From Allobosea sp. WAO (GTDB taxonomy: Bacteria; Pseudomonadota; Alphaproteobacteria; Rhizobiales; Beijerinckiaceae): a stretch of DNA of 64,000 nt. Positions 1 through 64,000 of the stretch are shown piece by piece (position 1 is the first letter of the stretch; the number at the start of each line of letters is the position of its first letter). A program made the translations under genes and the position numbers. A model generated the notes under the pieces. That model made no database searches, was not told the origin of the DNA, and worked only from the letters and a program-made list of their open reading frames with translations. The stretch is from the NCBI RefSeq assembly GCF_001509835.1, contig NZ_JXTJ01000003.1:1-64000 (forward strand), written 5' to 3'.

Positions 1-1572
1 GCGACGCTGACGATCACGATCACCGGCCGAACAGACGGCGCACCCACGATCGTCCCGGCAGACATGAACGGCGCGGTGAGCGGCGAGAACAGCGTCAGCG
101 AGCGCGGCCTCGGCGATACCGGCGACGCCAGCGAGACGACGACCGGCGCGGTGACGGTGGCGGCACCGGACGGTCTTTCGACCGTGACGGTCGGCGGGCG
201 GGTGATCACGCTCGCCGAGCTTCAGGCGCTGGGCACGACGCCGATCACGGTGACCACGCCGAAGGGCGTTCTGACGATCAACGGCTTCACGCCGGGCACG
301 ACGGTCGGTGGCGTACCGGTCTCCGGCGAGCTGAGCTACAGTTACACGCTCACCACCGCACAGGACCATCGCGGTGGTGCTGTCAGCGACGTGTTCGCGC
401 TGGCGATCGGCGATGCCGGCGGCGGCACGGCGACAGGTAGCCTGACGATCGCGATCGCCGACGACGCTCCGCAGGCGCGCAACGATGTCGCGACCATCGA
501 GGAGGATACCCCCTCCGTCGCGGGCAACGTCATCACGACCGGCGCAGGCGCGGACCGCGTCGGCGCAGATGGCGCAACGGTGACCGAAGTCGGCTTCGGT
601 GCGACCACCGGCGCGGTCGGCAGCGCGCTCTCCGGAGCCTACGGCGCGCTGACGCTGAACGCCGATGGCAGCTACAGCTACGCGCTCGACAACGACAATG
701 CCGCGGTCAGCGGGCTGCGCGACGGCGAGACCCTGACGGAGGTGTTCACCTATCGGATCACGGACGCTGACGGCGACGTGTCGACCGCGACGCTGACGAT
801 CACGATTACCGGACGCAACGAGCCCCCCGCGCCCATCCTGCCGGATCGGGACGCCGGTGCCGGGATGCTGCCGGGCCGACTTCCGGGAGCCGGTTTTGTC
901 GAACTCGGGGCGAACTCCTATCTCGAAGGGCGCCCCTACGATCGCTACCTCACCTTCGGGCAGGTGGTGTCGCAGCAGGTCCTGTTCCGGATGGGGGGCA
1001 CCTCGACCCCGGGCACCTTGCACTATGAAGCGGCGCTGGGCATCGACCAGCCGCTTCCTTCCTGGATCAGCTTCGATCCGTCGCTGCAGCTGGTAACGGC
1101 GCGGCCGACCCGCGATGTCCCGCCGGGGCTCTATCTCGTGCGTGTGACTGCACGTGACAGCAACGGCAACTACGCCGAATCCTCGGTCTCGTTCCGGATC
1201 CTGCGCGATATCGACGAGGCTGTCCGCGAGTTGCGTGCGGCGGTTCCCGCCATCGACCTGCCCAATCTGCTCCCAGCGGGAGGCGAGCTGCCTGAACCCG
1301 GCTCCGACGGCGAGACGCGACGCGACCAGCCGGTGCGACAGGAGCCAGAGCAAGAGGCTCCGTCCGAACAGGCCCCGGACAAGCAGGCCCGCTCATCTGC
1401 ACCGACAGCGGCGGAAGCCATCTCCGCCGGCAACGCGGCGCTCTCTGGTGAGGGGCAGCGGCCAAGCCGGTCGCTGACGCAGTCTTTGATCAATTCCGGG
1501 CTCGCCGGCCAGATGATCGAGGCGGCGCGGCTTCTCGAAGCGCTGACCCCCGAGCGCCCGCCGAGAAGCTGA
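1..1572 (+). CDS. VCBS-repeat cell-surface/adhesin-like protein, C-terminal part (5' end outside window)
   Basis: The reading frame is open from base 1, so only the C-terminal ~523 residues are present. They contain VCBS/T1SS-143-type repeat units ending in the strand ATLTITITGR, seen at bases 1-30 and again at 787-816 with nearly identical DNA. An Ig-like segment follows (about bases 900-1200), then a Pro/Glu/Gln-rich linker and a short amphipathic tail. Proteins of this type are exported and act as large adhesins or biofilm scaffolds. I see no RTX nonapeptides (GGxGxD) and no obvious type 1 C-terminal signal in this part. TolC starts 43 bases downstream on the same strand, so the export genes that follow probably serve this protein. 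Family assignment is firm; specific function is inferred. Confidence 0.85.
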   Translation, partial: ATLTITITGRTDGAPTIVPADMNGAVSGENSVSERGLGDTGDASETTTGAVTVAAPDGLSTVTVGGRVITLAELQALGTTPITVTTPKGVLTINGFTPGTTVGGVPVSGELSYSYTLTTAQDHRGGAVSDVFALAIGDAGGGTATGSLTIAIADDAPQARNDVATIEEDTPSVAGNVITTGAGADRVGADGATVTEVGFGATTGAVGSALSGAYGALTLNADGSYSYALDNDNAAVSGLRDGETLTEVFTYRITDADGDVSTATLTITITGRNEPPAPILPDRDAGAGMLPGRLPGAGFVELGANSYLEGRPYDRYLTFGQVVSQQVLFRMGGTSTPGTLHYEAALGIDQPLPSWISFDPSLQLVTARPTRDVPPGLYLVRVTARDSNGNYAESSVSFRILRDIDEAVRELRAAVPAIDLPNLLPAGGELPEPGSDGETRRDQPVRQEPEQEAPSEQAPDKQARSSAPTAAEAISAGNAALSGEGQRPSRSLTQSLINSGLAGQMIEAARLLEALTPERPPRS

Positions 1573-1615
1573 CACCGTCCTCCCGCTTCCGAACACAATT
1601 TTTGCCAGAGTCCCG

Positions 1616-3169
1616 ATGCGCCTGATTCTTCCCACCCTTCTCCTGTCCGCCGGGCTCTCGGCCTGTATCGCTCAGCCCGAACCGTTCACTCAGGCCGACA
1701 ACGAAAAGCGAGCTGCCCTCGACCTCAGCGCCATCGGCGCGAACAGCCCGCTGCCTTCCCGCCCGGTGACGTTGGCGGAGGCTCAGGCCCGCGCGATCAG
1801 CTACAATCTCGACACGCGCCTGCAGATGTTCAATTCGGCCCTGCAGCGTGAGCAGCTCGACCTGACGAAGCTCGACATGCTGCCGAACCTGACGGCGAAC
1901 GCCGGCTATGCGGGGCGCGACAAGCACCTCGTCAGCTCGAGCGCGAGCTATCGCAACGGCACCGTGCTGCCGTCGAATTTCGAGACGACCTCCGTCGATC
2001 GCGACCGGGTCTTCGCCGACCTGACCTTGTCCTGGAACGTCATCGATTTCGGCCTGAGCTACCTCCAGGCCAAGCAGCAGGCTGACCGGGTCAACATCGC
2101 CGACGAGCAGCGGCGCCGGGTCGTCAACAACGTCTTCCAGCAGGTTCGCAACGCCTACTGGGTCGCGGTAGCCGCCGAACGCGTCCGGCCGCAGCTGCGC
2201 GCGGTCCTTGCCGAGGCCCGGCGGGCCCAGAACGCCTCGCGCCAGATGGAAGCCGAGCGCGAGCAGAAGCCGGAGCAGGCCCTGCGCTACCAGCGCGACC
2301 TGCTCGAACTCATCCAGGAGCTGGAGGCCGTCGACGACCAGCTCGCCATCGCCAAGACTCAGCTCGCGCAGCTGATGGGCCTGCGTCCCGGCGCGCCCTA
2401 CAAGCTCGCGGTTCCTTCCACGCTTCCCGGCCTCGGCCGGTTCGGCCTGTCGGTCGAGCAGATGGAGCGGGTCGCCCTCGTCAACCGCTCGGAGCTGCGC
2501 GAAGAGGGTTACAACGCCCGCATCGTCCGCAACGAAGGCCATCGCGCCCTGCTACGCCTCGTTCCGGGGGTCACCCTGCTCGGCTCGCTGAATTACGACA
2601 GCAACAGCTACCTGCTCTTCAACAACTGGCAGGAAGGCGGAGTGCGCGTGGCCGCGAACCTGCTCCGCATCGTGACCAACTATCCCAAGATCAGCCAGCT
2701 CAACGAGGTCCAGTCGGAAATCTCCGAAACCCGGCGGCTGGCGACGACGATGGCGGTCCTGGCGCAGGTCCAGGTCTCGGCCCAGCAATACCAGATCGCG
2801 CGGAAGAGCTATGAGCGGCTCAATTCCATCTCGACCATCAACAGGCGCATTGCCCAGCTCTCGCGCGACGGTCAGGAGGCCCAGACGACCTCCGAGCTCG
2901 ATGCGATCCGCGAGAAGGCCGCCTCGGCGCTGACCGAGCTGCGCCGCCACCGCGCCTATGCCGATCTGCAGAACGCCCATGCCGCGATCAATGTCAGCCT
3001 CGGCCTCGACCCGGTTCCGGCCGAAGCCTTTGGCCGCGATCTCGGCGAGCTGACGGCGCAGATCAATCGTCGCAATGAGGAATGGCGGGCCGGCCGCATC
3101 GCGGTTCCGCGCATCGATGAGGTCGAGCAGCCGGCAAAGCCGGGCACGATCGCCGCCAACGCACACTAA
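1616..3169 (+). CDS. TolC-family outer membrane efflux/secretion protein (lipoprotein)
   Basis: The product has 517 residues and begins with a lipoprotein signal peptide whose lipobox is LSAC (Cys at about residue 17). The rest is a long alpha-helical protein with two repeated halves rich in Gln, Arg and Ala heptads, typical of the TolC/OEP fold, which forms a trimeric outer-membrane channel and periplasmic tunnel. Some 517 residues is normal for the family. It follows the VCBS protein gene by 43 bases, and the HlyD-like gene starts at the base right after its TAA stop, so these are clearly one operon. It is the likely outer-membrane exit duct of the cluster. Confidence 0.88.
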   Translation: MRLILPTLLLSAGLSACIAQPEPFTQADNEKRAALDLSAIGANSPLPSRPVTLAEAQARAISYNLDTRLQMFNSALQREQLDLTKLDMLPNLTANAGYAGRDKHLVSSSASYRNGTVLPSNFETTSVDRDRVFADLTLSWNVIDFGLSYLQAKQQADRVNIADEQRRRVVNNVFQQVRNAYWVAVAAERVRPQLRAVLAEARRAQNASRQMEAEREQKPEQALRYQRDLLELIQELEAVDDQLAIAKTQLAQLMGLRPGAPYKLAVPSTLPGLGRFGLSVEQMERVALVNRSELREEGYNARIVRNEGHRALLRLVPGVTLLGSLNYDSNSYLLFNNWQEGGVRVAANLLRIVTNYPKISQLNEVQSEISETRRLATTMAVLAQVQVSAQQYQIARKSYERLNSISTINRRIAQLSRDGQEAQTTSELDAIREKAASALTELRRHRAYADLQNAHAAINVSLGLDPVPAEAFGRDLGELTAQINRRNEEWRAGRIAVPRIDEVEQPAKPGTIAANAH

Positions 3170-3976
3170 ATGGCCTCGCCGCGACCGGATCGTGACGGGC
3201 CCGCGCGGGCCAGGGCTGGGCGGGCGGTGCGCTTCCCGGCCAATGTCGTCGCGGCCGCGCTGCTGTCAGGCCTGACGCCGGTGCTGCCGGCCGCGGCCGA
3301 GTCCGCCGTCGAAGTCCGGGTGCAGATCACCCCGCGCCATGCGACCATTCTGTCGAGCGAGATCGCCGGCAAGATCAGTGAGCTGCCTTTCCGGGAGGGT
3401 GAAGCCTTCGAGAAGGGGCAGGAGATCGCTTCGCTCGACTGCGATTCCTATCGGGCCCGGCTCCAGCTCGCCGACGCGAAAGTGAGCGGCGCCGAACGCA
3501 AGCTGGAGGCGATCCGCCTGCTCGATCAGCGCAAGGCGGTGGGGCGCATCGACGTCGATCTCGCGGGAAGCGAGTTCGATGCCGCCAAGGCCGAGCAGCA
3601 AATGGCGGCCAAAGACGTCAGCCGCTGCACCGTGCATGCCCCGTTCAGCGGCCGCATCGCCGAGTTGCGGGTGAAACGCTATCAGTATGTCGCGAGCGGC
3701 GAACCGCTGGCCGATATCCTCAACGAGCGCGAACTCGAGATCGAGCTGCTCGTGCCGTCGCGCTGGATTTCGTGGCTGACGGTCGGAACCACGTTCACGA
3801 CGCGGATCGAAGAGCTGCAGCGCGACTATCCTGCCGAGGTGACGCGCATCGTGCCGCGCATCGACCCGGTGAGCCAGACGGTGAAGCTCTACGGCAGGAT
3901 TGCGGGCGACCGTCCCGAACTGGTCGCCGGAATGAGCGGCGCCGCCCGCCTGGCGGCGCCCGCCCGCGCGCCATGA
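3170..3976 (+). CDS. HlyD/RND-type periplasmic adaptor (membrane fusion protein)
   Basis: This 268-residue adaptor has a hydrophobic signal/anchor around residues 22-43. A lipoyl-like half-motif (residues ~55-85), a short helical hairpin, a second lipoyl half (GRIAELRVKRYQYVASGEPL) and a beta-barrel domain follow. It is shorter than classical HlyD because the coiled-coil hairpin is short. Its ATG directly abuts the TolC stop, and its TGA overlaps the next ATG (ATGA at 3973-3976), so translational coupling is likely. The family links an inner-membrane component to TolC. Which inner-membrane energiser it uses is not evident, since no ABC or RND gene is present in the cluster. Confidence 0.85.
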   Translation: MASPRPDRDGPARARAGRAVRFPANVVAAALLSGLTPVLPAAAESAVEVRVQITPRHATILSSEIAGKISELPFREGEAFEKGQEIASLDCDSYRARLQLADAKVSGAERKLEAIRLLDQRKAVGRIDVDLAGSEFDAAKAEQQMAAKDVSRCTVHAPFSGRIAELRVKRYQYVASGEPLADILNERELEIELLVPSRWISWLTVGTTFTTRIEELQRDYPAEVTRIVPRIDPVSQTVKLYGRIAGDRPELVAGMSGAARLAAPARAP

Positions 3977-5301
3977 ACAGCCAGTCGTCCCAGCCGCTGC
4001 TGCGGCTCTCGCTGCTGCTGCAGCTCGAGCGGAGGGCGCGGGCGGCCAAAGGCGACGAGCTCGCCTTCCTGATCGCGAACGAGACCTACGGGCTTGTGCC
4101 CTATCGACAGGCCTTCCTTTGGAGTGGGGCGCCGCAAGAGCGGATCCTGGCCATGTCCGGGATCGCGACGGTCGAGCGCAACGCGCCAATGGTCGCCTGG
4201 CTCGAAAGACTGTTCGGCACGATCGCACGCTCGAACGCGTCCGGGCCGCGCACCCTCACCGTCCAGGATGTGCCGGAGGCCTTCACGCAGGACTGGCCGG
4301 AATGGCTGCCGCCCTATCTGGTCTGGCTGCCACTGGGGCACGGGGCGGATGTTCTCGTCCTCGGACGAGAGACCGACCTTGCCGAGGGCGATCGACAATT
4401 GCTCGGTTTCCTCGTCGATGCCTACGGCCATGCCCTGGCAGCGCAACGCCCCCGCGGCCTCACGGCACGCTCGCTCAACCTGGCCACCCGCCGGAAACGG
4501 CTGATCGTGGCGGGCGCTGCGGCGCTCGCTTTGCTCGCAGCCTTCCTGCCGGTGCGGCAGACGGCGCTGGCGCCGGCCGAGATCGTGCCACGCGAGCCGG
4601 CGGTCATCCGCGCGCCTCTGGAAGGGGTGATCGACCGGATTCTGGTCAAACCCAACCAGCCCGTTGCCGAAGGTGACGTGCTGTTCAACCTCGACGATCG
4701 CCGCCTGAACAATCAGCTCGACGTCGCAAATGGCGCCTTGCAGGCGATCGAGCTCGAATTGCGGCAGGCAAGGCAGCTCGCCGTCGTCGACCAGAAGGTG
4801 CGCTCGACGCTGCCCATGCTGCAGGGCAAGTTCGATCAGCAGCGCGCCGAGATCGCCTATCTGCGCGAACAGCTGGCGCGGATCGAGGTGCGGGCACCGC
4901 GCAGCGGCGTCGCCGTGCTCGACGATCCCAATGAATGGCTTGGGCGGCCGGTCGCGATCGGCGAGAGGGTACTGGTCGTCGCCGACCCGGCGAAAGTCGA
5001 GGTGCAGGCGAGGCTCTCCGTCGCCGATGCCATCCGGCTCGACGACGAAGCGCCGGTGCGCCTGTTCCTCAACATCGCGCCGGAGCGGCCACTCGATGCT
5101 GTCCTCAGCCAGTCCTCCTATCAGGCAGTCCAGGGCACGGACGGCGTGCTGGCCTATCGCCTCAAGGCACGCCTGACCGGCGAGGAGCAGCCGCGGATCG
5201 GCCTCAAGGGAACCGCCAGGATCTACGGCGAGCCCGTGCCGCTGGCCTATGCCCTGTTCCGCCGCCCCTTCGCGGCACTGCGGCAATGGGTCGGGCTCTA
5301 G
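3973..5301 (+). CDS. HlyD-family adaptor with N-terminal GAF-like cytoplasmic domain
   Basis: I chose the ATG at 3973 because it overlaps the upstream stop; the upstream in-frame extension is a shadow of the previous gene. The 442-residue product has a soluble N-terminal region (~1-170) resembling the GAF-like domain found in some efflux adaptors. One membrane segment follows at about 177-194, then a lipoyl half (PLEGVIDRILVKPNQPVAEG), a helical hairpin, a second lipoyl half ending in VRAPRSGVAVLDD, and a beta-barrel. The topology implies a cytoplasmic sensor-like domain joined through the inner membrane to a periplasmic adaptor. Having two different adaptor genes back to back, plus a third adaptor domain in the next gene, is unusual. 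Confidence 0.83.
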   Translation: MNSQSSQPLLRLSLLLQLERRARAAKGDELAFLIANETYGLVPYRQAFLWSGAPQERILAMSGIATVERNAPMVAWLERLFGTIARSNASGPRTLTVQDVPEAFTQDWPEWLPPYLVWLPLGHGADVLVLGRETDLAEGDRQLLGFLVDAYGHALAAQRPRGLTARSLNLATRRKRLIVAGAAALALLAAFLPVRQTALAPAEIVPREPAVIRAPLEGVIDRILVKPNQPVAEGDVLFNLDDRRLNNQLDVANGALQAIELELRQARQLAVVDQKVRSTLPMLQGKFDQQRAEIAYLREQLARIEVRAPRSGVAVLDDPNEWLGRPVAIGERVLVVADPAKVEVQARLSVADAIRLDDEAPVRLFLNIAPERPLDAVLSQSSYQAVQGTDGVLAYRLKARLTGEEQPRIGLKGTARIYGEPVPLAYALFRRPFAALRQWVGL

Positions 5302-5303
5302 CC

Positions 5304-7439
5304 ATGGCGACCGCCGCCGGGGCCTTGTCCGCGGATGCCGCGCTGCCGCCGCTACGCGACGAGATCATGCTCGAACCCGGCCCCGTTCTGCGCGGCGGCG
5401 CGCCGAGCTGGACGCTCTGCGACCCCACACGCAACCGCTTCTTCAGGATCAGCTGGGTCGAGTTCGAGATCCTCTGCCGCTGGCGCCTGCGCCGCCCGCA
5501 GGAGATCGTGCGCAGCGTCAATGCTGATACCACCCTGACGATCGAGCCCGAGGATGTCGAGAGGGTATCGTCCTTCCTGGACCAGGCCGAGCTGCTGCGC
5601 CGGTCCACCCCGGAGGACACCGGCCAGCTCGTCGCGCGCCGGCGGGCCGGTCGGAAGGACTGGCTGAGCGTGCTCCTGCACAGCTACCTCTTCGTGCGGG
5701 TGCCGCTGCTGCGGCCGGAGCCGATGCTCAAGGCGCTGCTGGCCGCCGTGCCCTGGGTCTATGGCAGGGCATTCTTCCTCGTGAGCCTGCTCGCGGGGCT
5801 GACCGGCCTCTTCCTGGTCACGCGGCAATGGGACAGTTTCGTCTCCGCGCTGCCATGGTTCTTCTCGCTGGAAGGCATGGTCGTGGCGGGGCTGGCGCTG
5901 TTCGCCGCCAAGGCACTGCACGAAATCGGGCACGGGCTCACCGCTGTCCGCTATGGCTGCCGCGTTCCGACGATGGGTGTCGCCTTCCTCGTCATGGCCC
6001 CGGTGCTCTACACCGACACCAGCGCCGCCTGGCGCCTGCGCGAGCGCCGGCATCGGCTCGCCATTGGCAGCGCCGGCATCGCAGCCGAGCTCTACCTCGC
6101 GCTCTATGCGCTGCTGCTGTGGAATTTCCTGCCGGATGGCGTCTTGCGCAGCGCGGTCTATCTGTGGGCGACCAGCACCTGGATCCTGACCGTCCTGGTC
6201 AACGTCTCGCCCTTCATGCGCTTCGACGGCTATTATCTGCTCTCCGACATCGTCGAGATTCCCAATCTGCAGGAGCGTGCCTTCGCCCTGACGCGGCACC
6301 GCATCCGGCAGCTGCTGTTCGCGTTCGACGAGGAGCCACCCGAATACTGGCCGGAGCGCACCCGCCTCTTCCTCGTCTCCTGGGCTGTCGCGACCTGGAT
6401 CTACCGCTTCTTCCTGTTCCTCGGGATCGCACTGCTCGTCTATCACATGTTCTTCAAGGCGCTCGGCCTTGCGCTCTTCGCCATCGAGATCTGGTTCTTC
6501 ATCCTGAAGCCGGTCACGCGCGAGCTGCGGGAGTGGAGCCAGCGGCTGCGGAAAGACGGCTTGAACCGGCGCAGCCTGGTGACCCTAACAGTGCTTGCCG
6601 CCTTGATCGCCGGCCTGTTCGTTCCGTGGCGAACCTCGTTGCATCTGCCAGCGATCATGGCCGCGCGGGAGCGCACCCAGCTCTATCTCCCCGTTGCCGC
6701 GCGGGTGAAGACCGTTCATGCCGGCGTCGGCGACAGCGTCGCCGCAGGGCAGGCCATCGTCAGCTTCGAATCGCCGGACCTCGCCTTCAAGCTCGCCCAG
6801 GCCGGGCGAAACGTGACGAGCCTCGCCGCCCAGATGCAGGCGATGGCGACCGGAGCGGGCGATCCGGCGCGCGCTTCGGTCCTGGTGGAACGGCTCGCGG
6901 CCGCACGCTCCGAGGTCGCGGCCCTTGAGCAGGAGAGCGCGCGCCTGGTGGTCAGGGCCTCCTTCGCCGGCATCGTTGCGGAACTCGCCGAACCGCTCGG
7001 GAACGGTGAATGGTTCAAGGCCGGTGAGGCGGTGGCCTATCTCGTCGATGCCTCCGCCGTCAGGATCGACGCCTATGTCGAGGAAGCCGATCTTAGCCGG
7101 CTCGCGCCCGGAGCCGGTGGCAGCTTCATCCCGGCGGATCTGTCGCAGGCCAGCATCGGCGTCCGCGTCGCCGCGATCGACGAGACGGCGGTGCGGGCAT
7201 TGCCGGATCGCGAACTGGCTTCGCTTCATGGTGGCCACATCGCCGTGCGCCAGGATGAGAACCGGCAGGCCGTTCCGGAAGTCCCGGTCTATCGCGTCGC
7301 GATCGAGCCCCTGTCCTATCCGCAGGTGCGGCAGACCATCGTCGGAACCGTGGTCGTCGAGGCGAAGCCAGTCCGCCTCTACAGGCTGATCGTCAATTTC
7401 GCGCTGAGGATATTTTATCGGGAAGGGGCGCTCGGCTGA
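5304..7439 (+). CDS. Membrane zinc metalloprotease (M50/site-2 type) fused to HlyD-like domain
   Basis: The start at 5304 lies two bases after the previous stop; a longer in-frame version is a shadow. The 711-residue product begins with a soluble ~105-residue winged-helix/PqqD-like domain. Several membrane segments (~150-360) carry the zinc motif HEIGH at residues 206-210, with the third-ligand motif FDGYY around Asp308. A further membrane segment lies near 428-445, and a periplasmic lipoyl/beta-barrel HlyD-like region fills the C-terminus. Such proteins are catalogued as putative peptide zinc metalloproteases. All M50 ligands are present, so it should be catalytically competent. It closes the VCBS/TolC/HlyD operon and sits where a type 1 exporter would have its ABC ATPase. 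Confidence 0.85.
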   Translation: MATAAGALSADAALPPLRDEIMLEPGPVLRGGAPSWTLCDPTRNRFFRISWVEFEILCRWRLRRPQEIVRSVNADTTLTIEPEDVERVSSFLDQAELLRRSTPEDTGQLVARRRAGRKDWLSVLLHSYLFVRVPLLRPEPMLKALLAAVPWVYGRAFFLVSLLAGLTGLFLVTRQWDSFVSALPWFFSLEGMVVAGLALFAAKALHEIGHGLTAVRYGCRVPTMGVAFLVMAPVLYTDTSAAWRLRERRHRLAIGSAGIAAELYLALYALLLWNFLPDGVLRSAVYLWATSTWILTVLVNVSPFMRFDGYYLLSDIVEIPNLQERAFALTRHRIRQLLFAFDEEPPEYWPERTRLFLVSWAVATWIYRFFLFLGIALLVYHMFFKALGLALFAIEIWFFILKPVTRELREWSQRLRKDGLNRRSLVTLTVLAALIAGLFVPWRTSLHLPAIMAARERTQLYLPVAARVKTVHAGVGDSVAAGQAIVSFESPDLAFKLAQAGRNVTSLAAQMQAMATGAGDPARASVLVERLAAARSEVAALEQESARLVVRASFAGIVAELAEPLGNGEWFKAGEAVAYLVDASAVRIDAYVEEADLSRLAPGAGGSFIPADLSQASIGVRVAAIDETAVRALPDRELASLHGGHIAVRQDENRQAVPEVPVYRVAIEPLSYPQVRQTIVGTVVVEAKPVRLYRLIVNFALRIFYREGALG

Positions 7440-7594
7440 CCAAGCTGGCGAAGAATCGGCAGTCGCGGTTGAGCAGATACTGACGGACCTTCCTAGGTAT
7501 CAATGTCCGTCTGATCTGTTACAGGTTTTGTAACGTCAGAATGGACAGAAGCCCTTTTCCGTCAAGAGTATCAGCCAGATCTAAGGGGATGGGC
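7440..7594. other. Intergenic region between the M50 gene and tRNA-Thr
   Basis: No coding sequence is visible. The stretch is the shared 3' region of the convergent protease operon and the tRNA gene. I see no strong hairpin with a T-tract. Confidence 0.5.
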
Positions 7595-7669
7595 TGGTGC
7601 TGCGAGAGAGGATTGAACTCTCGACCTCTCCATTACCAATGGAGTGCTCTACCACTGAGCTACCGCAGC
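7595..7669 (-). tRNA. tRNA-Thr (anticodon GGT)
   Basis: The reverse complement folds as a complete cloverleaf. Acceptor GCTGCGG pairs with TCGCAGC (one G-T pair). A D-arm follows, then an anticodon stem CTCCA/TGGAG with loop TTGGTAA, giving anticodon GGT (plus-strand bases 7635-7637). The T-arm is GAGAG-TTCAATC-CTCTC. The 3' CCA is encoded at 7595-7597. It decodes ACC/ACU threonine codons. The gene is 75 nt with CCA, transcribed leftward, and has no neighbouring integrase, so there is no sign of an island inserted here. Confidence 0.95.
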
Positions 7670-7873
7670 AGGATCGTGCCGTCTGCGCCTGGCCCTTGAA
7701 GGGCTTGCCGGCGCCGCGTCGTTCCGAAGCGGCGTCCTGATGCCACAAGCCCCGCCCCGACGCAACCTGTTCCGCGCATATCTCTGTGCCCGAAATTGAT
7801 GGGCTGTGGAATCTCGCCGGCGCGGCGTGATTTTTGTCCACAGATCGCAATCAGGCCGCACCGCCCGACGCCT

Positions 7874-8584
7874 TCAATCGGGCAGGAGCAGGCGCTGGTC
7901 GATGCGGAACAGCCGGCCATCGCCGAGGATATGGGCGGAAAGCCTCAGGCCGAACAGCGGCCGGAAGGCCGCGTCGCGGACATTGAGGCCGCCGGCATAG
8001 GCGCCCATGGCCGGCATCACGCAGCGCGTTGGCGACAGCGCAAAGCAGCGCCGGCGCAGCGCCCGGCCGCGCATCCGGACCTTGGCGGCGGGGTGCAGAT
8101 GCCCGGCGATCTCCGGCATCGCCGCGGCAAGGCTGGGCTCGTGCCGCAGCGTGACGCCGGAGATTTCGAGCTCGTCCAGCACCGCTCCGCCCATCGCCGC
8201 CGAGATCTGGGGGTCGTGGTTGCCGCTGATCCAGAGCCAGTCGCGGCCGGCCTGGAGGGCCCGCAGCGTCGCAAGACAGCGCTCGTCGATCCGCGCTTCG
8301 GCGCCGCGATCATGGAAGCTGTCGCCGAGCGCGATCACGCGCGCGGGCTGGTAGCGCGCAATCGCCGCACCCAGTAGGGCGAGCGTCGCGGCCGAATCAT
8401 AGGGCGGCAGCAAAACGCCGCGGGCGGCATAGGCCGAGCCTTTTTCCAGATGCAGGTCGGCGACGACGAGGGTGCGCTCGTCCGGCAGATAGAGCGCGCC
8501 GGAAAGGTCGGGCACGACGGCGAGCCGGCCGAGAATGAAGGCTTCGGCCGCAACGCCCGTCATCTCTTTCGTCGCCAGGTTCAC
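7874..8584 (-). CDS. pdeM: Ligase-associated DNA damage response endonuclease PdeM
   Basis: The product is a 236-residue calcineurin-like metallophosphoesterase. Its metal-binding motifs appear in order: ADLHLEKG, GDSFHD, GNHD and GHLHP. Its ATG overlaps the stop of the helicase gene upstream (TGA/ATG at 8581-8584), so the two are translationally coupled. In many Proteobacteria and Actinobacteria this MPE family is encoded with an Lhr-like helicase, an MBL exonuclease and an ATP-dependent ligase. The endonuclease role is from knowledge of that module. The family call is secure from motifs plus context. Confidence 0.92.
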   Translation of the reverse strand: MNLATKEMTGVAAEAFILGRLAVVPDLSGALYLPDERTLVVADLHLEKGSAYAARGVLLPPYDSAATLALLGAAIARYQPARVIALGDSFHDRGAEARIDERCLATLRALQAGRDWLWISGNHDPQISAAMGGAVLDELEISGVTLRHEPSLAAAMPEIAGHLHPAAKVRMRGRALRRRCFALSPTRCVMPAMGAYAGGLNVRDAAFRPLFGLRLSAHILGDGRLFRIDQRLLLPD

Positions 8585-11070
8585 GCCATCGCCTCTTCGA
8601 GCATCTGCGCTTCCGCCTCGGCCAGGATCTCGTCGGCCGCTTCGCCACTCACCGCCTCGCGGCCGATCTCGAGCATCACCGAAACCGAGAGCGGCGAGAC
8701 GTGATCGAGCGGCTGATGCACGATTCGCCCGCTGATCCGTGTCAGCATCTGACCGAGACGGCCGATATCGAGCAAGCCGGTCGCGGCATCGGCGCGTGCG
8801 GCGCGCAGCAGGACATGGTCGGGCTGGTGCCGGCGCAGCACATCATAAACGAGGTCGGTCGAGATCGTGACCTGCCGCCCGCTCTTCTCCTGGCCGGGGA
8901 AACGCCGCTCGATCAAGCCGCCGATCACGGCGCAGGAGCGGAATGTGCGCTTCATCAGCGCCGATTCGGCCAGCCATTCCTCGAGATCGTCGCCGAGCAT
9001 GTCCTGCGCGAAGAGCTCGTCGAGCGAGAGCGCGCCGCGCGCAATGGCAGCGCCCATGTCACCGAGCGTCCAGACCGCGATGCCGTAGTCGTTGCAGACG
9101 AAGCCGAGCGGCCTGAGCCGCGCGCGCTCCAGCCGCCGCGTCAGCAGCATGCCGAGCGTTTGGTGGGCGAGGCGGCCCTCGAACGGGTAGGCGACGAGGA
9201 AGAAGCGCCCGGCACGCGGAAAGGTCTCGACCAACAATTCGCCCGGCTTCGGCAGGCGCGATTTCAGGCGCTGTGCATGCAGCCAGGACGAGACTTCGTC
9301 CGGCAGCTTCGCCCATTCCTTCGGCGTGGCGAGGATGGAGCGGACGCGCGCGGCGAGAAAGGTCGAGAGCGGGAACTTGCCGCCGTTATAGGACGGAATT
9401 TTTGGATCGGTGCCGGCGGCGGTGCGCGAGCAGACCACCTCGTTCTCATTGATGCCCTCGAAGCGCAGCACCTCGCCGGCGAAGATGAAGGTGTCGCCCG
9501 GCGTCATCGTCTCCGCGAAATACTCTTCGAGTTCACCGAGGACGCGTCCGCCGCGCGAGAGCATCTGCTGGCCGCCGGGGCGAGCCGGGCGCGAGCGCCC
9601 GAGCCGGACCTTGAGCATCGTCGATTCGACGATGGTGCCGACATTCATCCGGTATTGCTGGATGGTCTGGGCATTGCTCGCCCGGTAGAGCCCATCCTTG
9701 CCCCGGCGCAATTTGGCGAAGCGCTCATAGCTCTTCAGCGCATAGCCGCCGGTCGCGACGAAATCGACGACGGCGTCGAAATCGGCGCGGGTAAGATCGG
9801 CATAGGGCGAGGCGGTCAGGACTTCCTGGTAGAGCACGTCGGGCTCGAAGCCGTCGGAGCAGGCGACCCCCAGCACATGCTGGGCGAGCACGTCGAGCGC
9901 CCCGATACGCGGTGGCGGGGTATCCTGCGCCGCCTCCGTCACCGCATCGAGCGCGGCGCGGCATTCGAGTAGCTCGAACCGGTTCGACGGCACGAGAAAC
10001 GCCTGTGAGGGCTCGTCCATGCGGTGGTTGGAGCGGCCGATGCGCTGCATCAGCCGGCTCGCGCCCTTGGGCGCCCCGACATTGATGACGAGGTCGACAT
10101 CGCCCCAGTCGATGCCGAGATCGAGTGTCGCGGTGCAGACCACGGCCTTGAGCTTGCCCGCCGCCATCGCCGCCTCGACCTTACGGCGCTGGCCGACATC
10201 GAGCGAGCCGTGATGCAAGGCGATCGGCAGCGTCTCCTCGTTCACGCTCCACAGCGCCTGGAACATGAACTCGGCCTGCATGCGTGTGTTGACGAAGACC
10301 AGCGTCAGCTTGTGCGCCTGGATCGCGGCATAGATGTCGTCGACGGCATGAGCGGTGATGTGCCCTGCCAGCGGCAGCCGCCGGCTGGTCGCCATGATGC
10401 CGATCTGCGCCTTCGCGCCGCCCTTGACGGTGACGAGGCCGGACGGCGTTCCGGCGCCGCCGAGATAGGCCTGCAGATCGGCCGGCTCGCGCACCGTGGC
10501 CGACAAGCCGACCGCGCTCATCTTTGGCGCGAGGCCGCGCAGGCGGGCGAGATCGAGCGAGAGCAGGTCGCCGCGCTTTGAGGTGACGAGCGCGTGCAAC
10601 TCGTCGAGCACAACCCGGCGTAAGGATGCGAAGAAAGGCTTCGCGTCGCGATGCGAGACCAGGAGCGCAAGCTGCTCGGGCGTCGTCAGCAGGATGTCTG
10701 GCGGCCGTTCGATCTGGCGGGCGCGCTTGGCGGGGGAGGTGTCACCGGTGCGGGTCTCGACCTTCACCGGAAGCCCCATCTCGCGGATCGGCGTCTCGAG
10801 ATTGCGGGCGATGTCGACAGCCAGCGCCTTCAGCGGTGAAACATAGAGCGTGTGCAGCCCGTCGCGCTCCCCGCCGCGTTCCGTCAATTCGACCAGCGAG
10901 GGCAGGAAACCGGCCAGCGTCTTGCCGGCGCCGGTCGGCGCGACCAGCAGGGTCGAGCGTCCGCCCCGGGCCTCTTCCAGCAGCGCGAGCTGATGCGGCC
11001 GCACGTTCCAGCTGCGACTGGCGAACCAGGCGGCGAAAGCAGGGGGAAGGGGAGAGGCGACCGCGTCCAT
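8581..11070 (-). CDS. Ligase-associated DNA damage response DEXH-box helicase (Lhr-like)
   Basis: The product is an 829-residue superfamily 2 helicase. Walker A is APTGAGKT near the N-terminus, the Walker B/DExH box is DELH, and the RecA-like domain 2 has the helicase motif RIGRSNHR. The C-terminal half is Lhr-type, with a winged-helix and a beta-barrel module. Length is normal for the short, ligase-associated Lhr class, well below full-length Lhr (~1500 residues). The next gene, pdeM, overlaps its stop by 4 bases. It presumably unwinds DNA 3'-to-5' for the associated nucleases and ligase. Confidence 0.93.
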   Translation of the reverse strand: MDAVASPLPPAFAAWFASRSWNVRPHQLALLEEARGGRSTLLVAPTGAGKTLAGFLPSLVELTERGGERDGLHTLYVSPLKALAVDIARNLETPIREMGLPVKVETRTGDTSPAKRARQIERPPDILLTTPEQLALLVSHRDAKPFFASLRRVVLDELHALVTSKRGDLLSLDLARLRGLAPKMSAVGLSATVREPADLQAYLGGAGTPSGLVTVKGGAKAQIGIMATSRRLPLAGHITAHAVDDIYAAIQAHKLTLVFVNTRMQAEFMFQALWSVNEETLPIALHHGSLDVGQRRKVEAAMAAGKLKAVVCTATLDLGIDWGDVDLVINVGAPKGASRLMQRIGRSNHRMDEPSQAFLVPSNRFELLECRAALDAVTEAAQDTPPPRIGALDVLAQHVLGVACSDGFEPDVLYQEVLTASPYADLTRADFDAVVDFVATGGYALKSYERFAKLRRGKDGLYRASNAQTIQQYRMNVGTIVESTMLKVRLGRSRPARPGGQQMLSRGGRVLGELEEYFAETMTPGDTFIFAGEVLRFEGINENEVVCSRTAAGTDPKIPSYNGGKFPLSTFLAARVRSILATPKEWAKLPDEVSSWLHAQRLKSRLPKPGELLVETFPRAGRFFLVAYPFEGRLAHQTLGMLLTRRLERARLRPLGFVCNDYGIAVWTLGDMGAAIARGALSLDELFAQDMLGDDLEEWLAESALMKRTFRSCAVIGGLIERRFPGQEKSGRQVTISTDLVYDVLRRHQPDHVLLRAARADAATGLLDIGRLGQMLTRISGRIVHQPLDHVSPLSVSVMLEIGREAVSGEAADEILAEAEAQMLEEAMA

Positions 11071-11120
11071 GCGCCGACAGAGATAGGCCCTGCCGAACGA
11101 AATGGGAACGGTGGGTTCGC

Positions 11121-11168
11121 GTCATTCCAGGGCGACGCGTAGCGACGACCAGAGAAGCTCGTGATGAC
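11121..11168. repeat. Candidate short interspersed repeat (GTCAT-ended), possibly degenerate
   Basis: This 48-base segment lies between the methyltransferase and helicase genes. It begins GTCATTCCAGGGCGACGCGT and ends with the inverse ATGAC, so its ends form a GTCAT/ATGAC inverted pair. It resembles the dispersed intergenic elements of Rhizobiales that begin GTCATTCC or GTCATTGCGAGCG, and two related segments occur at 44493-44583 and 58495-58555. Assignment is by eye. Confidence 0.4.
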
Positions 11169-11175
11169 GCCGGGC

Positions 11176-12132
11176 TCAGTGCTCCGCGACGACGATCAGC
11201 CCCGGCACCGGTTCGCCACGGTCCATGCGGACGCTCTGCGACTCGACCAGCATGGGTCGCAGTCGCGCCAGGCTGAGCGCTTCCCTGATCCAGCCTTCGG
11301 CATGGGCGAAACGACGATCCCGGCCCACAATGATGCCAGCGCCCTGATGGCTCTGCACCGTGAAGGCAAGGAGGCCGCCCGTTTTGAGCACGCGCGCGCT
11401 CTGATGGAAGCTCGGAGCAAGGTCTCCGACATAGATGAAGACGTCGGTGGAGACGACGAGGTCGGCCGATGCGTCGGGCCGGCTCGCCAGGAAGGCGGTC
11501 AGGTCCACAGTGGCGAGCTTGTCGTAGAGCGGGCTGCCATCTGCGCACCTCTTGGCCTGCGCTTTGGCGATCATTCGGGGCGAGAGGTCGCAGCCGGCGA
11601 GGAACCCCGCCTCGGCGCGGATGGCCTCGCCCATCAGGCCGGTGCCGCAGCCGAGGTCGAGGGCGGTTCCGAACTGGAAGGGCCGGCTGGCCTGTGCGCA
11701 ATGGCGCGCCAGCGCCTGCTTCAGCAACGCCGGGCCCTGGTATTGCAAGCTGCCGACGAGGTGGCTGTCGAAGCGCTCGGCATAACCGTCGAACAGCGCG
11801 CCTGAAAAACTCTCCGAGGTCGCCTGCTCGGCGGCGAGCGCGCCGATGCGGGCGAGGTCGAGCCTGGCGCCAACACGGTCGCTCGGGTCGAGGTCGAGGT
11901 ATTGCCGCCAGGCGGTCGCGGCCTCCTCATTGTGCCCGAGCGCCTCCTGAGCCAGCCCATAGAGATGCCAGGCAGCGGTGAAACCGTAGTTCTCGGCGAG
12001 CGTTTGATCGAGGATGTCGATCGCCGCCTGCGGATCGCCACCCTTCAAGGCCTCCTCGGCCCAGGCATAGCGGCGGTCGAGACGCTTATCGCCGGAACTG
12101 GCGGAATACACGCTGCTGCCCTTTTCGATCAT
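11176..12132 (-). CDS. TPR-containing class I SAM-dependent methyltransferase
   Basis: The 318-residue product has one or two tetratricopeptide-like repeats at the N-terminus (residues ~20-95), followed by a Rossmann methyltransferase fold. The SAM-binding motif I is ALDLGCGTGLMG, and a post-I acidic region and motif DLVVSTDVFIY follow. The substrate cannot be read from the sequence; this TPR-methyltransferase type is annotated only generally in alphaproteobacteria. It sits between the two halves of the ligase-associated repair module, on the helicase strand and 105 bases upstream of it. It could share the helicase transcript. Confidence 0.8.
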   Translation of the reverse strand: MIEKGSSVYSASSGDKRLDRRYAWAEEALKGGDPQAAIDILDQTLAENYGFTAAWHLYGLAQEALGHNEEAATAWRQYLDLDPSDRVGARLDLARIGALAAEQATSESFSGALFDGYAERFDSHLVGSLQYQGPALLKQALARHCAQASRPFQFGTALDLGCGTGLMGEAIRAEAGFLAGCDLSPRMIAKAQAKRCADGSPLYDKLATVDLTAFLASRPDASADLVVSTDVFIYVGDLAPSFHQSARVLKTGGLLAFTVQSHQGAGIIVGRDRRFAHAEGWIREALSLARLRPMLVESQSVRMDRGEPVPGLIVVAEH

Positions 12133-12171
12133 GCTGCGGGTTTAACGAAGGTGCATAACACTGGCCAGACG

Positions 12172-13227
12172 ATGAAGCCTTCCGATCTGCTGACGCCGAC
12201 CCCGGCCGGGCTCTACTGCCCGCCGGCCGATATCCATATCGACCCCGTTCGTCCGGTGGCGCGGGCGCTGATCACCCATGGCCATTCCGACCATGCCCGC
12301 GCTGGCCATGGCGCGGTCCTCGCGACGCGTGAGACGCTGGCGATTATGGCGTTGCGCTATGGCGAGGCCTTTGCGGGCACACAGCAGGTGGCGGCGCCCG
12401 GCGAAACCGTTCGCATTGGCGCGGTGGAGTTTCGCTTCGTCCCGGCCGGCCACGTCCTCGGCTCGGCCCAGATCGTGGCCGAGCACAAGGGCCTGCGTAT
12501 CGTCGTCTCCGGCGACTACAAGCGCGAGCGCGACCCGACCTGCGCGCCCTTCGAGCCGGTTCCCTGCGACGTCTTCATCACCGAGGCGACTTTCGGCCTG
12601 CCGGTGTTCCGCCATCCGCCGGCGAGTGCCGAGACCGCCAAGCTGCTCGATTCCGTCAGGCTCTTTCCCGAGCGCACGCATATCGTCGGGGCCTATTCGC
12701 TTGGGAAGGCGCAGCGGCTGATGGCGCTGATGCGTGAGGCAGGTTACGAGCGGCCGCTTTTCATCCATGGCGCAGTCGAGAAGATCACCGAGCTCTACCA
12801 GGCCGAGGGCATCCCGCTGGGGGAGATCCGCAAGGTCGAGCCCGGCGAACGCAAGGCGCTCGCGGGGGAAGTCGTCATCTGCCCGCCGAGCGCGATCCAG
12901 GACCTCTGGTCGCGCCGCTTTCCGGACCCTGTCACCGCCTTCGCCTCGGGCTGGATGCGGGTCAGGGCCCGCGCCCGCCAGAAGGGCGTCGAATTGCCGT
13001 TGATCATCTCGGACCATGCCGACTGGGACGATCTTCAGGCAACGATCCGGGAAGTGCAGGCCGGCGAGATCTGGATCACCCATGGCGAGGCCGAGGCGCT
13101 GGCGCATTGGTGCGGCACGGTCGGCCTCAAGGGCATGCCGCTGCATCTCGTCGGCTATGGCGACGAGGGCGAGGCTGAAGCCGAGGGGAAGCCCGCGGAA
13201 GCCGGTTCGGCGGAGGCTGCTCCATGA
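12172..13227 (+). CDS. Ligase-associated DNA exonuclease (metallo-beta-lactamase fold)
   Basis: I take the ATG at 12172 as the start; an in-frame GTG at 12151 is possible and the longer open frame is not supported. The 351-residue product is an MBL-fold nuclease of the SNM1/CPSF type. It carries the metal motif HGHSDHA near residue 40, downstream zinc-ligand His/Asp residues (VSGDYKRERD), and a C-terminal beta-CASP-like region with ISDHADWDD. The family acts as a DNA 5'-to-3' exonuclease with its partner ligase. Its TGA overlaps the ligase ATG (ATGA, 13224-13227), so the pair is coupled. Confidence 0.92.
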   Translation: MKPSDLLTPTPAGLYCPPADIHIDPVRPVARALITHGHSDHARAGHGAVLATRETLAIMALRYGEAFAGTQQVAAPGETVRIGAVEFRFVPAGHVLGSAQIVAEHKGLRIVVSGDYKRERDPTCAPFEPVPCDVFITEATFGLPVFRHPPASAETAKLLDSVRLFPERTHIVGAYSLGKAQRLMALMREAGYERPLFIHGAVEKITELYQAEGIPLGEIRKVEPGERKALAGEVVICPPSAIQDLWSRRFPDPVTAFASGWMRVRARARQKGVELPLIISDHADWDDLQATIREVQAGEIWITHGEAEALAHWCGTVGLKGMPLHLVGYGDEGEAEAEGKPAEAGSAEAAP

Positions 13228-14861
13228 ACCGTTTCGCCTGGCTGCTCGACCGCCTCGCCTATGAGCCGCGCCGCAACGGCAAGCTCGCGCTGATAGCCGA
13301 CTATCTGCGCACCACGCCTGATCCCGATCGTGGCTATGCACTCGCGGCGATGACCGGCGGGCTGGTGTTCCAGAACGCGAAGCCCGGCCTGATCCGCGCC
13401 TTGATCGCCGAGCGTACCGACCCGGTGCTGTTCGCGCTCTCCTATGACTATGTCGGCGACCTCTCGGAGACGGTCGCGCTGATGTGGCCGGCCCGGCACG
13501 GCGCCAACGACGTGCCGCATCTGCCCGACGTCGTCGCCGGGCTGCGCAATTCCGGCAAGACCGAGCTGCCGCGCCTGATCGCCTCCTGGCTCGACGCGCT
13601 TGACGAAACCGGCCGCTGGGCCCTGCTCAAATTGATCACCGGGGCCCTGCGTATCGGCGTCTCCGCCCGCCTCGCCAAGACCGCTGCCGCGAGCCTCGGC
13701 GGTGTCGCGCCCGACGAGGTCGAGCAGGTCTGGCACGGGCTCGAGCCGCCCTATGCCGCGCTCTTCGCCTGGCTCGAGGGCAGGGGGCCGCGTCCCGAAG
13801 CGACCGATCCGGCGCCGTTCCGCCCGGTGATGCTCTCGCATGCGATCGAGGACGGCGATTTCGAGAAGCTAGACGCCAGTGAGTTCGCGGCCGAATGGAA
13901 ATGGGATGGCATCCGCGTCCAGGCGGTCGCCGGCACGCGCGCGGATGGCAGCCGCACCGTCCGGCTCTATTCGCGTACCGGCGAGGATATCGGCGCCGCC
14001 TTTCCGGATCTCACCGAGGCGCTGACGCAGGACGGGGCGCTCGACGGCGAATTGCTGGTGATGCGCGAGGGCGCCGTCCAGAGCTTCAACACCCTGCAGC
14101 AGCGGCTCAACCGCAAGGCGGTGACGGCGAAGATGCTGGCCGAATTCCCAGCCCATATCCGCGCCTATGACCTTCTCGCCGATGGTGCCGAGGATCTGCG
14201 CGAGCTGAGCTATGTGGAGCGCCGCGTCCGGCTCGAAGCCTTCCTCGGCAGGCTCGACGACTCCCGCTTCGATCTCTCGCCGCAGATTCCCTTCGCGCAT
14301 TGGAAGGAACTCGCCGCCGCCCGCGCCGATCCCGCATCAGCCGGAGCCGGGGGCGATGCGGAAGCGGTCGAGGGCTGCATGCTCAAGCGGCTTGATTCGT
14401 CATATCTGCCGGGTAGGCCGAAGGGCTATTGGTACAAATGGAAGCGCGATGCCCGGCTTGTCGACTGCGTGCTGATGTATGCCCAGCGCGGCCACGGCAA
14501 GCGCTCCTCCTTCTATTCCGACTATACTTTCGGCGTCTGGCGCGTCGGAGACACAGGCATGGACGAGCTCGTTCCTGTCGGAAAGGCCTATTTCGGCTTC
14601 ACCGATGAGGAGCTGATCGAGATCGACCGCTATGTCCGCAAGAACACTGAAAACCGCTTCGGTCCGGTGCGCGAGGTGACGCATACGCCCTCGAGCGGCC
14701 TCGTCTTCGAAGTCGCGTTCGAGGGCCTGCAGCGTTCGACGCGGCACAAATCCGGCATCGCCATGCGCTTTCCCCGGATCAGCCGCATCCGCTGGGACAA
14801 GCCGCCGGGCGAGGCCGACCGGATCGAGGCGCTGGAGGCGCTGCTGCCGGCCGCGAACTGA
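13224..14861 (+). CDS. ATP-dependent DNA ligase (LigC/archaeal-type, module-associated)
   Basis: The 545-residue ligase has an N-terminal DNA-binding domain (~1-190). The nucleotidyltransferase domain contains motif I EWKWDGIR with Lys226 as the predicted AMP-accepting residue. Motif III is about LDGELLV, motif IV ends in VEGCMLKR, motif V has WYKWKRD, and a C-terminal OB-fold follows. It closes the exonuclease-ligase pair. In this module the ligase supports repair beside the main NAD-dependent LigA. The exact in vivo role is only partly established for the family. Confidence 0.93.
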   Translation: MNRFAWLLDRLAYEPRRNGKLALIADYLRTTPDPDRGYALAAMTGGLVFQNAKPGLIRALIAERTDPVLFALSYDYVGDLSETVALMWPARHGANDVPHLPDVVAGLRNSGKTELPRLIASWLDALDETGRWALLKLITGALRIGVSARLAKTAAASLGGVAPDEVEQVWHGLEPPYAALFAWLEGRGPRPEATDPAPFRPVMLSHAIEDGDFEKLDASEFAAEWKWDGIRVQAVAGTRADGSRTVRLYSRTGEDIGAAFPDLTEALTQDGALDGELLVMREGAVQSFNTLQQRLNRKAVTAKMLAEFPAHIRAYDLLADGAEDLRELSYVERRVRLEAFLGRLDDSRFDLSPQIPFAHWKELAAARADPASAGAGGDAEAVEGCMLKRLDSSYLPGRPKGYWYKWKRDARLVDCVLMYAQRGHGKRSSFYSDYTFGVWRVGDTGMDELVPVGKAYFGFTDEELIEIDRYVRKNTENRFGPVREVTHTPSSGLVFEVAFEGLQRSTRHKSGIAMRFPRISRIRWDKPPGEADRIEALEALLPAAN

Positions 14862-15004
14862 AAAAATGCGAGGCGCGGCAGGCTGAAAGAGGCCGGATCG
14901 CGACATTCTCCGACACTTGGGCATTGACAGCGCCGGAGCCTGGGCGCTTGAAATTTTAGCGGGCGCGCATGTGCCCGAGCCGGGGGGCGGCGCTGGAGAT
15001 GGCT

Positions 15005-15682
15005 ATGACGGGGCATCCGACACGGATCGTGATCGCGGACGATCACCCGCTGTTCCGTGGCGCCTTGCGCCAGGCGGTTTCGCATGCGCTGGCGGGGGCC
15101 GAGGTCAGCGAGGTCGGCTCGCTCGAGGCTTTGGGCCAGGCGCTGGCAGAGGCCGCCGATCTCGACCTGATCCTGCTCGACCTGACGATGCCGGGCGTGC
15201 AGGGCTTCTCTGGCCTGCTCTTCCTGCGCGCGGCTCATCCGGAGATCCCGGTGATCGTCGTCTCGGCCAATGACGACCCGGCGGTGATCCGCCGCTGCAT
15301 CGAGTTCGGGGCGCTCGGCTTCCTGCCGAAGACCGCCGAGGTCGCGCAGATGGGCGAGGCGATCCGCGCCGTGCTCGATGGCGGGGTCTGGACTCCGCCC
15401 GGCGTCGATCTGTCCGCACCGGTCGACCATGAGACCGCCGACATGGTGCGGCGCCTGGCGACACTGACGCCACAGCAGGTGCGTGTCCTGATGATGCTGT
15501 CGGAAGGGCTGCTCAACAAGCAGATCGCCTATGAGCTCGGCGTCTCCGAGGCGACGGTCAAGGCGCATGTCTCGGCGATCCTGACCAAGCTCGACGTCGA
15601 CAGCCGCACCCAGGCGGTGATCGCGGCGGCGAAGATCGCCGGGGCCGGCTGGGCTGCCGCCGGCGCTTCCGCGACGAGCTGA
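15005..15682 (+). CDS. NarL/LuxR-family response regulator transcription factor
   Basis: I prefer the ATG at 15005 because a GGAG ribosome-binding site lies six bases upstream (14995-14998); in-frame ATGs at 14999 and 14969 are alternatives. The 225-residue product has a receiver domain with the acidic pair DD near residue 14, phosphoacceptor Asp59 in LLDLTMPG, and Lys in LPK near residue 105. The C-terminal LuxR-type HTH contains LTPQQVRVLMMLSEGLLNKQIA. No histidine kinase is adjacent; the nearest is at 18495-19949 on the other strand. Its stimulus and target genes are unknown. Confidence 0.88.
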   Translation: MTGHPTRIVIADDHPLFRGALRQAVSHALAGAEVSEVGSLEALGQALAEAADLDLILLDLTMPGVQGFSGLLFLRAAHPEIPVIVVSANDDPAVIRRCIEFGALGFLPKTAEVAQMGEAIRAVLDGGVWTPPGVDLSAPVDHETADMVRRLATLTPQQVRVLMMLSEGLLNKQIAYELGVSEATVKAHVSAILTKLDVDSRTQAVIAAAKIAGAGWAAAGASATS

Positions 15683-15801
15683 GACGGCGCTTGCCGGGCT
15701 GACGCGCTGGCGTTACCTGCTGAGGCAGGCGAGGCGCTGTTCAGGCTTGGTTCAAGCCACGAATGGCTGGTCTCGGCGTCACTTTGCAAGGGGACTACGG
15801 C

Positions 15802-16071
15802 ATGGCCAATGGCGGCATCGAGCGCTTTCTCGGCGGCTCCGTTCTCAGCGTCCTCGTGCGCCTGCTGTTCATCTCGCTCCTGGTCGGCGCGGCGATGGCC
15901 TTTCTCGGCCTGTCGCCGACGGGGCTCTATGAGAGCGCCCTGCGCTTCGTGCGCTCGCTCGGCAATCTCGGCTTCGGCGCGGTGCGCGAGGTCGGCGGCT
16001 GGGCCATCGCCGGCGCGCTGATCGTCGTGCCGCTCTGGCTGATCAGCCGGCTCTTCGCTTCGAAGCGGTAG
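15802..16071 (+). CDS. Small membrane protein, DUF6460-like
   Basis: The ATG at 15802 follows a purine-rich CAAGGGGAC ribosome-binding site; an upstream in-frame ATG at 15763 lacks one. The 89-residue product has two hydrophobic segments, about residues 10-35 (VLVRLLFISLLVGAAMAFLG) and 65-85 (GGWAIAGALIVVPLWLISRL), with a short linker. I believe it matches the small Rhizobiales family DUF6460, function unknown. A hairpin lies just downstream before the convergent pyrD. Confidence 0.7.
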   Translation: MANGGIERFLGGSVLSVLVRLLFISLLVGAAMAFLGLSPTGLYESALRFVRSLGNLGFGAVREVGGWAIAGALIVVPLWLISRLFASKR

Positions 16072-16086
16072 TTTGCAACTGTCGGC

Positions 16087-16107
16087 TGGCCGGCAATGCG
16101 CCGGCCA
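16087..16107. terminator. Candidate bidirectional terminator hairpin
   Basis: TGGCCGGC and GCCGGCCA form a perfect 8-bp stem with a 5-base loop, located in the 49-base gap between two convergent genes. There is no T-tract, so rho-independent function is uncertain. Confidence 0.45.
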
Positions 16108-16120
16108 CGCTGTTCTACCC

Positions 16121-17209
16121 TCAGATGGTCTCGCCGCGGGCGATCGCCGCCGCATCGCGGCCGACCAGCGCGTCGAGGCGCGGCAGGCCCGCCTTGCGCA
16201 CCTCGCTGGCGAGGCCCTGCTTGATCTCGCCGATCAGCCCCGGCCCCTTGAACACCAGCGCCGAATAGAACTGCACCAGCGCCGCGCCGGCGCGGATCTT
16301 GGCGAAGGCCGTCCGGGCCGAATCGATGCCGCCGACGCCGACCAGCGGGAAACGTTCCTCGACGCGCAGGAAGGTCTGGGCGAGGAGCCGGGTCGAGGGC
16401 TCGAACAGCGGCTTGCCCGAGAGGCCGCCGGTCTCGGCCTTCGCCGCGCCGCGCAGGCTCGCCGGCCGCGCCACCGTGGTGTTGGAGACGACCATGCCGT
16501 CGATGCCGCGCTTCAACGCCACGCCGACCATACCGTCGAGTTCCGGCAGGCTGAGGTCGGGCGCGATCTTGAGCAGGATCGGTGTCGGCCGTCCGCCGGC
16601 GGAAGCCTCGTCGCGCGCCGCCAGCACGCGGGCGATCAGATCGTCGAGCGCATTCTCCGCCTGCAGGTCGCGCAGGCCGGGCGTATTCGGCGAGGAGACG
16701 TTGACGGTCAGGAAATCCGCCAGCGGCGCCAGGCGGCGAGTCAGGATCGCGTAATCGGCGCTGCGATCGGCCGAATCCTTGTTGGCGCCGAGATTGACGC
16801 CGACCAGCCCGCCACGGCGTCGGCGGGCCGCCAGCCGCGCCGCCACCGCCTCCATGCCCTCGCTGTTGAGGCCGTAGCGGTTGATCACGGCCTCGTCCTC
16901 CGGCAGGCGGAAGACGCGCGGTCGGGCATTGCCCGGCTGCGGCAGCGGCGTCACGCCGCCGATCTCGACGAAGCCGAAGCCGAGACCGAGCGCCCCGTCG
17001 ATCGCCTCGGCATGCTTGTCGAAGCCCGCCGCCAGCCCGACCGGATTTGAAAAGCGCAGGCCGAAGGCCTCGACCGCGAGCGCAGGATCATCGCTCGCCG
17101 GCCGCAGCGGCGGGGCGGCGGCGAGCGCCGCGATGGTGAGCCGGTGCGCCGACTCCGCGTCGAGCTTGTGGATCAGCGGCCGGGCGAGGCCGAACAATTT
17201 GCCGATCAC
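16121..17209 (-). CDS. pyrD: Dihydroorotate dehydrogenase (quinone), class 2
   Basis: The 362-residue enzyme oxidises dihydroorotate to orotate in pyrimidine synthesis, passing electrons to the quinone pool at the inner membrane. The N-terminal helix typical of class 2 is present (residues 1-40). Signature segments include [38 protein letters not shown] (carrying the catalytic Ser region) and an FMN phosphate-binding C-terminus with LVGVGGID. Length matches E. coli-type PyrD. Its ATG overlaps the stop of the upstream DUF952 gene by four bases. Confidence 0.95.
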
Positions 17210-17574
17210 AAGACGTCCTCCGGAAAACGATGACCTTCAGGCCCGAGCGACAGCGGGGCGATCCAGCGGACTTGGCCAGGATCGAGGGACCCGTAGAGAT
17301 GCGGGAACAGCGCCCCGCCACGCGACGGCTCGTAGCGCAGGGCGCCGCCGAGCTTCGCCGGGTCGACGGCGATCAGCAGCAGACCGCCTTGACCGGCGAA
17401 GTGCCTGGCGGCGGTCTCGCGCGCCTGGGCGCCCGTCGAAAAGTGGATATAGCCGTCGGCGAGGTCGACGGGGGCGCCGGCGAAAACACCGGCGTTCTCG
17501 GCTTCACGCCAGAGGCTCTCGGGGCAGATCTTGTAGATCAGCGGCATGGGGTCGGAAGGCATGGCTGACGGCAT
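17206..17574 (-). CDS. DUF952 domain-containing protein
   Basis: Three in-frame ATGs (17574, 17562, 17547) are possible starts and none has a clear ribosome-binding site. The 17574 start gives 122 residues, close to the usual ~115. The conserved block [16 protein letters not shown] near the N-terminus and [10 protein letters not shown], then a Leu/Val-rich strand and LYGSLD, identify DUF952, whose biochemical function is unknown. The stop overlaps the pyrD start, so the two are cotranscribed. The pairing of DUF952 with pyrD recurs in Rhizobiales as far as I recall. Confidence 0.8.
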
Positions 17575-17753
17575 ATCGCCAGAGCCGGTGCGGCAAAAGC
17601 CCAAACCGAGCCTGAGCGCAAAAACATGTTCGGCAATATCGGGCGGCATCGATTTCCCGAGGCTCACCCTGCTGCTCTCGAGTCTTTTCGTCCGGTACCG
17701 AAACCGGCTCCGAGATCGATAAATCTGCAGGATTTGGATTGCAGTCTTACGCG

Positions 17754-17771
17754 ATAGGGGATATTTCCTAT
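17754..17771. promoter_or_regulatory. Palindromic candidate operator in the DUF952-pyrD / S24-regulator intergenic region
   Basis: An 18-base interrupted palindrome reads ATAGG-N8-CCTAT, with 14 of 18 positions symmetric. It lies 48 bases upstream of the S24 regulator start, in an otherwise GC-rich region. Size and placement fit a LexA/CI-type regulator site. Autoregulation is an inference. Confidence 0.45.
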
Positions 17772-17819
17772 TCAAACCCCCACTAGCCCGTCGGCACCGT
17801 CAGGAAAGAGGCCTCCTCG

Positions 17820-18446
17820 ATGCTGTCCCATGACCAAATCTGGAGCGCCATCGATGCGCTCGCCCAGCGCTATGGCCTCACCCCGTCGGGCCTTGCCCGC
17901 AAGGCCGGGCTCGATGCCACGACCTTCAACCGCTCAAAGCGAATCGGTTCCGACGGACGCGAGCGCTGGCCCTCGACCGAATCGATCGCCAAGATCCTCG
18001 CCGCCACCGGCGCCAGCTTCGACCAGTTCATGAATGCGGTGCGGCAGGGCGCGGCGCCGGTTCATACGATCCCACTGATAGGCTTCGCCCAGGCCGGCTC
18101 CGGCGGCTTCTTCGACGATGGCGGCTTCCCGGTCGGCTCCGGCTGGGACGAGGTCGCCTTTCCAGGCGTTCCGGACGAGAAGGCCTATGCGCTGGAGATC
18201 GCCGGGGACTCGATGCTGCCGCTCTATCGCGACGGCGACACCATCATCGTCTCGCCAGCGGCTGCGGTTCGGCGTGGCGACCGGGTCGTGGTCAAGACCG
18301 TCGATGGCGAGGTCCTGGCCAAGCAACTCAGGCGCCAGACCGCCAAGACTGTCGAGCTGGCTTCGCTCAATCCCGAGCATCCCGACCGGGTGCTGGCGCT
18401 GTCCGAGATCGCCTTCATGGCGCGGGTGATCTGGGCGAGCCAGTAG
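17820..18446 (+). CDS. XRE-type HTH regulator with S24 (LexA/CI-like) peptidase domain
   Basis: The ATG at 17820 follows the purine-rich sequence AGGAAAGAGG. The 208-residue product has an N-terminal HTH (~1-65, with SGLARKAGLDATTFNRSKR), followed by a LexA/S24 domain. The self-cleavage dyad is present: Ser131 in GDSM and Lys168 in LAKQ. Unlike LexA, the typical Ala-Gly cleavage site is not obvious between the domains, although QAGSGG at about residue 90 could serve. It may respond to stress or act as a general repressor. The palindrome at 17754-17771 is a likely binding site. Confidence 0.85.
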   Translation: MLSHDQIWSAIDALAQRYGLTPSGLARKAGLDATTFNRSKRIGSDGRERWPSTESIAKILAATGASFDQFMNAVRQGAAPVHTIPLIGFAQAGSGGFFDDGGFPVGSGWDEVAFPGVPDEKAYALEIAGDSMLPLYRDGDTIIVSPAAAVRRGDRVVVKTVDGEVLAKQLRRQTAKTVELASLNPEHPDRVLALSEIAFMARVIWASQ

Positions 18447-18494
18447 GCGAGGCCTGCCGAGAAGCCTGCTTCTGCCGGCCTAACGAAGCGGGGC

Positions 18495-19949
18495 TCAGGC
18501 TCGGGCATTGTGCCCGGGCAACGTCACCTTGAACACGGCGCCGAGCTCGGACGGTTCGAGATGGATCATGCCGCCATGCAGGCGGACGAGCTCGGCGGCA
18601 ATGGCGAGGCCGAGCCCGGTACCGCCGGGGGTCACCGAGCCGCGAAAGGCCTGGAACAGGTTCTGGCGCGCGCGTGCCGGAACCCCCGGGCCGTTGTCGG
18701 CGACGCGCAGCACCAGCTCGTTGCCTTCGAGGCCGCCGCTGATCGTCAGCATCGGCGCCCGGCCGTCCTGCTCGGCGCCGTCGTCCAGTGCCCGGATTGC
18801 GTTGCGCATCAGGTTGGAGAGCACGCGCGCCATCTGGTCGGGATCGACGTTGGCAACGAGGCTGGTCGGCAGCCGGTTGGCGAAGCCGACGGCGCCGCTC
18901 TCGCTCAGCCCGAGCAATTCCGCCTGCTCGGCGACGAGTTGGCGCAAAACCACCTCGCGCAGGCGCGGCGTCGCCTCCGCGGCGCGGCCATAGGCCAGCG
19001 TCGCCTGGCAGAACTCGATCGCCCGGTCCAGCGTCGCGATCAGGCGGGGGGCGAAGCTGCGGATCTTGGTGTCGCGGGTTTCGGTCAGCCGGTCGGACAT
19101 GAGCTGCGCCGCCGCCAGCATGTTGCGCAGGTCGTGGTTGATCTTGCTGACCGCGAGCCCGAGTTCGGCAAGGTGCTTCTTTGCGCGCAAATCGCTGGCG
19201 AGCGTCGCCTGCATGCGTGCCAGCGCCCGCTCTGCCTCGCCGACCTCGTCGACCCGGTCCGTCGGCGTGATGATCCGATAGGGGTTTTCCGGATCGTTCT
19301 CGAATTCCATGACATTGGCGGCGAGACGCCGGATCGGCGTCACGATCAGCCAGTTCAGCGCAAAATAGATCATCCCGGCGCTGAGTGCAGAGATCAGCAG
19401 CGAGATCAGCAGCAGGTTCCAGGAGAATTTCAGCATCGCCTGCCGAAGCGGTGCCTCGTCGATCACCATCTCGACGAAGTCGGCGGCGCCGACCGCCTGC
19501 CCGACCACGCGGATCGGTAGCTTATGGGCAGGCCGCAGCAGCAGCGAGACCGCTTCCGCGATAGAGGCCATCCGACCGAGATTGCGCAGGTCGACCGTCT
19601 GCGCCACCTCGGGCGGCATCGCGTCGAGGCTGAGCAGGCGGCGCGCCCCGCCGACGCGTGCCGCGATCGCGCGGGCGCCGACGCCGGTGAGCAGGCGCTC
19701 CTCGCTGCCCTCCGGCAAATTGTCGTTCGGTGCGCCCTCGAGCACCAGCACGGCTATCTGCGCCGCCGCCAGACGGTCGTTCAGCCAGTTGCGCCTGTAA
19801 TTTGCGATCGAGGGCAGGTAGATCAGCACCTCCGCCAGCATGACGAAGAGCGTCGTCAGAATCAGCAGCTTTGCCGACAGGCCAAGGCGCGTCAGGCTAC
19901 GCGGCTGGCTTATCGACAGGCTGTTGGGATCGAAATCTCTCTCCGGCAT
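18495..19949 (-). CDS. HAMP-domain sensor histidine kinase
   Basis: The 484-residue product has two membrane segments (about 27-47 and 180-200) flanking a periplasmic sensor of ~130 residues, then a HAMP domain. The HisKA phosphoacceptor is His272 in SKINHDLRN. The HATPase domain has N-box LMRNAIRAL, G1 DNGPGVP and G2 GTGLGLAIAAELVRLHGG. No response regulator is adjacent. It lies 10 bases upstream of nothing regulatory on this strand; the next gene in the same direction is the FAD oxidoreductase upstream. Stimulus unknown. Confidence 0.9.
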   Translation of the reverse strand: MPERDFDPNSLSISQPRSLTRLGLSAKLLILTTLFVMLAEVLIYLPSIANYRRNWLNDRLAAAQIAVLVLEGAPNDNLPEGSEERLLTGVGARAIAARVGGARRLLSLDAMPPEVAQTVDLRNLGRMASIAEAVSLLLRPAHKLPIRVVGQAVGAADFVEMVIDEAPLRQAMLKFSWNLLLISLLISALSAGMIYFALNWLIVTPIRRLAANVMEFENDPENPYRIITPTDRVDEVGEAERALARMQATLASDLRAKKHLAELGLAVSKINHDLRNMLAAAQLMSDRLTETRDTKIRSFAPRLIATLDRAIEFCQATLAYGRAAEATPRLREVVLRQLVAEQAELLGLSESGAVGFANRLPTSLVANVDPDQMARVLSNLMRNAIRALDDGAEQDGRAPMLTISGGLEGNELVLRVADNGPGVPARARQNLFQAFRGSVTPGGTGLGLAIAAELVRLHGGMIHLEPSELGAVFKVTLPGHNARA

Positions 19950-19959
19950 GAAGCGCAGT

Positions 19960-21420
19960 CTATCCGAAGCGCCGCAGGAAGCCGATCAGTCGGCGAATGC
20001 CGGGCTTGGAGGCGAGCGGCGCATGAACGGAAAGGGCGGCGCGCTTGGAAATCTCCGATAGGGTGGGCGAGGGCAGGACCAACCCGGCCACGTCCTTGAC
20101 GGCGAGGCGCTGCTGCACCGCGAGGCACCAGAGCCCGATCAGTTCGCCCGCCTGAGCACCGACGATGGTGACGCCGAGAATCCGGCCCCTCTTGTCGGTG
20201 ATGAGCTTGATGAGCCCTTCGCTGTGGCGTTCGGCCTGGGCCCGCTCGTTCTCGGCATAGGGCCAGCGTAGCACACCGATCGCCCCCTGCTCGCGAGCCT
20301 CGGCCTCGGACACGCCGAGGCTCGCCACTTCAGGCTGGCAGAGGGTCAGCCGGGGGATCGCCTGGCCTGTGGCGTTGATCGGCAGGCGAAACAGCGCATT
20401 GCGCACGACCAGCGCCGCATGGTGCTCGGCGGCATGGGCCGAGGGTGGCGCTCCGGCGATGCTGGCGCAATCGCCGATCGCGAAGATGCGGCGGTTCGCG
20501 GTCCGCAGGCCGCGGTCGACCGGGATCGCGCCCGCGTCGCTGCTTACGCCTGCAAGGTCGAGATCGAGTTCCGTGAGCGCCGGCGCCCGGCCGGTAGCGA
20601 CAAGCAGGTGCGTGCCCTCGATCGTGATGCCGTCACCGCCGTCGCTTGAGGCGAGCACGAGGCGCAGTCGATGCCGGGAAGCCCCCGCCCGCAGGACGGC
20701 GCTGCCTTCATGTAATTCGACACCGTCCCGCAGCAGGGCGCGCCGAACGAGATCGGTCGCCTCCGGGTCCTCCTGCGGCAGCAGCCCGTCTGGCAGGACG
20801 AGGACGACCTCGCTGCCAAGTCGGCGCATCGCCTGCGCCAGTTCGATGCCGTTCGGTTCGCCGCCGAGGACGAGCAGCCGCTCGGGCCTGCGCGGCAAGG
20901 CCGCGAGCGCCGCGCCGGTGAGGCAGGGCAACTCGGCAAGGCCGGGGATCGGCGGCAAGGTCGGCTGCGCACCGACCGCGACGACGAAGCGCCTGGCCCT
21001 GATCCGGTGCTCGCCGGCCGCGAGCGTGTGGCGGTTGAGAAAATGCGCGTCGCTCTTCAGCAGGACGATGCCGAGAGCCGCGAGGCGCTCCGCCGAGCCG
21101 TTGGCCGCAAGCGCGGCAGCGATCTGGCCGGCATGGCTGCGCAGCTGCGCTGCGTCGACCTGCGGCTCACCCGTGGAAATTCCGAAGCGCCGGGCCTCGC
21201 GGATGGTCTGGACCCGCTCTGCTGCGGCGGAGAATGCGGCGGACGGGGTGGAGCTGGCGCCTGACCGGTCGGAGCCGCGGGCGGTCTCGACCAGTACGAC
21301 GGAGACGCCGAACAGCGCTGCGGTGGTCGCGACCGTGAGTGCGCCGGGGCCGGAGCCGACGACGCAGATATCTGGCGTCATTGGCCCGGGGCTGGCCAAT
21401 GCTTTGGCGGTCTCGGTCAA
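19960..21420 (-). CDS. FAD-dependent pyridine nucleotide-disulfide oxidoreductase-like protein lacking redox cysteines
   Basis: The likely start is TTG at 21420, preceded by GGAG eight bases upstream; ATG at 21381 is an alternative. The 486-residue product has the FAD-binding VVGSGPGALTVA, an NAD-binding LLVLGGEPNGIELA, the second FAD motif IFAIGDCASIAG and the dimerisation domain of the lipoamide-dehydrogenase/mercuric-reductase family. Two catalytic features are missing. Where CxxxxC is expected, the sequence reads GASSTPSAA. The C-terminal HPT-type motif reads PSPTLSE, without His. It is therefore unlikely to reduce disulfides and may be an NAD(P)H-quinone or other flavin oxidoreductase. 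Substrate unknown. Confidence 0.8.
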   Translation of the reverse strand: MTETAKALASPGPMTPDICVVGSGPGALTVATTAALFGVSVVLVETARGSDRSGASSTPSAAFSAAAERVQTIREARRFGISTGEPQVDAAQLRSHAGQIAAALAANGSAERLAALGIVLLKSDAHFLNRHTLAAGEHRIRARRFVVAVGAQPTLPPIPGLAELPCLTGAALAALPRRPERLLVLGGEPNGIELAQAMRRLGSEVVLVLPDGLLPQEDPEATDLVRRALLRDGVELHEGSAVLRAGASRHRLRLVLASSDGGDGITIEGTHLLVATGRAPALTELDLDLAGVSSDAGAIPVDRGLRTANRRIFAIGDCASIAGAPPSAHAAEHHAALVVRNALFRLPINATGQAIPRLTLCQPEVASLGVSEAEAREQGAIGVLRWPYAENERAQAERHSEGLIKLITDKRGRILGVTIVGAQAGELIGLWCLAVQQRLAVKDVAGLVLPSPTLSEISKRAALSVHAPLASKPGIRRLIGFLRRFG

Positions 21421-21540
21421 CGCCGCGTCTCCGGACTCGTTTCCCTAGCTTTGCTGATGCGTTGCCGGAACCGCGGAATCAAGGCCGCATCGTCGTGAAG
21501 GGCAGGAATCGAGCAACGCGGGCGGCAGACCCGGACGAGT

Positions 21541-23901
21541 TCAGGCTCGCTTGCGAGAGTCGCTTTTGACGAAGTCGGAGACCGGCTCGGGCTTGCCGAA
21601 CAGATAGCCCTGCGCCCGCTGCGCCCCGAGCAACTGCACCGCCATGCGCTGCGCCTCGGTCTCGATGCCCTCGACCACGACATTCATCGAAAGACGGCGG
21701 GCAAGCTGGCAGACCGCTTCGATGATCGCCTTCGAGGCTTCGTCGGCGTTGACGTTGCGGCTGAAGCTCTGGTCGATCTTCACCTGCGAGAACGGGTAGG
21801 TCGAAAGATAGGCCAGCGATGAATAGCCGGTCCCGAAATCGTCGAGCGCGAACTTGATCCCGATCGTGCGCAATTCGTTGATCAGCTCGAGCGTAGCCTT
21901 GTTGTCCTCGATCAGCAGCGATTCGGTGACTTCCAGCGTCAGCCTGCCCGGCGCGAGGCCGGCCGCGAGCAGGGCGTCCTTGACGGTCTGCACCAGGCGC
22001 AGCGGCTCGCGGAACTGCAAGGGCGAGACGTTGACCGAGACGCCAACCCCGTCGGGCCATTTCGCCGCGTCGATGCAGGCCTGGGCGATCGCCCAGTCGC
22101 CCATTGCCGCGATCAGGCCGGACTGCTCGGCGATCGGGATGAAGACGTTGGGCGGAACCATGCCGCGTGTCGGATGCGACCAGCGCATCAGGGCTTCGCG
22201 GGTCACGACCTGCTGCGTGCGCAGGTCGATGATCGGCTGGTAGTAGAGCTGGAGCGTGCCTTCGGCGCTGGCCTGGCGCAGGTCGACCTCGATCTCGTGA
22301 CGGTCGAGCATCTCCTCGGCCATCAGCGGGTCGAAGAATGTCGCGGTGTTGCGGCCCGCTGCTTTGGCCTTGTAGAGCGCGGTATCGGCGTGGCGCAGCA
22401 GATCGGCGGGGTTGGCGCCATCCACGGGTGCGAGCGCGATGCCGATGCTGGCGGTGACGTAGACGGTCTTGGTATCGAGCACGAAGGCGCGGCCCATGGC
22501 CTCGATCATCCGCTGCGCGATGACCCTGACCGTATCGACATCGGCAGCCGGCAGAATGAGCACGAACTCGTCGCCGCCGAAACGCGCCAGCATGTCGCTC
22601 TGCCGGATGGCGCTCTTCAGCCGTGCCGCGGTCTGGACCAGGACCTTGTCGCCGATGTCGTGGCCGAGATTGTCGTTGACCTGCTTGAAGCCGTCGAGGT
22701 CGATATACAGCAGCGCGAATGCCTGACCCGTGCGCTCCTGCTTCTTGAACGCCTCGGCGAGCTGGCCGTTGAACTCGAAGCGATTGGCGAGCCCGGTGAG
22801 CTCGTCGAAGCGCGCCATCTGCTCGATCAGCGCCTCCGTCGCCTTCCGCTCGGTCGCGTCCTCGGTCAGCATTAGCACACCGCCCTCGGCTGCCGGCGCG
22901 ATGGTGACCACCAGCATGCGGCCGTTGCGCGACTGGAACTCGTAGATGGCGGCCTGCTGCGTCGCCTGCACCCGGTCGAGCGCGGTCTTGATCGCGCGGA
23001 CCTGCTCGGCGCTCGCGATCTGACGCTCGACCAGGAAGCGGGCGATGGCGGTGATCGGCGTGCCCGGCAGGGTCAGCGTCTCCGGCATGCCATAGAGCGC
23101 GGCATGCGGAGCGTTGGACACGGCGAGCTCGAGCTTGCGATCGAACATCGCGAGCCCGTGGATCATGGTGTTCAGTGCGGCATCGAGGGTCAGGTTCTGC
23201 GAATGCAGGGCCGTGGCCAGCGCCTTGGATTGTTTGGTGGCGTCGCTCAGCGCCAAGAGATTGCGATGCAGCGAGTTGGTGATCGCGATGTTCGCCGCCA
23301 CATAAAGAAAGGCGAAATAGCCGATATAGTGATAATACGGGTTGTGGGCCTGGATCAGGCCCACCGCCATCGGCACGCAGAAGGTGAGGAGCTGGACAGC
23401 GACGAACTTCGGCCGGCCGGCATTGCGCGCGACGTAGCCGGAGGCAAGTGCGATCGTGGAAGCGACCGAGGTGATGTGGGCCGCCGCATCGTCGGTGTGC
23501 GCGAGCGCGACATAGCAGCTGTAACCGAGCACGGCGCTGAAGACGGTCGCGCCGGCGAAGTACTCGCGATCCCAGCGCCGCGTTTCCTCGTAGGTATCCT
23601 CCGAATGATCGAGCCTGCGGTAGCGGATCACGGTCAGGATGCGCAGCACGACCACCAGCGCGACCGACAGCGTCAGCGTCATGAAGATCTGAGCGCCGGT
23701 CGAGAGCCAGCAGAGATAGGGCGTCAGGATGCCGGCGATGCCGCCCGGGATGATCGAGCCCGGCGAGGAGAACAGGGACGAAACCAGCAGCCGATAATCG
23801 GCGAGATCGACCTCGCCCGCGCTGCCATATGCGATGGCCGGCGGCTCCGTCATCTCGCCGCGCACATCCATCGCGCGCTGCCGGTTCGGCGCTTCCGCCA
23901 T
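21541..23901 (-). CDS. Membrane PAS-GGDEF-EAL cyclic-di-GMP protein
   Basis: I chose the ATG at 23901, which has GGGCAGGAG directly upstream, over a GTG at 23925. The 786-residue product has an N-terminal block of about five to six membrane helices (~45-210) and a PAS-like domain (~240-350). A GGDEF domain with intact GGDEF at residues 442-446 and I-site RQSD (433-436) follows, then an EAL domain starting with EAL at 569-571 and retaining EVTESLLIED and DDFGTGYSS motifs. Both cyclase and phosphodiesterase activities look possible. It lies 150 bases downstream of an RpfF-like gene on the same strand, so it may respond to a fatty-acid signal. Confidence 0.92.
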   Translation of the reverse strand: MAEAPNRQRAMDVRGEMTEPPAIAYGSAGEVDLADYRLLVSSLFSSPGSIIPGGIAGILTPYLCWLSTGAQIFMTLTLSVALVVVLRILTVIRYRRLDHSEDTYEETRRWDREYFAGATVFSAVLGYSCYVALAHTDDAAAHITSVASTIALASGYVARNAGRPKFVAVQLLTFCVPMAVGLIQAHNPYYHYIGYFAFLYVAANIAITNSLHRNLLALSDATKQSKALATALHSQNLTLDAALNTMIHGLAMFDRKLELAVSNAPHAALYGMPETLTLPGTPITAIARFLVERQIASAEQVRAIKTALDRVQATQQAAIYEFQSRNGRMLVVTIAPAAEGGVLMLTEDATERKATEALIEQMARFDELTGLANRFEFNGQLAEAFKKQERTGQAFALLYIDLDGFKQVNDNLGHDIGDKVLVQTAARLKSAIRQSDMLARFGGDEFVLILPAADVDTVRVIAQRMIEAMGRAFVLDTKTVYVTASIGIALAPVDGANPADLLRHADTALYKAKAAGRNTATFFDPLMAEEMLDRHEIEVDLRQASAEGTLQLYYQPIIDLRTQQVVTREALMRWSHPTRGMVPPNVFIPIAEQSGLIAAMGDWAIAQACIDAAKWPDGVGVSVNVSPLQFREPLRLVQTVKDALLAAGLAPGRLTLEVTESLLIEDNKATLELINELRTIGIKFALDDFGTGYSSLAYLSTYPFSQVKIDQSFSRNVNADEASKAIIEAVCQLARRLSMNVVVEGIETEAQRMAVQLLGAQRAQGYLFGKPEPVSDFVKSDSRKRA

Positions 23902-24051
23902 AAACTCCTGCCCTTCGACGGCCACGGGGAGGCAGCGACAGCTTGGTCGTTCGCCTCGTTCTTAAACCGCTTTAGGTCAGAAAGGTAAAAGTTCCGTGAG
24001 ATTTACGCTACCGAGTCGTGGGATCGCCCGGTGCCGCCCGGGCGCTGCGCC

Positions 24052-25014
24052 TCAGTGGCGTCCGGAGCCGGAGGTGCTGGGCTCTCCCTGCCGTTGGTAG
24101 ACGCGCGCGAGCATGCGGTCCTGGGTCTGGGCGATGCGCTGCAGCTTGGAGATCGCGGAGGGGTGCAGGCGCAGCATGCAGTCCGTCCAGATCTGGCCGA
24201 GATGCTCGAGTTCCTCGCGCAGATCGCCGGCCCGGCGGTTGAAGGCCGAGAACAGCGCCGTCTTGGCGGCATGCATCGGTAGCGAGTCGGCAGCGTATTT
24301 GCGGATCCAGTCCTCGCCCGTGCCGGTCGGCACGACAGCTTCGAGACCGCCGGCTGCCATGAACTCCTCTGCGCTCATTTCTTCGGCCGAAAGTAGCATC
24401 CGTTCCGCGGCGCGCGCGCCCATGCGGCGCGACAGGATCGCCACCGCGGTGATCGGAAAATGGTTGAACTTGATCTCGGGGTAGACGAACGAGGCCTGCT
24501 CTTCGGCGATCATGATGTTGCATGAGCGCGGCGCGTCGATCCCGCCGCCGATCGCCTTGGCGTGGATCGTCGACAGCGTCACCACGAGCCCGTTCAGGCC
24601 GCTTGCGTTGCGGACGGCTCCTTCGATCGACAGGCGGGCATATTCCTGCAGCGCGGCCCGGTCGTTCTTGGCCAGGCAGTCGAGATAGAAGTCGAGATCT
24701 CCGCCGAGCGTGAAGAACGGGCCGGTGCCACGGAAGGCAAGGAAGCGCACGGGCGCGGAGTGGTAATCCTCCGGTGCGCTCCAGAGATCCATGATCGCCT
24801 GCTGCACCTTACCCAGACTGTCGAGCAACTGCAGCGTGAAGACCGGCTTCAGCTCCGGTTTGATCGTGACCCAGAGCGTCCTGATCTCCGGCTCATAGGC
24901 GAGCTGCACCTCCGGCAGGAAGCCGGCGCTGTGGCGGATCGCCTCGATCACCTCCTTGCCTGTCAGTCCCCGAGCCGGCGCGCCGCCGATCGCCGGTGCA
25001 TAGCTCTGGAACAT
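24052..25014 (-). CDS. Crotonase-family RpfF-like protein (possible DSF synthase)
   Basis: The start at 25014 is set by GAGGAG eight bases upstream. The 320-residue product has a crotonase core with FRGTGPFFTLGGDLDFY (oxyanion-hole region) and IHAKAIGGGID, then YPEIKFNHFP. The long N-terminal extension and helix-rich C-terminus resemble RpfF, which makes diffusible fatty-acid signals (DSF family) from acyl-ACP. RpfF needs two Glu residues; by eye the equivalents here are Asp160 and Glu180, so the first is a conservative change. It could instead be a plain enoyl-CoA hydratase relative. The downstream GGDEF-EAL gene supports the signalling reading. Confidence 0.68.
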   Translation of the reverse strand: MFQSYAPAIGGAPARGLTGKEVIEAIRHSAGFLPEVQLAYEPEIRTLWVTIKPELKPVFTLQLLDSLGKVQQAIMDLWSAPEDYHSAPVRFLAFRGTGPFFTLGGDLDFYLDCLAKNDRAALQEYARLSIEGAVRNASGLNGLVVTLSTIHAKAIGGGIDAPRSCNIMIAEEQASFVYPEIKFNHFPITAVAILSRRMGARAAERMLLSAEEMSAEEFMAAGGLEAVVPTGTGEDWIRKYAADSLPMHAAKTALFSAFNRRAGDLREELEHLGQIWTDCMLRLHPSAISKLQRIAQTQDRMLARVYQRQGEPSTSGSGRH

Positions 25015-25537
25015 CCCGCTCTCCTCGTCTCTCGACCCGCCGGAAAGGTACGTGAAGTTAATAATCTGTAAACGCAAACTCCCGGAAATGGTTAATTCCA
25101 TTAGGATTTGTGAGCCTTCTAAGCAGTTCGGCACGCTCTGCGCCGACGCGTCGGCGCCCCAAAACTCGACGGGTTCCTGCGGTTTGCCGGCTCACGCAAT
25201 GGTTGTGCCGAGGTTGCGGTCGATAGCGGTGCATGTGCCCGGAAGAGAAGAAACCGGCGGTGCCAGGGGAGCTGACGGGCGATTTCGCCGCCGCTCGACC
25301 TGCATTCAGAGAAGGAAGCCGCGGTCGGAAGGCTTGCCGCCCCGTCGCCGGCGCCTGCGGCTGTCTCGCGTCTGTGCCGGTTTGGTCGCAGTTGTGCCGC
25401 AATCGGCCTGCCAAAAGGTTTGCAGAGCGGTTGGCGCTTCTCCTGCGCCGGCTGTCTTGTCCGCAGGCGCCCGAGCGGCTAACCATTCCAGCGCCCGACG
25501 CCTCGCTGCGGCGGGACATTTCCGACGAGCTGACGAC
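25015..25537. other. Gene-poor region upstream of the RpfF-like gene
   Basis: This 523-base stretch holds no gene I can support. It contains an AT-richer patch at about 25050-25110 that could be the RpfF-like promoter. A 102-codon open frame (25233-25541, plus) has no ribosome-binding site and no recognisable protein signature. No tRNA or regulatory RNA fold was recognised. Confidence 0.45.
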
Positions 25538-25702
25538 TTGAGCCGCCAGACCGAAGCCGACGAGCAGAAAAGGGCGCGCCTTGCTGCCGCCCTGCGCGAG
25601 AACCTGAAACGCCGCAAGGCGCAGGCGCGCGCGCGGCGGACGGCCGAGACGGAAGCGACAGACGACACGCCGCCCGCCCAGGCCGAAACCTCCCGGTCCT
25701 GA
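25538..25702 (+). CDS. Small basic conserved protein upstream of murA
   Basis: An open frame ending at 25702 encodes, from a TTG at 25538, a 54-residue hydrophilic peptide with the block [22 protein letters not shown] recognise this as a small protein commonly encoded immediately upstream of murA in Rhizobiales, function unknown. The frame extends further upstream, but that part looks non-coding. TTG is a weak choice of start, since the ribosome-binding site GACGAG is poor. It lies 55 bases before murA on the same strand, so shared transcription is likely. Confidence 0.5.
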
Positions 25703-25757
25703 CCTAATTCCCTTCCGCCGGCGCTCCCACGCCGGCCGCGCCAGCAGGACGAGCCAG

Positions 25758-27047
25758 ATGGACCGTATCCGCATCACCGGCGGCCAGCGCCTTGACGGCG
25801 TCATCCCGATCTCGGGCGCCAAGAACGCGGCGCTGCCGCTGATGATCGCCAGCTTGCTGACCGACGAGACGCTGACGCTCGCCAATGTGCCGCGTCTCTC
25901 GGACGTCAGCGCGCTCTCGCGCATCCTCTCCAATCACGGCGTCGATCGCTCGATCGCCGGCAAGCGTGCCGGCCAGACCTCGGAGACCGGCCAGACCTTC
26001 GCGTTGACCGCCCGCCAGATTGTCGACACCTGCGCGCCCTACGAACTGGTCTCGACCATGCGCGCCAGCTTCTGGGTGATCGCGCCGATCCTGGCCCGGA
26101 TGGGCGAGGCCAAGGTCTCGCTGCCCGGCGGCTGCGCCATCGGCACGCGCCCGGTCGATCTCCTGCTGATGGCGCTGGAGCGCCTCGGCGCCAAGATCGA
26201 CATCGAGAACGGCTATGCTTTGGCGCGGGCTCCGAAGGGCCTTAAGGGTGGCGATATCGTCTTTCCGAAGGTCACGGTCGGCGGCACCCACACCGCCTTG
26301 ATGGCGGCGGTCCTCGCCGACGGCGTCACCACCATCGAGAACGCCGCGCGCGAGCCCGAAGTCGTCGACCTTGCCGACTGCCTCAACAAGATGGGCGCGA
26401 AGATCGAAGGCGCCGGCACCTCGACCATCACCATTCGCGGCGTCGGCCGCCTCGGCGGCACGCATCATGCCGTGCTGCCCGACCGGATCGAGACCGGCAC
26501 CTATGCCATGGCGGTGGCGATGACCGGCGGCGACGTCCTGCTCGAAGGCGCTCGTGCCGACCTGCTCCAGTCAGCGCTCGACGTGATGTCCGAGGCCGGC
26601 GTCGAGGTTTCGACCAGCAATGAAGGCGTCCGGATCCGCCGCAATGGCGCGGCGCTCGAGCCGGTCGACGTCACCACCGACCCGTTTCCTGGCTTCCCGA
26701 CCGATCTTCAGGCGCAGCTCATGGCGCTGATGACACGGGCCAATGGCACCTCGCGCATCCGCGAGACGATCTTCGAGAACCGCTTCATGCATGTGCAGGA
26801 GCTCGCCCGGCTCGGCGCGAAGATCAGGCTCGACGGCGACGCCGCCTATGTCGACGGTGTCGAGAAGCTGACCGGCGCCCCGGTGATGGCGACGGACCTG
26901 CGCGCCTCGGTCTCGCTGGTGATCGGCGGGCTCGTGGCCGAGGGCGATACCATGATCAACCGCGTCTACCATCTCGATCGCGGTTTCGAGGCACTTGAGG
27001 CCAAGCTCGGCCGCTGCGGCGCCCAGATCGAACGCATCAGCGGTTGA
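25758..27047 (+). CDS. murA: UDP-N-acetylglucosamine 1-carboxyvinyltransferase
   Basis: The 429-residue enzyme transfers enolpyruvate from PEP to UDP-GlcNAc, the first committed step of peptidoglycan synthesis. Substrate-binding Lys and Asn lie in GAKNAALP near residue 22. The catalytic loop is [14 protein letters not shown] with Cys126, so the enzyme should be fosfomycin-sensitive in principle. The C-terminal half has FPTDLQAQ and the closing [11 protein letters not shown]. Length and motifs match the family. It heads a run of same-strand genes (DUF2948, hisD, UPF0262, phosphatase). Confidence 0.97.
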
Positions 27048-27078
27048 CGCCGGCAGGCGTCCCGGCCAGATAGGGCGC

Positions 27079-27525
27079 ATGTCCGATCCTGTCGCCGAGC
27101 CGCTGAAGCTGATCGCCCTCGACGCCGAGGATCTCGCGGTCGTCTCGGCGCATCTCCAGGACGCGGTGGTGCGCAAGGGTGACATCGCCTGGCTCCCGGC
27201 CGAGCAGCGTTTCGCGCTCGCCTTGCGCCGCTTCGACTGGGAGGGCGCGGAGCGCGGCCAGAAGCGCCGTCGCCTCGCGGCGCTGCATTTCGAGCGCGTC
27301 ACCAGCGCCCGCAGCGTCAAGATCGAGCCCGGCGCCCAGGATGCGGTCCTCAGCCTGCTCGCGGTGACCTTCGCCGAGGCGCAGAGCCCGGCCGGGGAGG
27401 TCACCTTGCATTTCTCCGACGGGGCCGCGATCCGGCTCGGCGTCGAATGCATCGAGGCCCAGATGAAGGATCTCGGACCGATCTGGGAGGCCGCGGCCAC
27501 CCCGACCCATCCCGATCAGGGCTGA
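27079..27525 (+). CDS. DUF2948 family protein
   Basis: The ATG at 27079 begins a 148-residue protein with the conserved N-terminal LKLIALDAEDLAVVSAHLQDAV and an RFDWE motif. These identify DUF2948, an alphaproteobacterial family of unknown function. It lies 31 bases after murA and 25 before hisD. Its steady position between these two genes in Rhizobiales suggests cotranscription but not a specific job. An upstream in-frame extension to 26995 overlaps murA and is a shadow. Confidence 0.85.
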   Translation: MSDPVAEPLKLIALDAEDLAVVSAHLQDAVVRKGDIAWLPAEQRFALALRRFDWEGAERGQKRRRLAALHFERVTSARSVKIEPGAQDAVLSLLAVTFAEAQSPAGEVTLHFSDGAAIRLGVECIEAQMKDLGPIWEAAATPTHPDQG

Positions 27526-27550
27526 ACTCCTCTTCCGTTCAGGACTTTCC

Positions 27551-28840
27551 ATGCCGATCAGGCTTGATGCACGTGATGCCGGTTTCGAGCAGGCCTTTGC
27601 CGCCCTGCTGGCGACCAAGCGCGAGGTCTCGGAGGACGTCGACCAGGTCGCGGCCTCGATCATCGCCGAGGTGCGGGCGCGCGGCGACGAGGCGCTGCTC
27701 GATTACACCAGCCGCTTCGACCGGCTCGACCTGACGCCGGCGACCCTGCGCGTCACCGAGGCCGAGATCGACGCGGCCGTCGCGGCCTGCACGCGTGCGC
27801 AGCTTTCGGCGCTCGAGACGGCGCGCTCGCGCATCGAGGCCTATCATCTGCGCCAGAAGCCCGCCGATTCCTGGTCTCGCGATGCGCTTGGCGTCGAGAG
27901 CGGCTGGCGCTGGAGCGCGATCGAGGCCGTCGGCCTCTATGTCCCCGGCGGCACGGCGAGCTACCCGTCCTCGGTGCTGATGAACGCGGTGCCGGCCAAG
28001 GTCGCCGGCGTCGAGCGTCTCGTCATGGTCGCCCCGACCCCGCGCGGGCAGAGCAATCCTCTGGTGCTGGCGGCGGCACGGCTCGCCGGCATCGACGAAA
28101 TCTACCGCATCGGCGGGGCCCAGGCGGTCGCCGCGCTCGCCTATGGCACGGCGACCATCGCGCCGGTCGCCAAGATCGTGGGGCCCGGCAACGCCTATGT
28201 CGCGGCGGCCAAGCGCCGTGTCTTCGGGACGGTCGGCATCGACATGATCGCTGGTCCCTCCGAGGTTCTGGTCCTCGCCGACGCCGGCGCAAATCCCGAC
28301 TGGATCGCGGCCGATCTGCTGGCGCAGGCGGAACACGACACCGCTTCGCAGTCGATCCTGATCACCGACGATGCTGCGCTCGCCGGCGAAGTCGAGTGTG
28401 CGGTCGCAAGCCAGCTCAAGACGCTTCCGCGGGCCGAGATCGCAGGAGCGAGCTGGGCCGATTTCGGCGCCGTCATCCTTGTCGAGACGCTGGACGCCGC
28501 GGTCCCGCTGGTCGACCGGCTGGCGCCCGAGCACCTTGAGATCGTCACTGCCGATCCCGAGCGCCTCGCCAAACGCATCCGCAATGCCGGCGCGATCTTC
28601 CTCGGCGGCCATACGCCGGAGGCTATCGGCGACTATGTCGGCGGCTCCAACCACGTCCTGCCGACGGCGCGTTCGGCCCGTTTCTCTTCCGGGCTCGGCG
28701 TGCCCGACTTCATGAAGCGGACCTCGCTGCTGAAATGCGATGCCGGTGCCTTGCGGGCGCTCGCGGGCGCGGCAGTCGAACTCGCCGAGGCCGAGGGCTT
28801 GCAGGCCCATGGCCGTTCCGTGACGATCAGGCTGAACTGA
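27551..28840 (+). CDS. hisD: Histidinol dehydrogenase
   Basis: The 429-residue, zinc-dependent enzyme oxidises histidinol to histidine, the last two steps of histidine synthesis, using NAD+. Motifs are [40 protein letters not shown] (zinc-ligand region), LAPEHLEI (catalytic Glu and His) and the C-terminal GGSNHVLPT. Length is as expected. UPF0262 follows after 47 bases in the same direction. No other his gene is in the window. Confidence 0.97.
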
Positions 28841-28887
28841 GGCGCCGATCGCGATTCCGCACCTTCGGCGCCGGCAGGGGAGGGCAC

Positions 28888-29361
28888 ATGTCCGAAACCA
28901 ACCGCCTGGTCGGCGTCACGCTCGATGAAGCTTCGCTCGGGCGCGGCACGCCGGATCAGGAGCATGAACGCGCCATTGCCATCTACGATCTGATCGAGCG
29001 CAACCATTTCGCCCTGCCTGAGTTCGATGGCGGGCCCTATGCGGTTCATCTGGCGCTGGTCGAGCGCCGCCTCGCCTTCGAGGTCCGGGACGCCGGCGGC
29101 ACCGCTCTCGTCACCCACCATCTCTCCCTGACGCCGCTGAAGCGGCTGATCAAGGACTATGAGATGGTCTGCGAGAGCTATTATGCCGCGATCAGGACTG
29201 CGACCCCGGCCCAGATCGAGGCGATCGACATGGGCCGGCGCGGCCTGCACGACGAGGCGGGGGCAATCCTGGTCGAGCGTCTGGCAGGCAAGGTCAAGCT
29301 CGACCGCGAGACGGCGCGGCGCCTCTTCACCCTGATCTACGCGCTGCACTGGAAGGGCTGA
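28888..29361 (+). CDS. UPF0262 family protein
   Basis: The ATG at 28888 follows an AGGGGAGGG ribosome-binding site. The 157-residue product carries the family's conserved segment [21 protein letters not shown] and the C-terminal ALHWKG. UPF0262 is a Rhizobiales/Rhodobacterales family of unknown function. An upstream longer frame overlaps hisD and is rejected. It sits between hisD and a low-molecular-weight phosphatase gene, four bases from the latter. Confidence 0.88.
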
Positions 29362-29365
29362 ACGC

Positions 29366-29809
29366 TTGGAGCCGGCCTCCCGCAAGCTCCAGAGCGTGCT
29401 GTTCATGTGCGCGCTGAACGCAGTCCGCTCACCGATGGCGGAGGCGATGGCCAAACACTTCTTCGGCAAGTCGATCTATGTCCAGTCGGCCGGCGCGAAG
29501 AAGGGCGAGACCGACCCGTTCGCGCTCGCCGTTCTCGATGAAATCGGCATCGACGCCCGCAAGCACAGGCCGAAATCGATCGAGGAACTGGAGGAGTGGG
29601 AGGGGCTCAACTTCGACCTCATCGTCACGCTGTCGCCGGAGGCGCATCACAAGGCGCTCGACCTGACCCGCACCACTGCCGCCGAGGTCGAGTACTGGCC
29701 GACGGCCGATCCCTCCGCGGTGCAGGGCTCGCGCGAGCAGGTGCTCGATGCCTATCGCGACGTCCGCGACGGACTGATGCGCAGGATCAAGGCGCGGCTG
29801 AGAGGGTGA
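29366..29809 (+). CDS. Low-molecular-weight phosphotyrosine phosphatase/ArsC-like protein
   Basis: The start is TTG at 29366, preceded by GGAAGGG eight bases upstream, and four bases after the UPF0262 stop. The 147-residue product has the P-loop CALNAVRSP (C-x5-R-S) at residues ~15-23. A C-terminal Asp-Pro dipeptide (TADPSAVQG) would be the general acid. It could dephosphorylate tyrosine or act as an arsenate reductase; the sequence does not decide. No arsR or arsB is nearby, so housekeeping phosphatase is the more likely role. Confidence 0.82.
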   Translation: MEPASRKLQSVLFMCALNAVRSPMAEAMAKHFFGKSIYVQSAGAKKGETDPFALAVLDEIGIDARKHRPKSIEELEEWEGLNFDLIVTLSPEAHHKALDLTRTTAAEVEYWPTADPSAVQGSREQVLDAYRDVRDGLMRRIKARLRG

Positions 29810-30002
29810 AGCTGGAAGCCGGAGGCGGTGTCATCCCTGTGCCGTCTCGTGACGAGCAGGAAACGCAACGTTTCGAGCGGCTAGTTACGGTTAACGGCCG
29901 GCTAAAGCAGTGAAGTGCGCTTGTTTCATGGAAAATTAAGCGGGCAGCCTCAAGCCAAGCGTTCGAACTCCGTGCCTAGCTACGCCGAAAGCCCACGACG
30001 AT

Positions 30003-30359
30003 ATGCGGCAAAGCCTTATCCCCTCACACACGCGATCCGAGGGGCGTGCCCGTCTGCGTGACGGTTCGGCGATCGCAGCGCTCATCATCTCCTCCGGCCT
30101 CATTGCACTGACCGGCCTCCCCGGGCGGAACGACGCGCGCGCCGAGGAATTGGCGGCGGTGTTCCCGCCTTGGACCAGCAGCTCCGAGGCCGCGGCGAGC
30201 AGTCTCGCCGCTGGCATGCGCGTCCTGCGCAGCGGGGCGTTACCCTTCGTGATGATCGTCGCGGCGGGCGAGGACGAAGCCGCCAGGCCTGCCGGGGCCT
30301 TGCTGCTGCTGCGGCTCGAGGGCCTGGCCGGCTGTCTTTCCGGCGGAGGCGCCGCATGA
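30003..30359 (+). CDS. Small membrane-anchored protein of unknown function paired with chemoreceptor
   Basis: The 118-residue product has one N-terminal hydrophobic segment (about residues 22-40, [17 protein letters not shown]). A soluble domain follows with [29 protein letters not shown] and a terminal [13 protein letters not shown] do not recognise a named family. Its stop overlaps the ATG of the chemoreceptor (ATGA at 30356-30359), so they are cotranslated and probably work together, perhaps as a sensor partner. No strong ribosome-binding site precedes the ATG. Confidence 0.6.
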
Positions 30360-31813
30360 TTCTGACCCTGCCCGGCCTGCGCGACCTGACGGCGCGTGGC
30401 CTGATCGGCCTTGCCTTCCTCCATGTGCCGATCCTGGCCGCCACGGCGTCGATCCTGGGCAATCCCGCCTTTGCTCCCGCTGCCGGCGCCTTCGTGCTGG
30501 CTGCGGCGGCCTTCCTGGCCTATCGCGCGCGCGGCGCAACGACAGCGACCCAGCTTATGATCGCGACGGCCCTCATCGGGCAGGTCTCGATCTTCGTCGC
30601 GAGCTTCGCCGGCCATCCCTGGCAGCCCGACAGCCACATGTACTACTTCGCTGTGCTGGCTTTGCTGGCCGGTTTCTGCGACTGGCGGCCGATCGTCATG
30701 GGTGCGGCGCTCACCGCAGCGCACCACCTCGTCCTGCAATACGTCCTGCCCGCTGCCGTGTTCTATCAAGGCGGTAGTCTGGCCCGCGTGCTGCTGCACG
30801 CCGTCATCGTCGTGGTCGAGACCACCTTCCTGACCGCTATCGCGGTGATCACGGCCCGCATCCTCGCCGAGAACGACGCCAATCTGCGCCGGGCCGAGGA
30901 GCTCGTCATGCGTGAGCGCCGCGCCAGCGAGCTCGAGAAGAAGAATGTCGAAGAGGTCGGCGCGCGCTCACAGGCGATCCGCGAGATCGTCGGTGGCTTC
31001 CACCGCGAGATGGAGCACGCCATGGCCGTGCTCGACCGGGCGGCAGAGGCCATGCAGACGAATGCCCGCGACCTGACGGGGGCTTCAGAGCAGGCGCGTC
31101 AGCAGAGCAGCGCAGTCGCCCATTCTTCCGGCGAGACGACACGCAGTATCGATCAGACCGCCGCGGCGGCCCAGGAGCTCGCCAGTTCGATCGCCGAGAT
31201 CGGCCGCAGCGTCACGCATTCCGCCGACAGCTCGAAAGCGGCCGCAGCGCTTGCCCGCGCCGCGAGCGCCGAGATCGAGGCCCTGGCCCGGACCAGCGAA
31301 AGCGTCGGAGCGGTTGTCGAGATCATCCGTGGCGTCGCGGCGCAGACCAGCATGCTCGCGCTCAACGCGACGATCGAGGCGGCCCGCGCCGGCGCCATGG
31401 GCAAGGGCTTCGCCGTCGTTGCCAGCGAGGTCAAGACGCTCTCGACCCAGACCGCCAACGCCACCGAGGAGGTGGCGCGCTCGATCGGCGCCATCCAGAC
31501 CGCCTCCCAGCGCTCGCTGAAGTCGATCCGTGCGATCGTCTCGGCGATCGGCGAGGTCGAGACCGTCTCGATCTCGATCGCGCATGCGGTCGAGGAGCAG
31601 AACCGCGCCACGAACGAGATCGCCCATGAGGTGCAGATCTCTTCGGACGGGGCCAATCGCAGCGCCGAGGCGCTCGGCGGCTTCCGGGCGGTGACGGCCC
31701 GCACGCATGACGCCGCGGAGGAGCTGCAGCAGTCCTCGGATGAGCTGGCGCAGCAGGCTTCGAAGATCCGCCGCGAGGTCGCCGAGTTCTGCGAGAAGGT
31801 AGCCGCCGCCTGA
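30356..31813 (+). CDS. Methyl-accepting chemotaxis protein with membrane sensor domain
   Basis: The start overlaps the upstream gene's stop. The 485-residue product has an N-terminal block of about six membrane helices. These carry His87, Asp92 and His94 ([13 protein letters not shown]) and the pair His123-His124 ([12 protein letters not shown]), which could bind metal or haem. There is no periplasmic ligand domain. A coiled-coil signalling region follows, with the hairpin tip [17 protein letters not shown] typical of receptors. It should signal to CheA/CheW, which are not in the window. The ligand is inferred at most. Confidence 0.85.
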
Positions 31814-31823
31814 AAAGGCCTGC

Positions 31824-33041
31824 CTACCAGCTCCGCCCCGGACCGACGGCGCCGATGTCGAGCCAGGTTGCGAGCTTCGCTGCGATGTCGGCGAAGCTCT
31901 CGCGGCGACCGATCGGCCCGGCGGCGACGTCCGGTCCGAAAGCCAGGATCGGGACATGCTCGCGGGTATGGTCGGTCCCCGGCCAGCTCGGATCATTGCC
32001 ATGGTCGGCGGTGATGACAGCGAGGTCGCCCGGCCTCAGTCGCGCCTCCAGCGCAGGCAAGGCGCGATCGAACGCCTCCAGAGCCGCCGCATAGCCGGGA
32101 ATGTCGCGGCGATGGCCGTACTCGGTGTCGAAATCGACGAGATTGACGAAGCAGAAGCCGCCATCGGGGAGCGTCTCGATCGCTTCGAGCGCGGCTGCGA
32201 ACATCGCAGCATTGCCGAAGGGCTTGATCTCTCGGCCTGTGTGGCGATGGGCGAAAATATCGCCGATCTTGCCAACGGTTACGGTCGCACGGCCATGCCG
32301 GGCCAGCCGGTCCAAAATGGTCTCGTCCGGCGGCGGGATGGAAAAGTCCTTGCGGTTGCCGGTGCGGGTGAAACCGGTCTCGGGCGAGCCGATGAAAGGC
32401 CGTGCGATGACACGGCCGATCCTGAGCGGGTCGACCAGGAGGCGGACCTTCTTGCAGAGGTCGTAGAGCCGCTCCAGCCCGAAATGCTCTTCATGCGCCG
32501 CGATCTGCAGCACCGAGTCGACCGAGGTGTAGCAGATTGGCTTGCCGGTCCGGATGTGCTCCTCGGCAAGTTCGTCGATCACCGCGGTGCCCGAGGCATG
32601 CTTGTTGCCGAGGATGCCAGGCAGGGAGCCGTCGCGGATGATGGCGGCGACGAGTTCCCCCGGAAAGGAGTTCTCCAGCGCGGTGAAGTAGCCCCATTTG
32701 AACGGGACGGGGCAGCCGGCGATCTCCCAGTGGCCGGACGGAGTGTCCTTGCCCTGGCTGACCTCGACGCCGTAGCCGTGCTGGCCCTGGGGCGCTTCCG
32801 GCCGCACAACGCCGGCGAGCGGCTTGCCGGTCGAGGCCTCGCAGGCATGGCTGAGCCCGAGCCGCGCGAGATTGGGGATCGCGAGCGGCCCGCTGCGGAG
32901 CCCCTTCCGGTCGCCGCGGCCATCGGCGCAGGCCTCGGCGATATGGCCGAGCGTATCGGCGCCTGTATCGCCGTAGGCGGCGGCATCCTCTGCCCCGCCA
33001 CAGCCGACGGAGTCGAGTACGATCAGGATGGCGCGCGTCAT
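31824..33041 (-). CDS. deoB: Phosphopentomutase
   Basis: The 405-residue enzyme interconverts ribose/deoxyribose 1- and 5-phosphates in nucleoside salvage. The alkaline phosphatase-like metal sites are visible: [13 protein letters not shown] at the N-terminus (Asp ligand), SGHWEIAG, and the C-terminal [19 protein letters not shown]. Length is normal. Its ATG lies two bases after the stop of yejF, so it belongs to the yejABEF transcript. Other deo genes are not in the window. Coupling to peptide uptake is not obvious and may be incidental. Confidence 0.95.
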
Positions 33042-33043
33042 CG

Positions 33044-34672
33044 TCAGTCCCGCACCGCGGCCGCTTCGGCCGGCTCGAGGTTGAGGGCGGCGGCGAGCAG
33101 CGCCTTCGTGTAGGTCTCGCGCGGTCGGGAGAAGACCTCCTCGGCCTGCCCTTCCTCGACGACCTTGCCGTTCTGCATCACCAGCACCCGGTGCGACAGC
33201 GCCCGGACCACTTTCAGGTCGTGGCTGATGAAGAGATAGCCGAGCTTGCGCCGCGTCTGCAGCTCACGCAGCAACTCGACGATCTGGGCCTGAACCGACA
33301 TGTCGAGCGCCGAGGTCGGCTCGTCGAGCACGACGAATTTCGGGTCGAGCGCCATGGCGCGGGCGATCGCGATGCGCTGGCGCTGGCCGCCGGAGAATTC
33401 GTGCGGATAGCGGTCCATGGCGGCGGGGTCGAGCCCGACATCGGCGAGCGCCTGCGCCACGATCTCGCGCTGGCGCTGATAGCTCAGGTCCTTCTGCTGC
33501 ACGGTCAGGCCCTCGGCGACGATCTCGGCCACCGACATGCGTGGCGAAAGCGAGCCATAAGGGTCCTGGAAAACCACCTGCAGATCCCGGCGCTTCGGCC
33601 GGACGGCTGCGGCCTTGAGCCCGTCGATCCTGTCGCCGAGGAACAGGATCGGCCCTTCCGACGAGATCAGCCTGAGGATGGCGAGGCCGAGCGTCGTCTT
33701 GCCGGAGCCGGACTCGCCGACGACGCCGAGCGTCTCGCCCTCGCGGACTTTCACCGAGATGCCATCGACAGCCTTCACATGGCCGGTCACGCGCCGCAGC
33801 AGGCCGCTCTTGATCGGGAACCAGACCTTGATCGGCCCGGCTTCGAGCAGTGTCGCGGCGCCCTCCGCCACCGGCTCCGGCCGGCCCTTGGGCTCTGCCG
33901 CCAGCAGCCGCCGCGTATACTCGTGCTGCGGCTGGTCGAAGATCTCCGAGACCGGGCCCTGCTCGACGATCTTGCCTTTCAGCATCACGCAGACCCGGTC
34001 GGCGATGCGCCTGACGATGCCGAGGTCATGGGTGATGAACAGGACGGCCATGCCGAGCCTCTCCTGCAATTCCTTGAGCAGGGTCAGGATCTGGGCCTGG
34101 ACGGTGACGTCGAGCGCCGTGGTCGGCTCGTCGGCGATCAATAGGTCGGGCTCGTTGGCGAGCGCCATCGCAATCATCACGCGCTGGCGCTGGCCGCCGG
34201 AGAGCTGGTGCGGATAGGCGTCGAGCCGGCTTTCGGCGTCCCGGATCCCGACGAGGCTGAGCAGTTGGAGCGTGCGGGCGCGGGCCTTCTCGCCGCGCAG
34301 CCCCTTGTGCAGCTCGAGGATCTCGCCGATCTGCCGCGCGATCGTGTGCAGCGGGTTGAGCGAGGTCATCGGCTCCTGGAACACCATGGTGATGTCGTTG
34401 CCGCGCACCTTGCGCATCGCGTCCTCATCGGCGGCGATCAGGTCCTGCCCGGCGAACAGCACCTTGCCGGAGGGATGATGCGCTGCCGGGTAGTTCAGCA
34501 GCTTCAGGATCGACAGAGCCGAAACCGACTTGCCCGAGCCGGATTCGCCGACCAGCGCCAGCGTCTCGCCCCTGGCGATCTGGAAGGAGACCTTGTCGAC
34601 GGCGAGCGTCTCCTGCCCGCCCTGGCGGAAGGCGACGGAGAGATCCTGGACGGAGAGGAGGGGAGCGGTCAC
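33044..34672 (-). CDS. yejF: ABC transporter ATP-binding protein (two ATPase domains), YejF-like
   Basis: The 542-residue protein has two fused ATPase domains. Each has Walker A (GESGSGKS, then GESGSGKT), a Q-loop, the signature LSGGQRQR or FSGGQRQR, and Walker B. The C-terminal half of each domain has the oligopeptide-type tail. YejF powers uptake of oligopeptides and peptide-nucleotide antibiotics such as microcin C. It starts at GTG overlapping the yejE stop (34669-34672) and ends two bases before deoB. Confidence 0.93.
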
Positions 34673-35847
34673 GCGAAGGTCTTCCTCGGGTCGAAGGCGT
34701 CACGGACCGCTTCGCCGATGAAGATCAGCAGCGACAGCATCATGGCGATCACCACGAAGCCGGCGAGGCCGAGCCAGGGCGCCTGCAGGTTCGCTTTTCC
34801 CTGCGCCAGGAGCTCGCCGAGCGAGGGCGAGCCGGGCGGCAGGCCGAAGCCGAGGAAGTCGAGCGAGGTCAGGGTGGTGATCGAGCCGTTCAGGATGAAG
34901 GGCAGGAAGGTCAGGGTTGCGACCATGGCGTTGGGCAGGAGGTGCTTGACCATGATGGCGCGGTCGGTGAGCCCGAGCGCCCGTGCGGCCCGGACATACT
35001 CGAAATTGCGGGCCCGCAGGAATTCGGCCCTGACCACGCCGACCAGCGCCACCCAGGAGAACAGCAGCAGGATGCCGAGCAGCACGAAGAAGCTCGGCGT
35101 GATGATCGCCGCGACGATGATCAGGAGGTAGAGCGCCGGGATCGAGGTCCAGATTTCGATGACGCGCTGGAAGATCAGGTCGGTCCAGCCGCCGAAGTAG
35201 CCCTGGATCGCGCCTGCGGCGATGCCGATTACCGAGGAGATCGAGGCGAGAATCAGGCCGAACAGGATCGAGATCCGGAAGCCGTAGATCAGCCTGGCGA
35301 CGACGTCGCGGCCCTGGTCGTCGGTGCCGAGCCAGTTCCATTCGAGGTCGCGGCAGGTCGAGCCGCCCGTGCGCTCGGCGATCGGGCGGCACTGCTCGTC
35401 CTTCAGCATCCAGGTCGGCGGGGCAGGGGCCGGCACCGGCAGGTCGAGATTATGCGTCCGGTAGGAGTAGCGGATCGCCGGCCAGAGCGCCCAGCCATGG
35501 GCCGCGATCTCCTTGGCGATGACCGGGTCGCGATAATCGGTGGTGGCGAGGAAGCCGCCGAACTTCTCCTCGGGATAGTTCACCACGACCGGGAACAGCG
35601 TCTCGCCCTTGTAGCGGACGATCAGCGGCCGGTCGTTGGCGATGAACTCGGCGAACAGCGAGAGCGCGAACAGGGTCAGGAAGATCCAGAGCGACCACCA
35701 GCCGCGCTTGTTGGCCTTGAAATTGTTGAGCCGGCGCCGGTTGATCGGCGAGAGCTTGAGCCAGCCCTGCTGCGCGGCGGCCGGGGCGCTTGCCGGGGCG
35801 GCGCTGCGCAGGGCAGGCGGTGGAGCGTCGAGCAGCGTGTCGCCCAT
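34669..35847 (-). CDS. yejE: Peptide ABC transporter permease, YejE-like
   Basis: The 392-residue inner-membrane permease has an N-terminal membrane anchor (WWSLWIFLTLFALSLFAEF). A long periplasmic loop of about 110 residues containing the Cys pair in EQCRPIAERTGGSTCRD follows, typical of YejE, and then five membrane helices with the permease loop. It pairs with YejB to form the channel for peptides bound by YejA. The start lies one base from yejB's stop and its stop overlaps yejF. Confidence 0.92.
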   Translation of the reverse strand: MGDTLLDAPPPALRSAAPASAPAAAQQGWLKLSPINRRRLNNFKANKRGWWSLWIFLTLFALSLFAEFIANDRPLIVRYKGETLFPVVVNYPEEKFGGFLATTDYRDPVIAKEIAAHGWALWPAIRYSYRTHNLDLPVPAPAPPTWMLKDEQCRPIAERTGGSTCRDLEWNWLGTDDQGRDVVARLIYGFRISILFGLILASISSVIGIAAGAIQGYFGGWTDLIFQRVIEIWTSIPALYLLIIVAAIITPSFFVLLGILLLFSWVALVGVVRAEFLRARNFEYVRAARALGLTDRAIMVKHLLPNAMVATLTFLPFILNGSITTLTSLDFLGFGLPPGSPSLGELLAQGKANLQAPWLGLAGFVVIAMMLSLLIFIGEAVRDAFDPRKTFA

Positions 35848-35848
35848 C

Positions 35849-36943
35849 TCAGGCCTCCCGCGATTCGAAGTCGATGCGCGGGTCGACCCAGGCGTAGGTC
35901 AAATCGGTGATCAGGTGCACGACGAGGCCGATCAGCGAGAAGATATAGAGATTGGCGAAGACCACGGGGTAGTCGCGGTTGACGATCGCCTCGAAGGAGA
36001 GGAGCCCGAGCCCGTCGAGCGAGAAGATCGTCTCGATCAGGAGTGAGCCGGCGAAGAGCGCGTGCACGAAGGCGCCGGGGAAGCCGGCGATGACGATCAG
36101 CATGGCGTTGCGGAAGACATGACCGTAGAGCACGCTGCGCTCCGACAGACCCTTCATCCGGGCGGTCAGGACGTATTGCTTCCTGATTTCGTCGAGGAAG
36201 GAGTTCTTGGTCAGGAGCGTCGAGGTCGCGAAGGCCCCGAGCGCCATCGCAGTCACCGGCAGGGCGATGTGCCAGAGATAGTCGAGCACCTTTTCGAGCG
36301 GGCCGAGCTGCGCCCAGTTCTCCGAGGTCAGGCCGCGCAGCGGGAATATCTGCCAGAAGGAGCCGCCGGCGAAGAGCACGATCAGCAGGATCGCGAACAG
36401 GAAGCCGGGAATCGCGTAGCCGACGATCACCACCGCGCTGGTCCAGGTGTCGAAGCGCGAGCCGTCCTTGACGGCCTTGCGGATGCCGAGCGGGATCGAG
36501 ATCGCATAGGAGAGCAGCGTCATCCACAGCCCGAGCGTGATCGAGACCGGCAGCTTCTCCTTGATCAGCTGCAGCACCGGCGCATCGCGGAAATAGCTGC
36601 GGCCGAAATCGAAGGTCGCATAGTCCTTGAGCATCTTCAGGAAGCGTTCATGCGCCGGCTTGTCGAAGCCGAACTGCTTCTCCAGCTCCTTGATGAAAGC
36701 CGGGTCGAGCCCCTGCGCGCCGCGATAGGCCGAACTCGCGTCCATCGACTGCGCCCCGGCGTCGCCGCCGGCGCCGCCGCCGACCCGATCGGCCGCGCCG
36801 CCGCTGTTCGGGTTCTGCAATTGCGAGATCACGCGCTCCACCGGGCCGCCCGGTGCGAACTGCACGATGACGAAGGAGATCAGCAGGATGCCGAACAAGG
36901 TCGGCACCATCAGCGCCAAGCGCCGGGCGATGTAAGCCAGCAT
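35849..36943 (-). CDS. yejB: Peptide ABC transporter permease, YejB-like
   Basis: The 364-residue permease begins with the DppB/OppB-type helix [22 protein letters not shown] periplasmic stretch with GGGAGGDAG and the [12 protein letters not shown] motif follows, then five membrane helices with the permease loop. It is longer than DppB because of the periplasmic insert, as usual for YejB. Its ATG shares one base with the yejA stop (36943), indicating tight operon structure. Confidence 0.93.
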
Positions 36944-38805
36944 CAGCCCTTCCCGATCCGCTTCGCCTTTTCGGGATCATACCACCAGATCGCAGGGGCT
37001 CCGGAGGAGTATTTCGGCTTGGTCTGCGGCCGGTCGTACATGTCCCAATAGGCCAGCCACTCGCTGGCGTTCCACCACATCGGGATCCAGTAGCGTCCGG
37101 CCCGCAGCAGCCGGTCGAGGCACTTGGCCGCGACGACGACCTTGGCGTAGCTGTCGGCTTGGCCGATGCTATCGAGCATCGCGTCGATCGCCGGGCTCGA
37201 AATGCCACCGACATTGCGCGAGCCGCGCGTCTTGGCCGCCTCCGAGCCGTAGACGACGCGCAGCGAGTCGCTGGGTATCGCGCTGCCACTCATCGCCCGG
37301 CTGATGACGTCGAAGTCGAACTCGTCGAGCCGGCGCTGATACTGCGCGCCGTCGACGATACGCGACGTCGCATTGATGCCGAGCCGCTTGAGATTGGCCT
37401 GGAAAGGCTGGGTGTGCGGCTGCAGCGACGGCGTCGAATCGAGAAACTCGATCTCGAAGGGCTGGCCGTTCGGCAATTTCAGCACGTTGCCGTCGCGCTT
37501 GCAGCCGGCGGCGCGCAGCATCTCGTCGGCGCGGCGCAGCAGGTTGCGGTCGCTGCCGGAGCCGTCCGAGACCGGCGGCAGGAAGGGCTCGCCGAATACC
37601 TCGTCCGGAACCTTGCCGCGGAAGGGCTCGAGCAAGGCGAGCTCCTCCGGAGAGGGCATGCCCACTGCCTTCGAGTCCGAATTCTCGAAATAGGAGGTCG
37701 CCCGCGAGAAGGACGAGAACATGATGTTCTTGTTGGTCCACTCGAAATCGAAGGCGAGGCCGAGCGCCTCGCGAATGCGCGGATCGGCGAATTTCTCGCG
37801 CCTGAGATTGTAGATCCAGCCCTGCGAGCCGATCGGCTCGGTCTTCGGCAGGGCTTCCTTCTTGACCTTGCCTTCCTTGATCGCCGGGAAATCGTAGCCC
37901 GTCGCCCAGATCCGCGAGGTGAACTCCTCCTGGAAGGTGATCACGCCACTCTTGAACGCCTCGAAGGCGACCTGCCGGTCGCGGAAATACTCCCAGCGCA
38001 CCCGGTCGAAATTGTTCGTGCCGACATTCACCGGCAGATCCTTGGCCCAGTAGTCGGGCACCCGGTCGAACTCGATGAAGCGGCCCTGCTCGAAGCGCCC
38101 GACCTTGTAGGCGCCGGAACCGAGCGGCGGCTCCAGCGTCGAGGCCTCGAAGTTGCGGGTCGACCAATACTTCTCCGAGAACACCGGCAGGCCGGCGACG
38201 ATCAGGTGCAGGTCGCGGCTGCGCTTTGGCGAGAGCTTGACGACGACGAAGCCGTTGCCCTCGGCGGTGGCCGATTCCATCTCGTTCAGGATCAGCCGGT
38301 AGCTCGGATGGCCCTTGGTCTTGAGGATGTTAAGGCTGAAGGCGACGTCGCTGGCGGTGACCTGCGAGCTATCGTGGAATTTCGCCTCGGGCCGCATGCG
38401 GAAGCGGTAGGCCAGCTTGTCCGGGGAGACCGCGACGCTTTTCGCCAGCAGGCCGTAGAGCGAGCCGGGCTCGTCGCCGGAGCCGGCCATCAGGCTGTCG
38501 AAGCAGGCATCCATGCCGGCTGCGCCATCGCCCTGCAATACATAGGTGTTGAGGGTGTTGAAGGTGTCGAAGCCCTGATTGCCGCCGGCCCGCTTGATCT
38601 GGACGGTGATCGAGCCCCCCTTGGGCGCTTGCGGATTGACATAAGCGAAGTGCGGGAAGTCGGGCGGCAGCGCGAGTTCGCCGAAGGTCGAGAGGCCATG
38701 GACTTCTGCCTCCTGCGCGAGAGCGAGCCCCCCCGGCAGGCTCGCGGCTCCGACCAGGGCGCCACCGGCCTCCAGCAGCCTGCGACGAGTGATCCGCACA
38801 GCCAT
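36943..38805 (-). CDS. yejA: Periplasmic peptide-binding protein, YejA-like
   Basis: The ATG at 38805 follows AAGGGGGACGGA; an in-frame extension upstream is not supported. The 620-residue product has a twin-arginine type signal peptide ([18 protein letters not shown], cleavage near residue 29). The SBP family 5 fold follows, with long lobes and the C-terminal [18 protein letters not shown]. YejA binds extended peptides in the periplasm for the YejBEF transporter. It heads the yejABEF-deoB operon. The Tat-type signal implies export in folded form. Confidence 0.92.
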
Positions 38806-38910
38806 TCCGTCCCCCTTGCGATTCGTGCCCTGATTATCCCGTTGGAGCGGGCCAAGGCCAGCGCCATGCGCATAGACCGGCATGGTGACGGCATTTGGAT
38901 GGCGACCACA

Positions 38911-38937
38911 AGCAAAAGCCGGGCTTTCGGCCCGGCT
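38911..38937 (-). terminator. Rho-independent terminator after the cytochrome c gene
   Basis: AGCCGGGC and GCCCGGCT form an 8-bp stem with a 5-base loop. On the minus strand it is followed by TTTTG, giving a U-tract. It lies 36 bases downstream of the cytochrome c stop codon. Confidence 0.8.
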
Positions 38938-38972
38938 CGCAAAGTCGCATCAGTGCAAGGGTTGCCGCCGGA

Positions 38973-39518
38973 TCAGGGCTTCGGCAACGGCTTCGGCGCG
39001 TCAGCCAGCGTGTTGAGATAGGCCACGACATCGGCGCGGGTGTCGGGCTTGCCGAGGCCGGCGAAGGCCATGGTGGTACCCGGCATGTAGGCCTTCGGGT
39101 TCTTCAGGAAGCCGTCGAGCTGTTCGGCTTCCCACTTCTCGGACGCCTTGCCCTTCATCGCGGCCGAATAGCCGAAGCCCTCGACCGAGCCCTTGGCGCG
39201 GCCATAGACGTCGAACAGATGCGGGCCGACCTTGTTGGCGCCGCCCTTCTCGAAGGTGTGGCAGGCCTTGCAGGCGCCGACGGCCTTCTCGCCCTTGGCC
39301 GGGTCGGCCTTGGCGAGGCGCACCGCGATCGGCTCGTCGGCCACAGCCGCCGGGGCCGCACCGCCGCCGGCAGCGGCCGGCTCCAGGCTCGGCAGGTCGA
39401 AGCCGGGGATGGCCGGCTTCTTCGGGGCGAAGACGATGCCGGCGCCCATGTTGAGGGCCATTACGACGAGCAGCGTCGAGAGGCCCGCGCCGGCGATCTT
39501 GTTCAGTTCGATATTCAT
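38973..39518 (-). CDS. Membrane-anchored class I cytochrome c (CycM-like)
   Basis: The ATG at 39518 begins MNIELNK and the upstream extension is not supported. The 181-residue product has an uncleaved N-terminal membrane helix (~9-32), a Pro/Ala-rich linker and a class I cytochrome domain. The haem motif is CKACH (Cys83, Cys86, His87), and the likely distal Met ligand is in PGTTMAF. It would sit on the periplasmic face of the inner membrane and carry electrons from the bc1 complex to terminal oxidase. It ends at the strong hairpin at 38911-38937. Confidence 0.92.
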   Translation of the reverse strand: MNIELNKIAGAGLSTLLVVMALNMGAGIVFAPKKPAIPGFDLPSLEPAAAGGGAAPAAVADEPIAVRLAKADPAKGEKAVGACKACHTFEKGGANKVGPHLFDVYGRAKGSVEGFGYSAAMKGKASEKWEAEQLDGFLKNPKAYMPGTTMAFAGLGKPDTRADVVAYLNTLADAPKPLPKP

Positions 39519-39691
39519 CGTCTCGGGACTCCCGGCCTCGCCGCGCGCGAAGCAAGATAGCGCTCTGGCCGGAGGCTCGCGCACTCCGGCACTCGAAGGC
39601 TGCTTAACCGCTTTGCGCGCTGCATTGCAACTCGTATAAGCACGCTCCGCTTTGAGACCATTTGACGCTTCCGCCGAGCAAGCCCGCCACG

Positions 39692-40435
39692 ATGCCAAAT
39701 CCGCTGATCCTGATCCCCGCCCGCATGCAGGCGACGCGCCTTCCGGGCAAGCCGCTCGCTGACATCCTCGGCGAGCCGATGATCGTCCGCGTCTGGCGCC
39801 GGGCGGTGGAATCGGGCGTGGGCGAAGTCGTGGTCGCGACCGACGAGGCCCGCATCGTCGAGGCGATCGAGCAGGCCGGCGGCAGGGCGGTGATGACCAG
39901 CCCGGCGCACCAGACCGGCTCCGACCGCATCAAGGAAGCCGCCGACATCGTCGATCCCGAGCGCCGGCACGACATCATCGTCAACGTTCAGGGCGATTTC
40001 CCGACGCTGGCGCCGACCGCGATCGCCGCGGCTGTGGAGCCGCTCGCCGATCCCGCCGTCGACATCGCGACGCTGGCCGGCGAGATCACCGACGAGGAAG
40101 AGAAGACCGCGCCGAGCGTCGTCAAGCTGATCGGCAGCGAGATTTCGCCCGGCCGCATGCGCGCGCTCTATTTCACCCGGGCGACGGCGCCCTATGGCGA
40201 TGGGCCGCTCTACCACCATGTCGGCCTTTACGCCTATCGCCGCGCCGCGCTCGACCGCTTCGTCTCGCTGCCGCAATCGCCACTTGAGCTGCGCGAGAAG
40301 CTCGAGCAGCTGCGGGCCCTCGAGGACGGCATGCGCATCGACGCCATGATCATCGATCACGTCCCGCGCGGCGTCGACACTCCCCCTGACCTGGACCGCG
40401 CCCGCGCGTTCCTGACCCCCCGCGCCGGAGCCTGA
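39692..40435 (+). CDS. kdsB: 3-deoxy-manno-octulosonate cytidylyltransferase
   Basis: The ATG at 39692 gives 247 residues, the usual length; an in-frame TTG at 39662 would add ten. KdsB activates Kdo with CTP for lipid A-core assembly. Motifs are [18 protein letters not shown] (nucleotide-binding and catalytic Lys/Arg), [11 protein letters not shown] (Asp ligand) and HVGLYAYRR. pheA follows five bases later on the same strand. The cytochrome c gene is divergent, with ~170 bases between them. Confidence 0.95.
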
Positions 40436-40440
40436 AGACC

Positions 40441-41295
40441 ATGTCTGTCGTCGTATCCTATCAGGGCGAGCCCGGCGCCTTCTCGTCGCAGGCCGCCTTG
40501 CAGGCCTTCCCCGATTGCGAGCTCCTGCCGTGCCCGACCTTCGAGGATGCGCTCGCGGCCGTCTCCGAGGGCAAGGCGCGCTATGGCATGATCCCGATCG
40601 ACAATTCGATCGCCGGCCGCGTCGCCGACATTCATCATCTGCTGCCTCGCTCGGGCCTGCACATCATCGGCGAGCATTTCCTGCCGATCCGCTTCCATCT
40701 GATGGCGGTCGAGGGCGCGACGCTCGCGACCCTGAAGACGGTGCAGAGCCATATCCATGCGCTCGGCCAGTGCCGCAAGATCATCCGCAAGCTCGGCCTC
40801 AAGGCCGAGGTCGCGGCCGATACGGCAGGTTCGGCCAGGCAGGTCGCGGAAGCCGGCGATCTCACCCGCGCCGCGATCGCGCCGCACATCGCGGCCGATG
40901 TCTACGGCCTCAACATCCTGATGGAGGATATCGAGGACGAGAAGCACAACACCACCCGCTTCGTGATCCTCTCGAAATATCCGGAATTCGCCCGCCATGG
41001 TTCGGGAAAGACGGTGACGACGCTGATCTGGCAGGTCCGGAACATCCCCGCCGCGCTCTACAAGGCGCTCGGCGGCTTCGCCACTAACGGCATCAACATG
41101 ACCAAGCTGGAGAGCTACATGGTCGACGGCCAATTCGCCGCGACGATGTTCTACAGCGATGTCGAGGGCCATCCCGACGATCCCGAGCTGAAGCGTGCCC
41201 TGGACGAGCTCTCCTATTTCTCGAAAGAGATGAAGATCCTCGGCGTCTATCCGGCCCATCCCTTCCGCGACACCTTCCCGGAAGCCGGCGAGTAG
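40441..41295 (+). CDS. pheA: Prephenate dehydratase
   Basis: The 284-residue enzyme converts prephenate to phenylpyruvate in phenylalanine synthesis. The dehydratase domain starts VSYQGEPGAFSSQAALQAFP and includes the catalytic NTTRFVIL. The C-terminal ACT domain (~190-275, with KALGGFATNGINMTKLES) mediates phenylalanine feedback. There is no chorismate mutase domain, as is usual for this monofunctional form. A hairpin at 41334-41364 follows. Confidence 0.95.
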   Translation: MSVVVSYQGEPGAFSSQAALQAFPDCELLPCPTFEDALAAVSEGKARYGMIPIDNSIAGRVADIHHLLPRSGLHIIGEHFLPIRFHLMAVEGATLATLKTVQSHIHALGQCRKIIRKLGLKAEVAADTAGSARQVAEAGDLTRAAIAPHIAADVYGLNILMEDIEDEKHNTTRFVILSKYPEFARHGSGKTVTTLIWQVRNIPAALYKALGGFATNGINMTKLESYMVDGQFAATMFYSDVEGHPDDPELKRALDELSYFSKEMKILGVYPAHPFRDTFPEAGE

Positions 41296-41333
41296 CGCCG
41301 CCGACTGCCGATACGGCAGGCCGGGATACGAAA

Positions 41334-41364
41334 CCAGGGGGCAGGTGCTTGCGCCGCCCCCTGG
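41334..41364 (+). terminator. Candidate terminator hairpin after pheA
   Basis: CCAGGGGGC (41334-41342) pairs with GCCCCCTGG (41356-41364), a 9-bp perfect stem with a 13-base loop, 38 bases after the pheA stop. There is no T-tract, so it may be a Rho-type or attenuating structure. Confidence 0.4.
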
Positions 41365-41398
41365 GTCATAGCCTACGGCTTGCTGCAGGAGGCAGGCC

Positions 41399-42499
41399 AT
41401 GGCGAAAAAGGCGCGGGCGCAGAGCGCCCCAGTGAAAGAATGGCTCGCGGCGAATGAATGCGCCCGGCGCATCGGCATCACGGTGCGGGCGCTGCGCGTC
41501 TATGAGCAGCGCGGGCTGATCCGGCCGCGGCGCACGGAGAAGGGCTGGCGTCTCTATGGCGCCGACGAGATCGCCCGCCTCCACGAAGTTCTCGCTCTCA
41601 AGCGGCTCGGCCTGAGCCTCGCCAGCATCGTCGCGCTGCTGCAAGGCAAGGCCATCGACCTCGACCGAACGCTGACATTGCAGTCCGCGGCGCTCTCCGA
41701 GCAGCGCGCCAGGGCGGAGCGCGGGCTGGCCCTCGTCGAGGCCGCCCGGTCGACACTCGCCGCCGGCCGCACGCTTTCCATCGAAGATCTCATCAAGCTG
41801 GCGAAGGAGGCCAATATGCCGGAGCTGACACAAGACAGCGTCGCTAGGCGCCGCTACGAGCAGGCGAGACCGCGCACGCCGATCAAGCTCGATCCTTCCC
41901 TGTTCGAGCGCCATGTCGGCCATTACCGGCTGCCCTCGGGCACGATCATCACGATCACGAGACGCGGCGACAGCCTGTTCGCCCAGCTCACCGGGCAGCC
42001 GGCGCTCGAATTGTTCGCGGAGGCGGAGGGCGCATTCTTCCTGAAGGCGGTGCCGGCGCAGATCAGTTTCGCGGCATCGAAGGGGGCGTCGTCGCAGAGC
42101 CTCACCTTGCATCAGGGTGGCTTCGACACTCTCGCCCTGCGCGTGCCGGCTGAGGAGGCCGCGGCACTGGAGGCCGCGGTCGCTGCGCGCATCCGCAACA
42201 GGACACCGCAGCCGGGAAGCGCCGCGGTGCTGCATGCGATCATCGTCGAGCAGCAGAAGGGGCGTATAGGCGAGGAGCGGATGAGCCCAGAGCTTGCCAT
42301 CGTCGTCGGCGAGCAGTTCCCGATGCTGCAGGAGGAACTCGACGCCAAGGGCGACCTGCGGCAGCTGGTCTTCAAGGGCGTCGGGCCGGATGCGGCCGAC
42401 GTCTACGAAGCCCAGTTCGCCAATGGCAGGCTGGACTGTGGCATCTTCCTGGCCGATGACGGCAAGGCCCATATGCTCTGGTTGACGCCCTCGCTCTGA
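41399..42499 (+). CDS. MerR-family regulator fused to a DUF3471-like barrel domain
   Basis: The 366-residue product starts with a MerR winged-helix domain (~17-85, AARRIGITVRALRVYEQRGL type) and a coiled dimerisation helix. A region from about residue 160 with FERHVGHYRLPSGTIITITR and LFAQLTGQPALELF resembles DUF3471. That domain is usually found at the end of serine hydrolases. A further barrel-like C-terminus has FKGVGPDAADVYEAQFANGR. MerR sensors normally have short metal, drug or B12 domains, so this pairing is unusual. The barrel could bind a hydrophobic ligand. Targets unknown. Confidence 0.78.
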   Translation: MAKKARAQSAPVKEWLAANECARRIGITVRALRVYEQRGLIRPRRTEKGWRLYGADEIARLHEVLALKRLGLSLASIVALLQGKAIDLDRTLTLQSAALSEQRARAERGLALVEAARSTLAAGRTLSIEDLIKLAKEANMPELTQDSVARRRYEQARPRTPIKLDPSLFERHVGHYRLPSGTIITITRRGDSLFAQLTGQPALELFAEAEGAFFLKAVPAQISFAASKGASSQSLTLHQGGFDTLALRVPAEEAAALEAAVAARIRNRTPQPGSAAVLHAIIVEQQKGRIGEERMSPELAIVVGEQFPMLQEELDAKGDLRQLVFKGVGPDAADVYEAQFANGRLDCGIFLADDGKAHMLWLTPSL

Positions 42500-42517
42500 C
42501 GGTAACGCCCGTGGCCG

Positions 42518-43486
42518 TCAGGCCCCGGCCGTCGGCGTCTCGCCGTCGATCGCCCAGGCCTTGAGGATCGTGCTGGCGATCGCGATGTGCTGCGGGCAGG
42601 TCAGGCCGTCCGGATGCCGCCCGTCGATCATCAGCAGCGCTTCCTCGCGGCTGAACCAGCGACCGTCCTCGAGCTCGGTGCCGTCGAGCACGATGTCGTC
42701 GTTCAGCGCCTCGGCGATGCAGCCGATCATCAGCGAGCTCGGGAAAGGCCAGGGCTGCGAGGCGATGTAGCGCACCGCCCCGGTGCGCAGCCCCGCTTCT
42801 TCCCAGGTCTCGCGGCGCACCGCATCCTCGAGCGTCTCGCCGGGTTCGAGGAAGCCGGCGATGCAGGAATACATCTTCGGTGCGAAGCGGGCCTGACGGG
42901 CGAGCAGGCACTTGTCGCCGCGCACCGCCAGCATGATCACGACCGGGTCGGTGCGCGGAAAATGCAGCGCGCCACATTGCGCGCATTCGCGGCGCCAACC
43001 GCCGCTGACCATCAGCGCCGGGCCGCCGCAATTGGCGCAGAAACGATGCCTCGAATGCCAGTCGAGGATCGCCTTCGCCTCGCCGAGCGGGCCGACTTCC
43101 TCGGCAGGCACGAGGCGCTTCAGCGCGACGCTGCGCAGATCGGTGACGACGAGGTCGTCGCGCTCGCGCAGCGCCTCGGTGAGCTGGCGCTCGATCAGCC
43201 GCCCGAAGCAGGCTTGCCCCTCCGGATGGATCCCGAGGAAGACCTCGTCGAGCGCCTTGCCGACGCCGTCGGCCTGCGCCTCGTCGAACCAGATCGTCAG
43301 GTCCTCGGGCCCGATTCGCCGCAGGATCGGCGTCTCGCCGGCGACGACGGCATGGCGCGTGCCCGGGCTCGCGCGATAGCGCGCGACCGCATCGGGCTGG
43401 TCGCGCTGGTCGCCGCGTCGGTCGAGCGGATTGGTGGCGAAGCCGGTGAGGGCGGAGCGTTCGCGGGGGCGGGAGGCGTCGTTCAT
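42518..43486 (-). CDS. nudC: NADH pyrophosphatase / NAD+ diphosphatase (NudC-like)
   Basis: The 322-residue Nudix hydrolase has an N-terminal domain and a four-Cys zinc ribbon (CANCGG and CAQCGALHFPR). The Nudix box is GFLEPGETLEDAVRRETWEEAGL, and the family-specific SQPWPFPSS follows. It hydrolyses NADH to NMNH and AMP and can remove NAD caps from RNA. Length is slightly above E. coli NudC, with a longer N-terminus. It converges with the MerR gene 18 bases away. Confidence 0.93.
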   Translation of the reverse strand: MNDASRPRERSALTGFATNPLDRRGDQRDQPDAVARYRASPGTRHAVVAGETPILRRIGPEDLTIWFDEAQADGVGKALDEVFLGIHPEGQACFGRLIERQLTEALRERDDLVVTDLRSVALKRLVPAEEVGPLGEAKAILDWHSRHRFCANCGGPALMVSGGWRRECAQCGALHFPRTDPVVIMLAVRGDKCLLARQARFAPKMYSCIAGFLEPGETLEDAVRRETWEEAGLRTGAVRYIASQPWPFPSSLMIGCIAEALNDDIVLDGTELEDGRWFSREEALLMIDGRHPDGLTCPQHIAIASTILKAWAIDGETPTAGA

Positions 43487-43529
43487 GCCTCCCGTCCTAG
43501 CGCGCTTTCGGTTCGACCGGAACGGCCGA

Positions 43530-43546
43530 ATACGAAGAATTCGTAT
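43530..43546. promoter_or_regulatory. Inverted repeat upstream of nudC
   Basis: ATACGAA-GAA-TTCGTAT is a perfect 7-bp inverted repeat with a 3-base spacer, 44 bases upstream of the nudC start and in an AT-richer pocket of a GC-rich region. It could be an operator. No cognate regulator is known. Confidence 0.4.
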
Positions 43547-43573
43547 GCGCGCAAATGATCCTCCGGTGCGCCG

Positions 43574-44461
43574 TTACTTCCCCTCGCGGCCGCGCAGCAG
43601 ATGGATGATGCCGGAGAAGTCTGTGCCGCCTTCGCCCCAGGCATTGTGGAGGGCGTAGAGCTGGGCCGCCGCGGCGCCGAGCGGCGTCGAGGCGCCGGCC
43701 GCCTGGGCCGCTTCCTGCGACAGCTTCAGGTCCTTCAGCATCAGCGCCGAGGCGAAGCCGGGTTTGTATTCGTTGTTCGCTGGCGAGGTCGGCACCGGGC
43801 CGGGCACCGGGCAGTAGGTGGTCAGCGACCAGCATTGGCCGGACGAGGTCGAGGCGACGTCGAACAGCGCCTGATGCGACAGGCCAAGCTTCTCGGCGAG
43901 CACGAAGGCCTCGGAGACGCCGATCATCGAAATGCCGAGGATCATGTTGTTGCAGATCTTCGCCGCCTGGCCGTTGCCGGCATCGCCGCAATGCACGACC
44001 CGCCGACCCATGGCCGAAAGGATCGGTTCGCCCTTGGCGAAAGCCTCGGCGCTGCCGCCGACCATGAAGGTCAGCGTTGCGCCCTTGGCGCCGCCGACGC
44101 CGCCGGAGACAGGCGCGTCGAGCGAAAGGCAGCCGCGCTCGGCCGCCAGCGCATGCGCCTTGCGGGCGCTCTCGACGTCGATGGTCGAGGAATCGATCAC
44201 CAGCGCGCCCGGGTTCACCGCGGGGAGAATGTCGGCCCAGACGCCGAGCACATGCTTGCCGGCCGGCAGCATGGTGACGACGATCTCGGCCCCTGCGACC
44301 GCAACTTTCGCGGAGGCGGCGATGCCGACACCAAGCTCCGAGGCCGCGTCCTTGGAGGCCTGCGACAGGTCGAAGGCTTTGACCGTATGCCCCGCCTTGA
44401 CGAGGTTGCCGGCCATCGGCCCGCCCATATTGCCGAGGCCGATGAAGGCGATCGTGGTCAT
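43574..44461 (-). CDS. mmsB: 3-hydroxyisobutyrate dehydrogenase
   Basis: The ATG at 44461 follows GGGAGAGAACGAGC; a longer frame to 44497 is not supported. The 295-residue enzyme oxidises 3-hydroxyisobutyrate to methylmalonate semialdehyde in valine catabolism. It has the NAD-binding FIGLGNMGGPMAGNLV, DAPVSGGVGGAKGATLTFMV and catalytic Lys in GNGQAAKICNNMIL. It is the third gene of the mmsA / acyl-CoA dehydrogenase / mmsB set. Confidence 0.93.
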   Translation of the reverse strand: MTTIAFIGLGNMGGPMAGNLVKAGHTVKAFDLSQASKDAASELGVGIAASAKVAVAGAEIVVTMLPAGKHVLGVWADILPAVNPGALVIDSSTIDVESARKAHALAAERGCLSLDAPVSGGVGGAKGATLTFMVGGSAEAFAKGEPILSAMGRRVVHCGDAGNGQAAKICNNMILGISMIGVSEAFVLAEKLGLSHQALFDVASTSSGQCWSLTTYCPVPGPVPTSPANNEYKPGFASALMLKDLKLSQEAAQAAGASTPLGAAAAQLYALHNAWGEGGTDFSGIIHLLRGREGK

Positions 44462-44492
44462 GCTCGTTCTCTCCCTGCCTTTATTTCGGGTC

Positions 44493-44583
44493 GTCATCCC
44501 GGCCGAAGCGAAGCGGAGAGCCGGGATCCATGCCTGAACCGTTCCGGAATGGATCCCGGGTCGGACTATGTCCGCCCGGGATG
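44493..44583. repeat. Palindromic intergenic repeat element
   Basis: This roughly 90-base GTCAT-starting element lies between mmsB and the acyl-CoA dehydrogenase gene. It contains a perfect 11-bp stem, CCGGGATCCAT (44521-44531) with ATGGATCCCGG (44549-44559), and further GC-rich symmetry near its ends. It has the look of dispersed REP-like elements in Rhizobiales chromosomes. Related segments are at 11121-11168 and 58495-58555. It may also affect expression across the operon, folding as RNA between the genes. Confidence 0.55.
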
Positions 44584-44594
44584 CCCCGGCTTTG

Positions 44595-45743
44595 CTAGTT
44601 CCCCTTGGCCCGTCCGACCAGCGAACGCGCCACGATCATCCGCATCACCTCGTTGGTGCCTTCGAGGATCTGGTGGACCCTGAGGTCGCGAACGATCTTC
44701 TCGATGCCGTAATCGGCGAGATAGCCGTAGCCGCCATGGATCTGTAGCGCCTGGTTGGCGACCTCGAAACCGGTATCGGTCGCGACCCGCTTCGCCATGG
44801 CGCAGAGCTTCGTCGCATCCGGCGTCTTCTCGTCGAGCGCTGCCGCGGCGCGCCACAGGAAGGTCCGAGCGGCCTCCAGCTCGGTCGCCATGTCGGCGAG
44901 CTTGAACTGCAGCGCCTGGAAATCGGCAATGCGGGCGCCGAAGGCCTTGCGCTCCTGCGCGTAGCCGAGCGCCTTGTCGAGCGCGCCCTGTGCGCCGCCG
45001 ATCGAGCAGGCGCCGATATTGAGCCGGCCGCCATCGAGTCCTGCCATGGCGATCTTGAAGCCGATGCCTTCGGGGCCGATCCGGTTCGCCACCGGCACGC
45101 GGCAGTTCTCGAAGATCACGGCGCGCGTCGGCTGGGCGTTCCAGCCCATCTTCTTCTCATTGGCGCCGAACGAGAGGCCGGGCGTGTCCTTCTCGACGAC
45201 GATGGTCGAGATGCCCGACGGGCCGGCCTCGCCGGTGCGCACCATCACGACATAGATGTCGGAGACGCCGGCGCCGGAGATGAACTGCTTCTGGCCGTCG
45301 AGCACATAGTGATCGCCGTCGAGCACGGCCTTGGTCTTCAGCGCCGCAGCGTCCGAACCCGCGCCCGGTTCGGTGAGGCAATAGCTCGCCAGATGCTCCA
45401 TGGTGCAAAGGCTCGGCAGGAATTTCCGCCGCTGCTCGTCCGAGCCGTAGCGATCGATCATCCAGGCGCACATGTTGTGGATCGAGATATAGGCCGCGAC
45501 CGTCGGGCAGCCGGTCGAGAGCGCCTCGAAGATCACTGCCGCGTCGAGCCGCGACAGGCCGGAGCCGCCGACATCGTCGCGGATGTAGATGCCGCCCATG
45601 CCGAGCGCCGCGGCGGCGCGCATTTCCTCGACCGGGAAGTGCTTTTCCTCGTCCCAGCGCACAGCATGTGGCGCCAGGGTTTCGGTTGCGAAACCCTGGG
45701 CCATGTCGCGGATCGCGATCTGGTCTTCGGTGAGGGAGAACAT
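44595..45743 (-). CDS. Acyl-CoA dehydrogenase, probably isobutyryl-CoA dehydrogenase
   Basis: The 382-residue flavoenzyme has the ACAD fold: [11 protein letters not shown] (FAD contact), [13 protein letters not shown], and the C-terminal catalytic Glu region [12 protein letters not shown]. Its place between mmsA and mmsB indicates a branched-chain role, oxidising isobutyryl-CoA to methacrylyl-CoA in valine breakdown. Electrons would pass to ETF. The substrate is inferred from context. mmsA ends 25 bases upstream. Confidence 0.87.
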
Positions 45744-45768
45744 GCCCTGGTCTCCTTCGCCGTCGGCC

Positions 45769-47265
45769 TCAGCCCATCGTCGGGATGACGAAGCTGGCGC
45801 CGTCCTTGATGCCCGAGGGCCAGCGCGCCGTCACCGTCTTGGTCTTGGTGTAGAAGCGGATCGAGTCCGGGCCGTGCTGGTTGAGGTCACCGAAGGAGGA
45901 GCGCTTCCAGCCGCCGAAGGTGTAGTAGGCCAGCGGAACCGGGATCGGCACGTTGATGCCGACCATGCCGACCTGGACCTTCGAGGCGAAGTCGCGGGCA
46001 GCGTCGCCGTCGCGGGTGTAGATCGCGGTGCCGTTGCCGTATTCGTGGTCGTTGGTCAGCTTCAGCGCCTCGTCATAGGTTTCGGCACGGACGACCGAGA
46101 GCACCGGGCCGAAGATCTCTTCCTTATAGATGCGCATGTCCTTGGTGACGTTGTCGAACAGGCAACCGCCGACATAGAAGCCGTTCTCATAGCCCTGCAT
46201 CTTGAAGTCGCGGCCGTCGACGACGAGCTTGGCGCCTTCGCCGATGCCGACATCGACATAGGACTTGATCTTCTCCATCGCCGCCTTGGTGACGACCGGG
46301 CCGTAATCGGCCGAGGTGTCGGTCGAGGGGCCGATCTTCAGGCTCTCGACGCGCGGGATCAGGCGCTTGACCAGCTCGTCGGCGGTCGCCTTGCCGACCG
46401 GGACGGCGACCGAGATCGCCATGCAGCGCTCGCCGGCCGAGCCGTAGCCGGCGCCGATCAGCGCATCGACCGCCTGGTCCATGTCGGCGTCGGGCATGAT
46501 GACCATGTGGTTCTTGGCGCCGCCGAAGCACTGCACGCGCTTACCATTGGCGCAGCCGCGAGCGTAGATGTACTCCGCGATCGGAGTCGAGCCGACGAAG
46601 CCGACGGCCTTGATGTCATGGTCGTCGAGGATGGCGTCGACCGCCTCCTTGTCGCCGTTGACGACATTGAGGATGCCGGGAGGGCCGCCCGCCTCGACGA
46701 AGAGTTCGGCGAGGCGCATCGGCACGCCGGGATCGCGCTCCGAAGGCTTCAGGATGAAGGCGTTGCCGCAGGCGATGGCGGGACCGAGCTTCCAGAGCGG
46801 GATCATCGCCGGGAAGTTGAACGGGGTGATGCCGGCGACGACGCCGAGCGGCTGGCGCAGCGAATAGATGTCGATGCCCGGGCCGGCGCCGTCGGTGAAC
46901 TCGCCCTTCATCAGATTGGGCACGCCGAGCGAGAACTCGACGACCTCGACGCCGCGCTGGATGTCGCCCTTGGCGTCGGGGATGGTCTTGCCGTGCTCGC
47001 GGGCGAGCAGTTCGGCAAGCTCGTCATTGTTCTGGGCGATCAGGTCGAGGAACTTCATCAGCACGCGGGCGCGGCGCTGCGGATTGACCGCTGCCCACTT
47101 CGGCTGCGCCTCCAGCGCGTTCTCAACCGCCGCGCGCAGCTCCTTCTGCGAGGCGAGCGCGACCTGGCCGATCACCGAGCCGTCCATCGGCTGATAGATG
47201 TCGGCCGTGCGGCCAGAAGTTCCCGCGACATGCTTGCCGCCGATAAAATGCCCGACCTGACGCAT
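45769..47265 (-). CDS. mmsA: Methylmalonate-semialdehyde dehydrogenase (CoA-acylating)
   Basis: The 498-residue aldehyde dehydrogenase converts methylmalonate semialdehyde to propionyl-CoA, with CO2 release, in valine (and inositol or thymine) catabolism. Signatures are [48 protein letters not shown], and the catalytic Cys in [17 protein letters not shown]. Length matches MmsA. It is the first gene of its leftward operon, with a divergent LysR gene 123 bases away. Confidence 0.95.
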
Positions 47266-47326
47266 GGCGTCCTCCCGATTGTGCTGCGAAAGTTCTGCTT
47301 GCGCTTACCCCTACCATTATCGTTTG

Positions 47327-47363
47327 TGCACGACTATAGGGAGATTAAGTCGCCTGTCGTGCA
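47327..47363. promoter_or_regulatory. Candidate LysR operator between mmsA and its divergent regulator gene
   Basis: TGCACGAC (47327-47334) and GTCGTGCA (47356-47363) are perfect inverted 8-mers about 29 bases apart centre to centre. They sit in the 123-base divergent region, with a small overlapping CGACT/AGTCG repeat inside. Placement fits autoregulation and control of mmsA by the LysR protein. The promoter elements themselves are not assignable with confidence. Confidence 0.5.
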
Positions 47364-47388
47364 TAAAAGCAGATATGGAGGAAGCGTC

Positions 47389-48312
47389 ATGGAACGGTTC
47401 GACTGGGACGATCTGCGCTTTTTCCTCGCAGTCGCCCGTTCCGGCCGCCTGACGGCGGCCGCCCGCCGGCTCGGCGCCGATCACGCCACGGTTTCGCGCC
47501 GCATCACCTCGCTGGAGGAATCGCTCAAGGCCAAATTGTTCGAGCGCCGGCCGCAGGGCTACGCGCTGACCGGCCATGGCGAGCAGCTGCTCGCCAAGGC
47601 CGAGAGCATGGAGACCGAAGCGCTCGCCATCCAGAGCGAGATCGGCGGCGCCGACATGGCGCTGTCCGGCACGGTGCGGATCGGCGCGCCCGACGGCTTC
47701 GGCGCTTCCTTCCTGGCGCCGCGCCTGGCGACCCTGGCCAAGGCCTATCCCGGGCTCGAACTGCAGCTGATCGCCATGCCGCGTCTGCTCTCGTTGTCGA
47801 AGCGTGAGGCCGATGTCGCGATCACGCTGGCGCCGCCCAAGGAGGGCAAGGTCGTGGCGCGCAAGCTCTGCGACTACCGGCTCGGCCTCTACGCCTCGCG
47901 CGAATACCTCGACTCGATGCCGCCGATCACGGCGCCGGAGGACCTCTTCGCCCACCGCATCGTCGGCTATATCGACGACCTGATCTTCACCCCCGAACTC
48001 GACTATCTCGACGAGATCGCCAAGGGGCTGCGGGCCCAGATCCAGAGTTCGAGCGTCATCGCCCAGATGAATGCGGTCGCCTCGGGCGCGGGCATCGGCG
48101 TGATCCACCATTTCATGGTGCCGTCCGAGCCACGGCTGGTGCCGGTGCTGCCGGAAAGCGTCTCGATCACCCGCTCCTTCTGGCTCCTCGTCCATGCCGA
48201 CCTCAAGGAGGTTGCCCGGGTGCGCGCCATCGTCGATTTCATCGTGCGCGAGGCGAAGGCTTCGCGCAGCCTGCTGATGGGGGAGGCGAAGGCGGAGCAG
48301 CCGGCGCCGTAG
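47389..48312 (+). CDS. LysR-family transcriptional regulator (divergent from mmsA)
   Basis: The ATG at 47389 follows GGAGGAAGCGTC; a far longer open frame upstream is the shadow of mmsA. The 307-residue product has an N-terminal LysR winged helix (LTAAARRLGADHATVSRRITSLEE) and a substrate-binding domain of about 210 residues. It probably regulates the valine-degradation genes and itself through the inverted repeat at 47327-47363. The effector is not visible and may be a CoA thioester or branched-chain acid. Confidence 0.88.
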   Translation: MERFDWDDLRFFLAVARSGRLTAAARRLGADHATVSRRITSLEESLKAKLFERRPQGYALTGHGEQLLAKAESMETEALAIQSEIGGADMALSGTVRIGAPDGFGASFLAPRLATLAKAYPGLELQLIAMPRLLSLSKREADVAITLAPPKEGKVVARKLCDYRLGLYASREYLDSMPPITAPEDLFAHRIVGYIDDLIFTPELDYLDEIAKGLRAQIQSSSVIAQMNAVASGAGIGVIHHFMVPSEPRLVPVLPESVSITRSFWLLVHADLKEVARVRAIVDFIVREAKASRSLLMGEAKAEQPAP

Positions 48313-48339
48313 GCGCCGCAGCCCCGGCCAGAGCTTCCG

Positions 48340-49173
48340 TCAGAACTGCATGGAGGCGCCGAGCACCGGCCCGTGCTGTGTGACCTTCCATAGGAAGCCG
48401 CCGTCGCGATAGTCCTGGTACAGCGCCCGGTAGCCGGCGCGCAGCATGGTCGGGCGGCCGAGCAGGGTGGTGCGGTAGCCGAGATGGGCCTGGGCGTTGT
48501 AGGTGATCCGCGAGCCGACGCCGAAGCCGCCGACATCCGCCTCGGCGAAGAGGTTCCAGCGTTCGTCGATATCGAGCGTCATGCGCGCGCCGACCAATGG
48601 ATCGAGCCAGCTTTCGGTCTTGGAGAGCCCGATCCCGGCGACGCTGATGCTGCCAGTCATGCGCGTCCAGCGTACACCGGCGAGTGGATCGAGCGCGAAG
48701 ATACGCGGCGTGCCATGGACGGTGTCGCCGCCGAGCGCAGCCTCGAAGAGGCGGTAACTGGCGCCCGCGGCCAGCATCGTGCTCTGCGATCCGACGCCGA
48801 TATCGAGCCAGCGCAACCGCTCATGGCTTTCCACGTCGGTGTACTGGCCGTTGACGAAGAAGCCGAGCTTGCCGCGCTGGACCTCGACCGCGCCCATGAT
48901 CCCGAATTTGAGATCCTTCACGGTGTCGCGGAAAGGCACGTCGACCGCGCGCTTGTGGTGGAACACAGCCGCGTCGCCGTTCAGGCTGGCTCCCCAGAGA
49001 TAAGGCGAGACGGTTACGGTCCAGTCCGAGGCAGTGCTCGGCGGCGCTACTGTCTTGGGCGCAGCAGCGTCGGCGGCGCCGGCCGGCGCTGCAAAGGATA
49101 GCCAGGCTGTAAGGCCGATGGCCGCCGCGCCGACGAACTGCCCGAAGCGGGCATGCGAGAATCTGGATTTCAT
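48340..49173 (-). CDS. Outer-membrane beta-barrel protein of unknown function
   Basis: The 277-residue product has a signal peptide (~1-33, ending AGAADA) and alternating beta-strands with aromatic girdles such as WTVTVSPYLWGASLNG at the start. It ends in GPVLGASMQF with C-terminal Phe, the hallmark of outer-membrane barrels. The family is conserved but unnamed. It lies 90 bases downstream of a secreted Ntn hydrolase gene on the same strand, so the two may be co-expressed. Specific function unknown. Confidence 0.75.
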   Translation of the reverse strand: MKSRFSHARFGQFVGAAAIGLTAWLSFAAPAGAADAAAPKTVAPPSTASDWTVTVSPYLWGASLNGDAAVFHHKRAVDVPFRDTVKDLKFGIMGAVEVQRGKLGFFVNGQYTDVESHERLRWLDIGVGSQSTMLAAGASYRLFEAALGGDTVHGTPRIFALDPLAGVRWTRMTGSISVAGIGLSKTESWLDPLVGARMTLDIDERWNLFAEADVGGFGVGSRITYNAQAHLGYRTTLLGRPTMLRAGYRALYQDYRDGGFLWKVTQHGPVLGASMQF

Positions 49174-49263
49174 GATGCTTGGCCCCCCGGCCGGAATGCT
49201 GTGGCTTGGTCGGAAGCCGGGACGGCTGGTGCCGCCCTGGCGTCTCGGATGCTGTTCGCCTGC

Positions 49264-50379
49264 TCAGGGCTTGACGAAGGGAAGTGCCGGCGCCGCCATT
49301 CCCGGCTTGAGTTCGGCGCTGACGATGGTCTTGGCGTCGAGGTCGAAGCCCTTGAGGTCGATCGCCCGCAGCACCGGGTCGCTATAGGTCTTCACGTAGA
49401 AGACGCGGTTGGTCAGGTCCGCCACCGTCGACCACTGGGTGTACTCCAGGGGCTCCTCGCCCGCCCTGATCCAGCCTTTCGGGATGTCGAAATTGTTGAC
49501 GATGTGCTCGGCCAGACGGACGCTTTCGATGCCGCTGGGCCTGGGCTGGACCGAGAGCGTATAGCCGAGCGCGCGCAGGAACCGGGATGGCGGGGTCGGG
49601 TCGCCGGGGATGCCGAGCAGGCCAGAACCTTCGCCGAGCGGCGCAAAGCTCTGCGAGCCGACCTTCAACGGCGGCGCATTGTGGGGCGAGATCTTCACAT
49701 AGTTGCGCAGATTGGTCAGATGCCAGTCGAAGGGTGGCGAATTGGTCATTACCCCCAGCGGGTTGTCATAGACCTTGAGCTTCCCGTCGATAGGCTCGAT
49801 CACCAGCGAGGCGCCCGAGGCATCGTGCAGGGTGTAGTGCACGGGCGGCACCATCTTCATCAGCGGCTGCTCGACGCTGATCACCGTCATGCCCTCGAGC
49901 GCGGCCTTGACCTCGGCCACCGTGGCAAAATTCGTCAGCGTCCAGGTCAGGACGTCCCAGGGCGCGAGCGATTTCGCCGGGTCGGACTTGGCTGCATCGG
50001 CATAGCCGGCATAGCCCGGGAAATAGAGGATGCCGCCGACGAGCCCCTTCTCGTTCATGCCGTCGACCAGAGCGGTCACGCCGAGCGCGTTCAGCCCGAC
50101 CGCGGCGTACTTGCCGGTCCAATTGGCGGCCGGCTTGCCGCCCGCGCCCGTGCTGGCGAGCTTGTAATTGCGCGGGATCACCATCGCACGCGATTCGAGC
50201 TCGAAGCCGAACTCCATCGTCCGGCCGTAGACGGAGCCGTTGTCCGAGGTCCGGATCAGGAAGCTGGTGCAGGCCGAGGCGGTCTGGGAGGCAAACAGGC
50301 TGGCCGCGAGCACGATGGCGCCGAGCGAGCGAAGTCGCTTTGCTTGCGATCGTGCCAAGCTAACAGAATTTCCGATCAT
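49264..50379 (-). CDS. Secreted linear amide C-N hydrolase (Ntn-hydrolase, choloylglycine hydrolase family)
   Basis: The 371-residue product has a signal peptide (~1-36) directly before Cys37 in SACTSFLIRT. Signal cleavage would expose Cys37 as the N-terminal nucleophile of the Ntn-hydrolase fold. GRTMEFGFEL and NEKGLVGGIL supply further active-site residues. Family members cleave conjugated bile salts, penicillin V or acyl-homoserine lactones. In a soil-type bacterium an acylase on quorum signals or amides is as likely as bile salts. Substrate undetermined. It would act in the periplasm. Confidence 0.85.
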   Translation of the reverse strand: MIGNSVSLARSQAKRLRSLGAIVLAASLFASQTASACTSFLIRTSDNGSVYGRTMEFGFELESRAMVIPRNYKLASTGAGGKPAANWTGKYAAVGLNALGVTALVDGMNEKGLVGGILYFPGYAGYADAAKSDPAKSLAPWDVLTWTLTNFATVAEVKAALEGMTVISVEQPLMKMVPPVHYTLHDASGASLVIEPIDGKLKVYDNPLGVMTNSPPFDWHLTNLRNYVKISPHNAPPLKVGSQSFAPLGEGSGLLGIPGDPTPPSRFLRALGYTLSVQPRPSGIESVRLAEHIVNNFDIPKGWIRAGEEPLEYTQWSTVADLTNRVFYVKTYSDPVLRAIDLKGFDLDAKTIVSAELKPGMAAPALPFVKP

Positions 50380-50573
50380 GGATTTGTTTCCCCCCGAATC
50401 GTAGGCCGGGCGGAAGGTGGCATGCCGCCAAGCCCCCCGGAAGCAACGGGCGGCGATGTCAGCATGCTGTCAGTGCAGGGCGGGCGCTCGGACCGTGCGT
50501 GGGAGGCGGCCGGCGCTCGCCGAACAGGGCGATGGGTTCGTGCGGGGACGGCGGGTGCCGAGGCGGCGCTACT

Positions 50574-51881
50574 TCAGGCCGCCTGAACGCAGACCCGGTT
50601 GCGGCCCTCGCGCTTGGCCGCATAGAGGGCACGATCGGCGGCGATCAGCGCCTGGTCGAAGCTGCCGTCCTCGTCGATCTCGGCGACGCCGATCGAGGCG
50701 GTGAGGGCGATCTGATGATCGCCGATCATCACGGTCTCATGGGAGACGTCGAGCCGCACATGGTCGCTGCGGCGCATTGCCGCCTTCGCGTCGAGGCCTG
50801 GAAACAGGATGGCGAACTCTTCGCCGCCGATGCGGGCGAGCAGGCTGCTGCTGTCGTCGACCGATTGGGCGATGCAGCGCGCCACCCCGGCCAGAACCCG
50901 GTCGCCGAGATCATGGCCATGGCGATCGTTCAGCTGCTTGAAATCGTCGATGTCGAGTATGGCGACCGCGCTCTTCTGCCGGCGCGCCCGCGCTTCCGCG
51001 ATCAATCCCGGCGCCTGCTCGAAGAAATGACGGCGGTTGAACAGGCCGGTCAGGGCGTCGCGCGAGGCCAGATTGCGCAACTGAGCGATCTGCTCCTGCG
51101 TTTCGGCATTGCTCGCGATCCGGCACTGCAGCTCTTCGGGCACGAATGGCATCGAGATGAAGTCGTTGGCGCCGGCCTTGAGGAAGCCGACGGACACCAT
51201 GCGGTCGCTCGACGACGAGACGCCGATCACGCGCAGGCCGCTGGCGGCGAAGCGGCGGCGGATATGACGGGTGAGCTCATAGCCGTCCATGTCCGGCATA
51301 TTGTAGTCGCTGACGACCAGGCGGATATCGGGATTGGCTTCGAGGAACGACAGGGCCTCGGCGCCGGAGCCGACTTCGGCGACGTCGTATTGCTGCACGG
51401 TCAGCATATGGGCGAGCAATCTGCGGGTCGCCTTGACGTCGTCGACGACGAGGATTCGGGTCTGCCGGTTGGCCAGAGCGCGCTTGACGGCGCGGACCAG
51501 CGTATCGAGCGCAAACTCGCTGTCCTTCGGGACATAGTCGATGACGTCGCGCTCCATGATCCGGTTGCGCGTCTCGATATCGAAGCTGCCGGTATGGACG
51601 ATGGTCGGGATGCCGCGCTGGACCGTGAAGTCGATCGCCTCGCCGCGCGGGGCGTCTGGCAGGTTCAGGTCGACCACAGCCAGGGTGTAGGCCGCAGCGT
51701 TTTCGGTGACGGCCTCGTGCAATTCGTTGAGCGAGCGGCAGGCGACGAGTTCGAGGCCGACCTCTTCGATGAGGCGGCGGCAGAGTGCCAGCGAGTAGGT
51801 CTTCGAATCCTCCACCACGAGGATCTTGCGGTCGTCGGCGTAGGGCCCTTGCGGGAGGCGGTCGGTGGCGCGGTAGGCCAT
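50574..51881 (-). CDS. PleD-like diguanylate cyclase with two receiver domains
   Basis: The 435-residue product has two receiver domains. The first has VVDLNLPD and the second VSDYNMPDMDGYE, both with a candidate phosphoacceptor Asp. A GGDEF domain with GGEEF in LLARIGGEEFAIL follows. The product inhibition site RxxD seems lost: the residues upstream read DDSSSLLAR. It makes cyclic-di-GMP when phosphorylated. The Caulobacter PleD layout is the same. No kinase gene is adjacent, so its phosphodonor is unknown. Confidence 0.9.
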   Translation of the reverse strand: MAYRATDRLPQGPYADDRKILVVEDSKTYSLALCRRLIEEVGLELVACRSLNELHEAVTENAAAYTLAVVDLNLPDAPRGEAIDFTVQRGIPTIVHTGSFDIETRNRIMERDVIDYVPKDSEFALDTLVRAVKRALANRQTRILVVDDVKATRRLLAHMLTVQQYDVAEVGSGAEALSFLEANPDIRLVVSDYNMPDMDGYELTRHIRRRFAASGLRVIGVSSSSDRMVSVGFLKAGANDFISMPFVPEELQCRIASNAETQEQIAQLRNLASRDALTGLFNRRHFFEQAPGLIAEARARRQKSAVAILDIDDFKQLNDRHGHDLGDRVLAGVARCIAQSVDDSSSLLARIGGEEFAILFPGLDAKAAMRRSDHVRLDVSHETVMIGDHQIALTASIGVAEIDEDGSFDQALIAADRALYAAKREGRNRVCVQAA

Positions 51882-52046
51882 TGGGCTCGAACGTCCTTGA
51901 CCGAGGCCGCACGGGATGGCGGCTTCGACCCTCTAATCTTTGCAGCGGAAGGCGAATGCCATCAATGGCGAACATCCGGCGAGCGCGTTAATTTCCGCTT
52001 AAGTAACGCAGCCCGCTTGCGAATATCGCGATGGTCCCCTTCGCAG

Positions 52047-53813
52047 TCAGATTCGCCAGGGCAGGATCTGCGCCGGCAGGCGCCGTCCGGCGAGGTCGAG
52101 CCCGAGCATCGTCAGCAGGATCACGGCCGAGGCGCTGATCGCGACCGCCGCCGCCTCGCCGGCGAGCCCCGCCTCCTTCAGGCTGAACAGCACGACGCCG
52201 AGCGTCTCCGTTCCCGAAGACCAGAGCAGCGCCGAGACGGTCAACTCGTTGAACGCGACGAGGAAGACCATCAGCGCACTGACCGCCGCTGCCGGCGCGA
52301 GGATCGGGGCAACGATGAAGCGGAGCATCTGCCAGAGCGTGACGCCGTCGAGCTTGGCCGCCTCCTCGTGATGCGCCTCGATCTGCGCCATCGCCGCCAC
52401 CGGGGCCTTCAAGGCCAGCGGCAGGAAGCGGGCGAGATAGGCGAACAGGATGATGAAGGGCGTGGCGTAGAGGCTGAACCCGAGCAGCGGCAGCGGCTTC
52501 AGGAAGAGCAGGATGTAGGCGATGGCGAGGACGACGCCCGGCAGCGCATAGGGCAGCTCGATGACGAGTTCGACGGCCCGCCTGAACCGTCCCATGCGCC
52601 GCTCCAGCGAATAGGCGAATGCGATCGAAAGCAGCGCGAGCAGCAGCGCCGCCGTCCCGGCGAAGAGGAGCGAGTTGCGGAAGGCCCGCACGGTCACGTC
52701 CTGCCGCAGCAGCACCTCGGCGAATTTGTCGAAGGTCAGGCTCTGCCAGGAGAGTGCGACGCCCAGCGCTGGCGTCAGCGCCTCGCCGAGCAGGGCGAGC
52801 AGCGGCAGTCCGAGCTTGAGCGCGAGCAGCAGCCAGAGGCCGCCGGCGACGAAGGGACGGGCGCGGCCGAGTTGCCAGAAGGGCTGCAGCGGGCGTTCTA
52901 TCTCGACCTTGCCGCCGGCCTGTCGCATCGCCAGCATGCCGGCGAGGATGCCGAGCCCGGCGACGACGGCGACCAGGATCGAGAGGGCCGCCGCGTCCGG
53001 CAGGCCTTCCGGGCCGAAGCTCGAGAGCCGGCGATAGATCAGCGTCGGCAGGGTGAGATAGTTCACCGGCAGGCCGAGCAGCGCCGGGATCCCGAAATTG
53101 CCGATGCCGGCGACGAAGGCGAGCAGCGCGGCGGCGACGATATGCGGCCGCAGCACCGGCAGGAGGATTCGCGCCACGATGGTCTGCGGGGCGGCGCCTT
53201 CCATCTGCGCGGCCTCGACCAGCGAATGCGGCACGCTGCGCAGGCCGGTCCAGAGCGTGATCGCGACCAGCGGCGCATGATGCAGCGCCATCACGAGGAT
53301 GATGCCGCCGCGGCCGAGCAGCGGATTGGGCGTGCCGGGCGCGGGCGAAAGCCCGACCAGCGCCAGCACCGGCGAGTTCGGCGCAAACAGGCTGAGGAAA
53401 GCGAGCGCCGCGACCTGCGGCGCGATCATCATCGAGAAGACCAGGCAAAAGGCGAGCGGGCGCTTGCCGCGCAGGTCCGTGACGGCGAGCAGCAGCGCAA
53501 AGCCGCCGCCGACCAGAAGGGCGCCAAGCGCCGAGAGGCCGGCTGTCTCGAGACTGTGCAGGGTCGCATTGACAGCCGAGCGGCTGCTCATCACGTCGAG
53601 CGCCGCGCCCGGCGCGAACGTCCCGCCCGGTGCGAAGGCGGCGACGGCGAGGCGCAGGAAGGGCAGGGCACCGAGCAGCATCGCGACGAGCGTGACCGCG
53701 GCCGGAAGGGCCAGTCCCTCGGGCAAGCCAAGGCGCGGCAGGGCCAACGGCAAGCGCGCCTGCCGCAGCCCGGGTTGCGGCAGGTCCGATGATGATGGGG
53801 CGGCGAGCGTCAT
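52047..53813 (-). CDS. Fused ABC permease, iron(III)-type (FbpB-like)
   Basis: I prefer the ATG at 53813 over an in-frame TTG at 53834. The 588-residue protein has about 12 membrane helices in two similar halves, each with a permease EAA-type loop such as EAAQMEGAAPQTIVARI and EEAAKLDGVTLWQMLRFI. That is the layout of FbpB-type permeases for ferric iron, and also of some phosphonate or thiamine importers. The substrate-binding protein gene is 42 bases upstream. No ATPase gene follows: the next gene in the same direction is the PleD-like cyclase. Confidence 0.87.
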   Translation of the reverse strand: MTLAAPSSSDLPQPGLRQARLPLALPRLGLPEGLALPAAVTLVAMLLGALPFLRLAVAAFAPGGTFAPGAALDVMSSRSAVNATLHSLETAGLSALGALLVGGGFALLLAVTDLRGKRPLAFCLVFSMMIAPQVAALAFLSLFAPNSPVLALVGLSPAPGTPNPLLGRGGIILVMALHHAPLVAITLWTGLRSVPHSLVEAAQMEGAAPQTIVARILLPVLRPHIVAAALLAFVAGIGNFGIPALLGLPVNYLTLPTLIYRRLSSFGPEGLPDAAALSILVAVVAGLGILAGMLAMRQAGGKVEIERPLQPFWQLGRARPFVAGGLWLLLALKLGLPLLALLGEALTPALGVALSWQSLTFDKFAEVLLRQDVTVRAFRNSLLFAGTAALLLALLSIAFAYSLERRMGRFRRAVELVIELPYALPGVVLAIAYILLFLKPLPLLGFSLYATPFIILFAYLARFLPLALKAPVAAMAQIEAHHEEAAKLDGVTLWQMLRFIVAPILAPAAAVSALMVFLVAFNELTVSALLWSSGTETLGVVLFSLKEAGLAGEAAAVAISASAVILLTMLGLDLAGRRLPAQILPWRI

Positions 53814-53855
53814 CCGCGCTCGCCGGGTTCGCAAGGGTGGCTCACGCGAAGCAGC

Positions 53856-54839
53856 TCACTCGAAGATCGCGCTGAAGCGCTTGCGGGCGGCCGGCTCGTC
53901 GGCGAGCGCCTTAGCGGCGTCGAAGGCCATCAGCTTGATCTCGCCGCGAGCGGGATAACCGGCGGGCAGCGCCACCTCCGGATGAGCCGCGACATAGCCC
54001 TGCTTCAAGGCCAGCTCCTGGCCTTCCTTCGAGATCAGGAAGTCGACGAAGGCCTTCGCGGCTTCCGCGTTCTTCGTGGTCTTGAGGATCGCGACCGGCT
54101 CGCTGACCGCCGAGACGCCCTCCTTCGGGAAGACGAACTCGACCGGTGCGCCCTTGGCCTTCTCGCGGATCGGCATGAAGTCGACGATCATGCCGTAGAG
54201 CTTCTCGCCCGTGGCGACCTGGCGCAGGATGTCGCCATTGGCGCCGGCGGCGAGCGCGCCGTTCTTCTGCAGCTCCTCGTAGAAGCTCCAACCGCCGGGC
54301 AGGCTGCCGGTCAGGGTGATGGTGTGGATCATCGCCGCGCCCGAGTTCAGCGGGCTCGGCATCGCCAGCAGATTCTTCGCTTCGGGCTTGGTCAGGTCGA
54401 GCCAGCTCGTCGGCTTCAGCGTCGCTTTGGTGTTGTAGACGATGCCGGTGGTGATCAGCTTGGTGGCGAACCAGAACTTGGCGGGATCGTGGATGCCAGC
54501 CGGATAGGCCGCGGTCTGCGCCTTGTCATGGGCGAGTAGGCGGTCTTCCTTCTTCAGGCCTTCCATCGTGACCGCATCGGCGATCAAGAGCACGTCGGCC
54601 TGCGGCGCGCCGGCCTCGAATTCGGCCCGCAGCTTGGCCATCACCCGCGGCGTTCCGTCGCGCACGAAGCTGATCTCGATCTTGGGATGCTTGGCCTTGA
54701 AGGCGTCGATCGTCTGCTGCGCATCGGTGTTCGGCTGGCTGGTATAGAGCACGAGCTTGCCCTCGACTGCGACGGCCGAGTCGATGGCGGGGAAGGCGAG
54801 GCCGAGCGCGAGCGCGGCGGCGATTGCGTGGGAACGCAT
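53856..54839 (-). CDS. ABC transporter substrate-binding protein, iron(III)-type
   Basis: The ATG at 54839 is set by GGAG six bases upstream; an in-frame ATG at 54851 adds four residues. The 327-residue product has a signal peptide (~1-24, ending SAVAVEG). The binding-protein fold follows, with LVLYTSQPNTDAQQTIDAF, DGTPRVMAKLRAEFEAG and NTKATLKPTSWLDL, typical of Fe(III)-binding proteins. Ferric iron is the best guess; the ligand is not proven. It pairs with the fused permease downstream. The divergent sugar operon starts 314 bases away. Confidence 0.85.
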   Translation of the reverse strand: MRSHAIAAALALGLAFPAIDSAVAVEGKLVLYTSQPNTDAQQTIDAFKAKHPKIEISFVRDGTPRVMAKLRAEFEAGAPQADVLLIADAVTMEGLKKEDRLLAHDKAQTAAYPAGIHDPAKFWFATKLITTGIVYNTKATLKPTSWLDLTKPEAKNLLAMPSPLNSGAAMIHTITLTGSLPGGWSFYEELQKNGALAAGANGDILRQVATGEKLYGMIVDFMPIREKAKGAPVEFVFPKEGVSAVSEPVAILKTTKNAEAAKAFVDFLISKEGQELALKQGYVAAHPEVALPAGYPARGEIKLMAFDAAKALADEPAARKRFSAIFE

Positions 54840-55152
54840 GGCAGTCTCCATGGACCTTATGGGTGGAAGGCCTGCCTCCGCGCTCTTGCAGGACGGTGTC
54901 GCGGCCTCCTCTGCGAGGCCGTTAGGCCGCGTAGACGACACATTCGTGACAATCGTGGAGGTGCGGGACAGGATTGAGGTCACATGGTCCGAACCGACCA
55001 TCGACGCGGAGTGCCATCGCTGCCCGCCTGCTGTCTGAAACGTGCGAATTTCGGTCGTTTGGACGGCTTGTTTATCAGGGGGGTTTTCGACTAGCTTCGC
55101 GCTCAGGCGGCGAGAAACGCTAAATCTAAACGTTTTAAATGGGAGGTTTTCG
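54840..55152. other. Divergent intergenic region with LacI-type half-sites
   Basis: This ~310-base region separates the iron-type operon and the carbohydrate operon. It holds no gene. It contains the operator-like palindrome at 55126-55137, next to the ribosome-binding site GGGAGG of the carbohydrate binding-protein gene. Confidence 0.6.
55126..55137. promoter_or_regulatory. LacI-type operator-like palindrome, copy 1
   Basis: The core AAACGTTT (55128-55135) within CTAAACGTTTTA fits the AAnCGnTT centre typical of LacI-family sites. It lies 16 bases before the binding-protein start, overlapping or just upstream of its ribosome-binding site. A second copy is at 56604-56617. A sugar-responsive repressor is therefore suspected; none is encoded in the window. 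Confidence 0.5.
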
Positions 55153-56535
55153 ATGAAATCAATGCGCAATCTGGTGAGCGGTGCTGCCCTGGCCGCGCTG
55201 GCGGTCGGCTGGTCCGGAGCTGCCCTTTCGCAGGAAACGGTGACCGTCTGGTTCACCAAGGGCTTCTATAAGGGCGAGGACGACGCGCTGCTCTCCGTCG
55301 TCGACAAATTCCAGAAGGCGACCGGCGTCAAGGTCGACCTCTCCCTCTATGCGACGGAAGACTGCGTCACCAAGTCGGTCGGCGCGGTCCAGGCCGGCAC
55401 ACCGCCGGATGTCGGCTTCTGCACCACCTATGACTTCCGCACCACCGGGCAGTGGGCCTTCGAAGGCAAGCTCGAGGACGTCACCGACGTGATCGAGCCG
55501 ATGAAGGGGGAGTTTCAGCCGCAGGCGCTCGCCACCACCTTCCTGATGAACGGCAAGACCAACAAGAAGGCCTATTACGCCTTCCCGGTCGAGCAGCAGA
55601 TGATGCACATCACCTACTGGAAGGACATGCTGGAGGAGTTCGGGTTCAAGGAAAGCGACATTCCGAAGACTTGGAACGGCTACTGGGACTTCTGGTGCGA
55701 CAAGGTCCAGGGCGCGGCGCGCGCCAAGGGCAAGCGCATCTACGCCGTCGGCCATCCGCTCGGCGTCGCGGCGTCCGACACCTTCTACAGCTTCCTGACC
55801 TTCGCCAACGCCTATGACGCGAAGATCGTCGACGAGAACGGCAAGATCGTGCTCGACGAGCCGAAGAACCGCGCCGCGATGATCGAGGCGGTGAAGTCCT
55901 ACGCCAACATCATGCAGCGCGGCTGCACGCCGCCCTCCTCGGTGAACTGGCTCGATCCGGACAACAACGTCGCCTTCCATAACCGCACGACGATCGCGAC
56001 CCATAACGCGACCATCTCGATCGCCGGCAAGCATATGGACGACATGAACAACCCGGCCCTGACGCAGGAACAGCGCGACGCGGCCAAGAAGAACTATTAC
56101 GACAACATCCGCACCGCCGAGTTCCCGAAGAAGCCCGACGGCAGCAACATGACCAACCTCGCGGCGGTCAAGACCGCGGTGGTCTTCGCCGACGGCAAGA
56201 ACAAGAAGCGCGGCAAGGAATTCATGGCCTTCCTGATGAAGGACGAGAACCTGCGTCCGTTCGTCGAGGGCTCGGCCGGCCGCTGGGTCTCAACCACGCT
56301 CGCCGGCATCGAGGCGCCGTTCTGGTCGGATGGCAAGGATCCGCACCGTGCCGTCGTCTACAAGCAGTACAAGGATGGCACCGTGCCGTTCCAGTTCGTC
56401 TACAACTACAAGTTCACGGCGGTGAACGCCGAGAACGTCTGGGCCAAGGCCGTCAACCGCGTTCTGGTCGACAAGGTCTCGCCCGAGCAGGCGACCGACG
56501 AGATGATCGCCCGCATCAAGCAGATCGCCGGCTGA
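55153..56535 (+). CDS. Carbohydrate ABC transporter substrate-binding protein
   Basis: The ATG at 55153 follows GGGAGG six bases upstream; the longer frame is rejected. The 460-residue product has a signal peptide (~1-27) and the SBP family 1 fold: TVWFTKGFYKGEDDALLSVV and VQAGTPPDVGFCTTYDF. The latter has an uncommon Cys in the lobe, and another Cys lies at TEDCVTKS. The ligand is a sugar or polyol, not identifiable from sequence. It is the first gene of a set with two permeases, transaldolase and a dehydrogenase. No ATPase is in the operon. Confidence 0.87.
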   Translation: MKSMRNLVSGAALAALAVGWSGAALSQETVTVWFTKGFYKGEDDALLSVVDKFQKATGVKVDLSLYATEDCVTKSVGAVQAGTPPDVGFCTTYDFRTTGQWAFEGKLEDVTDVIEPMKGEFQPQALATTFLMNGKTNKKAYYAFPVEQQMMHITYWKDMLEEFGFKESDIPKTWNGYWDFWCDKVQGAARAKGKRIYAVGHPLGVAASDTFYSFLTFANAYDAKIVDENGKIVLDEPKNRAAMIEAVKSYANIMQRGCTPPSSVNWLDPDNNVAFHNRTTIATHNATISIAGKHMDDMNNPALTQEQRDAAKKNYYDNIRTAEFPKKPDGSNMTNLAAVKTAVVFADGKNKKRGKEFMAFLMKDENLRPFVEGSAGRWVSTTLAGIEAPFWSDGKDPHRAVVYKQYKDGTVPFQFVYNYKFTAVNAENVWAKAVNRVLVDKVSPEQATDEMIARIKQIAG

Positions 56536-56603
56536 CATCCAGCCTGCGCGCTGATCACGACGGCTTTGGGCCATCGGCCCAAAGCCACAGAAACGTGATC
56601 GAT

Positions 56604-56617
56604 TCTAAGCGTTTAGA
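56604..56617. promoter_or_regulatory. LacI-type operator-like palindrome, copy 2
   Basis: TCTAA-GCGT-TTAGA is an interrupted palindrome 69 bases after the binding-protein stop and 136 bases before the first permease start. Its TCTAARCGTTT core matches copy 1. Placement suggests a second control point inside the operon or a separate promoter for the permease genes. Confidence 0.45.
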
Positions 56618-56752
56618 GCGAGTTCAATGCGAAGAATCGGTTCCCAGTTTTTCGCGCCCCGCTCTATCTGACCAGACAGGCATCCCGCAGCGGATCGCGC
56701 TGTGGGATGCCGACGCGTCTCGAAATGGCCTGAGCGCAGAGGAGACAAGAAG

Positions 56753-57640
56753 ATGACCGCCACAACGATGGCAACCTCCAGCCCGGCTCCGAGCGACGCG
56801 ACCTCGGGGCAGGCACGCGACCGCGCCTTCTGGGGCGTGCTCATGCTCGCGCCCTATATCCTCGTCTTCGCCGTGATGGTGGTCTATCCGGTCGTCTACG
56901 GCCTGTGGATCGGCCTGAATTTCCAGTCCTACAAGGCGCTGTTCGCCGATCCGATCTTCTTCCGCACGGTGATCAACACGATCATCTTCCTGTTCGTTGC
57001 GGTGAACCTGAAGTTCCTGATCGCGCTGTTCCTGTCGGGCTTTTTCGTCGCCCAGCGCGCCTGGGTCCGCATCGTCCTCGTGCTCTTCATCCTGCCCTGG
57101 GCTGTGCCCTCTATCCCGACGATCCTGTCCTTCCGGGTGATGCTGAATCCCGAGAACGGCATGATCAACCAGCAGCTCTTTCAACTGTTCGGCATCATGG
57201 AAGGGCCGGGCTGGCTGACAGATCCGACGCTCGCCTTTGCATCCTCGATCGTCGTCCACATCTGGAAGTCGCTGCCGTTTTGGACGCTGATCCTGGTCAC
57301 TGGCCGGCTCGCCATCGCGCAGGACCTCTATGAGGCCGCCAGCGTCGACGGCGCCAATAAATGGCAGCAGTTCCGCTTCATCACCTGGCCGTCGCTGGCG
57401 ACGCTCTACGTCACCTCGACCCTGCTCTCGATGATCTGGACGCTCGGCGACTTCAACAGCGTCTACCTGCTCACCGGCGGCGGTCCCGGCGACCTCAATC
57501 ACGTGCTGGCGACGCTCGGCATCCGCTACATGCGCAACAACAATCTCGACCTTGGCGTCGCATCGATCATCGTGGCCATGCCGCTGATCCTGCCCATGGT
57601 CTGGTTCATGGTGAAGCGTCTCTCGAAGGGAGCCGAATGA
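56753..57640 (+). CDS. Carbohydrate ABC transporter permease 1
   Basis: The ATG at 56753 follows GGAGACAAGAAG. The 295-residue product has six membrane helices with the permease loop EAASVDGANKWQQFRFITWPSL, the MalF-type EAA motif. It pairs with the next gene, whose start overlaps its stop. It forms half of the channel for the ligand bound by the upstream binding protein. Confidence 0.92.
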   Translation: MTATTMATSSPAPSDATSGQARDRAFWGVLMLAPYILVFAVMVVYPVVYGLWIGLNFQSYKALFADPIFFRTVINTIIFLFVAVNLKFLIALFLSGFFVAQRAWVRIVLVLFILPWAVPSIPTILSFRVMLNPENGMINQQLFQLFGIMEGPGWLTDPTLAFASSIVVHIWKSLPFWTLILVTGRLAIAQDLYEAASVDGANKWQQFRFITWPSLATLYVTSTLLSMIWTLGDFNSVYLLTGGGPGDLNHVLATLGIRYMRNNNLDLGVASIIVAMPLILPMVWFMVKRLSKGAE

Positions 57641-58476
57641 TGAAAAGGCTCCTCGACGAGGGCAAGCTGATCCTGATCGCCATTCCGGTGCTGATCTGGA
57701 CGATGCTGCCGATCTATCACCTCTTCGTGCTGTCGATCTCCAACCAGGAATCGATGCTGGCCGGCAAGCTCTGGCCCGACCAGCCGACGCTGCAGAACTT
57801 CCAGATCGTCTTCAAGCAGCAGCACTACTACCTGACCAATTTCTGGCTGCAGCTCTTCAACAGCTTCCTGATCGCGATCACGACCGGGCTGCTCACCCTG
57901 TTCATCGCGACCTGCGCGGCCTTCGCCATCTCTCGGCTGAAGGCGCCGGGCGGCCGTTCGATCATGAACTTCGCGCTCGCGACCTATCTGATCCCGGCCG
58001 CCTTCCTCGCCATACCCATGTACAAGGCGATGGGCACCTTCGGGCTGCTAAATACGCGCACGGCGCTGATCCTCGCCATGGTGGCGTTGGCTTCGCCCTA
58101 TGCGATCTGGGTGCTGAAGCAGGCGTCGGACAAATTGCCGAAGGAGCTCGACGAAGCCGCGATCATGGACGGCGCGACCTCGCTGCAGCTTTTCCGCATG
58201 GTCTATCTGCCGCTGATGAAGCCGTCCATGGTGGTGATCGGCATCTATGCGCTGCTGCTCGCCTGGAACGAGTATCTCTACGCCTTCCTGCTGCTCTCCA
58301 GCGAGAAGGAGTTGCCGCTCGCCGTCGGCCTCGGCCTGTTCCTGTCGGCCGACGACGCGCCCTGGAACCTCTTGATGACGGCCGGCCTGATCTACGCCAT
58401 CCCGCCGGCGGTGATCTATTACGGCTTCCGCAACAACATGGTCTCGGGGCTCACCTCGGGTGCCGTGAAGAGCTGA
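57637..58476 (+). CDS. Carbohydrate ABC transporter permease 2
   Basis: The start at 57637 (ATGATG; ATG at 57640 is equally possible) overlaps the upstream stop. The 279-residue product has six membrane helices with the MalG-type loop EAAIMDGATSLQLFRMVYLPLM. It is the second channel half. The operon continues with transaldolase after a ~125-base gap, and no ATP-binding protein follows. Confidence 0.92.
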   Translation: MMKRLLDEGKLILIAIPVLIWTMLPIYHLFVLSISNQESMLAGKLWPDQPTLQNFQIVFKQQHYYLTNFWLQLFNSFLIAITTGLLTLFIATCAAFAISRLKAPGGRSIMNFALATYLIPAAFLAIPMYKAMGTFGLLNTRTALILAMVALASPYAIWVLKQASDKLPKELDEAAIMDGATSLQLFRMVYLPLMKPSMVVIGIYALLLAWNEYLYAFLLLSSEKELPLAVGLGLFLSADDAPWNLLMTAGLIYAIPPAVIYYGFRNNMVSGLTSGAVKS

Positions 58477-58494
58477 CGAAAGCATCGATGGAGC

Positions 58495-58555
58495 GGTCCG
58501 GCCCGGGCGTAAGCAGGGCCGGGTTGCGTCGCTTTCGCTCGCAATGACGGTCGTC
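58495..58555. repeat. Partial intergenic repeat with possible terminator hairpin
   Basis: On the minus strand the segment begins CCGTCATTGCGAGCGAAAGC, like the common GTCATTGCGAGCG elements of Rhizobiales. It also holds a 7-bp hairpin CCGGCCC/GGGCCGG (58498-58504 with 58516-58522, loop 11). The hairpin lies just after the permease stop and could end some transcripts before transaldolase. It has no T-tract. Confidence 0.45.
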
Positions 58556-58601
58556 AGGCCTCATACTGAAGGCACGACCGATAGCAACGCTTACGGATGA
58601 C

Positions 58602-59573
58602 ATGATGACCGCTTCCAAGCTTGAACAGCTCCGCGCCATGACCACCGTCGTCGCCGACACCGGCGACATCGAGGCGGTGCGGCGGCTGAAGCCGGTGGAT
58701 TGCACCACCAATCCGACGCTGATCCTGAAGGCGGTCGAGACCCCTGCCTATGCCGCCCTCGTCGACGAGGCGATCGCCTGGGGCAAGCGGCAGGGCGGGG
58801 CCGGCGCGGTCGAGGCAGTTTGCGACCGGCTCGCTGTCACCTTCGGCGTCGAGCTCACCAAGATCGTTCCCGGCCGCGTCTCGACCGAGGTTGATGCCGA
58901 CCTCTCGTTCGACACCAAGGCGACGATCGAGAAGGCGCGCGCCATTATCGCGGCCTACCAGGAGCGCGGCGTCGGTCGCGAGCGCATCCTGATCAAGATC
59001 GCCTCGACCTGGGAAGGCATCCAGGCCGCCCGCGTGCTGCAGGCCGAGGGCGTCGACTGCAACCTGACCCTACTGTTCGCGCTGCCGCAGGCGGTCGCTT
59101 GTGCCGATGCCAAGGCCTTCCTGATCTCGCCCTTCGTCGGCCGCATCCTCGACTGGCACGTCAAGGCCGGCGGCGGCCCCTACACGGCCGAGACCGACCC
59201 TGGCGTCGTCTCCGTCCGGAGCATCTACAGCTATTACAAGGCCCATGGCATCGACACGGTGGTAATGGGCGCCTCTTTCCGCAACACCGGAGAGATCGAG
59301 GCGCTGGCCGGCTGCGACCGGCTGACCATCGGCCCCGGCCTGCTCGACGAACTCCAGGCCGCGACCGGCGAACTGCCGCGCAAGCTCTCCCCGGACAGCA
59401 TCGGCAAGGCGCCCGAGCGCCTCGTGCTCGACGAGAAGGCCTTCCGCTTCGCGATGAACGAGGACGCGATGGCGACCGAGAAGCTCGCCGAGGGCATTCG
59501 CGGCTTCGTCAAGGACCTGCGCGGCCTGCGCAAGCTCGTCGCGGCCAAGCTCGAAGAGGCCAAGGCGGCGTGA
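58602..59573 (+). CDS. tal: Transaldolase
   Basis: The 323-residue enzyme transfers dihydroxyacetone units in the pentose phosphate pathway. The Schiff-base Lys132 lies in [15 protein letters not shown], with [11 protein letters not shown] near the N-terminus and [13 protein letters not shown]. Length is as expected for the classical class. Its stop overlaps the start of the dehydrogenase gene. Placement after a sugar importer suggests the imported sugar feeds the pentose phosphate pathway. Confidence 0.94.
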
Positions 59574-60286
59574 GCGCAGCGACTGTCGCGAAGGTCGCCG
59601 TCGTTACCGGCGGCGCCAAGGGTATTGGCCGCGCCGTCTGCGAGCGCCTCGCCGCGGACGGTTTCGTTCCGGTGGTCTGGGATCTCGCGCAGGGCGAGGG
59701 CGGTCAAGCCTTCGTCGCCTGCGACGTTGCCGATGAGGCGCAGGTCGCTGCTGCTCTCGCCCGGACGGAAAGCGAGCACGGCGCCATTGCCGTGCTCGTC
59801 AACAATGCCGGGTTGACCGGCCCGTCGACCACAGTTGCGCAGACGCCGCTGGCGCAATGGCAGAAGGTCCAGGCGGTCAACCTGACCGGCACCTTCCTGT
59901 GCTCGCGGGCGGTCGCGGCTGCGATGGCGCCGCGCGGCTATGGCCGCATCGTCAACATCGCGTCGCTCGCCGGCAAGGAGGGCACTCCGACGCTCGCCGC
60001 CTACAGCGCCGCCAAGGCCGGCGTGATCGCGCTCACCAAGGCGCAGGGCAAGGAACTCGCTGGCAGCGGCGTGCTGGTCAATGCCGTGGCTCCGGCAGCG
60101 ATCGAGACCGAGCTGCTCCAGCAGATGAGCGAGGAGACGGTCGCGACCATGATCGGCAAGAGCCCGCTCAAGCGGCTCGGCAAGGTCGAGGAACTGGCCG
60201 AGCTTGTCGCCTGGCTCGCCAGCGAGAAATGCAGTTTCTCGACCGGAGCCGTCTTCGATCTGTCCGGCGGTCGCGCGACCTACTGA
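59570..60286 (+). CDS. Short-chain dehydrogenase/reductase (SDR)
   Basis: The start is GTG at 59570, overlapping the tal stop (GTGA); the long upstream frame is a shadow of tal. The 238-residue product has the NAD(P)-binding [14 protein letters not shown], and the catalytic Tyr145 and Lys149 in YSAAK with Ser in the strand before. It may oxidise a sugar or polyol, given its operon, but it resembles 3-oxoacyl-ACP reductases, so the substrate is open. It converges with, and overlaps by 7 bases, the next gene. Confidence 0.88.
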
Positions 60287-60822
60287 GCCAGCGAGATCGC
60301 GTTCTCGGCGTTGACCTTCTGAATGAGCGCAGCGGGGCTGACCGAGCCATCATTGCGGAAATAGGCCCGCCCGCCGGCAGCCGCGGCCTGCAGCGTCTGC
60401 TGCTGCGCCTTCGGCAGTCGCTTCGTGTCGCCGAGCGCCGTGAAGGCTGCCGGCGAGTGCTCCGAAGCGCTGCGGCCGTCGAAGACGACGACGCCCCCGC
60501 GCGTCACGAGGATATCGCCTTTGCGTAGCGTCGGGTCGTGCAGATACCAGTGAGGATCGGTCGCCGGATCGAGCTTGACCGCAGGTTCCGCCGGCTTGGT
60601 CGACGCCGCCGCTGCGCGCGGCTTCTGCCGTTTCGGCTTTACCGTCATCTCGAAGGGATCGCTGCCGATGAATGGATCGCGGCCGATCATCGCCGGCGGC
60701 GTCGGGCGCGCCCCGAAGATGCGCGCCAGATCGTCGAGGAAGCCGGCCGCCTGCGCCTGGGGAGCCATGGCGAGGCCGAGCGCTCCCGCCAGTCCCATTG
60801 CCAGTACCATGCGCCGTGACAT
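60280..60822 (-). CDS. Secreted hypothetical protein
   Basis: The 180-residue product has a signal peptide (~1-25, AMAPQAQAA), a Pro/Lys/Ala-rich linker and a C-terminal domain with LRKGDILVTRGGVVVFDGR and GGRAYFRNDGSVSPAAL. The pattern suggests a periplasmic or cell-envelope protein, possibly a small beta domain. I know similar unnamed proteins from Rhizobiales. It overlaps the SDR gene by seven bases at their 3' ends. Function unknown. Confidence 0.65.
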   Translation of the reverse strand: MSRRMVLAMGLAGALGLAMAPQAQAAGFLDDLARIFGARPTPPAMIGRDPFIGSDPFEMTVKPKRQKPRAAAASTKPAEPAVKLDPATDPHWYLHDPTLRKGDILVTRGGVVVFDGRSASEHSPAAFTALGDTKRLPKAQQQTLQAAAAGGRAYFRNDGSVSPAALIQKVNAENAISLAQ

Positions 60823-61191
60823 TGTCGTTACTCCCTGCCTGCTCTTCCAAACGAAGCGCGAGCCAGAAAGTTCAATGGCACTGGCAGTCGGGTTTTCGCG
60901 GGAGCGATCGCTTCCGGGATCATCAGCTTGGTGTTCGGTGGATCAAGCCAGGTGAGGATGGCCTTTGAAGCGGTCTCGGCACTGAGTCCCGAGACGATCA
61001 CGCTCGATTTGCCAGGGCGCTCGATCGGCACGATCAGCGCATGAGGTCGCCGAAGCGCGGCTATGGGGGCTGGTCGTCAGGTACTTCTGCGCGACGTCGC
61101 CCGCGGTCTGCCGGATGGGGGTGGGATAGTCGCGAACTGGCGCCGGGCGCTTTGAAGACGCTGACGGTCACAGCAATAGTCGCCAATGCGA
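60823..61191. other. Intergenic region upstream of the secreted hypothetical gene
   Basis: No convincing gene is present. A 67-codon minus-strand frame (60828-61031) is of uncertain reality, with no recognisable signature. The stretch is likely promoter region for the leftward gene at 60822 and spacing before the terminator at 61192. Confidence 0.45.
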
Positions 61192-61219
61192 AGAAGCCCG
61201 GCCTTGCGGCCGGGCTTCT
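61192..61219. terminator. Strong hairpin terminator after the porin gene
   Basis: AGAAGCCCGGCC pairs with GGCCGGGCTTCT, a perfect 12-bp stem with a TTGC loop. It lies 27 bases downstream of the porin stop (minus strand). T-rich bases follow on the plus strand (CGTTCGTTT) and pyrimidines on the minus, so it could act in either direction. Confidence 0.75.
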
Positions 61220-61246
61220 CGTTCGTTTCCGAAACTCGCTTCGGGA

Positions 61247-62074
61247 TCAGAAGCGATAGTTCACGCCGGCGCGCACGATGCTGAACTTCGTGTCGTGGTC
61301 GACGCGCGCTCCCACGGTGCCGGCCAGAGCCGGGATCGAGCCGGTGTAGATCGAGCTGTAACGCTGCTTGCCGAGGTCGACGTAAAGATACTCGGCCTTC
61401 AGCGACAGGTTGTTGGTCAGCGCGTACTCGGCGCCGGCGCCGAGGGTCCAGCCGATACGCGTGTCGTTCTTCGAGCCATGCCAGCTGTCGGTCGCGACGG
61501 CCACGCCGTTGAACAGGAAGCGGTCGGTCTCCGCCGCCGAGGCCTTGACGTTGCCGTAGGCGAGACCACCGGTACCGAAGATCATCAGGCGTTCCATCGG
61601 CGTGACGCCGACGCGGGCACGCAGGGTGCCGAACCACTCGACCTTCGTCTTGGTCGAGAAGGTCTGCTCGTTCGCGAACGCGCCGAAGGCGACACGGCCG
61701 AAGCCGTCGCGCTTGCTTTCGATGCTGCCGTAGTTGAAGTCCGTCTCGACGCCGAGAACGAAGCTGCCGGTCTGGTAGTTATAGCCAGCCTGGGCGCCGC
61801 CGGTGAAGTTGACGTTGTCTTCCGACTTCCGCCACGCGCCGTTGACGTTGATCGTGTTGAACCAGCCCGCAGCGGGAGCCGCGATGCCGGTCGAGCCGTG
61901 CGACCAGGAAGCGCCGGCATTCAGGCCGACGTAGAAGCCCGTCCAGGTGAAGACCGGAACAACCGGCGCGACCGGCGCAAACTTGCGCGAGGGAAGGTCG
62001 GCCGCGAACGCGGACGATCCGATGAGGGATGCGAGGGCGATGCCGCCGGTAAGGAGATGCTTGATCGACATCAT
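61247..62074 (-). CDS. Outer-membrane porin family protein (Omp25/Omp31-like)
   Basis: The 275-residue product has a signal peptide (~1-25, GSSAFAADLP). The family start FTWTGFYVGLNAGASWSHGS, repeated beta-strand motifs and the C-terminal GVNYRF with terminal Phe follow. These small eight-stranded barrels are abundant surface proteins in Rhizobiales. An alternative ATG at 62071 shortens it by one residue. The strong terminator at 61192-61219 suggests high, monocistronic expression. Confidence 0.88.
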   Translation of the reverse strand: MMSIKHLLTGGIALASLIGSSAFAADLPSRKFAPVAPVVPVFTWTGFYVGLNAGASWSHGSTGIAAPAAGWFNTINVNGAWRKSEDNVNFTGGAQAGYNYQTGSFVLGVETDFNYGSIESKRDGFGRVAFGAFANEQTFSTKTKVEWFGTLRARVGVTPMERLMIFGTGGLAYGNVKASAAETDRFLFNGVAVATDSWHGSKNDTRIGWTLGAGAEYALTNNLSLKAEYLYVDLGKQRYSSIYTGSIPALAGTVGARVDHDTKFSIVRAGVNYRF

Positions 62075-62682
62075 GTGCCTTTGTCGAAGTTTCAGGGCGC
62101 TTCCTTCGAAGCGGCGAGATCTACAAAAATCTGCTCTTCTATTGCTTATTAGCCCGCAGGGAAGTCAATGAACGGATGGCGGGGCGGTGTTCTAAAATTC
62201 GAAGTGATGCTGTTTTGCAACAAGTATACTGAATAGTAAAAAAATCCTCTACGGCAAGCGAGGTGATTGCGCCGATCAATATTGATGAAGGTGCATTTGA
62301 TTCGCCGATTCTAGCGACCTGAATTCGAAAGGCATCCCCCATTTGGGGTATGAAAAGTCAGGACGAGCTTGGCTACGAGAGTATGGCTTGGTTGCAGCCG
62401 AGCGGTGGGGAGCCTGGCCGCTCGGGTCGTTGTAAGGCCGTCGGCAGAGTATTCCTCCGCTTCTACGAAATGCACGAGCGCTCGAGACCTTTGTTGTTTC
62501 GCGCTTTCTCTAGCCGTTCGGCATCAGCTTTATTGACGTCATGGTCTAGGATGCGCGGTGGTCCGGTGGGGCAGGGTGGCGAGATCGCAGCTGCGGCCGT
62601 TTCGCGGCGCTTCTGATGTCAACTCTTCGTGTGAGGCTGCGTCTGCCACCGCCACGCCATCTTTCGGGCCGTCCGTCGCGCC
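62075..62682. other. Promoter-like, AT-richer intergenic region before yceI
   Basis: A 608-base stretch between divergent genes. It contains an AT-rich zone at about 62215-62300, unusual for this genome, suiting promoters for the porin (leftward) and perhaps yceI (rightward). A small open frame at 62350-62616 lacks any recognisable protein. No RNA gene was recognised. Confidence 0.5.
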
Positions 62683-63243
62683 ATGAACCGACTTGCTGTG
62701 TCCATGCTCGCGCTTTTGGCGGCCGGTGCGGCGGTCGCCCAGACCTCCCTGTCGCTGCGGCCGGGAGCCAGCGAGGTCGGCTTTGTGGCGCGCCGTTTCG
62801 GCGTGCCGACCGCCTCGGGCCAATTCCAGCATTATGACGGTGTCGTGGCCCTCGACTTCGCACGGCCGGAGCGCAGCCGGATCCGCATCACCATAGAGAC
62901 CGCATCGCTGCACACCGGCGCGTCGCTGGTCGACGACTTCATCAAGGGCGAGAGCATGCTCGACACCGCCCATCACCCGGTCGCGAGCTTCACCTCGGAC
63001 AGCGTGACCCGGACGGGCGATCGCAGCCTGACGATTCAGGGGCGGCTGACCATCCGCTCGGTCACCCATCCGGTGGCGGCGACCGCCGTCGCCGAGGACG
63101 ATGTCGGGGCCGCCGAGCGCGGTGGTCGCCTGCAGTTTCGTGCCAGCGCTGCCTTCTCGCGCTCGGCATTCGGCATCGGCCGCGAGGTCAATGTCGTCGA
63201 CGATCAGGTCGAGATCGCGATCAAGGGGCGGCTCGGGCAATGA
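62683..63243 (+). CDS. YceI-family periplasmic lipocalin-like protein
   Basis: The 186-residue product has a signal peptide (~1-20) and the YceI lipocalin-like barrel: SEVGFVARRFGVPTASGQF, IETASLHTGASLVDDFIKG and the pattern FDTAHHPVASFTSDSV with conserved histidines. YceI proteins bind isoprenoid quinones or other hydrophobic molecules in the periplasm. Its stop overlaps the start of a cytochrome b561 gene (ATGA, 63240-63243). That is a common pairing, in which the lipid ligand may serve electron transfer. Confidence 0.9.
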   Translation: MNRLAVSMLALLAAGAAVAQTSLSLRPGASEVGFVARRFGVPTASGQFQHYDGVVALDFARPERSRIRITIETASLHTGASLVDDFIKGESMLDTAHHPVASFTSDSVTRTGDRSLTIQGRLTIRSVTHPVAATAVAEDDVGAAERGGRLQFRASAAFSRSAFGIGREVNVVDDQVEIAIKGRLGQ

Positions 63244-63812
63244 CCGCGGCGGTCGCGAGGCCGCCTCGCTGGCATCCGGCCCTCGTCGCCCTGCACTGGC
63301 TGACGGTTGCGCTCATCGCAGTCCAGTACGGCTTGTCGCGTTTGATGGGCGACGAGAGCCGCGATCTTCTCGGCCGGTTCGTCCTTTATCAGTGGCATAA
63401 ATCGATCGGGCTGACCGTCGCCCTGTTCGTCGTGATGCGGCTCGGCCTGCGGCTGGTCGTCCCGGATCCGGAGCCGTTGCCCGCCAGCGCCTGGCTGCGC
63501 CGGGCGGCGCTGGCCGTGCATGCCGGACTCTATCTGTGCCTGCTGGCGCTACCGGTCACGGGTCTGCTGATGGTCTCGGCTGCGCCGATCCAGATCCCGA
63601 CCCTGTACTTCGGCTGGTTCGCGATCCCTCATCCCATCGGCCCGGACAAGGCGACCTATGAGCTGATGCGCAGCCTGCACGGGCTGGCTTTTGACAGCCT
63701 CATGGTGCTGGGACTGTTCCATCTCGGCGCGGCGCTGGTTCACCAGTTCGTCTGGCGGGACCGGCTGCTGCGCCGGATATGGTTTTGGCGCGCGGGCTCA
63801 GGCGCCCTGTGA
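63240..63812 (+). CDS. Cytochrome b561-family membrane protein
   Basis: The 190-residue product has four membrane helices. Paired haem-ligand histidines lie at LVALHWLTVAL, YQWHKSIGLTV, LAVHAGLYLCLLALPVTG and LMRSLHGLAF. It is a di-haem b-type cytochrome that moves electrons from quinol, coupled to the YceI protein upstream by overlap. A convergent partial gene overlaps its 3' end by 15 bases. Confidence 0.9.
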   Translation: MTAAVARPPRWHPALVALHWLTVALIAVQYGLSRLMGDESRDLLGRFVLYQWHKSIGLTVALFVVMRLGLRLVVPDPEPLPASAWLRRAALAVHAGLYLCLLALPVTGLLMVSAAPIQIPTLYFGWFAIPHPIGPDKATYELMRSLHGLAFDSLMVLGLFHLGAALVHQFVWRDRLLRRIWFWRAGSGAL

Positions 63813-64000
63813 CGCCTGGGCCGCGATCGCCTCGGCCCGGATCGTCGAGAGCGTTTTGGCCGGCGTGATCGCCTCGGGATCGAGCAGGCAATGGATGATC
63901 GCCGGCTTGCCCGAGGTCACCGCCCGCTCGAAGGCCGGCGCGAACTGCTCGGTCGTCTCGACCCGCTCGCCATGGCCGCCGAAGGCCTTGGCATAGGCGG
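63798..64000 (-). CDS. Thiamine diphosphate-dependent enzyme, C-terminal fragment (cut by window edge)
   Basis: The minus-strand frame ending at 63798 gives about 67 residues, with AFGGHGERVETTEQFAPAFE and GKPAIIHCLLDPEAITPA. This is the end of the pyruvate oxidase/acetolactate synthase-type ThDP enzyme family. The rest of the gene lies beyond base 64000. The reaction cannot be told from the tail. It overlaps the cytochrome b561 gene by 15 bases, tail to tail. Confidence 0.75.
   Translation of the reverse strand, partial: AYAKAFGGHGERVETTEQFAPAFERAVTSGKPAIIHCLLDPEAITPAKTLSTIRAEAIAAQASQGA

Follow-up and report, generated by a model that had tools for sequence, protein, structure and literature searches.

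The first five genes of the window, as we call the whole 64,000-nucleotide stretch of Allobosea sp. WAO DNA that was analyzed, form a cluster that we read, with somewhat more confidence than doubt, as a TolC machine without an ABC gene of its own, likely exporting and trimming giant repeat proteins that carry an N-terminal LEPR tag. This reading stems from the cluster traveling with LEPR-tagged giants in the sampled genomes.

Gene content of the cluster and the M50-HlyD protein

The genes of the cluster (Table 1) are separated by 43, 0, −4, and 2 bases, in agreement with the tight packing (overlaps or gaps under 45 bases) described in the initial annotation, and the M50-HlyD gene has an ATG at 5286 as an alternative to the start at 5304. 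The Pfam profile HlyD_3 matched three of the cluster proteins, so adaptor domains are indeed spread over three separate proteins. For the protein first named GAF-HlyD, the adaptor part stood and the GAF part is weak: no Pfam GAF profile matched the window protein, and GAF_2 matched 3 of 20 orthologues (best E 0.0017), hence the name GAF-like-HlyD used here.

Table 1 Features of the cluster in the window.
Feature	Position	Strand	Basis or remark
Giant VCBS/cadherin-type protein (proposed client), C-terminal 523 aa	1..1572	+	Open at base 1, 5′ end cut by contig end
TolC-type outer membrane lipoprotein	1616..3169	+	PF02321 (OEP) E 2.9e-22; lipobox LSAC read in translation
Short periplasmic adaptor (RND_mfp/HlyD type)	3170..3976	+	TIGR01730 119.3 bits, cut-off 94.9
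GAF-like N-terminal domain, one TM, HlyD-type adaptor	3973..5301	+	PF13437 E 6.5e-16
M50 protease fused to HlyD-type adaptor	5304..7439	+	Peptidase_M50 match
PqqD/RRE-like domain of M50-HlyD, residues 14-105	5343..5618	+	hhalign; predicted model
HExxH zinc site (HEIGH), residues 206-210	5919..5933	+	51/51 aligned sequences
FDGYY, residues 307-311, D308	6222..6236	+	D308 in 51/51
Periplasmic adaptor domain of M50-HlyD, residues 442-690	6627..7373	+	

M50-HlyD matched Peptidase_M50 (PF02163) with 29.5 bits (cut-off 27.2). The HEIGH and FDGYY motifs are intact, as first read, with H206, E207, H210, and D308 invariant in the alignment, and D308 would by family analogy be the third zinc ligand. HExxH together with a remote Asp, both within membrane helices, is the hallmark of M50 (site-2) proteases and was found by PF02163, the alignment, and the TM profile; the protein has ~7 predicted TM helices in addition to its adaptor fold, for which MacA, EmrA, and MexA were among the best structural matches.

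While its protease and adaptor parts had been recognized, the domain at its N-terminus had been missed. Compared by hhalign with a 16-sequence PqqD alignment, this domain scored 94.1% over 69 columns, where four control domains reached at most 1%, and its predicted model has three strands followed by three helices, the PqqD/RRE order. PF05402 itself matched only 1 of the 16 members (E 0.017), and a PDB profile search with this domain returned nothing relevant and no RRE. On profile similarity and modeled fold order, we classify it as PqqD/RRE-like, and it is predicted to be cytosolic.

The giant protein and its missing N-terminus

Base 1 of the window is the end of its contig (C23), so the upstream region had to be read elsewhere. 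The N-terminal 2610 aa of the giant were located at the end of another contig, C8 (L034 3-7832, minus strand), and carry the tag LEPRFMFDAA followed by DUF4347, both missed by the initial annotation because the N-terminus lay off the contig. Judging from a complete relative in genome G016 (3652 aa, also with LEPRFMFDAA and then DUF4347), the 523-aa end and the C8 piece are probably parts of one gene.

DUF4347 is predicted to adopt a cysteine-protease fold, and the single Cys of both the 3652-aa relative and the C8 piece is that of the GC of DUF4347. With a 733-residue DUF4347 model, Foldseek gave mostly repeat-domain matches, as such domains dominate the model, and VIA-align ranked Tce1 first; neither a caspase nor any other clan CD structure appeared among the Foldseek and VIA-align matches listed, which excludes nothing. 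With the DUF4347 piece, phmmer found a single weak match, a designed repeat protein; matches from the A4 profile search were confined to flagellin, RTX-protein, and cadherin entries, all aligned to the repeat part. No RTX nonapeptide was found in the window piece, the C8 piece, or four giants of other genomes that were read whole, extending what had been noted for the VCBS end.

An ABC ATPase gene just upstream of base 1 had been named as the finding that would speak against an ABC-less cluster. Such a hidden gene was rejected within the readable 12 kb past the giant gene start on C8 and the readable 2.8 kb in G016. No ABC gene lies beside the giant gene on C8, where the nearest ATPase motif (L034 15535-16311) is ~7.7 kb past the giant gene start. 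Within the cluster itself, an uncalibrated motif scan, not a profile, detected an ABC ATPase motif in 0 of 47 related loci, in line with what had been claimed for the cluster, and the locus maps, judged by ORF length and TM count rather than by profile, show no RND or MFS transporter between the cluster genes.

Distribution of the machine and of the LEPR tag

The search of the gene order across genomes, recommended in the initial annotation, was run on these 47 loci, 34 of them type-1, and the TolC, HlyD, GAF-like-HlyD, and M50-HlyD set proved conserved. In 33 of the 34 type-1 loci, GAF-like-HlyD and M50-HlyD are encoded on the same strand, and the complete order is present in 18, the remainder being cut short or rearranged. 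The M50-HlyD gene of Cysteiniphilum is alone on its 8.8 kb contig.

M50-HlyD (A1) and DUF4347 co-occur far beyond chance, both in the class sample (13/289 and 23/289 genomes, respectively, 10 with both; Fisher p 3e-10) and in the phylum sample (86/329 and 89/329, 72 with both; Fisher p 2e-41), with p-values that overstate independence since the sampled genomes are kin. Together with synteny, this co-occurrence ties the VCBS protein to the cluster, as first proposed.

The strict tag was found in 35 of 41 DUF4347 loci from A1-positive genomes (36 with one variant; one part of the tally gave 25 of 28 plus one variant). The six loci without it are L156, L158, L183 (the tag variant), L086 (an internal domain copy whose start is outside the locus), L069 (a broken copy with the tag in its upstream piece), and L214 (genome G592, type 2). 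Among 46 DUF4347 loci from A1-negative genomes, a count that includes two cut before the N-terminus (L225, L226), two that are the same ORF (L210, L228), and two without DUF4347 by BLAST (L080, L083), only two are tagged, both in one 57%-complete genome.

Conversely, tagged giants adjoin M50-HlyD in the DUF4347-negative genomes G398, G501, G529, G602, G336, G343, and G476, where they were found only by reading next to the M50-HlyD genes. The tag was not found in 7 of the 14 A1-positive, DUF4347-negative phylum genomes, of which G386, G469, G511, G596, and G601 are truncated at a contig end or run on past the stretch read, G434 is unread, and G376 has two clusters, at each of which 20 kb were read without finding a tagged giant. 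Since 44 of the 46 A1-negative loci are tag-less and tagged giants without DUF4347 exist, DUF4347 was set aside as the marker of the machine in favor of the tag, which tracks it better.

Within the first 180 aa, the tag occurs in 51 of 1138 six-frame ORFs, and all 51 are giants or DUF4347 proteins. All 16 type-1 loci have D at its position 8, and all 8 type-2 loci have S or A there; the two machine clades pair with two tag forms.

Proposed export route, alternatives, and significance

In peptide-maturation systems, PqqD-like domains recognize leader peptides, and that of M50-HlyD would bind the LEPR region of the client. The intramembrane zinc site would cleave within the tag or next to it, the three HlyD-type proteins might form a periplasmic duct to the TolC lipoprotein, and the giant would reach the surface through it, after which DUF4347, where present, may trim the client N-terminus. 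We infer the recognition, the cleavage, and the energy source of this proposed export. The M50 module occupies the place of the transporter in other tripartite systems, and the ATPase-free secretion first suggested is supported in part, by the cluster without an ABC motif, the lack of an ABC gene beside the giant gene, and the link to the VCBS protein; that earlier reading lacked the N-terminal tag, DUF4347, and the PqqD-like domain.

As in type 1 secretion (HlyB-HlyD-TolC; LapBCE for giant adhesins), a HlyD-type adaptor and TolC are encoded next to a giant repeat protein. In contrast with that system, the motif scan found no ABC gene with them: its place is taken by an M50 protease that bears a PqqD-like domain, there are three adaptor proteins and an N-terminal client tag, and RTX repeats, common but not universal in type 1 substrates, are absent from the clients read. 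The adaptor fold and TolC are likewise common to MacAB-TolC, RND, and MFS tripartite pumps, whereas no energized inner-membrane transporter was noticed among the cluster genes.

The tag may be related to LEPR-XLL (NF012209) and the Planctomycete extracellular motif (PF07595), both described as parts of large protein sequences, whereas here the tag is paired with a machine; we found no description of a dedicated machine for either. Of six giants scanned with NF012209 (cut-off 17), only that of G398 scored above it (18.9), with G333 (16.5), G494 (15.9), G529 (13.7), and G336 (13.1) below; the N-terminal piece of the window's own genome gave no match at E 0.1, and PF07595 matched G333 only (E 0.16). 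DUF4347 (PF14252), for which VIA-align put the type VI effector candidate Tce1 (PA0256) first, here follows a LEPR tag within a giant repeat protein. In the PMC papers searched, no description of the cluster or of the pairing of tag and machine was found.

A different division of labor, which we regard as improbable, would have a type 1 ABC exporter act in trans on the giant, while the cluster holds the N-terminus in TolC and, with the GAF-like domain acting as sensor, frees it proteolytically. LapA/LapG/LapD works as such a retention-and-release system; eight PrtD-type ABC exporters are encoded elsewhere in the window's own genome, LssB exceeds the cut-off in 15 of 36 M50-HlyD genomes, and the protease-like DUF4347 follows the tag. 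However, the clients read have no RTX repeats, and 7 of the 36 genomes have no LssB, PrtD, or HlyB above the model cut-offs (weaker ABC exporters are present there), with the tag read in 5 of these 7. Given its eight PrtD-type exporters, help in trans in the window's own genome is countered only by analogy with those genomes.

It is similarly unlikely that the giant reaches the periplasm by Sec and that the cluster performs only tag processing and, like MacAB-TolC with periplasmic substrates, outer-membrane passage, the protease replacing the ATPase. The tag itself contains charged residues, and by hydropathy alone, most tag regions show no strongly hydrophobic core (best 12-residue value: median 1.56, maximum 2.31, 6 of 51 sequences at ≥2.0), with the caveat that this range overlaps that of 11 TolC/HlyD cluster proteins (1.86-2.83).

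Export of a peptide or small molecule, with the giants as mere neighbors, is very improbable: the M50 core does align with the daptide peptide-maturation protease NF041824 over residues 70-395, but at 153.6 bits, below the family cut-off of 300, in a protein fused to a periplasmic adaptor and partnered with giants, some of which are encoded 50-70 kb from the listed M50-HlyD matches or do not share a contig with them, while the machine clade predicts the tag form and no short precursor peptide or RiPP modifying enzyme was noticed in the locus maps, which list only ORFs above 110-150 aa.

Beyond the preferred reading of export and trimming, we tentatively put forward, at slightly less than even confidence, a new Gram-negative secretion system in which the tag is read by the cytosolic PqqD-like domain, the intramembrane zinc protease cleaves it and controls passage, and TolC with three adaptors forms a duct that conveys the giant surface protein outward without any ABC ATPase. 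Each of its two clades would recognize its own tag alphabet, with D in one and S/A in the other at position 8, the S/A alphabet being linked to LEPR-XLL and planctomycete-type motifs.

In the textbook view, a dedicated energized transporter drives TolC-dependent protein export, and here a protease holds the place of the transporter in a widespread, ordered cluster with its own client tag. If true, this export-and-processing route would be new, two orphan sequence features, LEPR-XLL and DUF4347 in giants, would gain a function, and clients would be predictable from their first 100-200 residues. It would also pose the sharp question of how a chain of 3000 residues could exit the cell with no ABC ATPase.

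Layout of the cluster and its giant protein

Window bases 1-64000 are supplied by contig C23 of the 6.1 Mb source assembly. The five packed genes described in the initial annotation were recovered, all on the + strand and tightly spaced over 1-7439. The GAF-HlyD stands as a gene, while its GAF label depends on GAF_2 matches in 3 of 20 orthologues (best E 0.0017). The M50-HlyD protein carries PqqD-like and adaptor domains, as assigned by profile or model. Adjoining the cluster, at 7874-14861, are genes resembling a ligase-associated repair set.

Genes of the cluster and of the adjoining region
Feature	Position	Strand	Remark
Giant-protein C-terminal end	1-1572	+	5′ part missing at contig end
TolC lipoprotein	1616-3169	+	
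Short HlyD	3170-3976	+	
GAF-like-HlyD	3973-5301	+	
M50-HlyD	5304-7439	+	
Phosphoesterase	7874-8584	-	presumed, named from translation
Large helicase	8581-11070	-	presumed, named from translation
Methyltransferase-like gene	11176-12132	-	presumed, named from translation
Exonuclease-like gene	within 11902-13227	+	presumed, named from translation
ATP-dependent DNA ligase	13224-14861	+	presumed, named from translation

A search of the source genome gave a probable N-terminal part of the giant, an open frame of 2610 aa at one end of contig C8; this frame aligns with residues 9-2622 of the 3652-aa giant of a same-genus genome (G016). The window piece aligns best with residues 3159-3651 of that protein, other VCBS repeats matching too. 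The ends of C8 (start of locus L034) and C23 (window start) have 20 identical bases in common, and the break lies inside VCBS repeats. In G016, the giant, TolC, GAF-like-HlyD and M50-HlyD were mapped in order, and the recount described below added the short HlyD.

Both N-termini carry LEPRFMFDAA at residue 23 (the LEPR tag), followed by DUF4347 (PF14252, a predicted cysteine-protease fold; E 1.8e-46 and 3.8e-45) and then by cadherin-like and VCBS repeats. The sole Cys of each is residue 195, within the GC of DUF4347, and three other giants read have 1 or 2 Cys. The giant sequences scanned contained no RTX nonapeptides, in agreement with the earlier description of a VCBS end without RTX repeats. 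Another VCBS-type giant lies at a contig end of the source genome (contig C42, L126 7512-11627); a look at its N-terminus revealed no LEPR tag. Genome G068 has a second LEPR-DUF4347 giant gene (L120 8211-15329), more than 1 Mb from the cluster, with an in-frame stop inside DUF4347 and the tag still legible in the upstream piece.

Distribution of the cluster and the tag

With the M50-HlyD protein as query over genome contigs, 11 loci were found, including Rhizobium, Microvirga, Cupriavidus, Paludibacterium, Shimia, Devosia, Cysteiniphilum and a deltaproteobacterium; neighbour maps of these loci and of sample genomes showed a similar gene set. A uniform recount covered 47 loci (34 of M50-HlyD type 1 and 13 of type 2), which we selected among the fetched loci and some of which end at contig ends. 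A motif scan of uncalibrated sensitivity gave no ABC motif at any of the 47 loci, either inside the cluster or in the 500 bases around it. Of the 34 type 1 loci, 33 have GAF-like-HlyD together with M50-HlyD, and 18 show the complete order TolC, HlyD, GAF-like-HlyD, M50-HlyD. In Shimia (L047) gene pairs are swapped, and in Cysteiniphilum (L045) M50-HlyD stands alone on 8.8 kb. At L192 (1534-7857; genome G602, no DUF4347 hit), a tagged giant is inserted between short HlyD and GAF-like-HlyD.

A profile built from 16 M50-HlyD proteins (A1) and Pfam DUF4347 were run on identical genome sets. The class sample (289 genomes) gave 13 genomes with A1 (E ≤1e-30), 23 with DUF4347 (20 over cut-off) and 10 with both (Fisher p 3e-10), and the phylum sample (329 genomes) gave 86, 89 and 72 (p 2e-41); these p-values ignore kinship, the samples share some genomes, and A1 was scored on three candidates per genome.

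The strict tag (LExRxx[LFMYI]D), sought ahead of DUF4347, was present at 35 (class 10, phylum 25, L214 0) of 41 loci from A1-positive genomes (12 class, 28 best-scoring phylum rows, plus L214), with a variant, LEPRLLFAG, at one further locus (L183). In A1-negative genomes it was present at 2 of 46 loci (18 class, 28 phylum), four of which had an N-terminus or domain not properly readable; both positives come from the 57%-complete G497. Among A1-positive, DUF4347-negative phylum genomes, 7 of 14 had a tagged giant beside M50-HlyD (G398 LEPRLLFDG, G501 LEPRLLLDA, G529 LEPRMMFDA, G602 LEQRFVFDG, G336 LEERIFLSA, G476 IEPRILLSA and G343 MEPRLLLSA). By these counts, from loci picked around M50-HlyD or DUF4347 genes, the machine is tracked by the tag rather than by DUF4347. 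Genome G376 is so far a counter-case, its two M50-HlyD clusters (L186, L187) showing no tagged giant in the 20 kb read at each. Loci centred on M50-HlyD or DUF4347 genes gave 1138 six-frame ORFs (at least 300 aa, start within the locus, no two with identical first 60 residues); the tag occurs in the first 180 aa of 51 of these, each of them a giant or a DUF4347 protein.

Two machine types and a tag code

M50-HlyD matches split into two score classes, type 1 at about 475 bits or more and type 2 at about 361 bits or less. Tag position 8 is D in 16 of 16 loci with giants near type 1 machines, three of them from one genus, and S or A in all eight giants assigned to type 2 (Fisher 1.4e-6 against type 1). 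These eight come from seven genomes, and six of them are neighbours of the cluster itself. For the remaining two, L265 in G333 and L269 in G608, the closest of the listed machine matches is a type 2 gene at 70 and 50 kb, respectively, and both genomes carry type 1 machines as well. At these two loci, DUF4347 matches lie in frames of 14920 aa (L265, LEPRFMLSG) and 10907 aa (L269, MEPRYLLSG). With the LEPR-XLL model (NF012209), one type 1 tag (G398) scored over cut-off and four of both types under it among six giants scanned. The active site is conserved in type 2 M50 proteins: all 10 that were read keep HExxH, and 9 of the 10 keep [FLY]DG[YF], the L194 protein giving no match to the latter pattern.

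ABC exporters and the proposed mechanism

ABC exporters were surveyed in 36 picked genomes with M50-HlyD (34 A1-positive, G012 and G016). LssB was over cut-off in 15, and PrtD in 7 of 14 genomes chosen among the 21 without LssB. None of LssB, PrtD and HlyB was over cut-off in G110, G346, G382, G398, G520, G602 and G402 (95-100% complete); most of these seven have weaker ABC exporters (maximum 437.3 bits against a cut-off of 725.55, in G398), and the tag was read in five (G110, G346, G398, G602 and G402). The source genome has 8 PrtD-type ABCs, so help from an ABC in trans is possible there, yet it is not general.

We propose that the tag would be recognized, that cleavage would occur, and that the giant might be exported via TolC, putatively without ATP use. 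Rival explanations are a LapA-like device for retention and release, and a Sec-first route.

The literature searched, including PMC10868602, PMC12322963, PMC13274458, PMC8262886 and PMC13323088, gave no description of the cluster or of a tag-machine pairing. These papers do describe a giant Vibrio protein that carries a LEPR-XLL domain (PMC10868602), a DUF4347 protein that is higher in stationary phase (PMC12322963) and a type 1 system for the S-layer, with the terms M50, DUF4347 and LEPR absent (PMC13274458).

The cluster lacks the ABC by which type 1 secretion is defined, and it shows no RND or MFS pump. For these reasons, we rate the cluster and its tagged giants as a categorically new system with a putative mechanism.
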